A stretch of DNA of 64,000 bases, taken from the NCBI RefSeq assembly GCF_014656435.1, contig NZ_BNCK01000002.1, positions 303,475 through 367,474 on the forward strand. The letters are read 5' to 3'. Each line of letters opens with the position of its first letter. Position 1 is the stretch's first letter. The notes beneath the pieces were generated by a model. The model made no database searches, was not told the origin of the DNA, and saw nothing but the letters and a program-made list of their open reading frames with translations. This DNA comes from Thalassotalea marina. GTDB taxonomy: Bacteria > Pseudomonadota > Gammaproteobacteria > Enterobacterales > Alteromonadaceae. Positions 1 to 64,000 of the stretch are shown piece after piece. A program made the position numbers and the translations under genes.

Positions 1-177
1 TAGATTTTTGGCAAACTGGTGCTAAAACTAACTCGCAATAACGAGCGACGTTTCTTGGGTAAGCTAAGCTGGCTGAGCTGCTAGTAAATAGAAATCCATA
101 AAAAATCGACAATAAAGCCAGAGTCCATACAAAGGAGAAAATTTGTCATTGCAATTTTCTGTAAAAACTGTATCTTA

Positions 178-193
178 CTGTGTAAATATACAG
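178..193. promoter_or_regulatory. LexA (SOS) box upstream of yebG
   Basis: The sequence CTGTGTAAATATACAG is a perfect CTGT-N8-ACAG LexA operator with an AT-rich centre, 65 bp before the yebG start. A second, degenerate copy (CTGT at 159-162 followed by TATC at 171-174) lies just upstream and could be a weak second site. YebG is a known SOS gene in Escherichia coli, so the operator and the gene identity support each other. Confidence 0.9.
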
Positions 194-258
194 TTTGTTG
201 CTCTTGGTACCAAGGTTATGATGGGGAAGCAACTTTTCACTAGAAATAAGGGAAACTG

Positions 259-594
259 ATGGCCGTTGAAAGTCGATTTGTTGTCATAAGACATGGGGTG
301 GAGGTAGAGACATTTATGGATAAAAAAGCCGCTGACGAATATGACAAAATGTTAGACATGGCGGACAACTTAGCTGAAATGTTCGAGCAAGCACCAATAG
401 AGCTGAACGAAAGTGCTATTGAAGAGCTAAGCGTCTATCTTGCTAAACATCGTGATGATGTATTAATTGCATTACAAGCTAAAAAACCTGCTGCTGTGAA
501 AAAAGCCCCTGCGGCAAAAGCTAAAGCGGCCGAAAAGCCTAAACCAACAGAAAAAACTAAAGCAGTAAAATCTGAAGAGAGTGATGCTGCTTAG
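259..594 (+). CDS. yebG: YebG family DNA-damage-inducible protein
   Basis: The N-terminal half matches the YebG family closely: it opens MAVE, has VVIRHG near residues 8-13 and the conserved run AADEYDKMLDMAD near residues 24-36. Residues from about 75 to the end form a Lys/Ala/Pro-rich low-complexity tail, which is longer and more basic than I recall for the Escherichia coli protein. YebG is a small SOS-regulon protein of unclear biochemical role. The ATG is 12 bp after a GGAA-type ribosome site and 65 bp after a perfect LexA box, so induction by DNA damage is likely. The basic tail could bind nucleic acid, which is inference. Confidence 0.9.
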   Translation: MAVESRFVVIRHGVEVETFMDKKAADEYDKMLDMADNLAEMFEQAPIELNESAIEELSVYLAKHRDDVLIALQAKKPAAVKKAPAAKAKAAEKPKPTEKTKAVKSEESDAA

Positions 595-630
595 TTAACG
601 GGTTACGCATTTTAGTAAAATGAGCATAGT

Positions 631-1320
631 GTGATTGACTACGTATTAACGCGGTGCAACAAGAGAAAAAGCATTGCGTTGCAAGTTATAGATGGCAGGG
701 TGTTGGTAAAAGCGCCTAGCCAAATCAGTGTCAGCTATATCGATAAGTTGCTCACGACAAAAGAACGTTGGATAGAGCAAAAAATTAAGCAGCAGCTGGT
801 GACTGCTCGTTTTGCTAATAAATTGTGCAGTGATGGTACGGTTTGGATTAATGGCTTTGCCCATAAGATAGTTGTGCATAAAGGTGCAACACCAAGTGTC
901 GATGTTATAGACGGCCACGTTTATTGCACAATCAAAACTTCTGCCAATAAAACAGACAACACCCTAATAAAAAAGCAATTAGAAAATTGGTTTAAACAAC
1001 GAGCAAGCCAATTTTTACCGGAACGCACTAAACAACTTAGCCAAATTACAGGTTTAACTCCCTCAAGTGTTATTGTGAAGAAATATAGAGCAAGGTGGGG
1101 AAGTTGCGATAATTTGGGGCGTATCTCATTAAATTACTTCCTGATGATGTTGCCTACATGGGTTATCGATTACGTTATAATTCATGAACTTTGTCATTTA
1201 AAACATTTAAATCATAGCGCACAATTTTGGTCTTTAGTTGAGCACCATTGTGCAGGGTATGATCAAGCCAAAGCATGGATTAAACAACGACAAGGTTATC
1301 TCGTATGGCCTAAAAGTTAA
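631..1320 (+). CDS. YgjP-like M48-type metallohydrolase (DUF45)
   Basis: The C-terminal half carries the family signature YRARWGSC followed by an HELCH zinc-binding motif at residues 185-189 and a further histidine cluster (HLKHLNHSAQFW) that supplies the third ligand. The size of 229 residues and the order of motifs fit the YgjP/DUF45 group, soluble proteins with a minigluzincin-like fold. The GTG at 631 is used because the ATG at 620 hits a stop after four codons. It follows yebG by 36 bp and may be cotranscribed with it. The physiological substrate is not evident from the sequence. Confidence 0.85.
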   Translation: MIDYVLTRCNKRKSIALQVIDGRVLVKAPSQISVSYIDKLLTTKERWIEQKIKQQLVTARFANKLCSDGTVWINGFAHKIVVHKGATPSVDVIDGHVYCTIKTSANKTDNTLIKKQLENWFKQRASQFLPERTKQLSQITGLTPSSVIVKKYRARWGSCDNLGRISLNYFLMMLPTWVIDYVIIHELCHLKHLNHSAQFWSLVEHHCAGYDQAKAWIKQRQGYLVWPKS

Positions 1321-1652
1321 TAGCTTTAACAGCTTAATAAGAGTTATTGGTAAGCCTTTAGCAAATATTTATTGCAATGAGTATCAATGTTGAAGCTCTA
1401 GTTAACACAGACAATAAGCGCCTTGTTCCTTATCTCTCCCTTCATAGATTTGTTCACTGTATTTCAATCTTCTAGCTATGCTTACAATTTGATTGCTTTT
1501 TGAACTGTTCGATGTTTTAGCTTAAAGATGATTTTTGGCTAAATTACGCGAAAATCGCAAAAAACGTCTATTATATGCTTGTACTTAGCTTTTTTAATAT
1601 TTAAGTACCCTCAGTTAGTTTTTATAACGGATTTTTCTAACTGTTAACTTTT
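1321..1652. other. Non-coding stretch, nothing recognised
   Basis: Between the YgjP-like gene and the putative sigma-54 promoter I find no open frame with a ribosome binding site, no clear terminator with a T-run, and no RNA gene that I recognise. The DNA is AT-rich. Confidence 0.5.
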
Positions 1653-1667
1653 TGGCATAGAACTTGT
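1653..1667 (+). promoter_or_regulatory. Putative sigma-54 promoter
   Basis: TGGCATAGAACTTGT matches the -24/-12 consensus TGGCAC-N5-TTGC with exact spacing and two mismatches (T for C after TGGCA, and T for C in the -12 GC). Transcription would start near 1678, giving a leader of about 50 nt before the ATG at 1730. I did not find a clear sigma-70 promoter in the same place. The call rests on a single motif. Confidence 0.45.
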
Positions 1668-1729
1668 TTGTTTTATACGCAGTAAGAGCAATTCTATGGT
1701 TCATGGAGCCAAACGAAAAGGAGAATAAT

Positions 1730-1825
1730 ATGAAACAACGTCAATATAACTGGAAAATTGCGTGTATCTATACGCTTTCAGCGGTAATGTCAGTCGTAGT
1801 ATTAAAATTCGTTGTAGGATTGTAG
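1730..1825 (+). CDS. 31-residue single-span membrane peptide
   Basis: An ATG at 1730 is preceded by a strong AAAGGAG site at 1717-1723 and opens a 31-codon frame ending at TAG 1825. The product begins MKQRQYNWK, a basic cytosolic tip, and continues into one hydrophobic helix (residues 10-31: IACIYTLSAV, then MSVVVLKFVVGL). It resembles the class of tiny inner-membrane proteins that modulate transporters or stress responses, but I do not recognise a family. It stands alone in a 727-bp gap with a sigma-54-like promoter upstream. The ribosome site and promoter make translation plausible; conservation is untested. Confidence 0.55.
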   Translation: MKQRQYNWKIACIYTLSAVMSVVVLKFVVGL

Positions 1826-2047
1826 GTCGTTCCCATTGTAAGCAAATTTTTGCCCTTAAAACTAGCTGGAAAGGATACTAGCTAGAGTCAATCAATTGAC
1901 ACTTCAACAAAAATTCCTATTTTGTCGTTAAATTCTGCTACTTTTGCCTAAAAAAAATCGATTTTTGACTGTTTATTCATTAACAGCGCGCAATTTTTAG
2001 GGTAAATTAGAACCAATAAAATAAAAACAATAAAGGAATTCCATTCA

Positions 2048-2413
2048 ATGAGCTTTTCTGTGCTTGTTTGTGATGATTCTAACTTGGCTCGAAAGCAAGT
2101 ATTACGAAGTTTACCTGAGTCACTTTCTGCTGATGCAAAAATCGCGACTAACGGCGTTGAGGCGTTAAAAATTCTCAGAGGCCAAAGTATTGATGTGCTT
2201 TTTTTAGATCTGACTATGCCTGAAATAGATGGCTTAGGTGTCCTGCAGGGAATTCAAAAACTAGGGTTAAGTCCAAAAATCTTTGTTATCTCAGCTGATA
2301 TCCAACCTGAAATGCAGAATAAAGTATTAGAGTTGGGGGCCAAAGCGTTCATTAGAAAACCTGTCAAAGCCGAAGTATTGAACCAACACTTACAGGAACA
2401 TGGTTTGATATGA
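2048..2413 (+). CDS. Single-domain response regulator (CheY-like receiver)
   Basis: The 121 residues form one receiver domain: acidic pair D9-D10, phosphoacceptor D54 in FLDLTMP, S82 in VISAD at the conserved Thr/Ser position, and K104 in RKP. There is no output domain. Its stop overlaps the start of a CheC-like phosphatase, and a diguanylate cyclase follows, so the phosphorylated receiver probably feeds or is reset by these partners. No histidine kinase lies nearby, so the phosphodonor is encoded elsewhere. An AAAGGAATTCC ribosome site precedes the ATG. Confidence 0.9.
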   Translation: MSFSVLVCDDSNLARKQVLRSLPESLSADAKIATNGVEALKILRGQSIDVLFLDLTMPEIDGLGVLQGIQKLGLSPKIFVISADIQPEMQNKVLELGAKAFIRKPVKAEVLNQHLQEHGLI

Positions 2414-3018
2414 CACATTTTAACCTAAATGAAGATCAGCAAGACTGCCTGCAAGAGTTAATAAACGTTGCTATGGGGCAGGCGAGTGATCAATTAGCCA
2501 GGTACTTAGACACCTTTGTTTATCTAAAGGTGCCAAGTATTGAACAAGTGAGTTCCAGCCAAATTTCTGATACTTTAAAGGTTGAGGAAAGTGCCGCTGC
2601 TGTAGTGAGCCAAGGTTTTTTCGGTTATGAAGGAATTCGAGGCGAAGCGCTTTTAGTCTATCAACCAAAAGATTCTGATCGACTAGCTGATTTATTGGGT
2701 TATGAACCAGATGAACTATCTGTTGAAGAACAAATCATTGATTTAAGCTCAATATTGACGACAACATTTCTAAATGTTTTTGCCAGTCAAATCGACAACC
2801 AAATGTCGTATAGTGCGCCACGTTTTCTTTCTTCTGCTGCGTCGAACTTTTCTGATCATATTGAACAGCATACATTTAACTGGGATTTGGCTTTAAAAGT
2901 TAAAATAACCTACCAGGTCACTGATTATTCGTTTAATTGTGACATGATTTTATTGATTCCTGAGTCGGCGATTGTCAACATAACTCAGGTGATAGATAGA
3001 ATATTGGAAGAGTTTTAA
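2410..3018 (+). CDS. CheC/CheX-like phosphatase
   Basis: Residues 14-25 (LQELINVAMGQA) contain the CheC active-site pattern E-x-x-N (E16, N19) at the start of the first helix. The equivalent second helix near residues 115-120 reads DLSS, so the second site appears degenerate. CheC-family proteins hydrolyse phospho-aspartate on CheY-like receivers. The gene overlaps the receiver gene by ATGA and the downstream GGDEF gene by one base, so the three are translationally coupled. It therefore probably dephosphorylates the adjacent receiver protein, which is inference from linkage. Confidence 0.8.
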   Translation: MTHFNLNEDQQDCLQELINVAMGQASDQLARYLDTFVYLKVPSIEQVSSSQISDTLKVEESAAAVVSQGFFGYEGIRGEALLVYQPKDSDRLADLLGYEPDELSVEEQIIDLSSILTTTFLNVFASQIDNQMSYSAPRFLSSAASNFSDHIEQHTFNWDLALKVKITYQVTDYSFNCDMILLIPESAIVNITQVIDRILEEF

Positions 3019-3977
3019 TGAAAGACTCAACATTTTGCCATACGATTGCTGAGCGCATTAACACTGGCGTGTTAGTGCTTGATATTGAGTACAATATCGT
3101 AGAATTTAATCGCTTTATGCAGGTGCATGCGCACAAAAAGCAGGAAGATGTCGTAGGTAAAAGTGTTTTTGAGGTTTTCCCAGAGCTACCAAGACGCTGG
3201 TTTGAAAGAAAACTAGCAAGTGTTATTCAACTGAACTCGCCAAGTTTTTGTTCTTGGGAACAAAGACACCATTTGTTTGAATTACCTCATACTAGGCCAA
3301 TTACAACAGACAGCAAATACATGGCGCAAAATTGTACTTTTATGCCGATTGTAGGTGAGCAAGGTATATCTCATGTGTGCATTTTAATTGAAGACGCAAC
3401 AGATGTTGCTCATTACCAAGGTAAACTTAATCATGTACTAGATGAGCTTGCCAGAGCAAATCGCATTGATGGTTTAACCCAAGTGTTTAATCGCAAACAT
3501 TGGGAAGAATGCCTTGATAAAGAATTTTCAAGAGCTCGCCGCTATGGACACAACGTTGCACTTATCATGTTTGACCTTGACCATTTCAAGAAACTCAATG
3601 ATACCTATGGTCATCAAGGTGGTGATAAAGTACTCGTTGATACTGCAGCACGTATTAAGTCGTTACTGAGACTCTGTGATCAATTTGGCCGCTATGGCGG
3701 TGAAGAATTTGCAATTATCCTACCGGAAACCGATTTGAATGGCGCTTTGGATGTTGCGGAGCGAATTCGCTCTTCCATTGCAAGTACTGTGATTAACTTC
3801 CAAGGATCTGCAATCAAAGTATCTACCAGTGTTGGCGTTTCAGTTATCGATTCAAGTCATCAACGGTATGAAGATTTGATATCTTCAGCGGATTACGCGC
3901 TATACCAAGCGAAAAAGCTAGGTCGAAATAGGGTGGCCAATTCACATGACTTTGCTACTGACGCAGCTCTTTGTTAG
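3018..3977 (+). CDS. PAS-GGDEF diguanylate cyclase
   Basis: The N-terminal 130 residues resemble a PAS sensor (GVLVLDIEYNIVEFN, then VVGKSVFEVFPEL). The C-terminal GGDEF domain has an intact GGEEF active site at 227-231, and a product-inhibition I-site RLCD at 218-221 with the canonical five-residue spacing. It should make cyclic di-GMP in the cytoplasm and be feedback inhibited. No membrane segment is visible. It is the last gene of the receiver-CheC-GGDEF operon, starting on the last base of the CheC-like stop codon. Confidence 0.92.
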   Translation: MKDSTFCHTIAERINTGVLVLDIEYNIVEFNRFMQVHAHKKQEDVVGKSVFEVFPELPRRWFERKLASVIQLNSPSFCSWEQRHHLFELPHTRPITTDSKYMAQNCTFMPIVGEQGISHVCILIEDATDVAHYQGKLNHVLDELARANRIDGLTQVFNRKHWEECLDKEFSRARRYGHNVALIMFDLDHFKKLNDTYGHQGGDKVLVDTAARIKSLLRLCDQFGRYGGEEFAIILPETDLNGALDVAERIRSSIASTVINFQGSAIKVSTSVGVSVIDSSHQRYEDLISSADYALYQAKKLGRNRVANSHDFATDAALC

Positions 3978-4088
3978 CGCCTTATTTCTAATATTTATAC
4001 AAAAAAATTAAATCAATATTCAATTTCGGTCTAGTTCTATTCAAATTTAGTGTTGACACTGATATCGCCTTGAGGCATTTTATTTAGC

Positions 4089-4160
4089 ATGAAAATTATT
4101 ACACGCACCATTACCATTATTACCACTACCACCCTTAACAGGATGGTGGTCGTTGGCTGA
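4089..4160 (+). CDS. thrL: Threonine operon leader peptide
   Basis: The frame encodes 23 residues with the core IITRTITIITTTT: seven Thr and five Ile in 13 positions, the codons that sense charged tRNA-Thr and tRNA-Ile. It ends at a TGA 25 bp before a strong terminator and 76 bp before thrA. An exact TTGACA lies at 4053-4058, but no convincing -10 follows at 17 bp (CATTTT), so the promoter is not settled. Ribosome stalling at the Thr/Ile run would favour an antiterminator; the pairable segments ACCACC (4127-4132) and GGTGGT (4145-4150) flank the leader end. Confidence 0.9.
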   Translation: MKIITRTITIITTTTLNRMVVVG

Positions 4161-4185
4161 CGTGTAAAAAAAACTTATTTGTCAA

Positions 4186-4217
4186 AGCCCGGGACCACAA
4201 AGGTTCCGGGCTTTTTT
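4186..4217 (+). terminator. thr operon attenuator
   Basis: AGCCCGGGACC (4186-4196) pairs with GGTTCCGGGCT (4202-4212) around an ACAAA loop with one G-U pair, followed by a T-run. It sits between the Thr/Ile leader peptide and thrA, exactly where the attenuator belongs. Confidence 0.92.
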
Positions 4218-4236
4218 GTTTTTTAGGGGAAGTAAA

Positions 4237-6693
4237 ATGCGAGTGTTAAAGTTTGGCGGCTCTTCGTTAGCCAGTGCAGAAAAGTTTTTGCAAGTAGCAA
4301 ATATCATTAAAAGTAAAATGAACCAAAGCGAGCTCGCTATTGTGGTATCAGCACCTCAAGGTGTAACCAACCATTTAGTTGCTATGGCTGAAAACATTTC
4401 CGATGAGCAGCTACTCCAAACTGATCTTAAACATTTTCATTTAGCCATTGAAACTATTGTGGCTGATCTGTCGGCATCATTAGATAGTTTTAATTCAACT
4501 CATGTTGAGCAAACCTTAGCTCATTGGGAAAATCAGCTAAGTCGTTATTTGCAGGGAGCTGTAATGCTTTCATTTTGTCCAGATCATATTAGGGCAATTA
4601 TTATTAGTATTGGTGAGCGTTTAAGTGTTGCGATTTTACAATCTGTATTGCAAGCACTAGGGCATCAAGCATCATTAATTGAACCTGAACAGTTTTTAGT
4701 GACTAATGAACAGCATTTAAATGCACTAGCGGATTTAGTGGTGTGTAAAGAAAAGTTCAAGCAACAATATTCTGCATTGAATAACATCGCAATTATGCCT
4801 GGCTTTATTGGCGTTAATATAAAAGGTCAAGTGACAACATTAGGGCGAAATGGATCGGATTATTCGGCAGCAGTACTAGCAGTATGTGCAGATGCCACAT
4901 GTTGTGAAATTTGGACTGATGTAAATGGTGTTTATAACGCAGATCCTCGATTGATCAAAGACGCCAGCTTGTTGGATGCTCTGTCTTATCATGAAGCAAT
5001 GGAACTGTCTTATTTTGGTGCAAGTGTTTTACACCCCAAAACAATTGGCCCTATCGCCCAGTATCACATCCCGTGTTTAATCAAAAATACAAGTAACCCC
5101 GAAGCCCCTGGAACGTTAATAAGCAACGACGTTGAGCAACAAAAACAAGTAAAAGCGATTTCAAACCTTGATAATTTGACTATGGTAAATGTTTCTGGCC
5201 CAGGAATGAAAGGCATGGTGGGCATGGCAAGTCGGGTGTTTGAAGCCATGAGTAAAGAAAACATTTCCATCGTACTCATTAGCCAGTCATCAAGTGAATA
5301 CTGTATAAGTTTCTGCATTCATTCCGAAGATGCTTTATTAGCAGAACATAGTTTAAAACAAGAATTTGAGTTAGAGCTGTTAAATGGTTTGCTGGAGCCA
5401 GTTAACTTACAACATGAACTTTCAATTGTTTCATTGGTTGGGGATGGCATGCATCATCAACAAGGTGTCGCTGCAAAGTTTTTCTCATCACTTGCCCAGG
5501 CGAGAGTCAATGTTGTAGCAATTGCTCAGGATTCTTCTGAACGTAGTATCTCTGTTGTAATCGAAAAAAGAAAATGTACTGATGCTTTAAAAGTCAGCCA
5601 TCAAAACTTTTTCTCTCACCGACCGACCATTGATGTATTTTTAGTTGGCTGTGGTGTTGTTGGCAGTGAGTTGATCGCTCAAATCGCGAGACAACAACCA
5701 AAATTAAACCAGCAAAATATTTCCTTGCGTGTTTACGGTATTGCCAACAGCAAGGGGATGACATTTAACAGCGAAGGTATTGATCTTGATAACTGGCAGG
5801 CTGAGTTAGGCCAGAATGTGCAGGCATTAACAGTTGATAATGTTAAAAAATTTGTTAGAGAAAATCATTTGATCAACCCTGTGCTGGTAGACTCTACGTC
5901 AAATGAAGCATTAGCCATGAGTTATGTTGAGTATTTAAAAGCAGGCTTTCACGTCGTTACACCAAACAAAAAAGCGAATACCGATTCAACTCAATATTAT
6001 CAGGCCTTAAGAGCAGCGGCTCAAAGTACTAACCGTCGCTTTTTGTATGAAACAACTGTTGGCGCAGGCTTACCGGTGATTGATACTTTACAAAGTTTGA
6101 TAAAAGCGGGTGACGAATTGTTGCAATTTGAAGGTATATTATCAGGTTCACTTTCGTATATATTTGGTAAGTTAGAAGAGGGGATGACACTGTCTCAAGC
6201 TACCGCCATCGCAAAAGATAATGGCTTCACAGAACCTGATCCGAGAGATGATTTAAGCGGTATGGATGTCGCTCGTAAGCTTCTTATTATGGCGCGCGAA
6301 GCCGGTATGAAGCTTGAACTTGCAGACATTAAGGTAGATTCCGTTCTCGGCGATGATTTTGACGCCTCGGGTGACATTGACACGTTTATGAATAATTTAC
6401 CAAATTTGGATGATGCATTTGCCACCAAAATTGCTGCCGCTCAAAAAGAAGGTAAAGTGTTGCGCTATATAGGCACAATTATTGATGGAAAATGTCAGGT
6501 GTCTATCGACGCGGTAGATGCAAGTCACCCATTGTATGCAATTAAAGATGGAGAGAATGCTTTGGCCATTCACAGTCGTTATTATCAACCATTACCTTTT
6601 GTTTTAAGAGGGTATGGAGCTGGTGCAGAAGTTACTGCGGCTGGTGTTTTTGGTGATTTATTAAGAACACTAGCATGGGAGCAGCAACACTAA
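4237..6693 (+). CDS. thrA: Bifunctional aspartokinase I / homoserine dehydrogenase I
   Basis: This catalyses the first and third steps of threonine synthesis. The product starts [13 protein letters not shown] (aspartokinase motif), has ACT regulatory repeats in the middle (around [13 protein letters not shown] and [12 protein letters not shown]), and a C-terminal homoserine dehydrogenase with the nucleotide-binding VGCGVVGSE and the catalytic region [13 protein letters not shown]. The 818 residues match the usual length. I start at ATG 4237, behind AGGGGA at 4225-4230; an upstream in-frame TTG at 4216 lies inside the attenuator T-run. Feedback inhibition by threonine is expected from the family. 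Confidence 0.97.
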
Positions 6694-7670
6694 TGAAAGT
6701 TTCAGTATTTGCTCCTGCTTCAATTGGTAACGTTAGTGTTGGTTTTGATGTTTTGGGCTTAGCGGTAAAACCTATAGATAATACACTGTTAGGTGATGTT
6801 GTTAGTGTTGAACAAAGTGACGAAGATCAATTGGCGGTAGTTGGTAGATTTGCAGGAAAACTACCAAAAGAAAAAGAACAAAATATTGTCTGGCAATGTT
6901 TACTACGTTTTAATCAAGCGTTATTAGAACGTGGCTTAGAACCTGTGTCTGTAGCTATTACATTAGATAAAAAAATGCCAGTGGGCAGTGGCTTAGGTTC
7001 CAGTGCTTGCTCGGTAGTTGCGGCACTAGAGGCGCTTAATTGCTTCTACCAAAAGCTTGGGGTTCATCATTTTGACCAAGCAAATATGTTGCGTTTAATG
7101 GGAGAACTAGAAGCGCAAATTAGCGGAAGTTTACATTACGATAATGTTGCCCCATGTTACTTTGGTGGTCTACAGTTAATGATCCCAGACGAGCAGGTTA
7201 TTACTCGAAGCTTACCAACATTTGATGATTGTTATTACGTGATGGCTTATCCAGGCATTGAAGTATCAACAAAAGCGGCGCGAGAAGTATTGCCAAGTGA
7301 ATATAGTCGCGCTGACCTAATTCAGTTTGGTCAAAATTTAGCGACGTTTGTAGATGCCTGCCACCGACAAGACAAAGTAATTGCACATCAAGTAATTAAG
7401 GATGTAGTGGCAGAGCCATATCGTAATAAGTTGTTGCCGGGTTTTATCGATGCATGTAATTACTTGCAAAGCCAAGGAGCTCTCGCTGTTGGAATTTCAG
7501 GATCTGGCCCCACGTTATTTTGTATTACTGATGAATTGGAAAAAGCACAAGAATTTGCTAAGTGGTTAAATGACAACTATTTAAAGGTAAACACAGATGG
7601 TTGTACTGAAGGATTTGTTCATGTTTGCCAAGTGGATAAACAAGGCGCTATTGAGTTGCCGTCATCATAA
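6693..7670 (+). CDS. thrB: Homoserine kinase
   Basis: A GHMP-family kinase of 325 residues that phosphorylates homoserine. The N-terminal APASIGNVSVGFDVLG and the ATP-binding PVGSGLGSSACS motifs are intact, as is the C-terminal GISGSGPTLF loop. ATG 6693 shares its first base with the thrA stop (TAATG), which indicates translational coupling. A longer frame from 6675 would lie inside thrA and adds residues unlike the family. Confidence 0.97.
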   Translation: MKVSVFAPASIGNVSVGFDVLGLAVKPIDNTLLGDVVSVEQSDEDQLAVVGRFAGKLPKEKEQNIVWQCLLRFNQALLERGLEPVSVAITLDKKMPVGSGLGSSACSVVAALEALNCFYQKLGVHHFDQANMLRLMGELEAQISGSLHYDNVAPCYFGGLQLMIPDEQVITRSLPTFDDCYYVMAYPGIEVSTKAAREVLPSEYSRADLIQFGQNLATFVDACHRQDKVIAHQVIKDVVAEPYRNKLLPGFIDACNYLQSQGALAVGISGSGPTLFCITDELEKAQEFAKWLNDNYLKVNTDGCTEGFVHVCQVDKQGAIELPSS

Positions 7671-7699
7671 TTGGCATTCATAGGAAGTAGGATATTTAA

Positions 7700-8986
7700 G
7701 TGAAATTTTATAATTTAAAAGACAGTAGTGAACAAGTCAGTTTTGCTGGCGCAGTTAAACAAGGTTTAGGTAAACAACAAGGGTTATTTTTCCCTGAGTC
7801 GTTACCAAAACTCGACGATATAGAACAACTGTTAGCACTGCCTATGGTAGAGCGCAGTGTTCAAGTTTTACATCCATTTGTTAAAGAAGATTTATCAAAA
7901 GAGCAATTAACCGAAATTGTAACCGATGCGTTTAATTTTCCCGCTCAAATTCAACCCATTAATGAAAAGCGTGCCATTTTGGAGTTATTCCATGGGCCAA
8001 CTCTTGCATTTAAAGACTTTGGTGCGCGTTTTATGGCGCGTTGTTTACAGGCGTTTAGTGCTGATAAAAAACTCACTATTTTAACGGCTACGTCGGGTGA
8101 TACTGGTGCGGCAGTTGCCCATGCGTTTCATGGTATAGAAAACATTCGTGTCGTTATTTTGTACCCGAAAGGCAAGATTAGTTTGCTGCAAGAAAAAATG
8201 TTTACTACTTTAGGTGGAAATATTGAAACAATTGCTATTCATGGTGATTTTGATGATTGTCAGGCCTTGGTTAAACAATCATTTGACGATCAAGAATTAA
8301 AAGAAACTATCGGCTTAAACTCTGCTAACTCTATAAACATCAGCCGCTTACTGGCACAAGTATGTTACTACTTTGAAGCGGTTGCCCAGTTGTATCGTCA
8401 ACAAGGTAAAGCGGCGTTAAAAGATTTAGTGGTGTCAGTACCTAGTGGTAACTTTGGAAACTTAACTGCAGGTTTATTTGCCAAAGCTATGGGCCTACCA
8501 ATTAAACGCTTTGTTGCCGCAACTAATGCCAATGATACAGTGCCACGTTATTTACAAACGGGGGAGTGGTCACCTAAAGATACCGTAGCAACCATGTCTA
8601 ACGCTATGGATGTGAGCAATCCTAATAATTGGCCTAGGGTTGAACATATGTTGCGCTCAGGCATAGTGCCTGAAGACTGCGTTAGTTCAAAATCGATTGA
8701 TGAAGAACAAACACAAATGACCATGATCGCATTGCAAAAGCTAGGCTATATCACAGAGCCGCATGCGGCAGTGGCATATAAAGCGTTGCAATACAATGCA
8801 AGTGACGATGAGTTCGGCGTTTTCCTTGGGACGGCACACCCAGCTAAATTTAAAGAGGTGGTAGAAAGTACACTAGGACAACCCATTGGTTTACCCAAAG
8901 AGTTAGCAGAATGTGCCACCGAAACTATTTTATCGGTGGAGCAAGAAGCTGATTTTGCCCAGTTAAGAGAGTACCTTTTAAAATAG
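7700..8986 (+). CDS. thrC: Threonine synthase
   Basis: A PLP enzyme of 428 residues converting O-phosphohomoserine to threonine. The PLP lysine is K105 in PTLAFKDFG, and the cofactor-phosphate region TSGDTGAAVAHAF follows. It starts with GTG at 7700 behind GGAAGTAGGA, 29 bp after thrB, and begins MKFYNLKD like the enterobacterial enzyme. A strong terminator follows, closing the thrLABC operon. Confidence 0.97.
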   Translation: MKFYNLKDSSEQVSFAGAVKQGLGKQQGLFFPESLPKLDDIEQLLALPMVERSVQVLHPFVKEDLSKEQLTEIVTDAFNFPAQIQPINEKRAILELFHGPTLAFKDFGARFMARCLQAFSADKKLTILTATSGDTGAAVAHAFHGIENIRVVILYPKGKISLLQEKMFTTLGGNIETIAIHGDFDDCQALVKQSFDDQELKETIGLNSANSINISRLLAQVCYYFEAVAQLYRQQGKAALKDLVVSVPSGNFGNLTAGLFAKAMGLPIKRFVAATNANDTVPRYLQTGEWSPKDTVATMSNAMDVSNPNNWPRVEHMLRSGIVPEDCVSSKSIDEEQTQMTMIALQKLGYITEPHAAVAYKALQYNASDDEFGVFLGTAHPAKFKEVVESTLGQPIGLPKELAECATETILSVEQEADFAQLREYLLK

Positions 8987-8996
8987 GCAGGTATTT

Positions 8997-9020
8997 AGCG
9001 GCGTAATCACGCCGCTTTTT
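8997..9020 (+). terminator. Terminator after thrC
   Basis: AGCGGCGT (8997-9004) pairs with ACGCCGCT (9009-9016) around an AATC loop, followed by a T5 run. It lies 10 bp after the thrC stop. Confidence 0.92.
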
Positions 9021-9240
9021 CTAACATTCCCATCATAAAACTTCCCGCATTTTAAACAATAGAACTAAATCGCAGAAAAATTTTTCTCAAATAATGCGCC
9101 TTATTCTTAATTTTTACCTTTTGAATCCAATGAAGGTCTCGTTAGTGAAATAATTTTGCTTATATGTTTGTTTGTGTGGTTTTTTGTTGTTGAAAAAGAG
9201 CTTGTTGGTAGAATTGATTGCTATCAGAAGCGGAGGTTTT

Positions 9241-10758
9241 ATGTCATTAGAGCAATATTTTTTACCCTACAGACGCCATATTATTGGCCAAGAGTTGTCG
9301 CATCAAATTGCAGGGAAACAAACACCTATTATTTATGCCGACTGGACTGCAAGTGGTAGATTATATCAGCCTATTGAAGACTATATTAGTTCAGAGTTAG
9401 GTCCTTATGTGGCAAATACACATACAGAAACTAACCTAACCGGTAGTACCATGACCAATGCTTATCATGAAGCACAAAGTATTATTAAAAAGCATGTTAA
9501 TGCATGCAGCAATGATGTATTAATCACTGCTGATGCTGGTATGACAGGGGTTATTAACAAGTTTCAACGCATTTTAGGGTTAAGAATTCCTGAACGTGTG
9601 CAACCGCATGTGAAATTTGCTGACGCTGATAAGCCTGTCGTTTTCGTGACTCATATGGAACATCATTCTAACCAAACTTCTTGGTATGAGTGTGATGTTA
9701 CCTTAGAAATTGTTAACCCTGATGAAAATGGTTTACCTTCGCTAGAACACCTAAATCAATTGTTAATACAATATAAAGATCGTCAACACAAAATCGGATC
9801 TTTTACCGCTTGTTCAAATGTTACTGGTATTAAAACGCCATATCATGAAATGGCAGAAATCATGCACGAGCATGGCGGGGTCTGTTTTGTTGATTTTGCC
9901 TGCTCAGCACCTTATGTTGATATTGATATGCATCCGGTGAATTCAAAACAAGCATTGGACGCTATTTTCTTTTCGCCGCATAAGTTCCTTGGCGGCCCAG
10001 GTAGCTCTGGCGTGTTGATTTTTAACAAAGCGTTATATAAAAACCGTGTACCAGACCATCCAGGTGGTGGCACGGTAACTTGGACAAACCCTTGGGGACA
10101 ACATAGCTTTTTTAACGACATTCAAGTACGCGAAGACGGCGGTACACCGGGGTTTTTACAATGTATTCGTACAGCATTGGCGATAAAAGTTAAAGATGCC
10201 ATGGGCGTTGACAATATTTTAAATCGTGAACAAGAAATAACAGACTATGTCATGACAGAATTAGCAAAAAATGAACAGGTCGTTATGTTAGAAGCAAACA
10301 AACGTGATCGGTTAGCTATCGTTTCATTTTATGTTAAAGGAGCGCATCACAACTTAGTGGTTAGATTGTTAAATGACAAATTTGGTGTGCAAACGCGTGG
10401 TGGTTGTTCATGTGCTGGTACTTACGGGCATATCTTGCTTGATGTTGATCATCAAACCTCATCGAAAATAACTGAGCAGATTGACGCTGGTGATTTGGCA
10501 CAAAAACCGGGCTGGATCAGAGCTTCTTTTCATCCAACCATGACCAACAAAGAAATCGCTTTTGTTGTCGACGCGATTAATCAAGTGACTGCGAACTTGC
10601 AGGAATGGTCAAAAAACTACAAGTTTAACCCTGCTTCTGGAGATTTTGAAAACAAAGAAGGTGACGTTGAGTTATTGGGTTTATCTGGTTTTAAATCACT
10701 TCCTATTAGCGCAAACAAAGTGAAAAAACCTTCAATATTACAACGTCTATTTGGTTGA
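9241..10758 (+). CDS. Class V aminotransferase, cysteine desulfurase-like
   Basis: A fold-type I PLP enzyme of 505 residues. The cofactor lysine is K248 in SPHKFLGG, and a cysteine-bearing loop RGGCSCAGTYGH near residue 390 sits where SufS/NifS-type desulfurases carry their catalytic cysteine. It is about 100 residues longer than SufS, with a C-terminal tail ending KKPSILQRLFG. The ATG at 9241 follows GCGGAGG, a near-perfect ribosome site; an in-frame extension from 9172 lacks one. It has no iron-sulfur assembly neighbours, so the substrate is uncertain: a desulfurase, selenocysteine lyase-like or lyase role are all possible. Confidence 0.8.
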   Translation: MSLEQYFLPYRRHIIGQELSHQIAGKQTPIIYADWTASGRLYQPIEDYISSELGPYVANTHTETNLTGSTMTNAYHEAQSIIKKHVNACSNDVLITADAGMTGVINKFQRILGLRIPERVQPHVKFADADKPVVFVTHMEHHSNQTSWYECDVTLEIVNPDENGLPSLEHLNQLLIQYKDRQHKIGSFTACSNVTGIKTPYHEMAEIMHEHGGVCFVDFACSAPYVDIDMHPVNSKQALDAIFFSPHKFLGGPGSSGVLIFNKALYKNRVPDHPGGGTVTWTNPWGQHSFFNDIQVREDGGTPGFLQCIRTALAIKVKDAMGVDNILNREQEITDYVMTELAKNEQVVMLEANKRDRLAIVSFYVKGAHHNLVVRLLNDKFGVQTRGGCSCAGTYGHILLDVDHQTSSKITEQIDAGDLAQKPGWIRASFHPTMTNKEIAFVVDAINQVTANLQEWSKNYKFNPASGDFENKEGDVELLGLSGFKSLPISANKVKKPSILQRLFG

Positions 10759-10783
10759 TATTAAGCGCTAAGGTGTTTAGCGC

Positions 10784-11353
10784 TTAATCAAAACGAATCA
10801 GCATTTCTGCCGCAGAACAGTGGCAATCATTATGGCAAATAGGGCAAAGGTAACCTTTTTGACTTAATTCGTTCCAGCGATCTGGGTGCTCTTTAATTAA
10901 CTGTCCGCCACATTTGGTAAAGTATTTTACTGCACTGTTTCCCGGACTTTGCATCCATAAATGGCTAACACCCGCCGTTGCGCCCTGTTTTGTAATAGCG
11001 TTAATTGACAGTGAAAGCAATTTACTGCCAATACCATATCCACGATAATGTTGGTCGACGGTGTTACACTTAAAATAACAGACTTGATTGCTTGGTACTT
11101 GCCAAAGCTGCGGTGAGCACCAATGATCAATCTGCCAACTGTTCGGTGCAAAGGTGATGCGAAAGCCTACGAGTTTATCACCGTCATAAGCAACAAAATT
11201 GGCATTACTTTGTGTTGTTACTCCTTTATCAAACCATTCGGTCAGATTAGTTTTATCAATATATCCCTCGCCATGAACGTCAGTACCTAACTGAATGACT
11301 TGTTCAAAGTCATCTATTTGCATTTCTTGGTAGCGAATTTTATCTGTTGTCAT
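10784..11353 (-). CDS. GNAT acetyltransferase with Cys-rich C-terminus
   Basis: The middle carries the GNAT acetyl-CoA loop YRGYGIGSKLLSLSI preceded by a beta strand (YFKCNTVDQH). The last 30 residues are cysteine-rich (CPICHNDCHC), a possible small metal-binding knuckle. Starts at 11353 or 11371 fit the domain; neither has a strong ribosome site, and a longer frame to 11452 overlaps the divergent FAD oxidoreductase gene. The substrate is unknown. It converges with the aminotransferase gene, with 25 bp between the stops. Confidence 0.75.
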   Translation of the reverse strand: MTTDKIRYQEMQIDDFEQVIQLGTDVHGEGYIDKTNLTEWFDKGVTTQSNANFVAYDGDKLVGFRITFAPNSWQIDHWCSPQLWQVPSNQVCYFKCNTVDQHYRGYGIGSKLLSLSINAITKQGATAGVSHLWMQSPGNSAVKYFTKCGGQLIKEHPDRWNELSQKGYLCPICHNDCHCSAAEMLIRFD

Positions 11354-11417
11354 ATAGTTTTTGGCTGTCATATCATTTGGTTTTAGTTTATCACTATCTT
11401 TCAAACAAGGTACAAAG

Positions 11418-12755
11418 ATGTATGATCCTTTACATGATGTCAGCCCTGGCATAGGAGAACCCTACCCAGACAGTTATTGGTCTACTATTTCGGGTAAATC
11501 GCCTGTTAGTGACGGTAAACTTGTCGGAGAAGTTTCAACAAATGTTGCCATTATCGGTGGCGGATTTACCGGGCTATCTTGTGCTTTGCATCTAGCACGT
11601 AACCACGGCATAAATGCCGTTGTGTTAGAGGCAAATCAAACAGCATGGGGATGCAGCGGTCGAAATGCCGGCTTTGTATTAAAAAATTCAGGTCGTATGA
11701 GCTTCAGTGAAATGGAAAAACGCTGGGGAAAACAAGTGATGCATGCCGTTCATGAGGAGATGTCACAAGGGGTAGACTTGGTCAATCGCTTGATTGATGA
11801 GGGTATTGATTGTGATAAACAAAGTTCAGGGTATTTAAAAGTTGCCCATAAGCCCAATCAAATGGAACCTTTAATCGCTTTAGCAAAGTTGCAGCAAAAG
11901 CGTTTTGGATATCAAGTCGATGTTTTAACTAAAGAGCAAGTTAGATCTGACTATATGAATGATAAAAACGCTTATGGTGCAATACGTTTTCATGATGGTT
12001 TTGGCTTAAATCCATTAAAACTTGCTTGGGGCTATCAAAAGTTTAGCCAACAGGCTGGGGCAACTATACATAGCAGTTCACCTGTTTTAAATTGGCGTAA
12101 AATGGCCAATGGTTATGAACTTCATACGCCACAAGGCATTGTAAAAGCAGATAAAGTGGTGATAGCAACCAATGGTTACACGCCCAAGGGATTTCATTCG
12201 TTAATACAGTCACGCACTTTACCTGTTCTCTCTCAAATTATTGTCACAGAGCCGTTAACAGACAGCCAGCTTGAGCAAGCAAATATAAAAACTAATCAAG
12301 TGGTAATGGATACTAGAGCACTCAAGTATTACTACCGTAAATTACCCGACAACAGAATTTTATTTGGTGGTAGAGGAGCAATAACCGGACAAACAGCGAA
12401 TGACCCTTATTACACACAGCGATTATTAGCGGTTTTAAAAACCAGCTTTCCAAGTTTACAACAGGTCAACATTGCTTATGCATGGTCGGGCTGGATTTGT
12501 ATGTCGCTGGATGATATTCCACATGTTTATCACAATAACGAGCAAGATATTTTTTATGCGATGGGCTATTGTGGCGCAGGACTTTCTTTTTCTGCACAAG
12601 CCGGCAAACGTTTAGCCGAACGAGTGGCAGGAAAGGAATTACCAAATATTCCACTTTATCAAACACCTTTACCTAAGTTTCCGCTTGCACCTTTAAGGCG
12701 AATAGGTCAGTGGTCTTATTTTCAATATGGCAAGTTTATCGATAAATATTGGTAA
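11418..12755 (+). CDS. FAD-dependent amine oxidoreductase (DAO / PuuB-OrdL type)
   Basis: The N-terminus has the FAD-binding VAIIGGGFTGLSCALHLA motif near residue 45, followed by WGCSGRNAGFVL, typical of the DadA/PuuB group that oxidises secondary amines such as gamma-glutamylputrescine. The C-terminal YAMGYCGAGLSFSAQAGKRLAE contacts the FAD. The length is 445 residues from ATG 11418, behind ACAAGG; the upstream extension overlaps the GNAT gene. No other putrescine-pathway gene is nearby, so the substrate is not fixed. Confidence 0.82.
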   Translation: MYDPLHDVSPGIGEPYPDSYWSTISGKSPVSDGKLVGEVSTNVAIIGGGFTGLSCALHLARNHGINAVVLEANQTAWGCSGRNAGFVLKNSGRMSFSEMEKRWGKQVMHAVHEEMSQGVDLVNRLIDEGIDCDKQSSGYLKVAHKPNQMEPLIALAKLQQKRFGYQVDVLTKEQVRSDYMNDKNAYGAIRFHDGFGLNPLKLAWGYQKFSQQAGATIHSSSPVLNWRKMANGYELHTPQGIVKADKVVIATNGYTPKGFHSLIQSRTLPVLSQIIVTEPLTDSQLEQANIKTNQVVMDTRALKYYYRKLPDNRILFGGRGAITGQTANDPYYTQRLLAVLKTSFPSLQQVNIAYAWSGWICMSLDDIPHVYHNNEQDIFYAMGYCGAGLSFSAQAGKRLAERVAGKELPNIPLYQTPLPKFPLAPLRRIGQWSYFQYGKFIDKYW

Positions 12756-12769
12756 ATCACATTTATGAG

Positions 12770-12806
12770 GCGCAGATTAGATGACTACAGGTCATCTAAT
12801 CTGCGC
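12770..12806. terminator. 16-bp perfect stem-loop between convergent genes
   Basis: GCGCAGATTAGATGAC (12770-12785) is followed by a TACAG loop and its exact complement up to 12806. It lies between the stops of the FAD oxidoreductase and the lipoprotein gene on the opposite strand. Neither side has a T-run, so it is not a textbook rho-independent terminator, but the position suggests bidirectional termination or 3'-end protection. Confidence 0.6.
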
Positions 12807-12811
12807 TAAGT

Positions 12812-15202
12812 TTACAAAAACTTAAATTCAGTCGAGATATAAGGTTTAGCAAGGGTATCGTTTGTTTTAATGGTGATTGTTAGGTTAACGTCCTTGGAAG
12901 AGCCACCCGCAATATTTTCCATAGGAAACCTGATGGTTGAAAAGCCTGGAGATCTGTTGGTGTCAGCTATTTCTCGTGTATCAATGATTACGCCATCTAG
13001 TTCAACATCAATAATGGTACCAACGGGTAAAGTTTGCATAGCACTGTCGGCAACATGAAAGACAAAATACACTTTACTACCATCAGCAATTTCAGGCAGG
13101 GTACTGCTTTGTCCATAGCTGCTTAAATAAGTTATTGAGTTTTGGTCGTTTGTTAATTTGTAGGTTGGGTTGTAGGCATCAGACATGATAATTTCCATCG
13201 CCTTTCGGATAGTAATTTTTTTGGCTGTTGCATCACAACTAGTACCTTGGCATTGTGGACCATTAAATTTGTCGTCTGGTGCGTCAAATTGTCCATTACC
13301 ATTGTCATCAAAGTACTTAGTTTCATTGGCATCTTTGATGCCATTTGCATTATCGTCCCGCCACGCTTCAGACATATCAACAAAACCTGACGCTTGCGGA
13401 GTGCTGCGACCAAAACCGCTATTAACCGAAGTTAGATTGATAGCGCTACCATCTGCATCATCAAATTGGTTATTACCGTTGGTATCAAAAAAAGTTTCAT
13501 GGCCAGAAGCGGTCGCTAAAATAGTCGCTCTATGGTCATTAGGGTAAGGCTCGGTGGCTGTCCATGTAACACTACAGTTACCCCCTGTCGTTGTACATCT
13601 TTCCTCAATTGAGCCACCTTCAGTGGTAAAGTTGATGGTAGTGCCATCGGCAACTGGGTTGTTGTAACTATCGGCTAACCAAACTGTAATGATTGACTCA
13701 GAGCCTCTGGTACTTGCTTCTGGGTTTAGTACAGATGCCGCAATAGTCATTGAGGCTTGATCAGGCAACCCCGTATTAATCGATAGTTCGCTTGACTGAG
13801 TGGATATTTCTTCACCTTCGAGTGAGGCTTTGGCACTTACTCGTATAACTGCTGGTACTGTGCCAGATATCACTTGGGTAGTGACTAACCCTTGACTGTT
13901 AGTCACACCTTTTGTACGGCTTAGTTTAACACCGCCAACCTGTGAATCTAAATCAAAAATGACTTCTTGCTGTGCAATAGGGTTACCAATAGCTGATTTA
14001 ATTAAAAAGGTGACGGTGGCATTTTCTTGTCCGCCAGAGCCTTTGATAACAATTTGATTTGGCGATGTTGAAACGAACTCAATAGAGCCTAATTGTTCAC
14101 CTTGAATATCAATAATGGCTGATGCTGTGCTTGTTACACCATTGGCATTTATGCTGGCTATGATCACATCTTCAGTGCCAGAAACCCCAGCACAGTTAAC
14201 GTCTTCAAATGTTGAGCTTGCCTTGCCTCGAATGGTAATGACGGTTTGGTCGATATTGGCATTGTTATTGGCAACACACGTAGAGGTAAAACTTACGGTG
14301 ATAGGGGTATTAACGAGTTGATTATTTGAATCAATCAGGTCCACCCAAAGGCCCAAAGTACCACCAGCACTAATTTTACCATCAGTAACACTAAGTTTTA
14401 TTTGCCCTTCGTTGAACTGTCCGTCATCAGAAATGTGACCGATGCGTATATCGTTATCGCCGGTGCTATTGGTTGCTAGTACCTGAAAACCTTGTTGTGC
14501 AGATATTGCACTATTATCGTCTAAAGTAGCAGTAAACATGCCTGCCCCAAGGACAGTGCTGGAAATTTTTGTTGTGGCATAACCTTGGGCATTGGTCTGT
14601 GCTGACGACGGTTCAAGCGAGCCAATATCAGTGGTAAAGTTTATTTTTTTGTTGTCAATTGGTGAGCCGTCTTTAGTGAGCAGCTTTACGGTGAAAATGC
14701 CATGCTCGTCAGTACCAAATTGATTAGCTGGAGTACCTGAAACCTCAAGGGATATTTGTAGCTTAGGTGATAAACCGTGGGTTTGGTTGTCAATAAATTC
14801 GTAATCAATGGCTTGTGATATACCATCGACACTAGCCGTAAGCGTACCTGCACCTAAAGCGTTGTTTGTATTGCCTATGGTGATTTCTGCAGTTCCTTTC
14901 GCATCGGTTAGTTTTGAATTGACGCTGAGCAAACCTAAATCATTGGTGAAGTCGACACGGCTGCCAGAAATATTCTGATTGCTTGCCCCTTGAACAAGTG
15001 CTTTAACATAAATGGCTTCATTTTTGTCAAAACTTAGTTTTTGATTGCCTTGTGCGTCAACTAAACTTAACGTTAACTTTGATGGCGAGACTGGGGTTTG
15101 CCCGGTCACAGTATCATTTTTACCAGAGCTGCCATTACAGCCGAGCAAACTGAGTAAAGCACAAGTAAATAGTGCTCGGTAAAAAATCTTCATGTTGTTC
15201 AT
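12812..15202 (-). CDS. Large Ig-like (Big-1/invasin type) lipoprotein
   Basis: The N-terminus is a lipoprotein signal with lipobox LLGC (Cys22 from the upstream ATG). At least four tandem Ig-like repeats follow, seen as recurring patterns such as VDFTNDLGLLS, INFTTDIGSLE, VIFDLDSQVGG and INFTTEGGSIE with TDAKGTA/TNAQGYA/TNSQGLV turns. Between about residues 570 and 650 there are several Asp/Asn-rich DxNGNGxFD segments like calcium-binding loops. It is probably an outer-membrane-anchored surface protein of 796 residues. ATG 15193, three codons in, has better spacing to a TGGA ribosome site and may be the true start. Confidence 0.82.
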   Translation of the reverse strand: MNNMKIFYRALFTCALLSLLGCNGSSGKNDTVTGQTPVSPSKLTLSLVDAQGNQKLSFDKNEAIYVKALVQGASNQNISGSRVDFTNDLGLLSVNSKLTDAKGTAEITIGNTNNALGAGTLTASVDGISQAIDYEFIDNQTHGLSPKLQISLEVSGTPANQFGTDEHGIFTVKLLTKDGSPIDNKKINFTTDIGSLEPSSAQTNAQGYATTKISSTVLGAGMFTATLDDNSAISAQQGFQVLATNSTGDNDIRIGHISDDGQFNEGQIKLSVTDGKISAGGTLGLWVDLIDSNNQLVNTPITVSFTSTCVANNNANIDQTVITIRGKASSTFEDVNCAGVSGTEDVIIASINANGVTSTASAIIDIQGEQLGSIEFVSTSPNQIVIKGSGGQENATVTFLIKSAIGNPIAQQEVIFDLDSQVGGVKLSRTKGVTNSQGLVTTQVISGTVPAVIRVSAKASLEGEEISTQSSELSINTGLPDQASMTIAASVLNPEASTRGSESIITVWLADSYNNPVADGTTINFTTEGGSIEERCTTTGGNCSVTWTATEPYPNDHRATILATASGHETFFDTNGNNQFDDADGSAINLTSVNSGFGRSTPQASGFVDMSEAWRDDNANGIKDANETKYFDDNGNGQFDAPDDKFNGPQCQGTSCDATAKKITIRKAMEIIMSDAYNPTYKLTNDQNSITYLSSYGQSSTLPEIADGSKVYFVFHVADSAMQTLPVGTIIDVELDGVIIDTREIADTNRSPGFSTIRFPMENIAGGSSKDVNLTITIKTNDTLAKPYISTEFKFL

Positions 15203-15313
15203 TCCATTAAAACGGTTGTTATTATCGTTAAAATCATAAAAGTGAGTGAATTAAAAGTCCATGTATAAAAGGACTTATCTTTGATTTTGTTGATCTAAGC
15301 TTTAAATAATTAC

Positions 15314-16267
15314 TTAATCAACTCGATTTAATCTACGACCTTCACTAAATGCTTTGATGTTATCAGCGACTAAGTTAATTAGCCGCTGTTGTGATTCAAT
15401 TGATGCCCAAGCAATATGTGCAGTAATCGCAAGATTTGCTGGTTGATTAAGTAGTGTTGGGTAGTCAGCAGGTGGCGGCTCTTGTGCTAAAACATCTAAA
15501 GCAGCATAGGCAATTTCACCATTATTTAAAGCATCAATTAAGTCTTTTTCATTGACGATGTTGCCGCGTGCAGTGTTGATCAAAACGGCCGATGATTTCA
15601 TTTTACAAAAGGTTTCTTTGTTAAATAGGTTTAAAGTACTGTCGGTCAGTGGACAGTGAATGCTGATAAAATCGGCTTCTTGAATAGCATAATCAAAACT
15701 GACACGCTCATTTCTAATGGATGTTGCGTGTTGTTGCTCTGCGATAAGCACTTTCATACCAAAGGCTTTAGCTATATTAGCCACGGTTTGACCTAGATTG
15801 CCGTAACCAATAATAGCCATGGTTTTATTAGCAAGCTCGACACTGCCTTCACCGTGAACACAAAAGCTTGGGCTACGCTGCCATTGGCCTTGTGATACGT
15901 TATTGATATGGTGGTGTGGTTTAGCCACGTGATGTAGTAATTGTGAAAATACATATTGAGCAACAGAATGAGAGGAGTAACCACTGACGTTAGCGACTGC
16001 AATGCCTAAGTTCTTTGCCGCAGCTAAATCAACGTTGTTAACACCTGTCGCTGCAATGCATATGAGTTTAAGTGCAGGTAACTGACGCAAAATCGATTCA
16101 TCAAGCACGACTTTATTGGTTATTATCACTTCAGCATTAAGGCAGCGTTCAACGATTTTGTCAAAAGGCGTGAGTGAAAACACCTCGAAAGTGTCGGCGT
16201 ATTGTTGCAGTGGCTGAAAATCGATACTGTCAGCAAAAGTTGCTTTGTCTAAAAAAACACATTTCAT
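15314..16267 (-). CDS. D-2-hydroxyacid dehydrogenase (glycerate dehydrogenase-like)
   Basis: An NAD-dependent oxidoreductase of 317 residues. The Rossmann motif GYGNLGQTVANIAKAFG lies near residue 150, the catalytic Arg in NTARGN, the Glu in LAQEPP and the His in TAHIAWAS. These are the standard Arg-Glu-His triad of the family, and the sequence resembles HprA-type hydroxypyruvate reductases. It is transcribed towards the lipoprotein gene; whether they share a transcript is unclear. Confidence 0.87.
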   Translation of the reverse strand: MKCVFLDKATFADSIDFQPLQQYADTFEVFSLTPFDKIVERCLNAEVIITNKVVLDESILRQLPALKLICIAATGVNNVDLAAAKNLGIAVANVSGYSSHSVAQYVFSQLLHHVAKPHHHINNVSQGQWQRSPSFCVHGEGSVELANKTMAIIGYGNLGQTVANIAKAFGMKVLIAEQQHATSIRNERVSFDYAIQEADFISIHCPLTDSTLNLFNKETFCKMKSSAVLINTARGNIVNEKDLIDALNNGEIAYAALDVLAQEPPPADYPTLLNQPANLAITAHIAWASIESQQRLINLVADNIKAFSEGRRLNRVD

Positions 16268-16301
16268 TTAAAAGCTATTGTCCTTACTTTAGCCTGTTAA
16301 T

Positions 16302-16547
16302 TCAGTCTACAGGTTTCTCTAATTCGTATAAAGATTCGTTTATTAGATCAATTTTGCTGGAAATAAGCTGCTGTGCGTCATACAGCCCTTGGTTGTAAAA
16401 ATATCCACCAATATTGTCACCAATAAAGTCGACTAGAAATTCGGCATCAAATTGGCCTAAGTCAACATCTAGTTCTTGTTCCATGTATACCTGTAGTTTT
16501 TGCACTAATGCTGCTTTTTGTTCTGCATTAATTTCTATATTGGCCAT
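16302..16547 (-). CDS. DUF2164 family protein
   Basis: A small acidic protein of 81 residues with the pattern MANIEINAEQKAALVQKLQ and a conserved central FLVDFIGDNIGGYFYNQGL. This matches my recollection of DUF2164, whose function is unknown. It lies 34 bp upstream of the 2-hydroxyacid dehydrogenase on the same strand and is probably cotranscribed with it. Confidence 0.8.
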   Translation of the reverse strand: MANIEINAEQKAALVQKLQVYMEQELDVDLGQFDAEFLVDFIGDNIGGYFYNQGLYDAQQLISSKIDLINESLYELEKPVD

Positions 16548-16634
16548 TGTGTTAAGTATTTTTTTGAAGATGTTTAAATGGATTATTTATATTAACCTAT
16601 ACTCAAACGAAGAGATGTAGTGTTGTGGTAAAAA

Positions 16635-16760
16635 GTGAAGAAAAAAGAATTAGCTTGGTGGCAAACTGATTGCCCAATCTGTCGTCGTGTTCGCTTGTTA
16701 GTTTTTTGGCTGGCGTTAATGTTAGCGGCAGATGCTTTATGGTTTCATTTAATTTTTTAA
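16635..16760 (+). CDS. 41-residue CPxC membrane protein upstream of iscX
   Basis: A GTG at 16635 opens a 41-codon frame ending at TAA 16760, 10 bp before iscX. The product starts MKKKELAWWQTDCPICRRV and continues into one hydrophobic helix (residues 21-41). The CPIC motif resembles a thiol or metal-binding pair at the cytosolic face. The ribosome site is weak, but the compact arrangement with iscX and the amphipathic design favour a real gene. I do not recognise the family. Confidence 0.5.
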   Translation: MKKKELAWWQTDCPICRRVRLLVFWLALMLAADALWFHLIF

Positions 16761-16770
16761 GGAGAATAGT

Positions 16771-16971
16771 GTGGGTTATCGTTGGGTTGATTCATTAGAA
16801 ATAGCATTAGATTTAATTGAGCAACACCCAGATGTTGATCCTTACAAACTGCATTTTACTGAACTGAGAAAGTGGGTGCTTGAGTTGGAAAATTTTGATG
16901 ATGACCCTAATCATTGTGGAGAAAGAGTATTAGAAGCAATTCAACTTGCTTGGATGGCGGAAGTTGACTAG
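16771..16971 (+). CDS. iscX: IscX (YfhJ) iron-sulfur assembly adaptor
   Basis: The 66 residues align with Escherichia coli IscX: W5, D7, PDVDP near 19-23, the FTEL segment, LENFDDDP near 39-46, and a C-terminal ILEAI-like VLEAIQLAWM. IscX is an acidic adaptor that binds the desulfurase IscS and iron. The GTG start follows an AAGGAG site. In Escherichia coli it ends the isc operon; here it is separated from any isc genes in the window and preceded by a CPxC micro-protein. Confidence 0.9.
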   Translation: MGYRWVDSLEIALDLIEQHPDVDPYKLHFTELRKWVLELENFDDDPNHCGERVLEAIQLAWMAEVD

Positions 16972-17054
16972 CGACAACTTGTTATTTATCTCTATTTTTG
17001 CTCTTTTTTATCAATAAGCCAACTCTTCAGCTTTGTTGCCGCGCTTTGTTCGAC

Positions 17055-17060
17055 TATAAT
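17055..17060 (+). promoter_or_regulatory. -10 element of maeA promoter
   Basis: A perfect TATAAT lies 58 bp before the maeA ATG. The -35 is weak (TTGTTG at 17033-17038, 16 bp away). Confidence 0.5.
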
Positions 17061-17118
17061 GGCTAGCAACTAACGCTTAAAATCCAAACAATTACCCCCA
17101 TTGATAAATTAACCCACT

Positions 17119-18810
17119 ATGCCGACAAAAAATCAACGTCCATTATATATTCCTTATTCAGGCCCAAGTCTTTTAGAAACACCATTGTTAAACAAAGGAA
17201 GTGCATTTTCTGCTGAAGAGCGCAAACAGTTTAATCTGATGGGGTTACTGCCTCCTTCATATGAAACTATAGAAGAGCAAGTAGAGCGCTGTTATATGCA
17301 GTACAGTAGTTTTAAAACAAAACTAAATAAACATATCTATTTGCGCGCTATTCATGATCAAAACGAAACTTTGTTTTTTAAATTGGTCCAAGAGCATCTT
17401 ACGGAAATGATGCCAATTATCTATACGCCAACCGTTGGTGATGCATGTGAACGATTTTCTGATATTTATCGCAGCAACCGTGGTTTGTTTGTTTCTTATG
17501 AAGAGCGTCATAACATTGATGATATTTTGAGAAATGCGACAAAAAACAAAGTAAAAATTATCGTTGTAACTGATGGTGAACGTATTTTAGGCCTTGGCGA
17601 TCAGGGTATAGGTGGCATGGGGATTCCTATTGGTAAATTGTCACTTTATACGGCGTGTGGTGGTATTAGCCCAGCTTATTGTTTACCTGTTATGTTAGAC
17701 GTTGGCACAAACAACGAGAAACTTCTGAACGATCCTATGTATATGGGCGCTCGTCACCCTCGTATTGGGCAAGAAGAATATGACGAGTTTGTTGACATGT
17801 TTATTAAAGCGGTTAAACGACGTTGGCCACATGTTATGTTGCAATTTGAAGATTTTGCGCAACCTAACGCTATGCCATTGTTAAATCGTTATAAAGATGA
17901 AATTTGTTGCTTTAACGATGATATCCAAGGTACTGCTGCCGTTACTGTGGGTACATTGTTAGCGGCATGTCGTACTAAACAAGTGCGATTAAAAGACCAA
18001 AAAGTTGTTTTTGTTGGTGCAGGATCTGCCGGTTGCGGTATAGCCGAGCAAATCATCGCTCAAATGATCAGTGAAGGCGCTGATCCTATCGTTGCTCGTA
18101 GCCAAGTGTATATGATTGATCGATTTGGCCTAGTAACCAAGGGAATGGAAGGCTTAAGAGATTTCCAAGAGCAACTTGCACAGTTACCAACGTCGATCGC
18201 AAATTGGGCTATTGAAGGTCAATATGCCAGCCTATTAGAAACAGTGAATAACGTTAAACCTGATATTTTAATTGGTGTTTCTGGCGTTGCTGGTTTATTT
18301 ACCGAGGAAGTAATTCGTGCGATGGCCAGCCATTGTGAACGTCCAATAATTTTCCCGTTAAGCAATCCTGTACGTCAAGTGGAAGCAACACCAGAACAAG
18401 TGATTAACTGGACTGAAGGTCAAGCTATTGTTGCGACGGGTAGCCCATTCCAGCCTGTTGAGCACAAAGGAAAAATATTCTCAATTGCACAATGTAACAA
18501 CAGTTATATTTTCCCAGGATTAGGTTTAGGTGTTGTTGCGGCGAACATCAACAGAATTACCGATGAAATGTTAATGGTGGCCAGTGAAATGTTAGCTGAA
18601 GCTTCACCGTTAGCGAATACTGGTGAAGGTGAATTATTACCACCATTAATTGAAATTGCTAATCTAAGTAAAAAAATTGCCTTTGCTGTTGCCAAGGTAG
18701 CTTATGATCAAAGTTTAGCGTTGCGAATTGATGATGAAGATTTGATTGAGAAAATTGAAAGAAACTTTTGGCAACCTTCCTATAGACAGTACAAACGCTG
18801 TAGCATTTAA
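17119..18810 (+). CDS. maeA: NAD-dependent malic enzyme
   Basis: Decarboxylates malate to pyruvate with NAD reduction. The 563 residues show the family motifs in order: [10 protein letters not shown] near 115, [14 protein letters not shown] near 155 with the catalytic Tyr/Lys region, [23 protein letters not shown] with metal ligands, and the nucleotide loop [15 protein letters not shown]. The length fits the SfcA/MaeA type and not the larger MaeB fusion. It is monocistronic, with a TATAAT upstream and a terminator downstream. Confidence 0.95.
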
Positions 18811-18840
18811 CGGTAAATGACTTCAGGTTTAGCTAAATAA

Positions 18841-18865
18841 AAACGCGCTCTAGGCGCGTTTTTTT
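18841..18865 (+). terminator. Terminator after maeA
   Basis: AAACGCGC (18841-18848) pairs with GCGCGTTT (18854-18861) around TCTAG, followed by a T-run. The complement also has an A/T-rich flank, so it may serve the convergent DUF3325 gene too. Confidence 0.9.
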
Positions 18866-18874
18866 AATGCCAAA

Positions 18875-19165
18875 TTAAAAGCTAAGTTTCTTTTTCGATT
18901 TGTCGATGTAAGTTGAAGAAAAAGCAGTAATAACAACTGTTAGAGTTAGTACTGCGACGAAATACACTAAGCCTAGTGCAATCGGCATTAGTTTTATGCA
19001 TATGGTCAATGCAACTAATAACAACAGCCAACCACCGATGGTAAATACCCTTTCTCGTTGAGCTGTGTGTCTGGTCTTAAACCATTGCCTGTGATGTTTG
19101 GGCATGGACCAAGCTAAGCAGATGCAGCCAAATACCAAAGGCAGAAAACTTAATAAAAATATCAT
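18875..19165 (-). CDS. DUF3325-like small membrane protein
   Basis: A 96-residue protein with about three hydrophobic segments (residues 2-19, 43-60, 64-84) and the motif LAWSMPKHHRQWF typical of the DUF3325 group. It overlaps the PepSY gene by 4 bp and closes the DUF3649-PepSY-DUF3325 operon, a set commonly found near siderophore receptors. Its exact function is unknown; a role in ferric siderophore reduction or release is the usual inference. Confidence 0.8.
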   Translation of the reverse strand: MIFLLSFLPLVFGCICLAWSMPKHHRQWFKTRHTAQRERVFTIGGWLLLLVALTICIKLMPIALGLVYFVAVLTLTVVITAFSSTYIDKSKKKLSF

Positions 19166-20796
19166 TGGCCCATTGTCCTCGTTAACGCAGGTTGAGAAAC
19201 CCTTGGCTTAGGTGAGCGTTGTTGTGCAACTTTCTTGTTAGGTGTTTGTACGGTAATAGCTTTGTTTTTCATTCTTGCTGCTATGTAAAAAAATATACCG
19301 GCACAAGCGATAAAAAACAGATCTACGCTGGCAAACAACCAATTTCCAGAAGCTAGTGAACTAAATACATGTTTATCTAAGGTGATCACATTGATTATCG
19401 GTAACATTAAGCAGCACAGCCCAGCAAAGAATGTTTGCTCCATCCAAGCTTTTTCACTTGGCCTAAAATACGCGTGAATAAAACAGCCTAGCCAAGTGAT
19501 AAACATCACATGAACTTCCCATTCGCCGCGGTTTTCCATGTCTAAAGGCAACAATCTATTGGCGTTAAAAAACATAGCAACAGAAGCTAAAAGGCCAATC
19601 ACTACCGCGATATTAGTCGATTCAATATTTCGTAAGCTTTTTGGAATAGCTTGCCCAGGTTTGACTTTAATTTTGCGTTTTCGAACATAATAAATAGCGC
19701 CAGTTGCCATCATACAACAGCCTAGTGTTCCGGCTAAAAAGTACAGCCAGCGCAGTTCAATATCAGCAAATAAACCTTCATGTAATTCGAGCATTATCTT
19801 GTTAAATAACATAGCTGGGTTAGTTGCACGATCTTGAGTCTCGATAAATTCGCCAGTATTAGCGTTAAAAACATACTTTAACGTTGCTCTAGCGCCATAG
19901 ATGTTATCTGCAATGTGGGCGACAACTTTGGCATTTTCATCGCCAGGCGCTTTTATTCGTAAAGATGAAATTTGGGCAATATCAACCTTCTCTTGCAGTT
20001 TTTGATATAGGGTTTCTGCGTCCAACATAGTGGCTTTAATACCTGATCTTTCAACTTTTATTTGTGGGTAAAGTTTTTGATAAATATCACGGGCAGCGTT
20101 TTGATCAAATCCTAAACTGCCAAAAGCAATAAGTGGTAAAAAAGTGGTGATCATAAAAATTAATCCCGAGTACGAGATCATAAGCTGAAAGGGCAGGCTA
20201 GAAACGCTAACCAAATTATGTATATCTAACCATCCTTTACCATTACCTTGTGCCCTAAAGGTGAAAAAATCGGTAAATATCTTTCGGTGAATAATTATCC
20301 CAGAAACTACACCGATAAACATAAATAGGGTAATCACCCCAATTAAATAGTACGAAAAATCCGTATTGATATAGTGCAAACGCCAATGCATGCGATAGAG
20401 TGTTTGTCCGCCGGCCGTTTTTCTTGCAATATCCTCTACTGACTCCCCTGATCTTGGATCGATTAACACATTGTTACTGGTAGCGGGACTGCCATCTTCT
20501 GTAGATGGTGTTCGATAAAATAAGCGAGTGAGTAAGCCACCACGTTTTGCTTCTAAATCAATAAACCACTCTGGAGCATCCATGGCATTGGTTTGAGCGT
20601 AGTTTATAGCCGAGATAAATCGCTGTTTGTCTGTAGCGGTTTCATGGTGCGCAACTTCTGGGGTTAAATACTGATCAATTTCTTCGTCGAAATAGCCAGT
20701 AGTTCCCGTAACAAACATAAAATACATTAGCCAACATAAAATTAGCCCTATCCATGTATGCAGCCAAGTCATTGACTGTCTTAATCCGGTTTTCAT
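19162..20796 (-). CDS. PepSY-associated membrane protein (iron-linked)
   Basis: A 544-residue inner-membrane protein. The first helix carries LHTWIGLILCWLMYFMFVTGTTGYFD, the PepSY_TM start with a histidine likely to bind haem or metal, and further helices lie near 150-170, 205-230, 350-370 and 390-480. A large periplasmic domain separates the first helices, with RMHWRLHY near its end. Relatives such as Pseudomonas FoxB/FpvG-type proteins reduce ferric siderophores. It lies downstream of a Fur-box promoter and between DUF3649 and DUF3325 genes. Confidence 0.87.
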   Translation of the reverse strand: MKTGLRQSMTWLHTWIGLILCWLMYFMFVTGTTGYFDEEIDQYLTPEVAHHETATDKQRFISAINYAQTNAMDAPEWFIDLEAKRGGLLTRLFYRTPSTEDGSPATSNNVLIDPRSGESVEDIARKTAGGQTLYRMHWRLHYINTDFSYYLIGVITLFMFIGVVSGIIIHRKIFTDFFTFRAQGNGKGWLDIHNLVSVSSLPFQLMISYSGLIFMITTFLPLIAFGSLGFDQNAARDIYQKLYPQIKVERSGIKATMLDAETLYQKLQEKVDIAQISSLRIKAPGDENAKVVAHIADNIYGARATLKYVFNANTGEFIETQDRATNPAMLFNKIMLELHEGLFADIELRWLYFLAGTLGCCMMATGAIYYVRKRKIKVKPGQAIPKSLRNIESTNIAVVIGLLASVAMFFNANRLLPLDMENRGEWEVHVMFITWLGCFIHAYFRPSEKAWMEQTFFAGLCCLMLPIINVITLDKHVFSSLASGNWLFASVDLFFIACAGIFFYIAARMKNKAITVQTPNKKVAQQRSPKPRVSQPALTRTMGQ

Positions 20797-20800
20797 TGGT

Positions 20801-21073
20801 TTAATCCTGATAAATTAAGTAACTTCCACCACCGGTTAAGGTAATGCCTAGGCCTAAAACAATGGCGATAGTTTTGATATAAGGTGTATGAAAAATCCAC
20901 ATCACCAATGCGCTATAAAACAAAAAGGCAAACGTTAATACATAACTTAAACCTTCAGTTTTTGCCGATGGAAACAATAGTGTGATGAAAATACCCAGCG
21001 TATTGGTAAAAATAAATGCTGGTATCAATGCCGAAAATAATCTAATTAAGGCATCTTTCTTTGAACGTTGCAT
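20801..21073 (-). CDS. DUF3649-like small membrane protein
   Basis: The first gene of the iron-linked operon. It has about 90 residues with three hydrophobic stretches (FSALIPAFIFTNTLGIFITLL, then YVLTFAFLFYSALVMWIF, then IAIVLGLGITLTGGG), fitting DUF3649. I prefer ATG 21073; an in-frame TTG at 21097 would sit very close to the predicted transcription start. The gene ends 4 bp before the PepSY start. Confidence 0.78.
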   Translation of the reverse strand: MQRSKKDALIRLFSALIPAFIFTNTLGIFITLLFPSAKTEGLSYVLTFAFLFYSALVMWIFHTPYIKTIAIVLGLGITLTGGGSYLIYQD

Positions 21074-21112
21074 TGTCGTCAACTTACTTGTTAACAATGA
21101 AAAAAGTGTTGT

Positions 21113-21142
21113 AAATGATACTAATTATCATTCCTAAGTCAA
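21113..21142 (-). promoter_or_regulatory. Fur box and promoter of the DUF3649-PepSY-DUF3325 operon
   Basis: On the minus strand TTGACT (21142-21137) and TATCAT (21120-21115) form a sigma-70 promoter with 16 bp spacing. The segment 21113-21132, AATGATAATTAGTATCATTT on the minus strand, is a palindromic match to the Fur consensus and covers the spacer and -10. Iron repression is therefore expected. Confidence 0.88.
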
Positions 21143-21369
21143 TATCCGTTGTAAGTTTGTACGATAACTTGCACATTTATAAGGATAATGTGCTCAATTA
21201 CTCGGTAAGATTAACTTATGCGTCATACTAATTACCGCTGAATTATTTTGCCAGAAACTAGATTTGTAACATTGGTGATTAGCGGTAGGCTTTTGTCTGC
21301 AATTGGTCTATAATCGCGCCCAATTTAAATACCCTTAATTTATTAATTTATTATTCAAGAGGCTTTATC

Positions 21370-21801
21370 ATGGCTATCGAACGTACTTTTTCTATCGTTA
21401 AACCAGATGCAGTTGCAAAAAACGTAATCGGTCAAATCTACAACCGTTTCGAAACAGCTGGTTTAAAAATCATCGCGTCAAAAATGGTTCACCTTTCTAA
21501 AGAACAAGCAGAAGGTTTCTACGCTGAACATAAAGAGCGTCCTTTCTTCGGTGCTTTAGTAGAATTCATGACGTCTGGTCCTGTTATGGTTCAAGTTTTA
21601 GAAGGCGAAGGTGCTGTTCTTAAAAACCGTGAAATCATGGGGGCTACTAACCCAGCTGAAGCTTTAGCTGGTACTTTACGTGCTGACTACGCTAACTCTA
21701 TCGATGAGAACGCGGTACACGGTTCTGATGCTTTAGAATCAGCTGCACGTGAAATTGCTTACTTCTTCTCTGACGAAGAAATTTGCCCACGCACTCGTTA
21801 A
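21370..21801 (+). CDS. ndk: Nucleoside diphosphate kinase
   Basis: Transfers the gamma phosphate between nucleoside di- and triphosphates through a phospho-histidine. The 143 residues begin with [12 protein letters not shown], and the active-site histidine lies in NAVHGSD near residue 117. Length and motifs are standard. A TATAAT at 21309-21314 is a likely -10 element. Codon use is strongly biased, as expected of a highly expressed gene. Confidence 0.97.
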
Positions 21802-21902
21802 TAACAAGTACATGGGCTGATTAGCTATGTTTTGGGCTTAGAGTTTTTCTTTGCATTAAAGCATGGGCTAACAGCTATGACTCCTAAAGAGTCATAATAT
21901 AG

Positions 21903-21942
21903 AAAGGGTTTTACTGATGATTCGGTAAAATCCTTTTGCTTT
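21903..21942 (+). terminator. Probable terminator after ndk
   Basis: AAAGGGTTTTAC (21903-21914) pairs with GTAAAATCCTTT (21925-21936) with one G-U pair, followed by a T-rich stretch. It lies 100 bp after the ndk stop. Confidence 0.7.
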
Positions 21943-22017
21943 ATATTGGATAAAGCGAAATGTAGACAATGGTAAGAGTTTTTAACAAAAGAAGTTTTAC
22001 CATTAGCTGAATTGAAA

Positions 22018-22046
22018 TTGTCACACTTGGTGAAAAAGTGTACAAT
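22018..22046 (+). promoter_or_regulatory. rlmN promoter
   Basis: TTGTCA (22018-22023) and TACAAT (22041-22046) are separated by exactly 17 bp, about 40 bp before the rlmN start. It probably also drives pilF and rodZ. Confidence 0.75.
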
Positions 22047-22087
22047 TTGCGCCCTTTAATTTTTGTAGTATTGAGAGTTGTTTGAAC

Positions 22088-23248
22088 ATGAGTGACCAAG
22101 CACAAGTCGTAAGTCCGCCGATTAGCAAGATCAACTTATTAAACTTTGACCATCAAGGGTTAAGAGAGTTTTTTGCATCAATTGGTGAAAAGCCATTTCG
22201 TGCTGACCAAGTCATGAAGTGGATGTATCATTTTGGTTATGACGACTTTGAGCAAATGACTAACCTCAACAAAAAGCTACGAGAAAAATTAGCTAGACGT
22301 TGTGAGATCAAAGCGCCAGAGATTTCGAAAAAGCAGGTATCGTCAGATGGCACGATTAAATATGCACTTAAGCTAGAAGGTGGCCAAGAAGTTGAAACAG
22401 TTTGGATCCCTGAAAATAATCGTGCAACACTTTGTGTATCTTCACAGGTTGGTTGTGCTTTAGAGTGTAGTTTCTGTTCTACTGCTCAGCAGGGCTTTAA
22501 CCGCAACCTATCGGTTTCAGAGATTATTGGTCAGGTGTGGCGAGTTGCTAATGATATTGGTGCTACTCGTATTGCTGGTAAGCGACCAATTACTAACATT
22601 GTGATGATGGGCATGGGTGAACCTTTGCTAAACATGAAAAACCTGATCCCGGCGCTTGACAATATGTTAAACGATCTTGGTTACGGTTTATCAAAGCGTC
22701 GTGTGACGGTAAGTACCTCTGGTGTTGTTCCTGCACTTGATATGCTGAAAGAAAAAATTGACTGTGCATTAGCTATTTCTGTTCATGCGCCAAATGACGA
22801 ACTGCGTGATGTTTTGGTACCAATTAACAAAAAATATCCGTTGCAAGAATTTCTGGCGGCGTCACGACGCTACATTGATGGTTCAAAGGCGCAAAAAGCA
22901 GTAACCGTTGAGTATGTTATGATTCAAGAAGTTAATGACTCAACAGATCATGCACATCAACTTGCACATGCGTTAAAAGATACGCCTAGCAAGATCAACT
23001 TGATCCCGTTTAACCCATACCCTGGTTCTCCTTACTTACGCTCAAGTAATTCTAGAATTGATCGCTTTGATAAAGTGTTACAAAGTTATGGCTTTACTGT
23101 TATCACTCGCAGAACACGAGGTGATGACATAGATGCTGCATGCGGTCAGTTGGCGGGTGATGTATTGGATCGTACAAAACGAACGTCGGTAATCGCAGAA
23201 CAAAAAAAACAGGTGAAACCTGAACAAATTTCAGTAAAAATAGTCTGA
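22088..23248 (+). CDS. rlmN: 23S rRNA (A2503)/tRNA (A37) C2 methyltransferase RlmN
   Basis: A radical SAM enzyme. The cluster-binding motif is CALECSFC (C-x3-C-x2-C) near residue 120, with the [11 protein letters not shown]-binding stretch and a C-terminal catalytic cysteine in DAACGQLAG. Starting at ATG 22088 gives 386 residues; a TTG two codons earlier is less likely. It leads the conserved rlmN-pilF-rodZ-ispG run. Confidence 0.96.
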
Positions 23249-23274
23249 TAGAAAATTAGCCACCTAAAGTTGCC

Positions 23275-24414
23275 ATGGAATTGAGCTTAAAAAAAACAGG
23301 TTTATTGTTGATGGCGTTTGCGTTGACGGGTTGTGTTACGCAAACATACGAAAATGATAAAACGACTCCTGTGATTAAAAATGAGTCTAGCAATAATGAA
23401 ATTGCTATGACACGAATTTCTTTGGGGTTAGGCTATCTAAAGATGGGTAACACCACTCAGGCTAAATTAAATTTAGAAAAAGCAAAACGCTTTGCGCCTA
23501 ATCTTGTGCAAGTGTATACCGCATTTGCACATTATTATGATGTTGTTGGCGAACCTGAATTAGCAACACAGGCGTTTGATAAAGCATTAACTTTAAATGC
23601 AAAAGATGCAGATACACTCAATAATTATGGTGTGTTTCTGTGTAAGCAAGAAAAGTATGACAAAGCGGAAAAGCAATTTTTAAAAGCTATTGCGGTGCCA
23701 GCTTATTTACTGGTGGCAAAAAGTTATGAAAATTTAGCCTTGTGTCAGCTCAAAGCTAATAATTTTGACAAAGCTGAGCATTATCTAGATAAATCAATTC
23801 AACACAGCCCAACAAGTGCATCGAGTTTATTACAAATGATGCGCTTACAATATGCCAAGGCAAATTATGAAGACGCGCAAGTGTATTTAAAGCGATATGA
23901 AAAATCGACGCGTCGATTTTCTTCGCAAGCGTTAGCCTTAGCATACAAAATATATGAAAAACAAAACAATCAACGAATCGCAAAAAACTATGGCGCGATG
24001 TTGGTGAAAATGTTTCCGAACTCTTTTGAAGCTAGACAATATTTATTGAATGAACTTGACGTAATTGAAGCTGATGAATTAGCAAAACTTTACCAATCAA
24101 CACAGCAAACGACTGTTAGTACTAACAAGCGGGTTGTTAAGTTATCTCCATCATCATCAGGTCAAGTTGAAAAAAGTAAACCGCAGCAAAAGGCAACAGT
24201 TACAAATGTTAAGCCTACGCAAACGCTAAAACCAGAAGAGCCAAGAGCTCACCATATTGTTAAAGCGGGTGAAACTTTATTTTCAATTTCACGTACATAT
24301 AACATTCAAATGAAAGCAATAGAGCGCTGGAATAGTATTTCACGAACAGGAACGATAAAAGTGGGTGATATCATCTACTTAGCTGCGCCATCCAGTGAAA
24401 TAAATGAACAGTAG
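23275..24414 (+). CDS. pilF: PilF/PilW-type TPR lipoprotein with C-terminal LysM domain
   Basis: A lipoprotein signal ends in LTGC (Cys20). Tetratricopeptide repeats fill residues 45-250 (for example LGYLKMGNTTQAKLNLEKA and YGVFLCKQEKYDKAEKQF), matching PilF/PilW, the outer-membrane pilotin that assembles the PilQ secretin of type IV pili. After a Ser/Gln/Lys linker, residues from about 325 form a LysM module (HHIVKAGETLFSISRTYNI and KVGDIIYL), which binds peptidoglycan. Classical PilF is about 250 residues and lacks LysM, so this is an extended form. Position between rlmN and rodZ is conserved. Confidence 0.88.
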   Translation: MELSLKKTGLLLMAFALTGCVTQTYENDKTTPVIKNESSNNEIAMTRISLGLGYLKMGNTTQAKLNLEKAKRFAPNLVQVYTAFAHYYDVVGEPELATQAFDKALTLNAKDADTLNNYGVFLCKQEKYDKAEKQFLKAIAVPAYLLVAKSYENLALCQLKANNFDKAEHYLDKSIQHSPTSASSLLQMMRLQYAKANYEDAQVYLKRYEKSTRRFSSQALALAYKIYEKQNNQRIAKNYGAMLVKMFPNSFEARQYLLNELDVIEADELAKLYQSTQQTTVSTNKRVVKLSPSSSGQVEKSKPQQKATVTNVKPTQTLKPEEPRAHHIVKAGETLFSISRTYNIQMKAIERWNSISRTGTIKVGDIIYLAAPSSEINEQ

Positions 24415-24423
24415 AAACTATTA

Positions 24424-25425
24424 ATGACGCAAGAAAGCAATTTAAACGATATTCCTGAAGAAGTAGAATTTGTCGGCCCAGGGCAGATATTATCAGTTGC
24501 CCGTCAAAAATTAGGTTTAAGCCAGCAAGATGTTGCTGAGCGACTTAATTTTAGGGCTAGTTTAGTGAGTAATATTGAAAAGGATGTATTCGATACTTCT
24601 TTGCCAGATACATTTAATCGTGGTTACTTAAAAAACTACGCTAAGTTAGTTGAAGTTAAAGAACAAGACATTTTAGCGAGTTATGAAGCACTTAATGTCG
24701 CCAATAAACAGGGCACTAAAATGCAGAGTTTTTCAAAGGAAACTGAAAAACAAGCACAAAATAGCCTGCTAATGTGGATCAGCTATCTGATTTTGGCGAT
24801 TTTAATAGGTTCTAGTGTTGTTTGGTGGGTGCAAGATGCAAAAAATAATAGCGTGACAGAGCCTGTTGCAACACAAAGCGAGACTACTGCTGCTAATGAG
24901 CAAGATGAAAACCTAGTATTAGCGTCTGAAGTTAAAACAACTGCTAATGATGACCAAGTTATCGCTCCATTAAATGAGCAATCTTCTGCACAGGTCAAGC
25001 TAGAGCAGGATATCGAGGCAACTAACGCAAACAAGGATGACTTAAAACCTGTTCAAACTGAACTTGAGCGCCAAGGCGTTAGTCAGGCTATGTCTGATAA
25101 AACTCCCACAGATGTGACAACTAACACTGAACAAACACCAAGTGACCAAAACTCATTAGACACCACTGCAAATATTACTCATGTTAAATTTACCTTCTCT
25201 GGTGACTGTTGGGTCAATATTTATGATGCAACAGGTGAGCGTGTTGCTTGGGGAATTAAAAAAGGCGGCTACGTCATGGACATTTCAGGACAGGCACCTT
25301 TTACCGTAACATTAGGTAAGCCGGAATTGGTCAGTATAAACTATGCAGGTGAGGCGATTGATATGTCTCAGTTTAACCGCGGTAATATTGCAAAATTCAC
25401 CTTGCCGCTTAATGCAGATAATTAA
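24424..25425 (+). CDS. rodZ: RodZ-like cytoskeletal membrane protein
   Basis: The N-terminus is a Cro/C1-type helix-turn-helix (LSVARQKLGLSQQDVAERL, residues 22-40) that in RodZ contacts MreB. One membrane helix lies near residues 119-138, then a long acidic Thr/Gln-rich periplasmic linker, then the C-terminal DUF4115 beta domain from about 255 (FTFSGDCWVNIYDATGERVAWG). This architecture and the place between pilF and ispG identify RodZ, which maintains rod shape. It starts 9 bp after pilF. Confidence 0.93.
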   Translation: MTQESNLNDIPEEVEFVGPGQILSVARQKLGLSQQDVAERLNFRASLVSNIEKDVFDTSLPDTFNRGYLKNYAKLVEVKEQDILASYEALNVANKQGTKMQSFSKETEKQAQNSLLMWISYLILAILIGSSVVWWVQDAKNNSVTEPVATQSETTAANEQDENLVLASEVKTTANDDQVIAPLNEQSSAQVKLEQDIEATNANKDDLKPVQTELERQGVSQAMSDKTPTDVTTNTEQTPSDQNSLDTTANITHVKFTFSGDCWVNIYDATGERVAWGIKKGGYVMDISGQAPFTVTLGKPELVSINYAGEAIDMSQFNRGNIAKFTLPLNADN

Positions 25426-25441
25426 TTAAGAGCGAATTATC

Positions 25442-26563
25442 ATGTTTAAAGAATCTCCTATCATTCGCCGAAAATCACGCCAGATAATGGTTGGTAATGT
25501 ACCTGTAGGTGGCGATGCGCCTATTGCTGTTCAGTCAATGACCAATACGTTAACAACAGATGTTGCGGCAACCGTTGCACAAATTAAAGCACTTGAAGCT
25601 GTTGGCGCTGATATTGTACGAGTTAGTGTGCCTACGATGGATGCTGCAGAAGCATTTAAAGAAATTAAAAAGCAAGTATCTGTGCCTTTGGTCACTGATA
25701 TTCATTTTGATTATCGTATTGCTTTAAAAGTCGCTGAATATGGTGCTGACTGTTTGCGAATTAACCCAGGTAACATTGGCCGAGAAGATCGCGTAAGAGC
25801 TGTTGTCGCTTCTGCTCGAGATAAAGGTATTCCCATTCGAATTGGCGTTAACGGTGGCTCGTTAGAAAAAGACATTCAAGAAAAGTATACCGAGCCTACA
25901 CCAGAAGCCTTGTTAGAATCAGCGATGCGTCATGTAGATATTCTCGATCGTCTTAATTTTCACGACTTTAAAGTCAGTGTTAAAGCGTCAGATGTATTTT
26001 TAGCAGTTGGCTCATATCGTTTATTGGCTAAACAAATAGATAACCCATTGCACTTAGGAATAACAGAAGCGGGTGGTTTACGCTCTGGCTCTGTTAAATC
26101 ATCTGTAGGATTAGGCTTGTTGTTATCAGAAGGTATAGGCGATACATTACGTGTTTCATTAGCTGCCGATCCTGTTGAAGAAGTTAAAGTGGGTTTCGAT
26201 ATTTTAAAATCGCTTAAATTGAGAAGCCGTGGTATTAACTTTATTGCTTGCCCAAGCTGTTCACGCCAAGAGTTTGATGTGATTAGCACAGTCAATGAAT
26301 TAGAGCAGCGTGTTGAAGATATTATGACACCGATGGATGTTTCGATTATTGGCTGTATTGTTAATGGGCCAGGTGAAGCTGAAGTGTCTGATCTTGGTTT
26401 AACGGGCAGCAGTAAAAAAAGCGGCTTTTATCTAGACGGCATTCGTCAAAAAGAAAGGTTTGATAATAATAATTTGGTTGATCAACTTGAAGCTCGTATT
26501 CGAGCAAAAGCAAAACTGATGGATAAAGCAAACCAAATAGACTTTAAAGAAATAACCGAGTAG
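25442..26563 (+). CDS. ispG: (E)-4-hydroxy-3-methylbut-2-enyl-diphosphate synthase
   Basis: The penultimate MEP-pathway enzyme, a 4Fe-4S protein. The TIM-barrel part has [15 protein letters not shown] and RINPGNIG; the C-terminal cluster ligands are in [11 protein letters not shown] and [16 protein letters not shown]. It is 373 residues, the usual bacterial length. It sits 16 bp after rodZ and so is likely in the same transcript. Confidence 0.97.
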
Positions 26564-26573
26564 TAGCAGCTAG

Positions 26574-26602
26574 TTTACGTTTTTAGGCAAACTGCCTATA
26601 AT
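26574..26602 (+). promoter_or_regulatory. Promoter for hisS
   Basis: TTTACG (26574-26579) and TATAAT (26597-26602) are 17 bp apart in the ispG-hisS gap, so hisS and the genes after it can be transcribed independently of ispG. Confidence 0.78.
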
Positions 26603-26649
26603 GCGCGCTGCATTTTATACATTTCTGGCAAAAAGAGAGAACCTTTTAG

Positions 26650-27924
26650 GTGAGTAAAACAATTCAAGCAATTCGCGGCATGAACGATTGCCTTCCTTCT
26701 GAAACCAATATTTGGCAAAAAGTTGAAGCAACATTACGTAAAGTAGCCAGCAATTATGGCTTTGCTGAAATTCGTATGCCAATCGTTGAATCTACTGCAC
26801 TTTTTAAACGTTCTATTGGTGAAGTCACTGACATCGTTGAAAAAGAAATGTATACCTTTGATGACAGAAATGGTGACAGTTTAACTTTGCGCCCTGAAGG
26901 CACAGCAAGCTGTGTAAGAGCGGGCAATCAGCATGGTTTACTTTACAACCAAGAGCAACGTTTGTGGTACATGGGGCCGATGTTTCGCCATGAAAGACCA
27001 CAAAAAGGTCGTTATCGTCAGTTTCACCAATTTGGTATCGAAGCCTTTGGTTTTGCTACACCAGACATAGATGCTGAAATTATTTCACTATCAGCAAGAC
27101 TTTGGAAGGAACTTGGCATCGCAGAATTTGTCACACTAGAGCTTAATTCATTGGGTTCTAATGAAGAACGTGCGACTTATCGCAATGCCTTGGTCGAGTT
27201 TTTGACCGAAAAAGAAGCCTTGTTAGATGAAGACTCAAAACGTCGTATGCATACCAATCCATTGCGTGTGCTTGATAGTAAAAATCCAGAAGTGCAACAA
27301 GCACTAGTTGGTGCGCCAAAGCTAATGGATTATCTTGGTGAAGAGTCAAAAACACATTTTGAGCAAGTTTTAGCTAGGTTAGATGCCGCTGGTATAAAAT
27401 ACGTAATAAACGATAAACTAGTTAGAGGTTTAGACTATTACAACCGTACTGTGTTTGAATGGACAACAGACAGTTTAGGTGCACAAGGTACGGTATGTGC
27501 CGGTGGTCGCTACGACGGTTTAGTAGAGCAGCTAGGTGGTAAAGCAACACCAGCATTTGGATTTGCCTTGGGTATTGAACGCTTAGTACTCATGTTAACA
27601 AGCTTAGACAAACTAGAAGGCATTCGCCCTCAAGTTGATGCGTATGTCATTAGTTTGGGTGATGGTGTAGATATTAAAGCTACTGCATTAGCTGAGCTTT
27701 GGAGAGATCAAGTGCCACAAACACGCATCCAAACGCATTGTGGTGGTGGCAACATGAAGAAACAAATGAAGCGAGCTGACAAATCAGGTGCTCAGATTGC
27801 CATTATTATTGGCGAAGATGAAATCGCTAACCAAGTGGTTACCATTAAATATTTGCGTGGCCAACAAGAACAACAACAAGTGGGTATTAACGAAATACCT
27901 GCTTTATTAACGAATTTAGTTTAA
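26650..27924 (+). CDS. hisS: Histidyl-tRNA synthetase
   Basis: A class II synthetase of 424 residues charging tRNA-His. It has the N-terminal IRGMNDCLP, motif 2 around [19 protein letters not shown], the histidine-specific [14 protein letters not shown] and motif 3 [11 protein letters not shown], then a C-terminal anticodon-binding domain from about residue 325. It starts with GTG behind TTTTAGGT. Confidence 0.97.
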
Positions 27925-27933
27925 GGAAGTGTT

Positions 27934-28572
27934 GTGGATATACATCAAACAGAAGAAGAACAAGTAGAACAGATTAAAAAGATTTGGCAAGAATACGGTA
28001 ATGCAATTATTACTGGATTAGTGCTGGGTTTAGGTGGTTTTATTGCATATGGTTACTACAACCAAAACAAACTCGCAGAGGAAATGACCACTTCTGATGG
28101 TTATCAGCAAGTTCTTGAGTTAGCAGGTGAAGGCGATGAGTCTTTTCAAAATAAAGGCAACGAATTCATCAAGGCAAATCCAGAGTCAAACTATGCAGGC
28201 TTAACGGCTTTAGCGCTTGCTAAAGATTCTGCTGAGCACAAAGATTGGGCTCAAGTAGAAAAGTACCTAAACACAGCTATTGAAAAAACCAATGACAAAG
28301 GCATTAAAGCGTTGGCGACCCTGCGTTTAGCTAAAGTTCAAGTGCAAACTGAACAATATGACGCGGCGATTGCTACTTTGTCTGCAACGCTACCTGAATC
28401 ATACAAAGCAAGCATTGAAGAAATTAAAGGTGATGCTTACTTAAAACAGGGTAATCAAGATAAAGCACGTGCAGCTTATCAAGCAGCTATTGATGCGTCT
28501 GGTCAAGCAGGAAACCCTGTTTTACAAATGAAACTAGACGACCTAGCTGAAACCGTGGTGTTAACTAAGTAA
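27934..28572 (+). CDS. yfgM: YfgM-like ancillary SecYEG / chaperone protein
   Basis: The protein is 212 residues with a short cytosolic start, a membrane helix at residues 20-42 (AIITGLVLGLGGFIAYGYY) and a periplasmic tetratricopeptide-like domain (for example EEIKGDAYLKQGNQDKARAAY). YfgM associates with the Sec translocon and PpiD and helps outer-membrane protein biogenesis. It starts with GTG 9 bp after hisS, and bamB follows, the conserved gammaproteobacterial order. Confidence 0.9.
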   Translation: MDIHQTEEEQVEQIKKIWQEYGNAIITGLVLGLGGFIAYGYYNQNKLAEEMTTSDGYQQVLELAGEGDESFQNKGNEFIKANPESNYAGLTALALAKDSAEHKDWAQVEKYLNTAIEKTNDKGIKALATLRLAKVQVQTEQYDAAIATLSATLPESYKASIEEIKGDAYLKQGNQDKARAAYQAAIDASGQAGNPVLQMKLDDLAETVVLTK

Positions 28573-28613
28573 CACTATTTAATTGCTTTGCTAAATAGAA
28601 TTTGGAGCAGTAA

Positions 28614-29822
28614 GTGCTAAAACTAGAACGTACATTTAATAAAAAAAAGCTTCTGCTTGCTTGTTTGTTAACAGGACTGATGGCTTGTTCTTCAACTGAC
28701 GATGATATTGACGAAACAGAACCAGTAGAACTTACCGAAATCACGGAAAAATTTGAAGCTAAAGTGATGTGGGAAGAAAGCGTTGGAGACGGCGTAAGTA
28801 AATACTTTTCAAGACTTAAACCATTTGTTGCATATAACAAAGTGTTTTCTGCCAGCCGTGACGGCGATGTGTACGCTTTTGATCCGGTAACAGGTAAAAA
28901 GTTGTGGCACACAGATTTAAGTAAAGCTGACGAAGAGGGTGGTTTTTTCTCAAGCCGTAAGCCGGCCTACTTAAACGGTGGCCCAATTGCTGCAATTAAC
29001 CGAGTGTATATTGGCAGTGAAAACGGTGAAGTTTTTGCCTTAGATGCAGAAACTGGTGAGCTGGTTTGGCAAGAAAAAGTTAAAGGTGAAGTGATTTCTG
29101 CTCCAGGCTTCGATGCTGGTGTGCTTGTTGTAAATACTGCATCTGGCATCGTTAAAGCATTTAATGCTTCAACAGGTGAAGAATTGTGGCAAGTAGAGCA
29201 AGAAGTTCCTGCACTTACTTTGCGTGGTGTTAGTTCGCCTTCTCTTGCCGCTGGTGGTGCTGTTATCGGTTCTCCTGATGGCCAGTTAACGGTTTATTTG
29301 ATTGAAAATGGTCAACAAGGCTGGACTGTTGAGGTAGGTGAGCCTACAGGGTCAACTGAACTAGATCGTGTTATCGATATCGATTCAAGACCAGTGATAT
29401 ACGGCGATAAAGTATATTCAGTATCTGCCCGTGGTAACTTAGCTGCAATTGATCTTCGCACTGGCCGTATTTTATGGAAACGCCAATACTCATCGTACCG
29501 TCAAATCAGTATTGATGGAAACACCATTTATTTAACTGATGTAAAAGGCCACGTTTATGCGATTGATCGTGTAAATGGTCTTGAAAAGTGGAGTCAGTTA
29601 TCGTTAACAAATCGTAACGTTACTGGCCCAGCTGTTGTTGGGAACTACGTTGTTGTTGGTGACTTTGAAGGTTATTTACACTGGTTAGATGCAGCAACCG
29701 GAGATTTTGTCGCTCGTCATGAAGTTGATGGTAGCGGTATTTTTAGCACACCTGTTGTTGAAGATGGCATTTTGTATGTGCAATCTAGAGATGGCGACTT
29801 ACAGGCAATTAAAACGCCATAG
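28614..29822 (+). CDS. bamB: Outer-membrane assembly lipoprotein BamB
   Basis: The lipobox LMAC places the modified cysteine at residue 25. The rest is an eight-bladed PQQ-like beta-propeller with repeats such as VYAFDPVTGKKLW, VFALDAETGELVW and VKAFNASTGEELW. BamB is a periplasmic scaffold subunit of the BAM complex. The 402 residues match the family. It starts at GTG 28614 behind GGAG. Confidence 0.96.
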   Translation: MLKLERTFNKKKLLLACLLTGLMACSSTDDDIDETEPVELTEITEKFEAKVMWEESVGDGVSKYFSRLKPFVAYNKVFSASRDGDVYAFDPVTGKKLWHTDLSKADEEGGFFSSRKPAYLNGGPIAAINRVYIGSENGEVFALDAETGELVWQEKVKGEVISAPGFDAGVLVVNTASGIVKAFNASTGEELWQVEQEVPALTLRGVSSPSLAAGGAVIGSPDGQLTVYLIENGQQGWTVEVGEPTGSTELDRVIDIDSRPVIYGDKVYSVSARGNLAAIDLRTGRILWKRQYSSYRQISIDGNTIYLTDVKGHVYAIDRVNGLEKWSQLSLTNRNVTGPAVVGNYVVVGDFEGYLHWLDAATGDFVARHEVDGSGIFSTPVVEDGILYVQSRDGDLQAIKTP

Positions 29823-29845
29823 TTAATTAAGTGCTAAAATAAAAG

Positions 29846-29884
29846 CGGCTCTGCAATATGTTGTAGGGCCGTTGTTGTTTTTTT
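29846..29884 (+). terminator. Terminator after bamB
   Basis: CGGCTCTGCAA (29846-29856) pairs with TTGTAGGGCCG (29861-29871) around TATG, with two G-U pairs, and is followed by GTTG and a T7 run. Confidence 0.85.
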
Positions 29885-29907
29885 AAAGAAAATTATTTGA
29901 GGTAATC

Positions 29908-31350
29908 ATGCTTCCTGTCGTAGCCCTAGTAGGCCGCCCCAATGTAGGAAAATCAACCCTATTTAATCGCTTAACTCGCAGCCGAGATGCTCTAGTTGCC
30001 GATTATCCAGGATTAACTCGCGATCGCCAGTATGGCCAGGCAGAAGTAGAAGAACATCCTTTTATTGTCATTGATACTGGTGGTATTCATGGCAATGAAG
30101 AAGGTATTGATGCCCTGATGGCTGAGCAGTCTTTGATGGCTATTCAAGAGGCTGACGCTGTTTTATTTCTAGTTGATGCTCGAGCGGGATTAACGTCTGC
30201 AGATCAAGGCATAGCCGATTACCTTCGTAAGCAAAATAAAAAAGTCTTTTTAGTCGCTAATAAAATTGATGGCATTGATGCCGACTCAGCCATTGCTGAG
30301 TTTTATCAATTAGCATTGGGTGAAGTACATCAAATAGCGGCAGCTCATGGTCGTGGTGTCACACAATTGTTAACGTTAGCACTAACGCCACATATTGAAG
30401 CGCTTGGCCAAGAAAAAGTTGAAGGTGAAGAAGTTGAATTAACGGAAGAAGAGCTTGCTGAACTTTCCCCAGAAGAAGACGACAAAATAAAGCTAGCTAT
30501 TATTGGTAAACCAAATGTTGGTAAATCAACGTTAACAAACCGTATTCTAGGCGAAGATAGAGTAGTTGTTTACGACATGCCTGGAACAACACGTGATAGT
30601 GTTTATATTCCGATGGAACGAAACGGTCGCGAATATACCTTAATTGATACTGCTGGTATTCGCCGTCGTAAAAATGTTACTGATATCGTTGAGAAATATT
30701 CCGTTATAAAAACACTACGCGCCATTGAAGACGCTAACGTGTGTTTATTAGTGATCGATGCTCAAGAAGGTATTACCGATCAGGATTTAAGCTTATTGGG
30801 CTTTATTTTAGAAGCAGGGCGTTCCTTGGTTGTTGCGGTTAACAAGTGGGACGGACTGGATGAATCGTGTAAAGACCGTATTCACAAAGAAATGGATCGC
30901 CGATTAGGCTTTATTGACTTTGCCAGAGTTCATTTTATTTCTGCATTGCATGGTACTGGTGTAGGTCACTTGTATGAATCTGTTGAAGAGGCGTTTGTTT
31001 CGGCAACTAAACGTATCTCTACTTCTATGGTGACCAAGATATTGGATATGGCAGTTTTTGATCATCAGCCACCAATGCACAACGGTCGCCGTATTAAACT
31101 AAAATATGCTCATGCTGGTGGATATAACCCGCCAATCATCGTTATTCACGGTAACCAAACTAAACATTTACCGCCTTCATATAAACGCTATTTGATGAAT
31201 TATTATCGCAAGTCGTTAAAGGTGATGGGCACGCCAATTAAGATTGAGTTTAGAGAGACTAGCAACCCATTTGCCGGCAAAAAGAAGCTTTCTTTTACCG
31301 AGCAGAAGAAGTTGGCCCGTAAAACTCAAGGTTATAATAAAGCCGATTAA
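29908..31350 (+). CDS. der: Ribosome-assembly GTPase Der (EngA)
   Basis: Two tandem GTPase domains are visible: the first P-loop GRPNVGKST at residues 8-16 with NKID, the second P-loop GKPNVGKST near residue 200 with DMPGTTR and NKWD. A KH-like C-terminal domain follows. Der is needed for 50S subunit maturation. The length of 480 residues is normal. It starts 86 bp after bamB, behind the terminator. Confidence 0.97.
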
Positions 31351-31442
31351 TGCTATGTATTAAAGGGCGATGGGTATAACACATTGCAAATACAATGGTT
31401 TTTAGCTAGTTTAATAAATGGATTTATAGAAAGAACTAAGAT

Positions 31443-32126
31443 ATGCCAACGTCGCCCGTTAAAATTGATACCATTCAACGACTAAATCGAAATTTAGGTT
31501 TGATGCAAGCAGGCTCGATTGTCACCATTGATATTTCGACGCCAGCGGGTCAAAAAGCTAAGTTTCGAACCATTTTTATTGGCTATTTACCCAAACAATA
31601 TGTGTTAATTCAATTTCCTGACTCAGGTAAAATTAGCAAGTTTGGCCAGTTTATTACCCAAGGCGCAGCTGTTACAGTGCGGGGTATTATTGAAGGTCAT
31701 GAAGGTGCTGTAGCTGCCTTTGTTTCAACAATAAAACAAACTCTTCAAATCCCATCTAAAATCATGGTATTGGATTTTCCCAAAACGTTGAGCATGCAAA
31801 GCTTACGTAGTGCAATTCGCATCGATACAGATATTGTCTCAAAAACTCGAGTAGAAAATAAATATTGGCGTGGTCATATCACTGACTTGTCATTAACCGG
31901 TTGTCAGTTGTTTATTGAAAACGGTGAAGAACTAAAGTTAGTCAACGATAAATCGCTCGACATTTATATTGAAGACTTTCAAGAATTAGAGAACTTAAAG
32001 CTATCAGGGCTTATTTGCAGCGAAAAAAACGTGAGTAACGGTATCTCGCTGGGAGTCAAGTTTGATGACAGTCAACGAGAAAGTACCATTAAATTATTGC
32101 ATCATATTATTACGCTTGAGGCATAA
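31443..32126 (+). CDS. PilZ-domain cyclic di-GMP receptor (YcgR-like)
   Basis: The N-terminal half resembles the flagellar-brake domain of YcgR (GSIVTIDISTPAGQKAKFRT). The C-terminal PilZ domain has both ligand motifs: RSAIR (R-x3-R) near residue 121 and DLSLTG (D-x-S-x-x-G) near residue 148. It should bind cyclic di-GMP and could adjust motility or surface behaviour, though no flagellar gene is in the window. It converges with xseA with only 6 bp between the stops. Confidence 0.87.
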   Translation: MPTSPVKIDTIQRLNRNLGLMQAGSIVTIDISTPAGQKAKFRTIFIGYLPKQYVLIQFPDSGKISKFGQFITQGAAVTVRGIIEGHEGAVAAFVSTIKQTLQIPSKIMVLDFPKTLSMQSLRSAIRIDTDIVSKTRVENKYWRGHITDLSLTGCQLFIENGEELKLVNDKSLDIYIEDFQELENLKLSGLICSEKNVSNGISLGVKFDDSQRESTIKLLHHIITLEA

Positions 32127-32132
32127 TTCATT

Positions 32133-33476
32133 CTAACTTGTATGTTGCTCCTCAACCTCAAGTACATTGGCATGAATATGACCGTCGCTTAATTGAATAT
32201 TAATCGCATCACCTGTAGTAACTTGCTTAATTGATTTAACTATTTGTTTGTCCTGCCTAATAACACCGTATCCGCGTGCGATTGTTGCCAATGGGCTAAC
32301 TATTTGTAGTTGTTCCAATAGGTGAACAAAGTTCTGCTGTTGTCGCTGTATGTTGTTTTGCATTAGCTTAAGCAATTTCTGCTCTAACTGTTGTCTTGTT
32401 TGAGCAAGGTTATTGATGTTATTTATCGGTGAAACGTTAAGTAATCGTTTTGTGAGATAAGTTGGTAGTTGCTGATTTACTTGAATTTTATGTTGTATGA
32501 CTTTATTTAGCCTGATCGCTAAATCGTCCGCTCTTTGCTGTTGTGTTTGCAATTGTTGCTCGGGGTGCTCTTGTGACAAACGATGTGTTAAGTGAGCTAA
32601 CTTTTGTTTTTGTTTATCTAAACCTCGCACATAATTAGCATGTAAACGTCGATTTAATTGCAAAAGCTGATGTTGTACTTCTTGCATATCATTTGAAGCG
32701 AGCTCAGCAGCTGCAGACGGGGTAGCGGCTCGAACATCGGCGACAAAGTCGGCTAGTGTGGTATCAATTTCATGACCTACGGCACTGATAACGGGTAAAT
32801 GGCTCTGGTATATTGCATTTACAACCACCTCTTCATTAAATGCCCACAAGTCTTCTAGAGAGCCGCCGCCACGGCCAACAATTAGCACGTCAACTTCTTG
32901 TCTGATATTGGCGATAGTTATCGCATGTGCGATCTCATTTTTGGCGGTTTCACCTTGCACCAGTGCAGGATAAATGATGACTTTAGTGTGTGGGTTTCTG
33001 CGCTTTAATACGGACAAAATATCTTTAATCGCTGCCCCAGTAGGTGAGGTAACAACACCTATAGTATTTATGGTTTTAGGCAGTGGTTTTTTATGATCTA
33101 AATTAAAATAGCCAAGGGCATTAAGTTTGGTTTTAAGTTGTTCATATTGTTGACGTAATAAACCTTCACCAGCATCTTCCATTTGTTCAATGATAAGCTG
33201 AAAGTCACCACGCGGCTCATATAAAGACACTCTTGCACGTACTAAAACTTGCTGACCATTTTGTGGCCTGATACGTACCCTTTGGTTATTACCTTTGAAC
33301 ATGGCGCACCTTACTTGTGCTTTATTATCTTTCAATGATAAATACCAATGGCCTGAACTGGCGGCGACAAAATTTGATATTTCACCAGTTAACCAAACCG
33401 TGTGTAATTCGCTTTCCAATAGGAATTTTACTTTTTTGGTTAACTCACTTACTTGCAGGATAAATTGTCGACTCAT
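32133..33476 (-). CDS. xseA: Exodeoxyribonuclease VII large subunit
   Basis: The 447 residues begin with an OB-fold (VWLTGEISNFVAASSGHWYLSLKD) followed by the catalytic core with GVVTSPTGAAIKDIL, VLIVGRGGGSLEDLWAFNEE and ISAVGHEIDTTLADFVAD, then a long coiled coil rich in Gln. This subunit works with XseB in degrading single-stranded DNA. It is divergent from guaB, a common gammaproteobacterial arrangement. Confidence 0.96.
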   Translation of the reverse strand: MSRQFILQVSELTKKVKFLLESELHTVWLTGEISNFVAASSGHWYLSLKDNKAQVRCAMFKGNNQRVRIRPQNGQQVLVRARVSLYEPRGDFQLIIEQMEDAGEGLLRQQYEQLKTKLNALGYFNLDHKKPLPKTINTIGVVTSPTGAAIKDILSVLKRRNPHTKVIIYPALVQGETAKNEIAHAITIANIRQEVDVLIVGRGGGSLEDLWAFNEEVVVNAIYQSHLPVISAVGHEIDTTLADFVADVRAATPSAAAELASNDMQEVQHQLLQLNRRLHANYVRGLDKQKQKLAHLTHRLSQEHPEQQLQTQQQRADDLAIRLNKVIQHKIQVNQQLPTYLTKRLLNVSPINNINNLAQTRQQLEQKLLKLMQNNIQRQQQNFVHLLEQLQIVSPLATIARGYGVIRQDKQIVKSIKQVTTGDAINIQLSDGHIHANVLEVEEQHTS

Positions 33477-33550
33477 AAGGTTAAAAATGCAGGTTTAAGA
33501 AAGTTTCGTGCCACCATTATAAATTTTTTATGAAAATAGTAAAAATTAAG

Positions 33551-33579
33551 TTTACCTCAATCTGGAAAACGGTTAAAAT
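33551..33579 (+). promoter_or_regulatory. guaB promoter
   Basis: TTTACC (33551-33556) and TAAAAT (33574-33579) are spaced by 17 bp, 50 bp before guaB. Confidence 0.72.
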
Positions 33580-33628
33580 TCTGCCGCAATATTTCCTCCC
33601 TAACCACACTATTTAGAGAGATGTTGCG

Positions 33629-35101
33629 ATGCTACGAATTGCTCAAGAAGCACTAACCTTTGACGATGTTTTACTAGTACCAGCCCATTCTACGGTACTG
33701 CCTCATACCGCCGACCTGAAAACTAAACTTACTCGAAAAATTGACTTAAACGTACCTATGGTATCTGCGTCTATGGACACAGTAACTGAATCACGTTTGG
33801 CTATCACTTTAGCGAAAGAAGGTGGTATTGGTTTTATTCACAAAAACATGACGATTGCAGAACAAGCAAAAGAAGTGTCTAAAGTGAAAAAATACGAGAG
33901 TGGTATTGTTACCGATCCGGTAACAGTAAGTCCTGACGCTTCTATTGAATCAGTAATGGCTCTAGCTGATGAATTAGGCTTTTCTGGTTTCCCGGTTGTT
34001 GATGCCCAAAATAACCTAGTTGGTATTATTACTGGTCGTGATTTAAGGTTTGAATCTGACTTAACAAAACCAGTGTCTAAATTGATGACTGGCAAAGAGC
34101 GTTTAGTCACAGTTAAAGAAGGTGCACAACGCGAGCAAATTTTAGGATTAATGCACGAGCATCGCATTGAGAAAATTTTAATGGTTGATGATGCCTTCAA
34201 ACTAAAAGGCTTAATCACTGTTAAAGATTATCAAAAAGCAGAACGTAAACCAAACGCATGTAAAGACGAGTTTGGTCGTTTACGTGTTGGTGCTGCCGTA
34301 GGTGTTGGTGCTGGTACAGATGAGCGCATTGATGCACTAGTTGCAGCAGGTGTTGACGTTTTATTAATAGATACATCGCACGGTCACTCACAAGGCGTAT
34401 TAGATCGAGTAAAAGAAACTCGCGCTAAATACCCTGACTTACAAATCGTTGCCGGTAATGTTGCTACAGGCGCTGGTGCAAAAGCATTAGCTGATGCTGG
34501 TGTTGATGCGGTGAAAGTGGGTATTGGTCCTGGTTCTATTTGTACAACGCGTATCGTTACTGGTGTTGGTGTTCCACAATTGACGGCTATTTCAAATGCC
34601 GTTGAAGCGCTGCAAGGAACTGGTATTCCAGTTATTGCTGATGGTGGTATACGTTTTTCTGGTGATATCGCAAAAGCCTTAGTCGCAGGTGCACACTGTG
34701 TTATGGTTGGCTCTATGTTAGCAGGTACAGAGGAATCTCCAGGTGAAGTTGAACTTTACCAAGGTCGTTACTACAAATCGTATCGTGGTATGGGCTCTTT
34801 AGGTGCAATGGCTCAAAAAGAAGGCTCAAGTGATCGCTACTTCCAAAAGACTGATGGAGAAGCTGACAAGCTTGTACCTGAAGGTATTGAAGGCCGCGTA
34901 GCGTACAAAGGCCCTGTTTCGGCTATCATTCACCAACAAATGGGTGGATTACGTTCTTCTATGGGGTTAACAGGAAGTGCCAATATTGAAGAAATGCGCA
35001 CTAAACCACAGTTTATGAAGATAACTGCTGCTGGTATGGGTGAGTCTCACGTACATGACGTGACAATTACCAAAGAAGCGCCAAACTACAGAATGGGCTA
35101 A
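33629..35101 (+). CDS. guaB: Inosine-5'-monophosphate dehydrogenase
   Basis: Oxidises IMP to XMP, the committed step to GMP. The 490-residue TIM barrel holds the catalytic cysteine in GPGSICTTR, the mobile flap region with RYFQ, and a CBS-domain pair at residues 95-205. It is followed by guaA, with a hairpin between. Confidence 0.97.
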
Positions 35102-35187
35102 TAAAGGCGTATACCTTTAACCCTAATAACGTGTTGACGAATTTGAACTAGAATGTTTTTACAAGTAGTTCAACAAATGAATATTTT

Positions 35188-35217
35188 CAGGCTGATTTTA
35201 ATCAGCCTGTTATTTTT
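35188..35217 (+). terminator. Hairpin between guaB and guaA
   Basis: CAGGCTGAT (35188-35196) pairs perfectly with ATCAGCCTG (35201-35209) around TTTA, followed by a T-rich stretch. It may act as a partial terminator that sets the guaB to guaA ratio. Confidence 0.8.
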
Positions 35218-35238
35218 AAATTTATATAAGGTTTTGAT

Positions 35239-36816
35239 ATGACCAAAGATATCCATGATTCACGAGTCCTGATTTTAGATTTTGGCTCTCAATACACTCA
35301 GCTTATTGCACGTCGTGTCCGTGAAATTGGTGTTTATTGTGAGCTGTGGGCTTGGGATGTTACCGAAGAGCAAATTAAAGAGTTTAACCCAACAGGTATC
35401 ATTTTAGCGGGTGGCCCTGAATCAGTAACTGAAGCGGGCTCTCCACGTGCTCCAGAATACGTATTTAATGCAGGTATCCCTGTTTTAGGTATTTGTTATG
35501 GTATGCAAACGATGGCGGAACAATTAGGTGGCGCTGTTCAAGGCTCAGAACACAAAGAGTTTGGTTATGCAGCGGTTGAAGTTATCGCTAAATCAGAGCT
35601 GTTCAAAAACATTGAAGATCACATCAATGGCAACGGCAATGCGATGCTAGATGTTTGGATGAGCCATGGCGATAAAGTTTCAGCGATTCCACAAGGCTTC
35701 ACAACTATTGCTCAAACACCAAGTTGTGCCTATGCAGCAATGGCTAATGATGAGAAAAAATTCTACGGTGTTCAATTCCACCCAGAAGTAACTCACACAA
35801 AACAGGGTACACGTATTTTAGAGCACTTTGTTGTTGATATTTGTGGTTGTGAAAAACTATGGACACCAAGCTCTATTATTGACGATGCTATTGAAAAAAT
35901 TAAAGAACAAGTTGGTGATGATGAAGTTATCCTTGGTCTGTCAGGTGGTGTAGATTCATCAGTAGTTGCCATGCTTATTCATCGCGCAATTGGTGACAAG
36001 TTAACCTGCGTTTTTGTTGATAACGGCTTATTGCGTTTAAACGAAGGTCAACAGGTAATGGACATGTTTGGTGATCATTTTGGTTTAAACATTGTTCATG
36101 TTAACGCTGAAGATAGATTCTTAGATCGTTTGAAAGGTGAAGCAGATCCGGAAGCAAAACGTAAAATTATTGGTAACGTTTTTGTTGAAGTATTCGACGA
36201 AGAAGCTAGCAAGCGTGAAAATGCTAAATGGTTAGCACAAGGTACAATTTACCCTGACGTTATCGAATCAGCTGCGTCTAAAACAGGTAAAGCGCATGTT
36301 ATCAAGTCTCACCACAACGTAGGTGGCTTACCAGAAGACATGGAACTTGGTTTAGTTGAGCCTTTACGTGAATTATTTAAAGACGAAGTTCGCAAAATTG
36401 GTTTAGAATTAGGCTTACCTTACGACATGTTGTACCGCCACCCTTTCCCGGGCCCTGGTTTAGGTGTTCGTATCTTGGGGGAAGTGAAAAAAGAATATGC
36501 TGACTTATTACGCCGTGCCGATGCAATCTTTATTGAAGAATTACACAAGCACGACCTGTATCACAAAACAAGCCAAGCGTTTACCGTATTCTTACCGGTA
36601 CGCTCAGTAGGTGTTATGGGCGATGGTCGCAAATATGACTGGGTTGTTAGTTTGCGAGCAGTTGAAACTATCGACTTTATGACAGCACATTGGGCACATT
36701 TACCGTATGACTTCTTAGGTTTAGTGTCTAACCGTATTATTAACGAAATTGATGGCATATCACGTGTGGTATATGACATTTCAGGTAAGCCACCAGCAAC
36801 AATTGAATGGGAATAA
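35239..36816 (+). CDS. guaA: GMP synthase (glutamine-hydrolysing)
   Basis: Aminates XMP to GMP. It has an N-terminal class I glutamine amidotransferase with catalytic cysteine in GICYGMQ and the His/Glu pair in FHPEVTHT, then an ATP-pyrophosphatase with the SGGVDSSV P-loop near residue 236, then the dimerisation domain ending ATIEWE. The 525 residues match the family. Confidence 0.97.
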
Positions 36817-36857
36817 TTAATCTCATCTTTTGTTTAATGGGGTAACCCAACAATTCA

Positions 36858-36888
36858 AGCCCTGCTGTTTTTCAGTAGGGCTTTTTTA
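36858..36888 (+). terminator. Terminator after guaA
   Basis: AGCCCTGCTG (36858-36867) pairs with CAGTAGGGCT (36873-36882) around TTTTT, with one G-U pair, followed by T6. Confidence 0.92.
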
Positions 36889-37091
36889 TTCGCTAAACCT
36901 TAAAAATTGGTGAAAATATCTACTCGATAATAATTCCATAATGAAAATCTATTTAATGCTAAGTTTCGGTTTTCACATTTATTTGCCATAATCAAAACCT
37001 GTGTTACAAAATGTTTCTTATGGATGTTTCTTTTTAATTTAAAGAAATAGGCGCTGTGTAACAAATGAAAAATAAGGATTATAACTAAAAT

Positions 37092-39203
37092 ATGCCTGAT
37101 AGCAGTTTCGTGGTTACAGCGCCAAAAAGTGAAGTTTACCTTAATGAAGAATTTCATTTTGGTGAGTTTGTGTTTAACTCTAGTTGCCTTATTTTAATGA
37201 AAAATGGGGAAGAGTTGTCCGTAGAGCCTCAAGTACTTGAGTTACTGCATTTCCTGATTAAAAACGATAGCCGATATATTCTCACTGAAGAGTTGCACAA
37301 TGAAGTGTGGAAAGGTCGAGTTGTAAGTGACGCGGCAGTGAGACGAGCGATTAGTAAGTTGAGAGCATGTTTGGGGCATAATGAAAATGATGAACCTTAC
37401 ATAAAGTCTGCTCATAAGCGAGGATACAAATTTAACGCAAAATTATTGCGTGTAGAGTCAGCCCATCTAAGTCCTGAAACAATTAAAAAAGTATTTAATA
37501 TCCCTTTGCTGCTAGTGGTGGGGATTGTCATTATTTTTTTAGCGTTTACTGGAGTCAGGTTTGTAATCGAACGATATGCACAGACGGCTGAATTGGATAC
37601 AACCCATCCACCTAGCTTTTTGTCTTCGCCTTTACTGACTTTTCATGGTGAAAAAACTGATTTGTCAAAAAGTGATGATGGTCACTGGTTGGTTTTTGCT
37701 GGAAAAAACCTAGGCTTCCAAGGTTTTCAGTTGTTTCTTTCTAATCTAAACACACGAGTAACTAAGCAGCTTACCATTAATGAAGATAACATTATTCGGG
37801 TGGAGTTTTCACCTAACAACCAGCGTCTTTATTATATAAATTTGTCCATCGGTAATGCTTCACTAAGTACCATTGCGTTTGATGAACAACATAAAATCAT
37901 TGATAAAAAGAGTTTGATTAGTGATTATTATTTTTTGGCTGACTTTGCTCTAACACCTGATGAATCAGGGATTTACTTTACCGGAATGAGAAGTAAATCA
38001 GCAAATAGCCAGGTGTTTTATTTAGATTTAAACACGTTATCAATAAGTGAAATAACTTCAGGTTACCAAAATGAATCTCATGATTACCGAATTTCCATGT
38101 CGAATGATGGAGCAACATTAGCCATCGTGAGTATAGTGGGTGATGTAGAACAAAAAATATCGCTCATTGATGCCAAGTTACACAAAGTAAAACAGCGCTT
38201 TTTCCACGAAGCCCCTCTGTTATCAGTTGAGTGGCTCAATAAAAATGAAATACTGCTTTTAGACAAACTTTCTTTAACGCGTCTAAATATCGAGACAGGT
38301 AGTAGAACCGTTGTTCAAAAACCAGATGAGGTGGTACTAAACTCCATAGATATCACGTCGGCAGGCGAAGTAATTGCGCTTACTGAAGGAGACAAAAACA
38401 ATCTCTTTATCGAGGTTGATTTTCCTTCTATGCATATCAGTAACAAAAAAGTATTAACTGGAATTGCTGACGATATTGTAGATGTGAAATTTGCAGGAGA
38501 AAGCGGTAAATATATCTTGCTCAGAAAAGAAGGGAACACCTACAGCTTATTGAGCCAAGAAATGAGTAATGAGTCAAAAACGACAATATTTAGCTCTAAA
38601 CTTCCGATTAGTTTACAGTCAATTTCCCGAAGTGGTGATCAAGTGCTACTTTTTTTAGACGGCTTGTTGGCAATATTACATTGTAATGAACAACAACTTG
38701 AATACATTCACAGTGGTGATCGGCTATTGGCTACAGAGGCGACATTTGGCCAATCTGGAAAAAATATTATGTTTGGTGAGCGTACTAACGACGGGTGGAC
38801 TATTCAAAATATTGATTTGGTCTCAGGCCAACAATATAAACTTTTTGAGGGCTATTATTCTGCTCTGGAATACAATAATGGCTATTTGCTTAGGGATGAG
38901 AAAGGCAAAGTATATAGCAAGTCAGATAAAACAAGTGAAGCGAAGTTTCTAGGTATTGAAATCATGATAGATAAACGCTCCACATGGTTTGTTCGTGGTG
39001 ACGTATTGTATTGGAGCATTCACGACGGTATTACAGCGCAATTTTTTGCAAAAAACTTAGTGTCAGGTGAAGGATACAATTTAAATTTTGATTCATCATT
39101 GGTCTCATCAAGCTTTGATCTTAACAATGAAGGACGCAAAGCAATTTTACAAAGTCAACAACTGCCAGACTCTAAAATAGTGGCGATTAGGTTAAAACAA
39201 TAA
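37092..39203 (+). CDS. CadC/ToxR-like membrane transcription regulator with TolB-like propeller
   Basis: Residues 22-117 form an OmpR/PhoB-type winged helix (SVEPQVLELLHFLIKN, then VVSDAAVRRAISKLRA and the wing IKSAHKRGYKF). A single membrane helix spans 136-158, and about 540 residues remain on the periplasmic side with recurrent TolB/WD40-like beta-propeller strands. This one-component design places sensor outside and DNA binding inside. It lies directly upstream of the peptide/ABC cluster, separated by an 824-bp gap with direct repeats, so it is a good candidate regulator of that cluster. The signal it senses is unknown. Confidence 0.85.
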   Translation: MPDSSFVVTAPKSEVYLNEEFHFGEFVFNSSCLILMKNGEELSVEPQVLELLHFLIKNDSRYILTEELHNEVWKGRVVSDAAVRRAISKLRACLGHNENDEPYIKSAHKRGYKFNAKLLRVESAHLSPETIKKVFNIPLLLVVGIVIIFLAFTGVRFVIERYAQTAELDTTHPPSFLSSPLLTFHGEKTDLSKSDDGHWLVFAGKNLGFQGFQLFLSNLNTRVTKQLTINEDNIIRVEFSPNNQRLYYINLSIGNASLSTIAFDEQHKIIDKKSLISDYYFLADFALTPDESGIYFTGMRSKSANSQVFYLDLNTLSISEITSGYQNESHDYRISMSNDGATLAIVSIVGDVEQKISLIDAKLHKVKQRFFHEAPLLSVEWLNKNEILLLDKLSLTRLNIETGSRTVVQKPDEVVLNSIDITSAGEVIALTEGDKNNLFIEVDFPSMHISNKKVLTGIADDIVDVKFAGESGKYILLRKEGNTYSLLSQEMSNESKTTIFSSKLPISLQSISRSGDQVLLFLDGLLAILHCNEQQLEYIHSGDRLLATEATFGQSGKNIMFGERTNDGWTIQNIDLVSGQQYKLFEGYYSALEYNNGYLLRDEKGKVYSKSDKTSEAKFLGIEIMIDKRSTWFVRGDVLYWSIHDGITAQFFAKNLVSGEGYNLNFDSSLVSSSFDLNNEGRKAILQSQQLPDSKIVAIRLKQ

Positions 39204-39823
39204 TACCAAGTTTAAAGCTTGTTAAGGTATTCACTTTCTTACTTTACGCAATTTTTAATATTTAACTCATTTTTAAGCACTACCAAGCTTAAGGGGATGT
39301 GAATTATATCATTGCAGCTTGTCCAATATGTGTTCAGCAATTCTACTTATTTTCTCATTCAACTTCCTGCTAACTAAAACAATTTGTTGTTAGCACAATA
39401 AACCAACTCAGCGCGACAACGTTGAGTTACGTCAACATTGATTTAGACAAGGTTTAAAAAGAGCAGGTCAATTCGTAAAATGAGGTTAGTGAGCATAAAT
39501 AACTGTAAAAATCTATCTCTTGGGTGGTTAGTCGTAACTATCTGTGAAATTGAATTAAGCTCAAAATAGCACTTCAATGCATAGATAAGGCATAAAGCTT
39601 CGATAGTTTTGACATCAATTGACAAAAAACTGCTACTTAAATGTGACCGTAAAATTAAGGTTAGAAAATCTCGTGTGCTGTCATTTCTTGTTTTTAAAAT
39701 TTAATAAAAACACTGACATTTTTTTCTCTTTAGAAACTCATTTTGAGTATGTCTTTTGAACAAATCAATCGTTAGGTAAATTAAATTGTTTATTAAAAAC
39801 ACATAAAATACAGTGGTTTATTT
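39204..39823. other. Long AT-rich non-coding stretch
   Basis: No open frame here has a convincing ribosome site; the longest candidates are 20-30 codons and lack one. I see only weak inverted repeats (AATACC at 39204-39209 with GGTATT, and ACTCA-TTT-TGAGT near 39735). It may hold a long regulatory region or a small RNA, but nothing can be assigned. Confidence 0.5.
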
Positions 39824-39842
39824 TGTGACTAAACTGTGACTA
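39824..39842 (+). promoter_or_regulatory. 11-bp-phased direct repeats, candidate winged-helix operator
   Basis: TGTGACTA occurs at 39824-39831 and again at 39835-39842, one helical turn apart (period 11 bp). OmpR/CadC-type winged-helix regulators bind such head-to-tail repeats. A candidate -10 TATTAC at 39858-39863 follows with only a poor -35 (CTGTGA, overlapping the second repeat), which would suit an activator-dependent promoter. The link to the upstream CadC-like protein is inference. Confidence 0.45.
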
Positions 39843-40027
39843 TACCTGCAACCAAGATATTACCAACTGGCTTTTACCCACATCACAAACAAATCAATAA
39901 ATAGTCACTGCTTGGTTATTTCAAAACCACTAATTGCCTCCCAAACTGAGCTTAACTGTTGAGCACCGAGCTTAGACTCAACATTAACTACTGGCAATTT
40001 AGCCATAAAAAATGGAAGGAAAATAAA

Positions 40028-40222
40028 ATGAACAATTCAGCAACTAAAACATTTAAAAATATTTCACTTAACACTTTATTAATCGTTTTTTGTACAACAT
40101 GTTTTTCCACTACTTCTGTTGCAATGGAAAATGTTAAGCCACTTTCAACTTCTGAAACCACAACAGACGAGAGCACAGTGCTAAAAGTGGTTTGTCGATT
40201 AGCGCCTCAGTTATGTCTTTAA
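40028..40222 (+). CDS. 64-residue secreted peptide with C-x6-C end
   Basis: ATG 40028 follows GGAAGGAAAATAAA. Residues 1-32 look like a Sec signal peptide (basic start, hydrophobic core ISLNTLLIVFCTTCF, cleavage after SVA). The predicted mature part of about 32 residues is Ser/Thr/acidic and ends in VVCRLAPQLCL, with Cys56 and Cys63 able to close an eight-residue disulfide ring. No family is recognised. It stands before a LuxR-type regulator gene and could be a secreted signal or a structural peptide. The frame extends upstream to 39959, but without a ribosome site. Confidence 0.6.
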   Translation: MNNSATKTFKNISLNTLLIVFCTTCFSTTSVAMENVKPLSTSETTTDESTVLKVVCRLAPQLCL

Positions 40223-40325
40223 ATAACGTGGGTTTACTCAGGACATTTAAAAAGTCGTTGGTTTGAAACACGCACTTAATTTATGCATAGCGCAGTTTTT
40301 AAACATCCAGAGAGGTGATAACTAG

Positions 40326-40991
40326 ATGAAAACTATAGAGTGGTTGATTAGAAATGCTCAGCAAATAAATTCTCAACAAAAACTTAATGAATTTATTCGC
40401 TCCATTGGTGAAGGCAAAATGTATTTGTGGTCAGGATTTATCGTAAACGTTATTAAATCGCCTACTTGCAGAGAACTAGACACCTTTGGCAGCATTCCAG
40501 ATTGGGTAGTTTCTGCAACGCAAAGTAAATTGAGTCGTCTTGACGAAAAAGGACTGCCATTAGTCGTCAATAAAGAAGAGTTGATTGAACAGTATCCTGA
40601 AGAAGATTGTTGTAGTTTCTTGGTGATACCGTTTAGCGGCTTTACTAATGAATCTGGTTATTTTGCCTTAGGGTTAGATCTTGAGTGCACGAGCTTAACT
40701 GCCCAAGCGATTGAGCAGTTAGGGTGGTTTTGGTCCATCATCATCCCATATATCTTTGCTGCCTACAAAAAGTGCCGTCAACAAGAGCTTCCTCATATCA
40801 CCAAGCGAGAATTGGAGTGTATGAAATGGGCGTCAGAAGGAAAAACTTCGTGGGAAATAAGTCAAATTCTCAATATTTCTGAACGCACGGCAAACTTTCA
40901 TTTGGCAAATTGTATTGAAAAAACCGGCAGTATTAATCGTCAACAGGCAATAGTTAGGTGTTTATTGCAAGGCCAATTGCTGGTTAATTAA
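40326..40991 (+). CDS. LuxR-type transcription regulator
   Basis: A C-terminal LuxR helix-turn-helix spans residues 158-215 (ITKRELECMKWASEGKTSW, then ISERTANFHLANCIEKTG). The first 150 residues are predicted globular and resemble the size of an autoinducer-binding domain, but I do not see the usual conserved Trp/Tyr/Asp-Pro set for acyl-homoserine lactones. No luxI gene is in the window. It is followed after 16 bp by a 50-residue protein and is probably the local regulator of the peptide cluster. Confidence 0.85.
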   Translation: MKTIEWLIRNAQQINSQQKLNEFIRSIGEGKMYLWSGFIVNVIKSPTCRELDTFGSIPDWVVSATQSKLSRLDEKGLPLVVNKEELIEQYPEEDCCSFLVIPFSGFTNESGYFALGLDLECTSLTAQAIEQLGWFWSIIIPYIFAAYKKCRQQELPHITKRELECMKWASEGKTSWEISQILNISERTANFHLANCIEKTGSINRQQAIVRCLLQGQLLVN

Positions 40992-41007
40992 ATAAGGAGG
41001 AAAACTG

Positions 41008-41160
41008 ATGATGACCAATAGTATCCAAGGTGAAGAATCAACCTGGATCAGTGAGCTAAATTTACTCGATGCTATGTGTGCCCAGTACCTCGATAGGTTT
41101 AGCTTAGATCCAAGCGAAGCTGAAGTCGACAGTCAAGAACGAATACTTGACGATGAATAG
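41008..41160 (+). CDS. 50-residue acidic protein
   Basis: A perfect AAGGAGG at 40994-41000 precedes tandem ATG codons at 41008 and 41011. The product is 50 residues and very acidic (ending AEVDSQERILDDE), with one cysteine and no signal peptide. It overlaps or abuts the next gene. I recognise no family. The exceptional ribosome site shows it is very probably translated. It could be a leader-type substrate, an anti-regulator or a chaperone for the adjacent membrane protein; this is open. Confidence 0.62.
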   Translation: MMTNSIQGEESTWISELNLLDAMCAQYLDRFSLDPSEAEVDSQERILDDE

Positions 41161-41167
41161 GTGCATT

Positions 41168-41812
41168 ATGCAAACCTTGTTAATCAAAACAAACCTAATT
41201 AAAGCGATATTTATTGCTATGTGTTTATTGATAACACTGCTTTTCATCTTGGTTAGTGTAAATGAGAATGTGCCTAAGGGCACATCCATTAAAGTAACAG
41301 GAGATAGTCTGTATAAAATAGTGTTGCCTACTAATACACATTATACCGAACAGATTGTTGCCAATGGCGAGTTGCTTAACAAAGGCCAAATAATTGCAAA
41401 ATTCAAAGACTCATCAGGGCGACACGTAGGCGTAACACAGGCGCGAGATCAAGGTTATTTTGTTAAAAATCCTGACTGCTGCCATGGTGATGATCAGGAA
41501 CTTTTTGGCTATTTAGTGAAAAAAAGTAAAAATGAAGTGATTTTTTTTCAGTCAAATTACGCTATAACTCATGACTTCAGCCCAGGAGAAAAAGTTGTAA
41601 TACAGTCATCAAACTTGTCACTGGAAGGTGAGGTTCTTTTAGTGATGGGAGCTGAAGGAAAGTCAATAAAAATGGTCTATGGCATTAGTTTTAATGAGCG
41701 TCCTAACTTCCAATCCTTACTGTATGGAGAGCGCTTAGTTATTCGTAAAATTAGTCCAGTAAAAGGCATGATAGAAAAATCGCTAAAAGAGGTGTTTATG
41801 ATCAGGCTGTAA
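41168..41812 (+). CDS. Short membrane-fusion-like (HlyD-type) protein
   Basis: From ATG 41168 (AGGTG site at 41159-41163) the product has 214 residues: a membrane helix at about 10-30, then a lipoyl/barrel-sandwich-like stretch (TEQIVANGELLNKGQIIAKFKD) and beta-rich segments to the end. It lacks the long coiled-coil hairpin of a full HlyD adaptor. ATG 41153 is an alternative overlapping start. It could be a half adaptor or an accessory subunit for the downstream exporters. It contains a Cys-Cys pair (DCCHGDD) near residue 103. Confidence 0.6.
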   Translation: MQTLLIKTNLIKAIFIAMCLLITLLFILVSVNENVPKGTSIKVTGDSLYKIVLPTNTHYTEQIVANGELLNKGQIIAKFKDSSGRHVGVTQARDQGYFVKNPDCCHGDDQELFGYLVKKSKNEVIFFQSNYAITHDFSPGEKVVIQSSNLSLEGEVLLVMGAEGKSIKMVYGISFNERPNFQSLLYGERLVIRKISPVKGMIEKSLKEVFMIRL

Positions 41813-41822
41813 GATCTATCAG

Positions 41823-41873
41823 TTATCAAATTTTATTTTTTCCTCATAATTAATCCTGTCTTGTGAGACAAGA
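41823..41873 (+). promoter_or_regulatory. Promoter and dyad in front of the 40-residue peptide
   Basis: TTATCA (41823-41828) and CATAAT (41845-41850) form a promoter with 16-bp spacing. The start would fall near 41857, and a perfect dyad TCTTGT-GAG-ACAAGA (41859-41873) begins there. The dyad could be an operator or a 5' stabilising stem in the transcript. Confidence 0.5.
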
Positions 41874-41912
41874 ATAATTAACAAAAACTATTTATTTATA
41901 GAGGAAAATACA

Positions 41913-42035
41913 ATGAAAACTTTACCATCACTATCTCAACCAGTTTCTGTATACGGTTCACGTTTAGAGTCTGAAACAGCAGCAGTATTAGCTGGTATTG
42001 CGATCGGTATCGCAATTGGTATCTACTTGAAGTAA
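41913..42035 (+). CDS. 40-residue glycine-zipper peptide (candidate bacteriocin/RiPP precursor)
   Basis: ATG 41913 follows AGAGGAAAA. The 40-residue product has a polar N-terminal half (MKTLPSLSQPVSVYGSRLES) and a hydrophobic C-terminal half (AAVLAGIAIGIAIGIYLK) with glycines at 28, 32 and 36 in a G-x3-G-x3-G zipper made of a GIAI repeat. It has its own promoter and a strong hairpin 10 bp after the stop, the arrangement seen for highly expressed precursor peptides ahead of processing and export genes. No double-glycine cleavage site is present. A small membrane protein with no antibacterial role is the alternative. Confidence 0.65.
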   Translation: MKTLPSLSQPVSVYGSRLESETAAVLAGIAIGIAIGIYLK

Positions 42036-42044
42036 TACCAATCC

Positions 42045-42080
42045 CCGGAGAAGGTACTTCACTTTCTCCGGTTTCTTTGT
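42045..42080 (+). terminator. Hairpin after the 40-residue peptide gene
   Basis: CCGGAGAAGGT (42045-42055) pairs with ACTTTCTCCGG (42061-42071) around ACTTC, with one G-U pair, followed by a T-rich tail. It may end most transcripts after the peptide gene, with partial readthrough into the operon that starts at 42329. Confidence 0.82.
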
Positions 42081-42328
42081 TTTCTGCTTTTTATTCGCAA
42101 TTTCGATACATATCCCTGTCATTTGTAACAGTTTTCTAAGATTTTATTCATCGGTAGCATAAGTCAATCACTTTAGTGTTGTTGGTAACAATAGCGCAAC
42201 TAAATGAAACGTTTTTCATATTGTTGCTAGTTAAGTGACTTAGCAGTGATCAATGGATACAAGAGTTTAAAGGGGAAGCCCCGTGCTAACCATTTGAACA
42301 CAATTTTAGATATACGCAGGATTAAACA

Positions 42329-43246
42329 ATGAAAAATGAAGTAACAGTACAAGATATAAGTGAATTTCAACTAGAACTCCATCAAACCTATAAAAAACAT
42401 CCGATTTTGGCGGCGATATTAAAGCAGTTAGAAAATGTTGAAGACTTTGATTTTTGGCAATATCAGCAACAATTTGCCAAGTTGTTATCTTCTGACTTTG
42501 TCGAGCAAGCTGTAAATAAAGAATTAGGGGCTTTTTTAGAAGAGGACTTTTACCAATTGCCACTGTACTTTAACAATGGTCGAGCAAAGGGGTGGGTTAT
42601 CTTAAACACGCCATATTTTAGGTTTAACACTTACTTTTTTGATGGTGCTTTAGTTAATGACTATCGCACAAATAACAAGAACAAAACCTTTTCAATTCAA
42701 ACGTCACCACAAGATTTATTGATGTATTTCCCTAAGGCAAAAGGGGCCATTTTAGACTTGTACGAATGTGTTGAACAAAATGCTGAGTCTGATATCGCAC
42801 CACAAGTTAGATTAAAAGAAAGTATTCAGCTTCAAGATGGCCAGTTTGTTGAAATCAAGGCAGGTTTACACGCAACTCATTTTAGAGAAATCACCAAAAA
42901 CTTAACTTACTACGAAGTATCCAGCGTCAGTAGCGCGGCTCGTATGGTAGGTGAATATGATTTGAACAGCCTATCTCTATTAGGGTTAAGTGCAGCCAAC
43001 TTATCATCATCTCGTGCGGAAATGTTTTCTGAGATGGTGGCTAGCTTGCAGCATAAAGAGTCAGCACCTGTGCTCAAAAAACTGTGCCAACATCGAGACC
43101 ATTTTGTTCGCTGGTCTGCCGCAACAAGCCTGTATTCGTTAGACAACGACGCAGGAGAAGAAATGATCCAATCGTTAACTCAAGATCCACACCCAGACGT
43201 AAGACAAACAGCACAGAAATGCGTTGCTATGTTTGCAGCCCAATAA
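42329..43246 (+). CDS. HEAT-repeat protein A of the peptide cluster
   Basis: The product has 305 residues and no signal peptide. The N-terminal 85 residues are helical; residues 90-190 look beta-rich; and the last 70 residues are HEAT-like (APVLKKLCQHRDHFVRWSAA, then MIQSLTQDPHPDVRQTAQKC). Its centre and end resemble the next gene in layout (for example GQFVEIKAG against GEKVDLKYI), so the two are probably paralogues. I do not recognise an enzyme motif. A role in binding or modifying the 40-residue peptide is inferred from linkage only. Confidence 0.75.
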   Translation: MKNEVTVQDISEFQLELHQTYKKHPILAAILKQLENVEDFDFWQYQQQFAKLLSSDFVEQAVNKELGAFLEEDFYQLPLYFNNGRAKGWVILNTPYFRFNTYFFDGALVNDYRTNNKNKTFSIQTSPQDLLMYFPKAKGAILDLYECVEQNAESDIAPQVRLKESIQLQDGQFVEIKAGLHATHFREITKNLTYYEVSSVSSAARMVGEYDLNSLSLLGLSAANLSSSRAEMFSEMVASLQHKESAPVLKKLCQHRDHFVRWSAATSLYSLDNDAGEEMIQSLTQDPHPDVRQTAQKCVAMFAAQ

Positions 43247-43257
43247 GGAGACCTACA

Positions 43258-44145
43258 ATGGCTATAGAATTATTACCACAGAACGAGAATGCAATTGAGT
43301 TAGAAGAGTTTATTGAATATGCCGAAGAGCATGTTGATATGAAAGACCAAGACACCTTAGCTGCTGCTGCACCTATGATGAAAGCGTTATCAAACAACCG
43401 CACTTTTTTAGCGACGAAAATCAACAGTGAATTGGAGAAAATTGCTAACTTTCAAGAAGATAACTTGTATGGTGCTCAAGTGTTAATGTTAGGCAGAAGA
43501 AAACGCTTTTTCATGCGTGCTTGTTTCTGGCCTAGTGAGTCTGACAAGTCTTACCAACAAAGCGGTCCAGAGGCATTTTTTTATTATTTACCACATGACC
43601 ATAACTTTAATTTTTTAAGTGTGGGTTACTTTGGTCCTGGTTATGAAAGTGAATATTACGAGTACGATCATGACAAGGTGATTGGATTGCCTGGCGAAAA
43701 AGTCGATTTGAAATACATTAAAACATCTCGATTACACGAAGGTAAAGTAATGCTTTATCGTGCCAAAAAAGACATTCATTACCAGATCCCACCAAAGTCT
43801 TTTTCAATTAGTTTAAATTTGATGGAGGACAGTGTTGATTTGCCACGTATTAATCAATATCGATTTGATTTACAAAGCAGCACAGTTAATCGAATGATAA
43901 ACCGAAATAGTGGCCCAGTATTGGCGAGCATAGCTGCGGAAGTCGGCAATGAAAATACCATACAGTTGTTAACTGACGTTGCTGAAAGGGTTACTTGTCC
44001 ACGCACTAAAACCGCAGCTGTTAAAGCGCTGTCGTCACGTTTACCAATCACTCAACAAGCGACTTTTCTAAGCAGTAAATTAACAGGTAAAAGCGATTTC
44101 TTTAATGAAAGTTTAAAACAACATATTCAACGGTTGGAGGCCTAA
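43258..44145 (+). CDS. HEAT-repeat protein B of the peptide cluster
   Basis: ATG 43258 follows AAGGAGA, 11 bp after gene A. The 295-residue product starts with an acidic helical part, then a beta-rich aromatic segment (FFYYLPHDHNFNFLSVGYFG), then HEAT-like helices at the end (SGPVLASIAAEVGNENTIQL, then KTAAVKALSSRLP). It is a diverged relative of gene A. Paired HEAT proteins that act as a heterodimer are known (CpcE/CpcF lyases), but I see no specific homology to them. Function is unassigned. Confidence 0.75.
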   Translation: MAIELLPQNENAIELEEFIEYAEEHVDMKDQDTLAAAAPMMKALSNNRTFLATKINSELEKIANFQEDNLYGAQVLMLGRRKRFFMRACFWPSESDKSYQQSGPEAFFYYLPHDHNFNFLSVGYFGPGYESEYYEYDHDKVIGLPGEKVDLKYIKTSRLHEGKVMLYRAKKDIHYQIPPKSFSISLNLMEDSVDLPRINQYRFDLQSSTVNRMINRNSGPVLASIAAEVGNENTIQLLTDVAERVTCPRTKTAAVKALSSRLPITQQATFLSSKLTGKSDFFNESLKQHIQRLEA

Positions 44146-44147
44146 TC

Positions 44148-44858
44148 ATGTTAATAGCAAAAGGGGTAGGCAAGTGCTTTAAATCCCGAAAAACTGGAGA
44201 TAAATGGGCAGTTAAAGACGTTAATTTTACTGTTCAACCTGGTGATATGCTGGCGTTATTAGGGCGTAATGGTGCAGGTAAATCAACATTGATGAAGTTA
44301 CTTGCCGGCATTATTAGTCCATCAACAGGAACCATTGAATTAAGCGGTAAGCTCCAAGGTAAAGTGCAGTTATTAACACCGGCCGAGCACTTGTATAAAG
44401 AACTCACTGTTTTTGAAACGCTTGATTATTTCTGCACTTTATATGAGCTAAGCCGTGAAGATAGTGCAGCAGCTATTGGTAAAGTGATAGAGCAATTTAA
44501 TTTACAAGATTTCATTGATAAAAAAGTGGGTAGTTTATCCACGGGGATGAAACAAAGAGTGTCATTAGCAAAAACATTTTTGATTGACCCTCCAGTGATC
44601 ATGCTTGATGAGCCGACCGCAGGTTTAGACATTGAGTCGAGTTTTAAATTAATCGAAACCATTAACCAAATTCGTGATTTAGGTAAGGTCATTATCGTTT
44701 CTACTCACAATATGTCTGAGGCAAATCAAATTGCAAATCGTGTATTAATGCTTGAACAAGGCTCATTGGTTTGCGATTTAAAAATGCAGGAATTTGAAAG
44801 TTCGGCGGATAGTTTAGAGTCGGCTTACATGAATAAGTTGGAGGTTTGTAATGTTTAA
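44148..44858 (+). CDS. ABC transporter ATPase, NatA-like
   Basis: A 236-residue nucleotide-binding subunit with Walker A GRNGAGKST, signature LSTGMKQR, Walker B VIMLDEPTAGLD and the switch histidine in VSTHNM. It follows the second HEAT gene by 2 bp and overlaps its permease by 8 bp. It most resembles NatA/BcrA-type export ATPases. Confidence 0.93.
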   Translation: MLIAKGVGKCFKSRKTGDKWAVKDVNFTVQPGDMLALLGRNGAGKSTLMKLLAGIISPSTGTIELSGKLQGKVQLLTPAEHLYKELTVFETLDYFCTLYELSREDSAAAIGKVIEQFNLQDFIDKKVGSLSTGMKQRVSLAKTFLIDPPVIMLDEPTAGLDIESSFKLIETINQIRDLGKVIIVSTHNMSEANQIANRVLMLEQGSLVCDLKMQEFESSADSLESAYMNKLEVCNV

Positions 44859-45978
44859 TACAGCAATAATTCGCTCTGTTTATGGCAAAGAATTTAGAGA
44901 GTTTTCTCAAGACACACGTACCTTGATGATTGTATTTTTAGTGCCTTTGTTACTTATTCCAATCATTACACTAGCAACGTATAGCACTAATATTGAGGTT
45001 AGTGAAAACCAACAGCGACGTGGGGTGATAGCAAACGATTGCCAGCAAATTCCAACGGAGATTTTAGCGACAACTCGCTGTGTGACGCCCAGCGAGAAAG
45101 CCTCGGTGATGCAGCAGGTTAAAACATCAGAACTCAATTCATTGTTAGATCTAACCACCAAGGAATTGTATTTAGCTAATGCCGCACTGACTAGCGAACA
45201 ATATCTAAAAAATATTGAACGAGACTTTCTGAGCTTGCAATACAGTGATTCGACTTATTATCAAGTTATTGATTTAAAAAGTGAAGAAAGCATTGTTAAC
45301 GTCATTGGTACAAGCCTGGCCAATGTACTGGTGATGTTAATTATTACGTTTAGCTTTGTTGGTGCTGTCAATTTTGGTATCGATACAACGACGGGAGAAA
45401 AAGAGCGAGGTTCTTTTGGTCTTTATGCTGAATTTAAAGAAAACTTGACGTCAATATTTGCAGGTAAGTTAGCATTTACTTCTTTTTGCTCAGCTTTAAG
45501 CGCTTTGTTAGGTATAGTCGGTATTACTTTATCTATCGTTGCAGTAGAGCATTTTTATGGTGATACCGCGAGTTTAACGCAGTCTGAAAGTGAAAAAGTA
45601 ACAGCATTTTTTAACTATGTGCAGATGTTAAGTCTACAGGATGTACTGGTGGTATTGCTCTACTTAATTCCTTGTGTGGTGTTAATTTCTTCACTGGTAA
45701 ATTTATTTGGATGTATCGCCAAAAACATGAAAGAAGCCAAAATGCTAAGTTTGGTCTTGATTATTCTCATTGTGACTTTAACTAAAGTTGATTTAGGAGA
45801 TGGTAACTTTTTTTACACTGCATTCATCCCGGTACTTAATGTTTTTACTGGCGTGAACAATGCCTTGACCCAGTCTGTTGATTACAGCCATTTAGTGGTC
45901 TCAATTCTCGTTAATATTAGCATATGTATTAATAACCTTTTTGATATTAAGAAGCTGATCATTAAGGAGAAAATATAA
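44851..45978 (+). CDS. ABC-2 type permease, NatB-like
   Basis: The 375-residue product has an N-terminal helix after KEFREFSQDTRTLMIVFLVP (the NatB-like start), a periplasmic domain of about 130 residues, and five more helices between residues 155 and 365. It pairs with the ATPase whose stop it overlaps. Such exporters move small hydrophobic peptides, ions or antibiotics. Confidence 0.88.
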   Translation: MFNTAIIRSVYGKEFREFSQDTRTLMIVFLVPLLLIPIITLATYSTNIEVSENQQRRGVIANDCQQIPTEILATTRCVTPSEKASVMQQVKTSELNSLLDLTTKELYLANAALTSEQYLKNIERDFLSLQYSDSTYYQVIDLKSEESIVNVIGTSLANVLVMLIITFSFVGAVNFGIDTTTGEKERGSFGLYAEFKENLTSIFAGKLAFTSFCSALSALLGIVGITLSIVAVEHFYGDTASLTQSESEKVTAFFNYVQMLSLQDVLVVLLYLIPCVVLISSLVNLFGCIAKNMKEAKMLSLVLIILIVTLTKVDLGDGNFFYTAFIPVLNVFTGVNNALTQSVDYSHLVVSILVNISICINNLFDIKKLIIKEKI

Positions 45979-46655
45979 TGACTAATCAAATAGAAAACCC
46001 CGTATATTACCGCCAAGCTGCATCGCTGCAGTTTGGCCCTATCCTGATAACTTTGACAGTTATTATCGCCTTCTGGAATTGGTATTTTAACACCGTAGAC
46101 AGTCAATGGTTGATAGACAATATGCTGCATATCCAAGTAATGACCGATGATCTTGGAACCGAAGAGCAGAAAATTCTAAGTAGCATTTTAACCATCGACT
46201 TTTTGAAGTTTTCGACGTTACTAGGTGCCATTGGCAGCTTAGTCATATCACTACTGATATTGTCTGCTTATGTAGTACTGGTGAGTCGCTTTGTTCTGCC
46301 ACAAGGGCAAGAAGTTGGTTTTACAACGGCGATCAATGTGTCTTCAGTGTCATCTTTGATGACAGCGAGCATACATTTGTTATATGGCATTTATGTGTGG
46401 TTGGCTCAAGAAAGTAAAGTTAATTTGTATGAAGTAGACTTTCTTAGCTTAAACAACGCCTTGCTTGGATTATCACCAGAACATGTGTTGTTTGGTTTCG
46501 CCAATAGTATTTCGATAGCCACGCTGTTATTTATCGTATGCTGCGGACATTTAATGAGTAAAAAGAGCAGTTTTACTTTTCAACAGGCAACGATTTTATA
46601 TTTAGTTCCCTATGCAGCTATCTGGGGCTTTTTATTAATAAATGCGGTGATTTAA
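45978..46655 (+). CDS. YIP1-like polytopic membrane protein
   Basis: A 225-residue protein with about five hydrophobic segments (near 18-35, 73-98, 110-140, 165-185 and 200-222) and no soluble domain. The layout resembles YIP1-family integral membrane proteins. It starts on the last base of the NatB-like stop codon and ends just before the MacA-like gene. It may be an immunity or export accessory protein; the role is inferred from its position. Confidence 0.7.
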   Translation: MTNQIENPVYYRQAASLQFGPILITLTVIIAFWNWYFNTVDSQWLIDNMLHIQVMTDDLGTEEQKILSSILTIDFLKFSTLLGAIGSLVISLLILSAYVVLVSRFVLPQGQEVGFTTAINVSSVSSLMTASIHLLYGIYVWLAQESKVNLYEVDFLSLNNALLGLSPEHVLFGFANSISIATLLFIVCCGHLMSKKSSFTFQQATILYLVPYAAIWGFLLINAVI

Positions 46656-46656
46656 G

Positions 46657-47802
46657 ATGAAAAATAAACCTCTACTGATTTTTGGATTTGCGCTGGTAAT
46701 TAGTTCACCTTTTATCAAATTGGCAGCAGACAATAATAAACAAAAGTTAGTCAAGGTGGTTAGTGTTGAGCAAGGAAGCTTAAAAGAGCACTTAGTTGCG
46801 ACGGGACGGTTAACCTACAAAAAGGAGCTTAATCTAGACTCCCAGTTAGTCTCAACCGTGACTAAAGTGCTTGTGCAAGACGGAGATAAAGTCATTAAAG
46901 GGCAACCATTGCTCGAATTTGACAGCTTTGAGCTTGATAACCAATTTAACTTACTAACCAAACAAATGAGCAGCGTAAAGGTTGAGCTGGCTATCGCCTC
47001 GACAGAATTTAAGGATGCTCAACGCAAACATGATATTAACATCAAACTCATCGATAAAGGACTCATTGGCAAAGAGCAATTTGATTTAAGTGCTCAAGCA
47101 TTATTGAAAGCCGAGTTAAATGTTCAATACGCACAAACCAAATTGGCGCAAAAACAAACGGAAATAAAAAGTGTTGAAGGACAACGACGTTATTTGCAAT
47201 TAAAGGCGCCATTAGATGGGCTAATCACAACGGTTAACGCATCAGTGGGGGAAAATGTTTACCCAAATCAAATGAATGTTGATTTTAACTATTTGATTTC
47301 TATGGTAGATGATTCAGCCGTATATGCTGAAGTGCGAATAGATGAGCGCTCACTGGCAAACGTGCGTAAAAACCAATTAGCAGAAATATACTTTGCTTCA
47401 TTCCCTGATAAAAAAATTGCAGGGAAGGTGAGCTTTATTTTTCCAACGGTTGATACCAGTGAACAAGGGCTTAGAAATAAAGTACGTATTGCGTTGAACA
47501 AAGCTGACTTGGTCGGTTTATCCCTTAAACAAAACATGAGTTGCCTGGTCAAGCTCAAAGTTTCAGAGACGATACAGAGCGTTTTGGTTCCGATGGAAGC
47601 AATTGTTGAAAGTGATGAATCAAAATATGTCTATGTTTTTGACGGCGAAAAAGTTGACCGTCGATTTATTTCTGTTGGTAGTTCTGACTTTAAAGTGCAA
47701 CAAGTCTTAGAAGGTGTTTCCCCAGGAGAGTCTATTGTTGTAGGGCCTATGAGCACTTTACTCAATCTTACTGATGGTGAACCGGTTAGGGTGGCCATAT
47801 GA
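46657..47802 (+). CDS. Periplasmic adaptor (MacA/HlyD family)
   Basis: A 381-residue protein with an N-terminal hydrophobic anchor, a barrel-sandwich motif (VLVQDGDKVIKGQPLLEFD), a coiled-coil hairpin around residues 100-175, the second lipoyl half (LKAPLDGLITTVNASVGENV) and beta-barrel domains. It should link an inner-membrane ABC exporter to a TolC-type outer-membrane channel. It overlaps the MacB-like ATPase gene by 4 bp. No TolC gene is in the window. Confidence 0.9.
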   Translation: MKNKPLLIFGFALVISSPFIKLAADNNKQKLVKVVSVEQGSLKEHLVATGRLTYKKELNLDSQLVSTVTKVLVQDGDKVIKGQPLLEFDSFELDNQFNLLTKQMSSVKVELAIASTEFKDAQRKHDINIKLIDKGLIGKEQFDLSAQALLKAELNVQYAQTKLAQKQTEIKSVEGQRRYLQLKAPLDGLITTVNASVGENVYPNQMNVDFNYLISMVDDSAVYAEVRIDERSLANVRKNQLAEIYFASFPDKKIAGKVSFIFPTVDTSEQGLRNKVRIALNKADLVGLSLKQNMSCLVKLKVSETIQSVLVPMEAIVESDESKYVYVFDGEKVDRRFISVGSSDFKVQQVLEGVSPGESIVVGPMSTLLNLTDGEPVRVAI

Positions 47803-48470
47803 TTTCGCTACAAAAAGTTCGCAAAGGATATCACTCGTCCGAAGGTGTTTTGGATGTATTAAAAGGGGTAGATCTTAATGTACAACAGTCAGATTTTGTT
47901 AGCTTACTTGGCCGTTCAGGTGAGGGAAAATCAACACTGCTAAATATTTTGGGTGGGTTTGACAGTTTTAACTCGGGTAGCTACGAGTTTAATGGCATTG
48001 AAGTATCGTCTCTTAATTCTTCTGAGCTGACTACATTTCGGATGAACAATATAGGCTTCGTCTTTCAAAGCTTTCATCTGATCAAACATTTAACTGTGCT
48101 TAAAAATATTGAGTTGCCTTTGTTATTGCAAAAAGTGTCTAAAACTGAACGCCGAGTTCGTTCATTGGCAATGCTTAAACGATTAGGGCTAGAAGATAAA
48201 CAAGACTATTACCCTAGACAGCTTTCCGGTGGTCAATGTCAACGTGTTGCAATCGCAAGGGCACTTGTGGTCAAGCCTTCTCTCATTCTAGCGGATGAAC
48301 CTACAGGTAGCCTAGATAGAGAAAATGCCGATAGTATTTTGAATCTGTTTCAAGAACTCAATCAAGAAGGGCACTGCATCGTGCTGGTAACACATGACCC
48401 TCTCGTTGCACAAAGAACAAATAGAACATACAAGCTGCAACAAGGTGTGTTAAGGACGGGAAATGTTTAA
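47799..48470 (+). CDS. MacB/LolD-like ABC ATPase
   Basis: The product has 223 residues with Walker A GRSGEGKST, a Q-loop region GFVFQSFHLI, signature LSGGQCQRVAIARAL and Walker B LILADEPTGSLD. The long-standing MacB/LolD signature identifies the type. It overlaps both neighbours by a few bases, and its partner is the FtsX-like permease. Confidence 0.93.
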   Translation: MISLQKVRKGYHSSEGVLDVLKGVDLNVQQSDFVSLLGRSGEGKSTLLNILGGFDSFNSGSYEFNGIEVSSLNSSELTTFRMNNIGFVFQSFHLIKHLTVLKNIELPLLLQKVSKTERRVRSLAMLKRLGLEDKQDYYPRQLSGGQCQRVAIARALVVKPSLILADEPTGSLDRENADSILNLFQELNQEGHCIVLVTHDPLVAQRTNRTYKLQQGVLRTGNV

Positions 48471-49689
48471 TTTACCTTTTGTATACGACGTGGTGCTCCA
48501 TGTTCTTGAAAGCTTACGTGTCAATGCACTTAAAAGTAGCTTGATTATTGTTAGTGTTGGTATTGGGGTAATGGCACTTGTACTTGGTTTAACTTTTTCT
48601 CAAACCCTTTCGCGTTCTTTAGTCTGGCAATTTGAAAATTTAGGCTCAAATACTCTGACAGTTTCTTCATATTTGCCTTTATCTGAGCAACTTAAAGGCA
48701 ATAAGGCGATCATTAATCATGGTGAATATGAAATGATCAAAAATGCAGTTAGCAAACAAACTGCTAATGTGACGCCGATAATTAGTATTAATCAGGCGGT
48801 TGTTCGCTTCCAAGATAAGTCGATTCAACCCAGTGCGATTGGTACGACATTTAGCTATATGAAGATGCGTAGCCGCTTTGTCGAAAAGGGACGCTTTATT
48901 AATGATGCTGACAACAGTCAACGTCGCCGTTCTGTCGTGATTGGCAAAACTGTGGCAGAAGATTTATCACTTGGGGAAGCGGTTGGGCAGTACATTACAA
49001 TAAATAACGAGTGGTTTATTGTCGTTGGTGTACTTGCTGAAAAAGGTAACTTATTAGGAATTGATTTAGACGAATTGATCATTATGCCTTACCAAACAAG
49101 CCAATCACTTTTGGGTAACGGCGTCGAGCAAGACGTTTTGATTCAAATGAACGTTAACGATGTTAGTAGCGTTGCGTCATTAAGAAATCATATTGTTCAA
49201 TTACTTCGAGAGCAGCATAACCTAGCTCAATACCAAGAGAATGATTTTAAAGTAGAAACCACAGATGAGCTGTTAAGCACGTTTAACAGTGTCTTAAAAA
49301 TTGTCTCAATTACATTAATTTGTGTTGTGGGCTTATCACTAATCGTCGCCTCTGTTGGCATGACAAATATCTTTTTACTCAGCATTAATGAACGAACCAA
49401 TGAAATTGGTTTGATGATGGCCATTGGTGCGGGTCGTAAATTTATTTCATCGCTGTTCATTATTGAATCCAGTGTCTTGACCACTATTGGAGGAGTTGTA
49501 GGACTGTTTTTTGGCTATTTATTGGCCTTGTTTGCGAGCTTAGCGTTACCGGAAAAATATGTAATTGAGTTTCCGGTATCCATGGGGATTTATACCGTGA
49601 CATTTTGCTTTTTGTTGGGGCTGTTGGTCAGTTTGTTACCAGCGTCTAAGGCTTGTACGTTATCGCCGAGTTGCGCTTTATCAAAATAA
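48463..49689 (+). CDS. FtsX/MacB-type ABC permease
   Basis: A 408-residue protein: helix 1 near residues 20-42, a periplasmic MacB-PCD-like domain (up to about residue 270), then three helices around 280-300, 330-360 and 370-395. The conserved NERTNEIGLMMAIGAGRKFI loop precedes helix 3. It lacks a fused ATPase, which the preceding gene supplies. MacAB-like pumps take substrates from the periplasm and push them out through TolC. Confidence 0.92.
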   Translation: MFNLPFVYDVVLHVLESLRVNALKSSLIIVSVGIGVMALVLGLTFSQTLSRSLVWQFENLGSNTLTVSSYLPLSEQLKGNKAIINHGEYEMIKNAVSKQTANVTPIISINQAVVRFQDKSIQPSAIGTTFSYMKMRSRFVEKGRFINDADNSQRRRSVVIGKTVAEDLSLGEAVGQYITINNEWFIVVGVLAEKGNLLGIDLDELIIMPYQTSQSLLGNGVEQDVLIQMNVNDVSSVASLRNHIVQLLREQHNLAQYQENDFKVETTDELLSTFNSVLKIVSITLICVVGLSLIVASVGMTNIFLLSINERTNEIGLMMAIGAGRKFISSLFIIESSVLTTIGGVVGLFFGYLLALFASLALPEKYVIEFPVSMGIYTVTFCFLLGLLVSLLPASKACTLSPSCALSK

Positions 49690-49706
49690 AATTAAGGAGA
49701 AAAAAC

Positions 49707-50549
49707 ATGACAGTAAAAACAATATTAGTGACAGGAGCAACCAGCGGTATAGGTAAACAAGTGCTTAAATCACTCGCTATACAGGGGCATAAGCTAATCG
49801 TTATTGCTCGATGTCCTGAAAAAATTAAGCTTACTATCAATGAGGTAAAAAATGATGCGCCTAATACCGTTATTTATAGTTATGTGGCGGATTTTTCAGA
49901 TGTTGATTCGGTTACTCAGGTGGCTCAGAAGATATCGACAAATCATCCCGTCATTGATGTATTAATCAATAATGCCGGCGCTATGCATATGAAAGAGGAA
50001 GTGGCAAAGTGTGGCCGAGAAAAAACCTTGGTAGTTAACCACATTAGCCATGCTGCTTTGACGTTGGCGTTAATCAACAACCTAAAATTAGCATCACAAG
50101 GTTGCATTATTAATGTTTCTTCAGATTGCTATCGTCTTCCTGGTTATGATTTAAATTGCTCAGATTTCGATGGGAAATACAATTGGAATAAGGCTTATAA
50201 CCGGTCAAAATTAGCGCAGATACAATTTACTCATGTGTTACAAGATAAACTGAATTCGGACAATATTGTGGTGACAAGTGTTAGTCCTGGTGGGGTTAAA
50301 ACGGATATATATAGAGCACTACCTAAAATCGCTCGCTGGCTAGTGTCGTTAACCTTAAAACCAGTTGAACGCGGTGTTGATGATATATTAAAAATAGCTA
50401 ATTTAGAGGACGCGTCTATGTTTGCTGGACAATTTGTATCGAAAGGAAAAGTAAAAACGGTCGAACAGAAATTTTTATCACCTGCAGTATTAACTGAAAA
50501 TTGGCAGATCTCCACCAATCGACTGGCGACAGAAAATTTTGCCGTTTAA
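49707..50549 (+). CDS. Short-chain dehydrogenase/reductase of the peptide cluster
   Basis: ATG 49707 follows AAGGAGA. The 280-residue product has the cofactor motif TGATSGIGK, NNAG, a serine in INVSSDCY and the YNRSK catalytic Tyr/Lys pair. It resembles retinol-dehydrogenase-type SDRs. It is 17 bp after the permease and so probably the last gene of the operon. It could modify a residue of the peptide or be unrelated; nothing in the sequence fixes the substrate. Confidence 0.88.
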   Translation: MTVKTILVTGATSGIGKQVLKSLAIQGHKLIVIARCPEKIKLTINEVKNDAPNTVIYSYVADFSDVDSVTQVAQKISTNHPVIDVLINNAGAMHMKEEVAKCGREKTLVVNHISHAALTLALINNLKLASQGCIINVSSDCYRLPGYDLNCSDFDGKYNWNKAYNRSKLAQIQFTHVLQDKLNSDNIVVTSVSPGGVKTDIYRALPKIARWLVSLTLKPVERGVDDILKIANLEDASMFAGQFVSKGKVKTVEQKFLSPAVLTENWQISTNRLATENFAV

Positions 50550-50596
50550 TCAAAAATGATCAATATCAAAGGTTTTGGCTTAATTGGGTTTATGTG

Positions 50597-50640
50597 GTTT
50601 GTAGGTATAGTAAACATTAGATAATTTAACACCTACAAAC
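50597..50640. repeat. 10-bp inverted repeat before the lipoprotein gene
   Basis: GTTTGTAGGT (50597-50606) and its exact complement ACCTACAAAC (50631-50640) flank a 24-bp AT-rich spacer. It may be an operator or a weak terminator stem for the SDR gene. Confidence 0.5.
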
Positions 50641-50726
50641 ACTTATTTACAAAGATTACACACAGTTTAAACATCAAATTGCTGTTACCCCTTATACAAT
50701 CTTTTTAGAAAATAAAGGGGAATAGT

Positions 50727-51155
50727 ATGATCAAATATTTATCTGTAGCTTTGTTATTAGCTGGGTGTGCTACGCCTGGAGTCGATCGGGTAGAAGAAAA
50801 CCATTTGGTTCAAGAGTTTTACGCTAACGTAGTTTCAGTAAGGCCAGTTGAATTGTCCTCTGATGTTGGCACCGGTGTGTTGGTTGGTGCAGGTGTGGGT
50901 ATTATTGATGAAGCAGATGGCGACACCGAAGATATGGTAGCTGGTGGCATTGCAGGTGCATTAGTTGGTGGTTTATTTACCGCGATATTTGAAGGTAGCG
51001 ATCAAGCATTTGAATATTCGTTACACAGTGATAATCGTGGTGACTTTACCTTAGTGCAAAAAGAAAAAATCCAAGAGAATGCTACCTGTGTAAAAGTCAG
51101 AGTAGCAAATAAGGCGACCATTTCAGTGGTTGATCAAAGTTTTTGTCATGTTTAG
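50727..51155 (+). CDS. Glycine-zipper outer-membrane lipoprotein
   Basis: A short lipoprotein signal ends at LLAGC (Cys13). The middle (residues 49-90) contains two Gly-rich hydrophobic stretches (GTGVLVGAGVGI and VAGGIAGALVGGLFTAIF), as in SlyB/Rcs-type glycine-zipper lipoproteins. The last 50 residues form a beta-rich domain with two cysteines. It is 142 residues. It ends one base before the stop of the response regulator gene on the other strand. Its place after the peptide cluster allows a role in envelope protection, but that is inference. Confidence 0.75.
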   Translation: MIKYLSVALLLAGCATPGVDRVEENHLVQEFYANVVSVRPVELSSDVGTGVLVGAGVGIIDEADGDTEDMVAGGIAGALVGGLFTAIFEGSDQAFEYSLHSDNRGDFTLVQKEKIQENATCVKVRVANKATISVVDQSFCHV

Positions 51156-51821
51156 CTAGTCGCTTGGCTGCTGAACCATACCAGTACGCCAAGCGTGTAT
51201 AGCAACCTGTGTTCTGTCTCGCAATTGCAGTTTATTTAAAATACTACTGACGTGAGTTCGCACGGTTTTGATGTTAATAAATAACTTCTCAGCAATTTCA
51301 GCATTGTTTAACCCGAGAGCAACGAGGTTTAAAACTTCAACCTCTCTATTACTTAAATCCAGCGAAGTATCAGCTGGTTGACTGCTGGTAAGCGACAGTA
51401 ATTTTGTGGCTACCAGAGGTGAAAGCACGGCATCTCCTTTTGCTGCTTTGATGACGATGCTTGCCAACTCATCAGGTGCAATATCTTTTAAAATGTAGCT
51501 TAATGCGCCGGCTTTGAACGATTGCACGATGTAATCGTCCTGATGAAAGCTGGTTAATATGACCACTTGGCAAGCCGGAGTGCGTTTTTTAAGTGTTTCT
51601 GTCGCGAGAATTCCGTCATGTGTATTGGTGAGTTGAAGATCCATTAAAACCACGTCTGGCTGCCACGCATCGAGATGTTCAAATAACATGTCACCACTGT
51701 CAGCTTGGCCAACAATTGAAATATTTGGCACTGTAGACAGGTAAGAGGCGATACCTTGTCTGACAATGGCATGATCATCAACGATAACGAGTTTAATTGG
51801 TTGATTTAGTTGTTCAGACAT
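51156..51821 (-). CDS. NarL/FixJ-type response regulator
   Basis: A 221-residue protein with a receiver (D15-D16, phosphoacceptor D61 in LMDLQL, lysine in LKD) and a C-terminal LuxR helix-turn-helix (LSNREVEVLNLVALGLNN, then IAEKLFINIKTVRTHVSSI). It overlaps the kinase gene by 16 bp, so the two are coupled. Its likely targets include the divergent ABC transporter. Confidence 0.93.
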   Translation of the reverse strand: MSEQLNQPIKLVIVDDHAIVRQGIASYLSTVPNISIVGQADSGDMLFEHLDAWQPDVVLMDLQLTNTHDGILATETLKKRTPACQVVILTSFHQDDYIVQSFKAGALSYILKDIAPDELASIVIKAAKGDAVLSPLVATKLLSLTSSQPADTSLDLSNREVEVLNLVALGLNNAEIAEKLFINIKTVRTHVSSILNKLQLRDRTQVAIHAWRTGMVQQPSD

Positions 51822-53269
51822 AGCGTAATTTCAACTCCGCAATAAGGTTTGTTTGCTCCGGGCGCAATGGTAACGATTCCCGATGCTTGTTCAATACGTT
51901 TTTTCATCAAATTTAAGCCTTGCTGAGGCGTTATGTGAGTTACCTTGCCATCATCAACGATATAACAGTGCAGCAACTTTCCTTGTTCACTTTGACTAAA
52001 ATGCACCTTAATTCTTGTTGCTTTACTATGCTTTTTGACATTCTGTAGAGCCTCCGTCATTACTTTCTGGCATAGAATGAGGTTTTCTGCACTGATAGGG
52101 TGTGTTAACTCATGCGTGATATCAATAGTGATAAGTTCAGCGTTAAACTCATGCTTAAAGGCCGAGATAAAAGTGTTTATTTCTATTGCTTGAGTATCAT
52201 TGGTCGGCAAGGTATCTATCAGTTGGCTCATTTGGCCAAATGCTGTTTGATTTCCTTTAATCGCTTCTTGTAGATAATGCATCGCCTCTAAGTGATTATC
52301 TTGATTTAACATGTTTAAGGCTGTAGCTAATGCTAGGTTATTGGCAAACAGGGTTTGTTTTACCGTATCGTGTAGCTCTGCTGCTAATAACTGTCGCTCG
52401 CGCACTTCTGTTTGTTGTTGCTGTTTTTCGATGTGTTGTGCTAGCGCATCCGCCATGGCATTTAACTGGCTGAAGCTGTTAGCTATTTCACTTGGCTTAT
52501 CGGTTGGCAATTTGGATGAAAAATCACCTTGTTGCCAAAACGAAATCACTTGAGTAAATTGCTGCCAATCACTTTTTAAACGCTTAGAGGCAATAACTAG
52601 CAGTATCAATACCACGAGCAATATCAGAGCCATCGGTGCCAATGCAATAAACAAAATTGACTTAAGAGAAGAGGCGTTAAAAACACTGTCTAGCAAAGAA
52701 TAATTGGTTGGAAAGTGCCAAGTTTGCTCACTAATTAAGGCACCTAAAATTTCGCCATCGTCTGATTTTATCGCTTTGATCACTAACTTATTGTTATTGG
52801 CTAGAGGTTCGATGCCGGAGTTGAAGCGCCCAACCAGTGCATCGGCTAAGTCATCGCGCGCATTCATCGGAAGTTGTGAGGTTAAATCACCTTGATGATA
52901 GTTGTCTGTGTTGTAGGCTTTGATAAAAAATGCGTTTTTATCCACTAATACAAACCAATGAAAATCAACTTGTCCAAGCGATTCAATGTTTACGGTTTTG
53001 TTTAGGTAATTGCTGAGTTTTGTGCTGATATTGCTTGACCATTCTGGTGAACTCGAGTCCGTAGTTGAATAATGTTCTGTTGTTAAAACATGATTTTGAT
53101 ACCAAGTGGAAAACTGCTGTTGCTGAATGCCACTTGGGTTGGAAAATAAGCTCACTAATATCAGTAATACCGATACGGTACCTAGATAACTTACCGCAAG
53201 CATGATCAGTAAAAATTGCAACTTTAAAGACGGCTTTATCAGTTGCACTAAGGTTTCTTTTAATTTCAT
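51806..53269 (-). CDS. NarX-type sensor histidine kinase (HisKA_3)
   Basis: A 487-residue membrane kinase: helix near 17-42, a periplasmic sensor of about 160 residues, a second helix near 205-230, a HAMP-like linker, then a HisKA_3 dimerisation motif with the phosphoacceptor in AAELHDTVKQTLF and an N-box EALQNVKKHS. The C-terminal ATP-binding lid is brief and its glycine boxes weak. The sensor domain matches no family I recognise. It faces the divergent ABC pair across 154 bp. Confidence 0.88.
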   Translation of the reverse strand: MKLKETLVQLIKPSLKLQFLLIMLAVSYLGTVSVLLILVSLFSNPSGIQQQQFSTWYQNHVLTTEHYSTTDSSSPEWSSNISTKLSNYLNKTVNIESLGQVDFHWFVLVDKNAFFIKAYNTDNYHQGDLTSQLPMNARDDLADALVGRFNSGIEPLANNNKLVIKAIKSDDGEILGALISEQTWHFPTNYSLLDSVFNASSLKSILFIALAPMALILLVVLILLVIASKRLKSDWQQFTQVISFWQQGDFSSKLPTDKPSEIANSFSQLNAMADALAQHIEKQQQQTEVRERQLLAAELHDTVKQTLFANNLALATALNMLNQDNHLEAMHYLQEAIKGNQTAFGQMSQLIDTLPTNDTQAIEINTFISAFKHEFNAELITIDITHELTHPISAENLILCQKVMTEALQNVKKHSKATRIKVHFSQSEQGKLLHCYIVDDGKVTHITPQQGLNLMKKRIEQASGIVTIAPGANKPYCGVEITLCLNN

Positions 53270-53326
53270 TGTTCATTTTTATTTTTAACTTGCTATTAGT
53301 TTACCTCACTTGGCCTGAAAATAAAT

Positions 53327-53363
53327 CGGTCTGTAGACCTAGTCAATTTAGGGCAGTAGACCG
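53327..53363. promoter_or_regulatory. Operator-like repeats between kinase and ABC genes
   Basis: A palindrome GGTCTGTAGACC lies at 53328-53339. Its half CTGTAGACC recurs as CAGTAGACC at 53354-53362, 23 bp on. CGGTCT and AGACCG also form an outer inverted repeat (53327-53363) followed by a T6 run. The site lies between divergent genes and suits a two-component operator; a terminator-like structure is the alternative. Confidence 0.55.
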
Positions 53364-53423
53364 AGGTTTTTTAATCAGATTATTGATGTAATAGCACCAC
53401 TTAACAAACAAGGTTAATTGGTT

Positions 53424-54326
53424 ATGCAAGATATTATTAGGATTGAAAATGTTGAAAAGTCATTTGCTGATCATCAGGTATTAAAAAAGCTGTCGCTTAA
53501 TGTACCAGAGCAGTCGGTGTTTGCTTTTTTAGGCAATAATGGCGCTGGTAAATCTACAACTATTCGTATTTTAGCTGGGTTATTGGGGTTTAACGGTGGT
53601 CGTGTAGAAATGTTTGGTAAAACCATCAACCGTTTTGACCCAAGTTACAAAAAACATTTGGGCTGTTTAATTGACAGCCCTGTTTTGTATGATGATTTAA
53701 CACCCAACGAGTTTTTATCTATTGGTCAGCGCATCAAAGGTTTACCTAAGTCGAGTATTGAACATGCACTTTTACATGTCGATATGAAACACGCTGCCAA
53801 TAAAAAAATTGCCGCATTTTCACTGGGCATGAAACAACGAATTGCATTAGCAAATGCCTTATTGGGTGAACCTAAAGTTTTGCTTTTAGATGAGCCAACT
53901 AACGGCCTTGATCCTCAAGGAATGAAAGAGATGCGCTCCTTAATAAAAAACCTACCAGCTGCGATAGGTTGTACGGTGTTTTTATCAAGTCATTTGCTCG
54001 ATGAAGTGGAAAAAGTAAGTTCACATGTGGCAATTATTGAAACGGGCGCAACTAAGGTACAGGGCAAATTAACCGAGCTTTTGGATCAGTCAGGCTGTTT
54101 GTTGATTGATTGTGACAACCCAGCCAAAGCAATAGCTTTGTTACTTAAAGGTGGTTACAAAGCTTTTCAACAAGATAACAATTTAGTGGTTGTTAGCGAT
54201 CTGGATAGAGACAATTGTATTGCCGCACATCATTGGTTGTTTTCAAACCATATCGGTGTCTTTAGTTCTCATTTTACTAAAGCTTCTTTAGAAACATATT
54301 TTGGCGAGCAACAGTTAGTAGGGTAA
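53424..54326 (+). CDS. ABC transporter ATPase, BcrA-like
   Basis: The 300-residue product has Walker A GNNGAGKSTT, signature SLGMKQR and Walker B VLLLDEPTNGLDPQGM, with a C-terminal extension of about 80 residues as in BcrA-type bacitracin/lantibiotic-protection ATPases. I start at ATG 53424 behind AAGG. Its partner permease starts 3 bp after its stop. Confidence 0.92.
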   Translation: MQDIIRIENVEKSFADHQVLKKLSLNVPEQSVFAFLGNNGAGKSTTIRILAGLLGFNGGRVEMFGKTINRFDPSYKKHLGCLIDSPVLYDDLTPNEFLSIGQRIKGLPKSSIEHALLHVDMKHAANKKIAAFSLGMKQRIALANALLGEPKVLLLDEPTNGLDPQGMKEMRSLIKNLPAAIGCTVFLSSHLLDEVEKVSSHVAIIETGATKVQGKLTELLDQSGCLLIDCDNPAKAIALLLKGGYKAFQQDNNLVVVSDLDRDNCIAAHHWLFSNHIGVFSSHFTKASLETYFGEQQLVG

Positions 54327-54329
54327 TAA

Positions 54330-55076
54330 ATGATGAATATGATCACATTAATGTCGGTAGAGTTAACAAAGCTAAAACGTTCACAAGCGCTACTAATGTC
54401 ACTGTTGTGTCCGCTAGCAGTAGTGTTGCTTCAATTGCTTTTTGTAATGGAGTCATCTGGCCAGCGCATTGCAAAAGACGGCTGGCAAATGTACTGGATG
54501 GGCACAATGTCCCTTTGGTATATGCTGATGTTGCCACTTTTTATCGCCTTAGTTACTACTTTAATCAATCATGTTGAACACAAACATGCGGGCCTGAGAT
54601 TAATGCTGAGTTTTCCTGTTAAAACGTGGCAGTTGTTTCTGGTTAAAGTGATGATTGCGTGGGGCATAGTGATTTTAGCGTCATTGATCATGTATGGTTT
54701 AACATCGCTGAGCATTGGTTTTATGATGTTGCTCGGATATGAAGGTAAAGATGCATTTTCTTCTCCATTTCTAAGTCACTTAGTGAAAGTCGCAATTGCC
54801 AGTTTACCAATTTTAGTATTTGGTCATATTTTAAGTTGGCATTATAAAAATGTGGTGTTACCACTTGCCGTTGGTGTTGCCATGACTATAGCCGGTATGA
54901 AAATGATGAACTCTGAAAAATACTGGGTGTTTAATCCGTGGACATACCACACCATAGGCACTTCGGTTAGCGACCCAAATGTACAACAAACGGCGGTTCA
55001 ACTTGGAGCAGGTATTGGTATCGCCGTATTAATTTTGTCAGCGTGGTATTTTGGAAGAAAAGAAGTGCATGTGTAA
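54330..55076 (+). CDS. ABC-2 type permease, lantibiotic-immunity-like
   Basis: The 248-residue product has six hydrophobic segments and the KLKRSQALLMSLLCPLAVVL start typical of BcrB/MutG-like permeases. With the preceding ATPase it forms a complete exporter of the type used for bacitracin or lantibiotic resistance. A two-component system is divergent, the usual wiring for such modules. Confidence 0.87.
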   Translation: MMNMITLMSVELTKLKRSQALLMSLLCPLAVVLLQLLFVMESSGQRIAKDGWQMYWMGTMSLWYMLMLPLFIALVTTLINHVEHKHAGLRLMLSFPVKTWQLFLVKVMIAWGIVILASLIMYGLTSLSIGFMMLLGYEGKDAFSSPFLSHLVKVAIASLPILVFGHILSWHYKNVVLPLAVGVAMTIAGMKMMNSEKYWVFNPWTYHTIGTSVSDPNVQQTAVQLGAGIGIAVLILSAWYFGRKEVHV

Positions 55077-55085
55077 CTAGTCATG

Positions 55086-55112
55086 AAAGCCTCACATTAT
55101 TGCGAGGCTTTT
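55086..55112 (+). terminator. Terminator after the BcrAB-like operon
   Basis: AAAGCCTC (55086-55093) pairs with GAGGCTTT (55104-55111) around a 10-base loop, with a T-run to 55112. The A-rich 5' side also serves the convergent gene. Confidence 0.85.
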
Positions 55113-55124
55113 CATTTAGGCATA

Positions 55125-55799
55125 TTAGCTGGTTTTAACTTTTATAGCTTTATCGCGCTTTATGTATCGATGAAATAACAACCAAGCAAACCAAAAAAAT
55201 GCAGTTAACACGATAGCGGTAATGAGTGCAGGTTTTGGATTTTCAATTGAACTTATTGAACCAGCATATGCTGCAATTAATGCATAAGGTGTTGAGCTTA
55301 TGAACCAAGCAATAATAAATCGGCTAAAGGGCATACCTGTCATGCCTGATAAACAAGCAGTAACCTCAGGTAAAATAGGGGATGCACGTGACAGCAAGAT
55401 CATGGTAAACCCATAGGTTTTAAATGAATTGATAGCTTGTTGTTGCTGCTCTTTGTCCTTGAGCAATAGTGACAGCAGCCTACTACCATATTTTTTACTT
55501 AATAAGTAACCAGTAATGCCGGCGAGACATAACCCCAATAACGCTGATATTGCTCCAAGGTTAGCACCCAAAAAGTAGCCCGCTAAAATTATAATGGTTA
55601 ATGTTGGCACTGCGATAAATAAATCGATAAATAACAAGCAAACGACCAAAATAGCGACATACATAGCGGATAAAGACTTGGCTACGGTTAACCAATGTTC
55701 AACTTTTTCAATTGACAGTACTCCCGTGGTTTTTACAACGACAAAAGTGACGGCAAAGATACTTGCAATAATAACTATAAGTTTTAAAAGAGCTTTCAT
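55125..55799 (-). CDS. TVP38/TMEM64 (DedA-like) membrane protein
   Basis: A 224-residue polytopic protein with the SNARE-associated/DedA core: GAISALLGLCLAGITGYLLSKKYG, then the ILLSRASPILPEVTACLSG and FIIAWFISSTPYALIAAYAG segments. This superfamily translocates lipids or affects membrane potential. It lies 8 bp downstream of the DUF2141 gene on the same strand. Confidence 0.87.
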   Translation of the reverse strand: MKALLKLIVIIASIFAVTFVVVKTTGVLSIEKVEHWLTVAKSLSAMYVAILVVCLLFIDLFIAVPTLTIIILAGYFLGANLGAISALLGLCLAGITGYLLSKKYGSRLLSLLLKDKEQQQQAINSFKTYGFTMILLSRASPILPEVTACLSGMTGMPFSRFIIAWFISSTPYALIAAYAGSISSIENPKPALITAIVLTAFFWFAWLLFHRYIKRDKAIKVKTS

Positions 55800-55807
55800 A
55801 TCAACGC

Positions 55808-56242
55808 CTAAGGGTATCTTAGTTCAACGATGTGTTGATTGGCACCACTTGCCAATTGAATTTTACTGGCTTGAAATCTTGGTACTCCTGTTAAACCAAC
55901 CTTTTGTTGATTAGAAAATCCCAGACCTTCTTTAGGCCAAATACCTGTCCAATTTTTTGTGACTTTGCCATTGCTATCTTCATCGTGCAGTACTTTGATT
56001 GCCACAGTATCTTGTGTTAATTCAAATGATACTTGCATGGTCGGCGTTAAGCCGGTGAGCGTTTTAATTTCAATGGCTTTTTCATGTTGTTTAGGAAAAC
56101 CTTGTTCTTCAAATACCATCACTAATAATTGCCCTGATTTTTCAGGTTTGATGTTAGTGATATTTATAAGTAAGTTATGTGCTAAAGCTGGCGTACTGCT
56201 CATCAATATTAGGCTCCATAATAATGGTAAATGTATTTTCAC
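55808..56242 (-). CDS. DUF2141 secreted protein
   Basis: A 144-residue exported protein: signal peptide up to PALA near residue 21, then the DUF2141 pattern GQLLVMVFEEQGFP, VAIKVLHDEDSNGKVTKNW and PKEGLGFSNQ. The family is of unknown function and the protein is expected in the periplasm. It is between an SDR gene and the DedA-like gene, all on the minus strand. Confidence 0.85.
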   Translation of the reverse strand: MKIHLPLLWSLILMSSTPALAHNLLINITNIKPEKSGQLLVMVFEEQGFPKQHEKAIEIKTLTGLTPTMQVSFELTQDTVAIKVLHDEDSNGKVTKNWTGIWPKEGLGFSNQQKVGLTGVPRFQASKIQLASGANQHIVELRYP

Positions 56243-56271
56243 TGTTTAATCCTTAATCTTTATTTTTAGCT

Positions 56272-57003
56272 CTAGTAGGCTTTCATCATGTTTCTGGCAA
56301 AAGACGGTGCTAACCTGAGTAAAAGTCGCAGCAGCTTTACTTTGCCAATATCGTGGGCACCAATGTTTTTCTCCATCCCTGTTATGATGGTTGTCGCAGC
56401 TTGCTGGGCACTGATTTTTCCGCTACCTCGCCCTTGTGTCATGTTAGTGTTAACTAAAGGTAAAAAAGCTTGCTGCACTGAAATATTGGTATTGGCAAGT
56501 TGAAAGCTGAGGGACTGGCTAAAAGCATTCAGTGCTGCTTTGGTCGCACAGTAAATAGCTGAAGTGGTTTTAGGGGCTAAGGCAAGACCAGAATTGATAT
56601 TCAAAATGATGGCGGTTTGTGTATGAAGAAGGGTAGGCAGCAGTAAATAAACCAAACTACATACACTGGTAAAGTTAACGTTTATCTCTTGCTGAATATG
56701 TTGGTATAAAAAATCGTTATCGAGTAATTGAGCCGTATGCTGAATAGCTGCGTTATTAATTAATACATCAATATATTGGTATTGCGTTATGATTTTTGTT
56801 GCCGCTAATTCTGTTGCTGCTAAGTCGCTTAGGTCTGCTTTGATTGTTGATACATTGGCATATTGCACTGTTAAACGTTGTAATTTTTCTTGATCTTTTG
56901 CAATAACAATCAATTGATTGTGTGGTGATAACTGTTTTACTAACGCTAAACCTATACCTGAGGTTGCGCCTGTGATAACAATACGTTTATTGATAAGTTG
57001 CAT
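56272..57003 (-). CDS. Short-chain dehydrogenase/reductase (DltE-like)
   Basis: A 243-residue SDR with TGATSGIGLALV, NNAA, the serine in LNINSGLALAP and the catalytic YCATK. The sequence resembles the DltE/YdfG group. It heads a minus-strand run with DUF2141 and DedA-like genes and is divergent from the Crp-type regulator, which could control it. Confidence 0.88.
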   Translation of the reverse strand: MQLINKRIVITGATSGIGLALVKQLSPHNQLIVIAKDQEKLQRLTVQYANVSTIKADLSDLAATELAATKIITQYQYIDVLINNAAIQHTAQLLDNDFLYQHIQQEINVNFTSVCSLVYLLLPTLLHTQTAIILNINSGLALAPKTTSAIYCATKAALNAFSQSLSFQLANTNISVQQAFLPLVNTNMTQGRGSGKISAQQAATTIITGMEKNIGAHDIGKVKLLRLLLRLAPSFARNMMKAY

Positions 57004-57082
57004 CTCGGTTGTTCCAACTGATTAAAGTTACAGCAATGCTAGCGAGTTGTATTAAATGAAACATTAACCCAAGTTAACAGAA

Positions 57083-57619
57083 ATGGACTTAAGTGAATTT
57101 TTTCTAAGTCACGGTAAACCCGTGTTAAAAAATAAAAATAATTATGTGTTTAACCAAGGCGAAGCTGAACAGCACCTATATTTTGTTAAATCTGGACTGT
57201 TGAAGGCGTTTTATGTCACAGAGGATGGCAAAGAGTCTATTAAATCTTTTATTACCCATGGCGATGTTATTGGCAGTTTAAGTGCCGCATTAGATAAGCA
57301 AAACGCAAGCTTTAGTTTGGTATGTTTAACTGAATGTGAATTGGTTTCTTTACCTTTTGATGTACTGATAGCAGAAAGTCGCAAAGATATAAATTTAGCT
57401 AATACTGTCATTAATTTGTTAATGCAGTTTGCAATGAAAAAAGAGCGCAGGGAGTATGAGTTTTTGTGCTTAAGTGCCGAACAGCGTTATCTGTTATTGA
57501 AACAGAACTCTCCTCATTTATTAGAGCAGGTTAAACAACACGATTTAGCAAAATATTTAGGTGTCACAGCCGTTGGTTTAAGCCGGATCAAAAAACGTGT
57601 TCAAGCAATAAAGTGTTAA
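57083..57619 (+). CDS. Crp/Fnr-family transcription regulator
   Basis: The N-terminal 110 residues form a cyclic-nucleotide-binding-like barrel (QGEAEQHLYFVKSGLLKAFY, then FITHGDVIGSLSAAL). The C-terminal part is a short winged helix (HDLAKYLGVTAVGLSRIKKRV). No iron-sulfur cysteine set like that of Fnr is seen. At 178 residues it is shorter than Crp. It is divergent from the SDR-DUF2141-DedA genes and is probably their regulator. Confidence 0.87.
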   Translation: MDLSEFFLSHGKPVLKNKNNYVFNQGEAEQHLYFVKSGLLKAFYVTEDGKESIKSFITHGDVIGSLSAALDKQNASFSLVCLTECELVSLPFDVLIAESRKDINLANTVINLLMQFAMKKERREYEFLCLSAEQRYLLLKQNSPHLLEQVKQHDLAKYLGVTAVGLSRIKKRVQAIKC

Positions 57620-57689
57620 TAGCAAAATTTACTTTCTGCATAAGAGATAGATCTTTAAAATAGTGAAAATTTTATATTAGGACTTCGAT

Positions 57690-58037
57690 ATGATTGAAAG
57701 AATGGAAACTGGTGCACGCATGAGTCGCATCGTTAAGCACAATGGTACTATTTATTTATGTGGCCAAGTTTGTAAAGACGCAAACGATGATATTACCGGT
57801 CAAACTACCACTATGCTTGAAAAAGTAGATGCATTGCTAGAGCAGGCGGGCAGTTCAAGAGAGCACATGTTGTCTGCCACAATTTACTTAAAAGATATGA
57901 AAGATTTTGCGCAGATGAATGAAGTGTGGGATGCATGGGTTCCTGAAGGGCATGCGCCGGCTAGAGCTTGTGTTCAAGCACCAATGGCAAGAGACGTGTT
58001 ACTCGTTGAAATCTCTGTCATCGCAGCTGAAAAATAG
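57690..58037 (+). CDS. RidA family protein
   Basis: A 115-residue protein of the RidA/YjgF fold, which hydrolyses reactive enamines and imines. The conserved arginine that binds the substrate carboxylate lies in HAPARACVQ near residue 92. The TQ-like [14 protein letters not shown] helix is also typical. No neighbouring PLP enzyme explains it directly. Confidence 0.88.
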
Positions 58038-58151
58038 CATTTTTATGAAGGGGCGTTTATCGTCCCTACCTTTGTTAATATTAAGTTACATGTTGTAATA
58101 TTTTGGAAATTAAGGTAATTTTTCAAGATATTATAAAAAAGGATAATCATT

Positions 58152-59228
58152 ATGGAAGATAACAACCCTCCTAAGGCTGCCAATACATTTGTGCCAGTCT
58201 CTTTTAGTTTTTCAGGTAAAACAGGCGAATATTGGCAAATTTGGATTGTTAACGTACTACTCACTATTGTTACTTTGGGTATTTATTCCGCCTGGGCAAA
58301 AGTGAGAAATGAACGATATTTTTATGGCAATACTGAACTAGACGGCCATCGCTTTAGTTATTTAGCAACGCCAATACAAATTCTTAAAGGCCGCATTATC
58401 GCGGTGATTTTGTTTGTCAGTTACTATTTACTGTCCAGCTTTTCTCCTGTGGCTGGTTTAGTACTGATGTTGATATTACTGTTTGCTTTCCCGTTTTTGA
58501 TTTGTGCAAGTTTACGTTTTAATTTACGTATGAGCAGTTACCGCAACGTGCGTTTTGACTTTAAAGGACAATACGGTGAAGCGTTGTTGAACTTTCTAGT
58601 TTTGCCTGTAGCAAGTCTATTTACTTTCTATTTGTTGTTACCTTGGGTATTAAAACGAATAGATAACTTTTTGATCAGCAATAGCTATTATGGCGATCGT
58701 CAATTTAAACCTGAACTGGAAACTGGCCAATATTATTTTGCGTCTTTTCTAACGGTTATTGCCATGATTTTTGCTGTGATGACCTTTGGTTTTGCATTGG
58801 GTTTGGCTGGTATTGCTATGCCTACTCCTGAGGCTATTGAACAAGGAAGTGTATCATCTGCCATTCTGCCTTATGTAATTTTAGTGATCTACTTCCTTGT
58901 GTTTACTGTAGTTTCTGCAGTTTATACCACCATGATACGTAACCATATGTTCAGACAAACAGAGCTAGATGAAGTAGCTAAATTTGATTCTTCTTTCTCA
59001 ATTGGCTCACTAGCTTGGTTAAATTTATCTAACCTTGCTATCGTTATTTTCAGTTTAGGATTTGCTTTACCTTGGGCAAAAATTCGTAAAGCGCGTTATG
59101 TTGTAGGCCGTACTGAAGTGCAACTTAATGAAAACAAAGAAAACGTTATTGATAATATCGCGGAGCAAAGTAACGCCTTAGGTGAAGAAGTAGCGAATAT
59201 TTTTGATGTGGATGTTGCTTTAACATAA
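58152..59228 (+). CDS. DUF898 (YjgN-like) membrane protein
   Basis: A 358-residue inner-membrane protein with about seven hydrophobic helices. The start FSFSGKTGEYWQIWIVNVLLTIVTLGIYSAWAKVRNERYFYGNT is the DUF898 signature, repeated near residue 300 as NLAIVIFSLGFALPWAKIRKARY. The next gene, an M48 protease, shares its stop-start junction, a pairing common in this family. Confidence 0.9.
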   Translation: MEDNNPPKAANTFVPVSFSFSGKTGEYWQIWIVNVLLTIVTLGIYSAWAKVRNERYFYGNTELDGHRFSYLATPIQILKGRIIAVILFVSYYLLSSFSPVAGLVLMLILLFAFPFLICASLRFNLRMSSYRNVRFDFKGQYGEALLNFLVLPVASLFTFYLLLPWVLKRIDNFLISNSYYGDRQFKPELETGQYYFASFLTVIAMIFAVMTFGFALGLAGIAMPTPEAIEQGSVSSAILPYVILVIYFLVFTVVSAVYTTMIRNHMFRQTELDEVAKFDSSFSIGSLAWLNLSNLAIVIFSLGFALPWAKIRKARYVVGRTEVQLNENKENVIDNIAEQSNALGEEVANIFDVDVALT

Positions 59229-60232
59229 TGAGCACGTTTGCAAAGTTTTTTGCCGCACAAAGCAGCCAATATCAAGACGTAACACTCAGTGTTGAATCTC
59301 AGCAGCTTATCGTTTCAGGCGAGCACGTAAATCAACGTGTTTCGCTTGATAACTTAGTGATTACACCACCAATGGCTAATTTACCACAAGAAATTAAATT
59401 ACCTTGTGGTGGTTTGTTAGTTTTGCCAAAAGGTAGCGAATTGAGTCAACTAAATTCGCGCCACGGCGGAGTGATTGACTGGTTGGAGAAAAACAAGTTT
59501 GCTTGCTTGTTGGCGCTGCTGTTGGTGCCTTTGTGTTTTTATGGCATCGTTGCTAAAGGCATTCCAAAACTTGCAAAAGAAATGACGCCAATGGTACCAA
59601 TATCTGTTAAACAGTCCATCGACCGACAGGTCATGTACGTGTTTGACGAGTTAATGTTAAAACCCTCTGAACTTGATGAAAATACTCAACAGCGCTGGCA
59701 ACAATTGTGGCAAAAATCTCTGGATCAACTTGATTTGCAACAAAACAATTATCAGGTGTTGTTTCGTCAATCTCCCTCAATGGGAGCAAATGCATTTGCT
59801 CTGCCTGGGGGCACAATTGTGGTAACTGATGAACTGCTCAAACTGCTAAAGAATAATGAAGATGCGGTGATGGCGGTAGTTTTTCATGAAATTGGCCATG
59901 TAGAACATCAACACGGTATGCAGTTGATTGCAGAGTCATTAGCAACAACACTATTAATGACTTATGTATTGGGTGATATGGAGGGTATTGCTGAATTATA
60001 TTCCGGTAGTTTTACCTCCATTGTACAAAACCAGTTTTCTCAGCAGCTAGAAAAAGAAGCTGATAGCTATGCGGTTAAACAGCTTCAGGCGTTTGATATT
60101 CCAACATCCGCACTTGGTGATGCACTGCTTGCTATAAGTGCTGACCATGAAAAACTCGATAAGCTACAACAATATTTAAGTTCACATCCTTCAATCGAAA
60201 GTCGCGTAAAGTTTGCACAACAAGCGCAATAA
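59228..60232 (+). CDS. M48-family membrane metalloprotease
   Basis: The 334-residue product has a membrane helix at about residues 90-112, then an M48 domain with the zinc motif VVFHEIGHVEHQHG near residue 217 and the third-ligand region EKEADSYAVKQL near 275. It starts on the final base of the DUF898 stop. It is probably a periplasmic quality-control protease linked to the DUF898 protein; the substrate is unknown. Confidence 0.9.
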   Translation: MSTFAKFFAAQSSQYQDVTLSVESQQLIVSGEHVNQRVSLDNLVITPPMANLPQEIKLPCGGLLVLPKGSELSQLNSRHGGVIDWLEKNKFACLLALLLVPLCFYGIVAKGIPKLAKEMTPMVPISVKQSIDRQVMYVFDELMLKPSELDENTQQRWQQLWQKSLDQLDLQQNNYQVLFRQSPSMGANAFALPGGTIVVTDELLKLLKNNEDAVMAVVFHEIGHVEHQHGMQLIAESLATTLLMTYVLGDMEGIAELYSGSFTSIVQNQFSQQLEKEADSYAVKQLQAFDIPTSALGDALLAISADHEKLDKLQQYLSSHPSIESRVKFAQQAQ

Positions 60233-60342
60233 ATCGTAACAAACTAAGTTAATTTATTTTTACTGTATGTGTTTACAGTGTTTTACTTGTTGAGTATGCT
60301 AATGCCAACTGAACAAATAAAAATCAACTTAAGGATGACGAC

Positions 60343-61044
60343 ATGATTACGTTATATGGTTTTGGACCAGCATTTGGAGTGATAGATGCCAGCCCATTTG
60401 TGGTAAAAGTGGATTTATTTCTGAAGTTAGCGGGGCTGGAATATCAAACCGTTAATGATGTAAATAATTTAAAAAAATCGCCAAAAGGCAAGTTGCCATT
60501 TATCACTGACGGTGACAAAACCATTGCTGACTCTCACTTTATCCTTGAGTACTTAACCGAAAAGTACCAAGTAAACATCGACGATCATTTGTCTGAAGAA
60601 CAAAAAGCGCAAGCACTGTTATACAGTAAAGCACTTGATGAAAGCTTGTATTGGATATTGGTGTATAGCCGCTGGATAAAAGAAGATACCTGGCCAATTG
60701 TCCGTGATACTTTTTTTGCTGACTTACCAGCACCGCTTAAATTATTTGTACCGGGATTAGTGCAACGAGACGTTAAAAAAACACTGAAAGGGCAAGGTTT
60801 TGGTCGTCATAGTGAGTCAGAACTGTTGGCTCTTGCGAAAAACTATTTTTGTGCACTATCAACCTTGTTGGCTGATAAGCCATATTTCTTTGGTGATAAG
60901 ATCAGTTCATTTGATGTATTAGCCTACTCCATGTTGTGTGAGGTAATCTCTGTTGATTATTTTAATAACTTTAATCAGCTTGCACGCAGTTATGACAACT
61001 TAGTGGCTTTTTGTCAGCGAATTGAACAAACATACTATGGTTAA
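60343..61044 (+). CDS. Glutathione S-transferase-like protein
   Basis: The 233-residue product has a thioredoxin-fold N-terminal domain (MITLYGFGPAFGVIDASPFVVKVDL, then SPKGKLPFITDGDKTIADSHFI) and an all-helical C-terminal domain. The pattern fits the failed-axon-connection/metaxin-type GST subgroup. The usual Cys/Ser active site is replaced, so catalysis is uncertain. It is preceded by a long leader and followed by a clear terminator. Confidence 0.82.
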   Translation: MITLYGFGPAFGVIDASPFVVKVDLFLKLAGLEYQTVNDVNNLKKSPKGKLPFITDGDKTIADSHFILEYLTEKYQVNIDDHLSEEQKAQALLYSKALDESLYWILVYSRWIKEDTWPIVRDTFFADLPAPLKLFVPGLVQRDVKKTLKGQGFGRHSESELLALAKNYFCALSTLLADKPYFFGDKISSFDVLAYSMLCEVISVDYFNNFNQLARSYDNLVAFCQRIEQTYYG

Positions 61045-61091
61045 AACAATCTGAGTTTGGTCAGTAATTTTGGGATTAACTCAATCAAAAA

Positions 61092-61125
61092 AGCCCTAGA
61101 GGTATTAACTCTTGGGGCTTTTTTG
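61092..61125 (+). terminator. Terminator after the GST-like gene
   Basis: AGCCCTAGAG (61092-61101) pairs with CTCTTGGGGCT (61109-61119) with one bulged base and one G-U pair, followed by T6. Confidence 0.85.
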
Positions 61126-61238
61126 TTTTTCGCAAGTAACTTAATGCAACATATCAACGAATATTTCTCTGTCACCTGTTAATTCAATTTCTGTACTTAA
61201 CTCTAGAACGCTCACAGCCTTAGTTAATCATGTTTACA

Positions 61239-62336
61239 CTAATTGGCGTGTACTGCAGCCACCTTATGTTTTTGGGGTTTTCTGCGCTTTAACCACAAAT
61301 ACGTTCCTGTGATTGCAAAAATCAGTGGTGTTAAACCAATAATGCACCAAATGATGCGACTGGTTAATCCAGCAAAATAGCCAAAATGAAGTTTTCTGAA
61401 ACTGTCTACTACGGCCAAAAATAGCGGTGCTTCACGAATATCATAGTTAGGTAATTGTTTACCGCTTTGTTTGTCAAAATTTACCGTTGATGAGTACTCA
61501 CTGGTGACAACACTGATATCACTGACTTCTCCAAACAAGGATATTTGGAGCTCGGGCTCGTATGGAAACAGAATATACGTGGGTCTGAATCCGCCCATCT
61601 GTGATATTGACGTGTTAACCATAGTATCGAGTGATAAATCATGGTTGTACAAACGTCCAGTGATAAGATGGTGCTCTTCGTCACTGTGTTCTAGTTCATG
61701 ATGAATAATTTCAGAGATATTCCAGTAAACACCGGTAAAACCAATCACTAATAAAATAGGGGCAGACCAAATACCAACAAGTTTGTGAATATCACTGAAC
61801 AGTACGGTACGTTTTAATTTAAGCCGGAGCGTGAAAAACTTTTTCCAAAACTGACGATAGATAGTTAGCCCTGAAATTCCCATAAACATTAGTATGAGAG
61901 ACGCTAAGCCAGTAAACCAAAGGCCAGTATCACCAATAAGAAATTTATAGTGTAAATCAAGTAGCCAATCGGTTAAGTAAAAATCGACGGCAACAGGAGC
62001 AGAACGCACTATACCTTGATATTGATCTAAATAGACTTTGTACCAGTCTTTAGTGCCGTGTTTTATTACATACACTCTGTCTGCGGTTTTTCCATCATCG
62101 AATACTTCCCAGCTGCCAATTTCATAGTGTGTTAACTGCTGATTTAACTTATTTCGCAGCAGATCATAACTTAGCCTAGTTCCTGGTTGTGCATTTACTG
62201 TGGCCAGTTCTGGCATTATTAGATGATCAATTTCTTCTTTGAACACCAATATACTGCCAGTAAGTGAGATTATGATTAGTGGTATCGCTATAAATAGCCC
62301 TAAATAACGATGCCATAAGTGAAGGGTTTTTTTCAT
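61239..62336 (-). CDS. PepSY-associated membrane protein, downstream of siderophore receptor
   Basis: A 365-residue inner-membrane protein starting LHLWHRYLGLFIAIPLIIISLTGSILVFKEE, the PepSY_TM signature with a histidine pair. Further helices are near residues 135-155, 185-205 and 320-350. Downstream of a TonB-dependent receptor it probably reduces or releases the ferric siderophore. It is separated from the receptor gene by a hairpin terminator. Confidence 0.87.
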   Translation of the reverse strand: MKKTLHLWHRYLGLFIAIPLIIISLTGSILVFKEEIDHLIMPELATVNAQPGTRLSYDLLRNKLNQQLTHYEIGSWEVFDDGKTADRVYVIKHGTKDWYKVYLDQYQGIVRSAPVAVDFYLTDWLLDLHYKFLIGDTGLWFTGLASLILMFMGISGLTIYRQFWKKFFTLRLKLKRTVLFSDIHKLVGIWSAPILLVIGFTGVYWNISEIIHHELEHSDEEHHLITGRLYNHDLSLDTMVNTSISQMGGFRPTYILFPYEPELQISLFGEVSDISVVTSEYSSTVNFDKQSGKQLPNYDIREAPLFLAVVDSFRKLHFGYFAGLTSRIIWCIIGLTPLIFAITGTYLWLKRRKPQKHKVAAVHAN

Positions 62337-62400
62337 CTTTTATAATGCCCCAACTTGTTAGAAATTATAGAGCCGCTTAGCTCAAAAATTTTTTGTTATT

Positions 62401-62428
62401 AAACAAGAAAGGCCGCATCGGCGGCCTT
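62401..62428 (-). terminator. Terminator after the siderophore receptor gene
   Basis: AAGGCCGC (62409-62416) pairs with GCGGCCTT (62421-62428) around ATCG. Read on the minus strand it is followed by a T-rich tail (TTTCTTGTTT). It ends the receptor gene before the PepSY gene. Confidence 0.88.
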
Positions 62429-62440
62429 ATGTTATGTTTT

Positions 62441-64000
62441 TTACAGTGACCAATTTAAAGTGACTGCAAAATTTCGAGGCGCGCCGTAATAACCTTGTGC
62501 CCAATACAAAGAGTTTAGGTACTTCTTATCGAATACATTGTTTGCGTTAAACGTTATATTAACCTGCTCGTTAATATCGTAACTTGCCATAAAGTTAACT
62601 ACCGCATAGGCACCTTGTTTTGTCACTATTAGTGGTTGCTGATTTTGGATTCTGCTGATGTCATCTTGCCATCGCATATTCATACCAAAACTTAACCCTT
62701 TGACAGTTGCAACATCATGTTTTACTGCCAGTTTAAATACCTGTTTAGGGGTGTAGTTCTTCACTAATTGTGCTTCAACGTTGCCGGCGTTAATGGTGTC
62801 AGATACATCGATATCAGTGTTGGTGTAGCCAAGGTTAGCACTAAAGCCATACCCTAAATCACCACTTAGCTCAATTTCATATCCTTTAGATTCAATGCCT
62901 GGTGCAGCCTTGTGCACTGTATTGTTTGGTGTTGAGTTTGCAACGTCGGCGACAGCAATATTGCTTTGCTCTGCTTGGAATAACGCTACGTTTAACATCA
63001 GTTTTGCGTCAAACAATTCTGCTTTGATACCAAGTTCTTGAGTATCGCCTTCGATTGGTGCTAGCTGACGTCCTGTAAGGTCATTTTCACTTTGTGGTGC
63101 AAAGGTTTCGGTGTGCGACGTGTACAAGTTAACCTTGTCGTTTAACGAATAAACTAAGCCAAAGTGTGATGTGGTATCACTTTCTTTTCTGCCCTTGTTA
63201 TTCCCGTAAGATAAACCTTCAGTTTCCCACTTGGTATGTCTAAGGCCAGTAAGAAATTTTAAATCTTCAGTTAACGAAAAACGTGCTGAGATATATTGTG
63301 AACTTTGTTCACTGTTGACATCAGAACCCTCTGAGCCTGGCGTAATATCCTTTAAAACAGGTATTGGCGCATTACCTTTCCAGCCATTTAGATTTGGCAC
63401 TTTCGGGTAACCGTTGCCCGAGGTGTTATCATACAAAGAACGGTCACGATAAAACATATCAGCTTCACTTGCGCCAAAAGCCACTTGGTGTTCTTGGCCA
63501 AAAAGTTCAAAGCTGCCTCTAGCATATATGTCAAATAAGTTAATGCGATCGCGTAGTTGGTAATCACTTGCCCAACCCTTTAAACCTTCGCCTGTTTCAG
63601 CATCTGGCGTGCCATAAACGTAAAAAAGGTTAGAATCTTGTTCGTTTTGCGTATGTGCATAGCGTGCAACAACACTCCAGTTACTACCAATCAGCTGTTC
63701 AAGTTCTACAAAAGCTTGTTCAGAGGTATTGTTCCAATAGGCCCAATCGGCAGCCGTCGAGGTAGATACATCGTAATTTGTTGGATTCCCTTTGCTATCA
63801 AATAAGGCTAATGCTCCCCAAAGCGGACTGTCAGCATCGTTACTTTGATAAGTTAAACTAGTGGTTAGCGTTGTAGAATCTGTCAGGGAAAATTCGGCTA
63901 TGCCATAAAATACATCACGATCAACGGCGTAGCGGTCAAGATATGAATCACGCTTTTGTTTAACAACGACCGTTCGAGCTGAAATATTATCGGTAATACT
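62441..64000 (-). CDS. TonB-dependent siderophore receptor, C-terminal part
   Basis: The frame stays open on the minus strand from the stop at 62441 to the right edge of the window (I found no stop codon), so about 520 C-terminal residues are present and the N-terminus is missing. The beta-barrel segments are typical of ferric hydroxamate/pyoverdine receptors: RYAVDRDVFYGIAEFSLTDS, then FELFGQEHQVAFGASEAD, GLVYSLNDKVNLYTSHTETF and NITFNANNVFDKKYLNSLYW. The plug domain, TonB box and any Fur box lie outside the window. It should bring a ferric siderophore across the outer membrane. Confidence 0.92.
   Translation of the reverse strand, partial: SITDNISARTVVVKQKRDSYLDRYAVDRDVFYGIAEFSLTDSTTLTTSLTYQSNDADSPLWGALALFDSKGNPTNYDVSTSTAADWAYWNNTSEQAFVELEQLIGSNWSVVARYAHTQNEQDSNLFYVYGTPDAETGEGLKGWASDYQLRDRINLFDIYARGSFELFGQEHQVAFGASEADMFYRDRSLYDNTSGNGYPKVPNLNGWKGNAPIPVLKDITPGSEGSDVNSEQSSQYISARFSLTEDLKFLTGLRHTKWETEGLSYGNNKGRKESDTTSHFGLVYSLNDKVNLYTSHTETFAPQSENDLTGRQLAPIEGDTQELGIKAELFDAKLMLNVALFQAEQSNIAVADVANSTPNNTVHKAAPGIESKGYEIELSGDLGYGFSANLGYTNTDIDVSDTINAGNVEAQLVKNYTPKQVFKLAVKHDVATVKGLSFGMNMRWQDDISRIQNQQPLIVTKQGAYAVVNFMASYDINEQVNITFNANNVFDKKYLNSLYWAQGYYGAPRNFAVTLNWSL

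Follow-up and report, generated by a model that had tools for sequence, protein, structure and literature searches.

Gene content of the Thalassotalea marina block

We wanted to establish whether a block of genes within a 64,000-nucleotide stretch of Thalassotalea marina DNA (contig NZ_BNCK01000002.1; hereafter the window) encodes an undescribed system for producing and exporting a peptide, as had been predicted from its sequence. We conclude that the block is probably a RiPP-like locus whose class has not been described before, composed of a precursor, a HEAT1-HEAT2 pair with a putatively oxidising HEAT2, a pump, a transporter and LuxR control. All of the genes named in the original prediction were found, and on the same strand, most of them overlapping or separated by a few bases, and two further genes that it did not name, an ORF and an HlyD-like gene, sit between the LuxR gene and the peptide gene. 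The features are as follows.

40028..40222, + strand: secreted peptide, 64 aa; N terminus signal-peptide-like (by eye), tail VCRLAPQLCL; candidate peptide signal
40326..40991, + strand: LuxR-type (GerE) regulator; Pfam GerE 3.1e-16
41008..41160, + strand: acidic ORF, 50 aa, strong ribosome-binding site; between the LuxR and HlyD-like genes
41168..41812, + strand: short HlyD-like protein, by eye and weak profile hits (DevB 0.17)
41913..42035, + strand: putative precursor peptide, 40 aa; E 8.5e-5 to a profile of peptides from which it was left out
42045..42071, + strand: hairpin with T-rich tail, between peptide and HEAT1; -17.3 kcal/mol, z -4.15
42329..43246, + strand: HEAT1; HEAT_2 8e-8; predicted degenerate cupin with C-terminal HEAT repeats, paralogue of HEAT2
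43258..44145, + strand: HEAT2; predicted thiol-dioxygenase fold with H113/H115/H174 and C-terminal HEAT-like helices; proposed maturase
44148..44858, + strand: ABC transporter ATPase, NatA/DrrA-like, by profile matches
44851..45978, + strand: ABC-2 permease, NatB-like; Pfam 2.4e-6; 27.3 bits, just under the cut-off of 31.6
45978..46655, + strand: Yip1/YknW-like membrane protein; E 9.2e-15 to a small profile built from four relatives
46657..47802, + strand: MacA/YknX-like periplasmic adaptor, by profile matches
47799..48470, + strand: MacB/YknY-like ATPase, assigned by 40-47% identity to relatives' MacB-type ATPases
48463..49689, + strand: MacB-PCD/FtsX permease, YknZ-like; 1.2e-29, 2.1e-17
49707..50549, + strand: short-chain dehydrogenase/reductase (SDR), 3.8e-33; possible tailoring enzyme

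We also looked for a chromosomal neighbourhood conserved across the genus. Neither of the two flanking genes used for this matched anything closely in the four other genomes, and an insertion site could therefore not be demonstrated.

A short peptide gene with a conserved leader precedes HEAT1

The window peptide, one of 95 distinct peptides, has a leader beginning MKTLPSLSQPVSVYGS... and a hydrophobic, GxxxG-rich C terminus, contains no cysteine and matched no NCBIfam model. Because a consistent lack of peptide genes in homologous HEAT operons would speak against the prediction, we searched those operons and found that most of the copies examined carry one: a short peptide gene lies directly 5' of HEAT1 in 66 of 93 copies by profile alone, with seeds drawn from the tested position (45 of the 76 profile hits are seeds), and in several more by inspection. 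Most of the 31 non-seed hits come from the same order, with the window, L017 and L019 outside it, and two loci (L012 and L016) have no recognisable peptide gene. Peptide and HEAT genes are paired far more often than chance would give.

The peptides of homologous HEAT operons share a leader motif, and change within them is mainly synonymous, as judged from pairs that are not independent and that were picked at an amino-acid identity of >= 75%, a choice that lowers the ratio; some pairs of the Sphingomonas subtype are under weak constraint (pN/pS up to 0.53). The C termini of the 95 peptides are diverse across clades, and several different peptides precede one HEAT pair (L017, L018, L056, L061, L068 and others). 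Bacteriocin cores are fast-evolving; unlike these, the C-terminal half of the large Sphingomonas subtype looks, by eye, more conserved than the spacer. Judged from the genes, the locus has the makings of a RiPP, namely an encoded short precursor, a conserved leader, a distinct core and a linked candidate maturase gene. General Pfam and NCBIfam scans of the operon proteins brought up neither an RRE domain nor a peptidase, which may be encoded elsewhere in the genome.

The hairpin predicted 3' of the peptide gene is real and is likely an attenuator or partial terminator between peptide and HEAT1; hairpins with z <= -2 follow 29 of 85 peptide genes, compared with 6 of 85 control stretches. The promoter ascribed to the peptide gene found no such backing, as the region 39300-42400 contains 6 promoter-like sites where shuffles led us to expect 10.3.

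HEAT2 is predicted to be a thiol-dioxygenase-fold cupin and HEAT1 its degenerate twin

The two proteins had been described as paralogous HEAT proteins; the paralogy and the HEAT tails stand, but neither is a plain HEAT protein, as the main domain is a cupin. A match to a known unrelated family would have spoken against the prediction, and beyond the HEAT tail no named family was found: HEAT2 falls into no family of either Pfam or NCBIfam (best E 0.15), and neither protein matched thiol dioxygenases in Pfam, NCBIfam or PDB searches by sequence. The solved structures retrieved by sequence were just artificial HEAT-like (alphaRep) chains and noise, and were set aside; one further such search retrieved nothing. 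In the predicted structures, compared by running VIA-align on Foldseek's own list of matches, the main domain of HEAT2 is clearly a cupin of the thiol-dioxygenase fold, with ADO and PCO among its fold relatives, and HEAT1 is a degenerate cupin, a pseudo-enzyme paralogous to HEAT2, for which the dioxygenases are separated from other cupins by no more than about one Z unit (8.9 for the CENP-C cupin).

The large scan for relatives used one pattern, PHDHNFxF, whose letters are conserved by selection in the alignment derived from it; of the 338 relatives confirmed, 80 were retained, the majority from Sphingomonadales. Residues H113, H115 and H174 are invariant in the 52-row HEAT2 alignment, the first two there by selection; we therefore re-tested conservation in a motif-independent set, in which the three histidines, as well as R87, W91 and Y109, are kept in all 7 sequences. 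This conservation is typical of a working metal site, at which order and strands, rather than superposition, would place the three histidines. HEAT1 has no conserved histidines.

Thiol dioxygenases include CDO, 3MDO, MSDO, ADO and PCO; their cysteine-dioxygenase fold is known for small thiols and N-terminal cysteines, cysteine dioxygenases have a Ser-His-Tyr network, and ADO and PCO sense oxygen. HEAT2 shares the predicted fold and the three histidines, and differs from these enzymes in its C-terminal HEAT tail, its paired pseudo-enzyme and the apparent loss of the network, whose position appears by eye to be Ser185-Asn187-Met. Further, most of the linked peptides lack cysteine, and simple cysteine oxidation was rejected as the shared reaction on this ground. 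A cysteine after residue 15 occurs in only 34 of the 95 peptides and the window peptide has none, so the textbook reaction cannot be the shared step, and oxidation of a thiol to a sulfinic acid is unlikely in that role. We tentatively propose, as a serious possibility rather than an expectation, a new class of ribosomal peptide product that arises by a chemistry new to RiPPs: HEAT2, an iron enzyme of the thiol-dioxygenase fold with HEAT1 as its inactive twin, would oxygenate non-cysteine positions of a hydrophobic peptide. The class would extend over Proteobacteria, Acidobacteria and Bacteroidota; in hosts of the Alteromonadaceae type it would be switched on by a secreted two-cysteine peptide via a LuxR-type regulator.

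It is, in our view, unlikely that the peptide instead stays unmodified and acts as a membrane peptide or a class II-like bacteriocin, with HEAT1 and HEAT2 as binding immunity, chaperone or sensing proteins. The hydrophobic C termini (15-mer hydropathy >= 1.6 in 77 of 95 peptides), the lack of conserved histidines in HEAT1, the scans of the operon proteins, which brought up no RiPP enzyme family already known, and the often non-enzymatic nature of cupin folds would all suit such a peptide; the six residues that HEAT2 retains in every motif-independent copy would not, and neither would the retention of the HEAT1-HEAT2 pair in 88 of 92 copies when only 24 of 77 have ABC genes nearby.

Exporters and the upstream module vary between copies

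The NatAB-like exporter and the full MacA-MacB-FtsX-type pump are present as claimed, and so is the YIP1-like protein: it has no Pfam family by itself, but two of the four relatives in its profile (L011 and L020) pass the Pfam Yip1 cut-off, and the L119 relative reaches 37 bits to NCBIfam YknW_fam, under the cut-off of 110. The gene set of a YknWXYZ-type pump (Yip1/YknW, adaptor, ATPase and MacB-like permease) is, by these assignments, together in the window. The exporter genes accompany the HEAT pair in the window but in only part of the other copies, as a recognised ABC ATPase is near only the 24 of 77 full-flank copies mentioned above; 53 have none within 6.5 kb, and the window's full set (ABC-2, MacA, MacB and FtsX) was recognised in 4. 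Exporters were counted by similarity to the proteins of the window itself (E < 1e-10), by which divergent ones are missed; in a clustering of all neighbouring ORFs, shadow ORFs from GC-rich genomes drowned the signal, and we used only the families checked further. Tandem-set Sphingomonadales loci hold further adaptor and FtsX-like genes. The SDR adjoins the peptide in Dyella (L023) too; as a standard part it was rejected, being within 6.5 kb in just 5 of 77 full-flank copies.

We also considered whether the peptide might work inside the cell with HEAT1/HEAT2, in signalling or in sensing oxygen or redox state, rather than being a secreted product, with the gammaproteobacterial exporter link secondary. 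The copies that have no recognised nearby ABC ATPase (47 of 63 Sphingomonadales-type, 3 of 11 gammaproteobacterial and 3 of 3 others) include most of the Sphingomonadales type, many of which adjoin an OmpR-like regulator or, by eye, a sigma-factor-like gene, and ADO and PCO are fold relatives. However, the different peptides before a single HEAT pair, the diverse C termini, the attenuator-like hairpins and the presence of a nearby ABC ATPase in 8 of the 11 gammaproteobacterial copies make this quite improbable. That the block is a chance meeting, around a small ORF, of a LuxR/HlyD module with a common ABC operon for multidrug efflux is very improbable. The upstream and HEAT modules do occur apart in other genomes, but Alteromonas (L011, L020), Lysobacter (L017) and Tahibacter (L019) all combine the peptide and the HEAT pair with the ABC-2 ATPase and MacA-MacB-FtsX, and Yip1 was seen as well in L011, L020 and L017.

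The claim of one contiguous system is upheld as to contiguity; the LuxR/secreted-peptide part, judging from its occurrence apart, is probably a separate, exchangeable module. Tails akin to that of the secreted peptide, VCILLPQLC (three copies, L119) and VCILVPELC (L127), adjoin the same LuxR family, and L119 has a 57-aa ORF at the position of the window's 50-aa ORF. Homologues of the HlyD-like gene were found in 5 of 146 other family genomes, and on no plasmid. The pairing of a LuxR-type protein with a secreted Cys-pair peptide suggests peptide signalling through such a regulator in Gram-negative bacteria; nothing obvious on this subject was among the literature matches listed.

In the RiPP-like pathway that we favour, the N-terminal half of the 40-aa precursor (LPxLxxxVxxxGS) would be the leader and its hydrophobic, glycine-spaced C-terminal half the core, to be released by cleavage. 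HEAT2 would be a mononuclear non-haem iron oxygenase that oxidises the peptide at the three-histidine site H113, H115 and H174, and HEAT1, catalytically dead, would together with the HEAT tails hold the leader, while the hairpin would keep precursor in excess of enzyme. The YknWXYZ-like Yip1-MacA-MacB-FtsX pump would clear the matured, membrane-active and possibly toxic peptide from the cell, the NatAB-like transporter would give self-protection, and the LuxR regulator and secreted two-cysteine peptide would control expression.

Relation to known systems

As predicted, the locus fits no known RiPP class, in that the class-defining enzymes of lanthipeptides, LAP/TOMM, radical SAM and MNIO products are absent among the scanned operon proteins. 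Daptides have a hydrophobic helical core and an ABC transporter. This RiPP class also has a short ribosomal precursor, as the window does, and a product thought to target membranes (PMC10036551). In contrast to daptides, the scanned window genes include no oxidative decarboxylase, aminotransferase, methyltransferase or RRE protein, and the peptide C termini are not a conserved Thr; the daptide model gave no hit to the window peptide and a sub-threshold one (12.5 bits vs 40) to one relative's peptide. YknWXYZ of Bacillus effluxes the SDP toxin and protects from this peptide (PMC4887032); the window combines similar Yip1/YknW-like, MacA-like, ATPase and permease genes, but in a Gram-negative host and coupled to a peptide and HEAT pair. 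Cupin-fold enzymes that act, or are proposed to act, on precursor peptides include the tailoring enzyme PbsQ, related to a JmjC-domain protein (PMC12257519), and another family, cupin-4, in proteusin-like clusters (PMC9426513). The window differs from both in having a thiol-dioxygenase fold in a paralogous pair, and no HEAT/thiol-dioxygenase RiPP is described among the titles and abstract starts of the open-access matches listed.

A YcaO/TOMM cluster in the related genome G031 (L119/L123) shares Yip1-MacA-MacB-FtsX, a short HlyD-like gene, LuxR and a Cys-pair secreted peptide with the window; unlike the window, it has SagB/SagD/leader-binding and YcaO/TfuA genes, and G031 has no HEAT1 or HEAT2 match listed. 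Anti-phage defence was rejected, as PADLOC returned generic ATPase and HEAT matches only: among 8 operon proteins, the ABC ATPase matched 22 ATPase-type models (best mad3, 2e-30), HEAT1 matched a HEAT-repeat model at 5e-4 and the other six matched none.

If our reading is correct, the locus adds a RiPP-like class whose maturases have no Pfam or NCBIfam family name and whose precursor genes are easily left unannotated, so that genome mining based on known enzymes would miss it, and it puts the cysteine-dioxygenase fold to work on ordinary peptides; the 95 distinct precursors with their enzymes are on offer for testing. Among mobile DNA, viral contigs and phage records held no relative, and plasmids held two (one also found by HEAT1), none of them at the nucleotide level. 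On one plasmid, CP013927.1, the precursor gene is left unannotated in the PLSDB gene table.

A candidate precursor family and its putative maturase

The block at 40028-50549 had been predicted to be an undescribed system for peptide production, a reading that our analysis supports and sharpens, in that the maturase candidate is a protein of the thiol-dioxygenase fold with a paralogous partner. We consider it reasonably probable that the locus is an undescribed RiPP-like system so equipped. Ribosomal peptide, maturase and exporter are together known as a kind; new are the enzyme family and the precursor family. The genes lie on a single strand in the following order.

40028-40991: secreted 64-aa peptide directly 5' of a LuxR regulator
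then: 50-aa ORF and short HlyD-like gene
41913-42035: 40-aa hydrophobic peptide, the precursor candidate
42045-42071: strong hairpin with T-rich tail
42329-43246: HEAT1, HEAT-tailed
43258-44145: HEAT2, HEAT-tailed
then: ABC-2 ATPase and permease
to 50549: Yip1/YknW-like protein, MacA, MacB, FtsX-type permease and SDR

The hairpin expected at the short peptide gene is present. The promoter also claimed for this gene found no backing, since promoter-like sites in the region do not outnumber those of shuffled sequences. Just upstream of the block, a 703-aa gene (37092-39203) has 22 further matches within the same genome.

In the first relatives inspected, ORFs of 36-41 aa lie directly 5' of HEAT1; the PLSDB gene table of Alteromonas stellipolaris plasmid CP013927.1, itself incomplete, has nothing at the peptide site. 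When 15,236 short ORFs in 1.67 Mb were searched with a profile of 47 peptides, all from loci with Sphingomonadales record titles, the peptides of the window (8.5e-5), Tahibacter (3.2e-7) and Lysobacter (5.4e-6, 6.9e-6 and 2e-5) were recovered, each just 5' of HEAT1, and the best-scoring ORF elsewhere reached 0.19. All 76 matches at E ≤ 1e-3 (45 profile seeds and 31 non-seeds) fall 0.7-1.8 kb 5' of the HEAT2 start on the same strand. This zone makes up 3.1% of the strand-bases searched and holds such a match for 66 of 93 HEAT2 copies, which speaks for the original reading. Further, five loci (L007, L038, L069, L020 and L011) have motif-like peptides at the expected place with weak scores (3e-3 to 6), and Dyella L033 has a clear peptide on the opposite strand (E 0.0026); by eye, we saw no peptide gene in L012 and L016.

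The 95 distinct peptides that we assembled, partly by hand-picking, span 36-71 aa and have in common a leader resembling ID[IL]xxLPELDTxVGxxGS, with Leu before D/G-T in 89%. In 77 of them, mean hydropathy reaches at least 1.6 over 15 consecutive residues, usually within the C-terminal half. The window peptide, MKTLPSLSQPVSVYGSRLESETAAVLAGIAIGIAIGIYLK, fits this pattern. Differences between close copies are mainly synonymous (18 versus 1, 14 versus 2 and 9 versus 1 in close pairs). Pooling 23 pairs, which are not independent of one another, gives a pN/pS of 0.23, and individual pairs range from 0.016 to 0.53, indicating that the ORFs are real genes. Strong hairpins (z ≤ -2) are commoner behind peptide genes than in controls (29 of 85 genes versus 6 of 85 stretches; p 0.015, Mann-Whitney). 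The window, L011, L020, L006, L017 and L033 are among the 29; the other 56 genes lack one.

HEAT2 resembles an iron enzyme, with HEAT1 as its probable inactive partner

Thiol dioxygenases hold iron by three histidines, such as His90, His92 and His142 of Av3MDO (PMC8050391). In HEAT2, H113-x-H115 and H174 follow this order, inside the barrel part of the predicted model. Because the large genome scan selected on PHDHNFxF, conservation was checked on seven HEAT2 sequences found without this pattern, in all of which, including the divergent Vibrio plasmid copy L012, H113, H115, H174, R87, W91, Y109, F117, G126, G128, Y129, L159, Q176 and S185 are identical; R168, D172, S183, N187 and further residues each differ in at least one sequence. 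Read by eye, R87 may be the counterpart of Arg60 in CDO, the residue to which the substrate carboxylate binds (PMC8503633), and the Ser-His-Tyr network of thiol dioxygenases looks like Ser-Asn-Met in HEAT2. The conserved columns of HEAT1 include no histidine, and an active/inactive pair is the likeliest arrangement.

Peptide oxidation is the most likely putative function. Members of this fold can act on peptides, ADO and PCO doing so at an N-terminal cysteine (PMC8503633). A cysteine after residue 15 occurs in only 34 of the 95 peptides and not in that of the window, so the shared reaction is probably oxygenation of something else. More tentatively, and short of an even chance in our estimate, the HEAT2 iron enzyme and a dead HEAT1 would together oxygenate non-cysteine positions, as a new RiPP class under a LuxR/secreted-peptide switch in Alteromonadaceae-type hosts. 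We rate neither this nor the broader RiPP-like reading higher, because HEAT1 matches the fold with less specificity and exporters near the HEAT pair occur outside gammaproteobacteria too.

The HEAT pair is patchily distributed

A HEAT1 search of 394 genomes of the order matched five, own genome included, of which four were true; the match in G264 was confined to the HEAT tail of a longer, unrelated protein and was rejected. HEAT2 matched two of 369 genomes of the class, own genome included, only the own genome among five of the genus, and two plasmids. This indicates that the system is patchy and at times plasmid-borne. A scan of an 84,980-species genome collection with a HEAT2 alignment, run through one pattern only (PHDHNFxF), gave 338 confirmed relatives. 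Of these, the 80 best loci come chiefly from Sphingomonadales; the other hosts are Lysobacter, Tahibacter, Dyella, Stenotrophomonas, Alteromonas, Aquisalinus, Acidobacteria and Mucilaginibacter. In these 80 and six other loci, a HEAT1 ORF adjoins 88 of 92 HEAT2 copies.

In L018, L034, L050, L056, L061 and L068, HEAT1-HEAT2 sets are duplicated in tandem, with up to three different peptides before one pair and with adaptor, ATPase and FtsX-like genes following. Many Sphingomonas loci (e.g. L031, L035, L051 and L086) form a chromosomal subtype without recognised exporters, in which peptide ends resemble DDLFELIVGIAILIYEIAPDFA and an OmpR-like regulator (Trans_reg_C) lies downstream. L075 (RPSH01000001.1, titled Bacillus sp. 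2B10) resembles this subtype, and its organism name is probably wrong.

Exporter and regulator genes recur at other candidate peptide loci

Four loci, two of Alteromonas (L011 and L020), one of Lysobacter (L017) and one of Tahibacter (L019), equal the window in gene content: an ABC-2 ATPase and MacA-MacB-FtsX are found close to the peptide and the HEAT pair. L011 and L020 also have a gene with a Yip1 domain, and L017 has a YIP match. The Yip1-MacA-MacB-FtsX set resembles YknWXYZ, the Bacillus pump that protects against the SDP peptide toxin (PMC4887032). Of the 77 copies whose flanks are complete, 24 lie within 6.5 kb of a recognised ABC ATPase: 8 of the 11 from gammaproteobacteria, 16 of the 63 of Sphingomonadales type (tandem-set loci for the most part) and none of the 3 others. 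Four of the 77 have window-like MacA and FtsX at E < 1e-10. Peptide export, as predicted from gene content, is therefore well supported for window-type loci and unproven for the HEAT family as a whole.

In genome G031, the LuxR module and Yip1-MacA-MacB-FtsX stand beside SagB, SagD, TOMM leader-binding and YcaO genes, all above model cut-offs, with TfuA and SagC matches below them; this makes the locus a RiPP cluster of the TOMM/thioamide type.

L119, 9263-18144, and L123, 157-9781: YcaO/TfuA-type and SagB/SagD TOMM-type cluster (G031)

The cluster has the regulator, the short HlyD-like gene and the Yip1-MacA-MacB-FtsX module in common with the window; it also carries genes for a MoeB-rhodanese and a ubiquitin-like sulfur carrier. 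In G254, the gene next to the LuxR module is similar to bacteriocin exporters that carry a peptidase (NHLM_micro_ABC1; 340 bits against a cut-off of 853), although the stretch ends inside this protein. The regulator and pump of the window therefore look like parts of a kit that serves more than one kind of peptide maker, and this speaks for the HEAT pair as one more such maker.

Of 146 other genomes of the family that were searched, 15 have homologues of the LuxR regulator (E ≤ 1e-15). In eight of these, as in the window, a small ORF begins like a signal peptide, carries a cysteine pair within the last third and ends ≤50 bases from the LuxR gene (in one case overlapping it by 3 bases); the other seven, among them G244 with a strong partial match, have no such ORF.

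Window: VCRLAPQLCL
G031: VCILLPQLC, three times
G302: VCILVPELC, not at the very end
G768, G827 and G802: [IV]C[AT]DSPTRCE, twice per peptide
G254, G840 and G872: less similar cysteine pairs

The secreted cysteine-pair peptide and the LuxR-type protein are a candidate signal-receptor system of Gram-negative bacteria. Outside the window, such peptides lie directly 5' of LuxR genes in L119, L120, L121, L122, L126, L127, L128 and L129. The 83-aa peptide of the L128/L129 group matched no NCBIfam family. In these two loci (G840 and G872), peptides of 59-83 aa lie between the LuxR and HlyD-like genes and have, by eye, a double-glycine-like LDELDKIVGG stretch. Several of the LuxR/cysteine-pair loci are bacteriocin- or RiPP-like.
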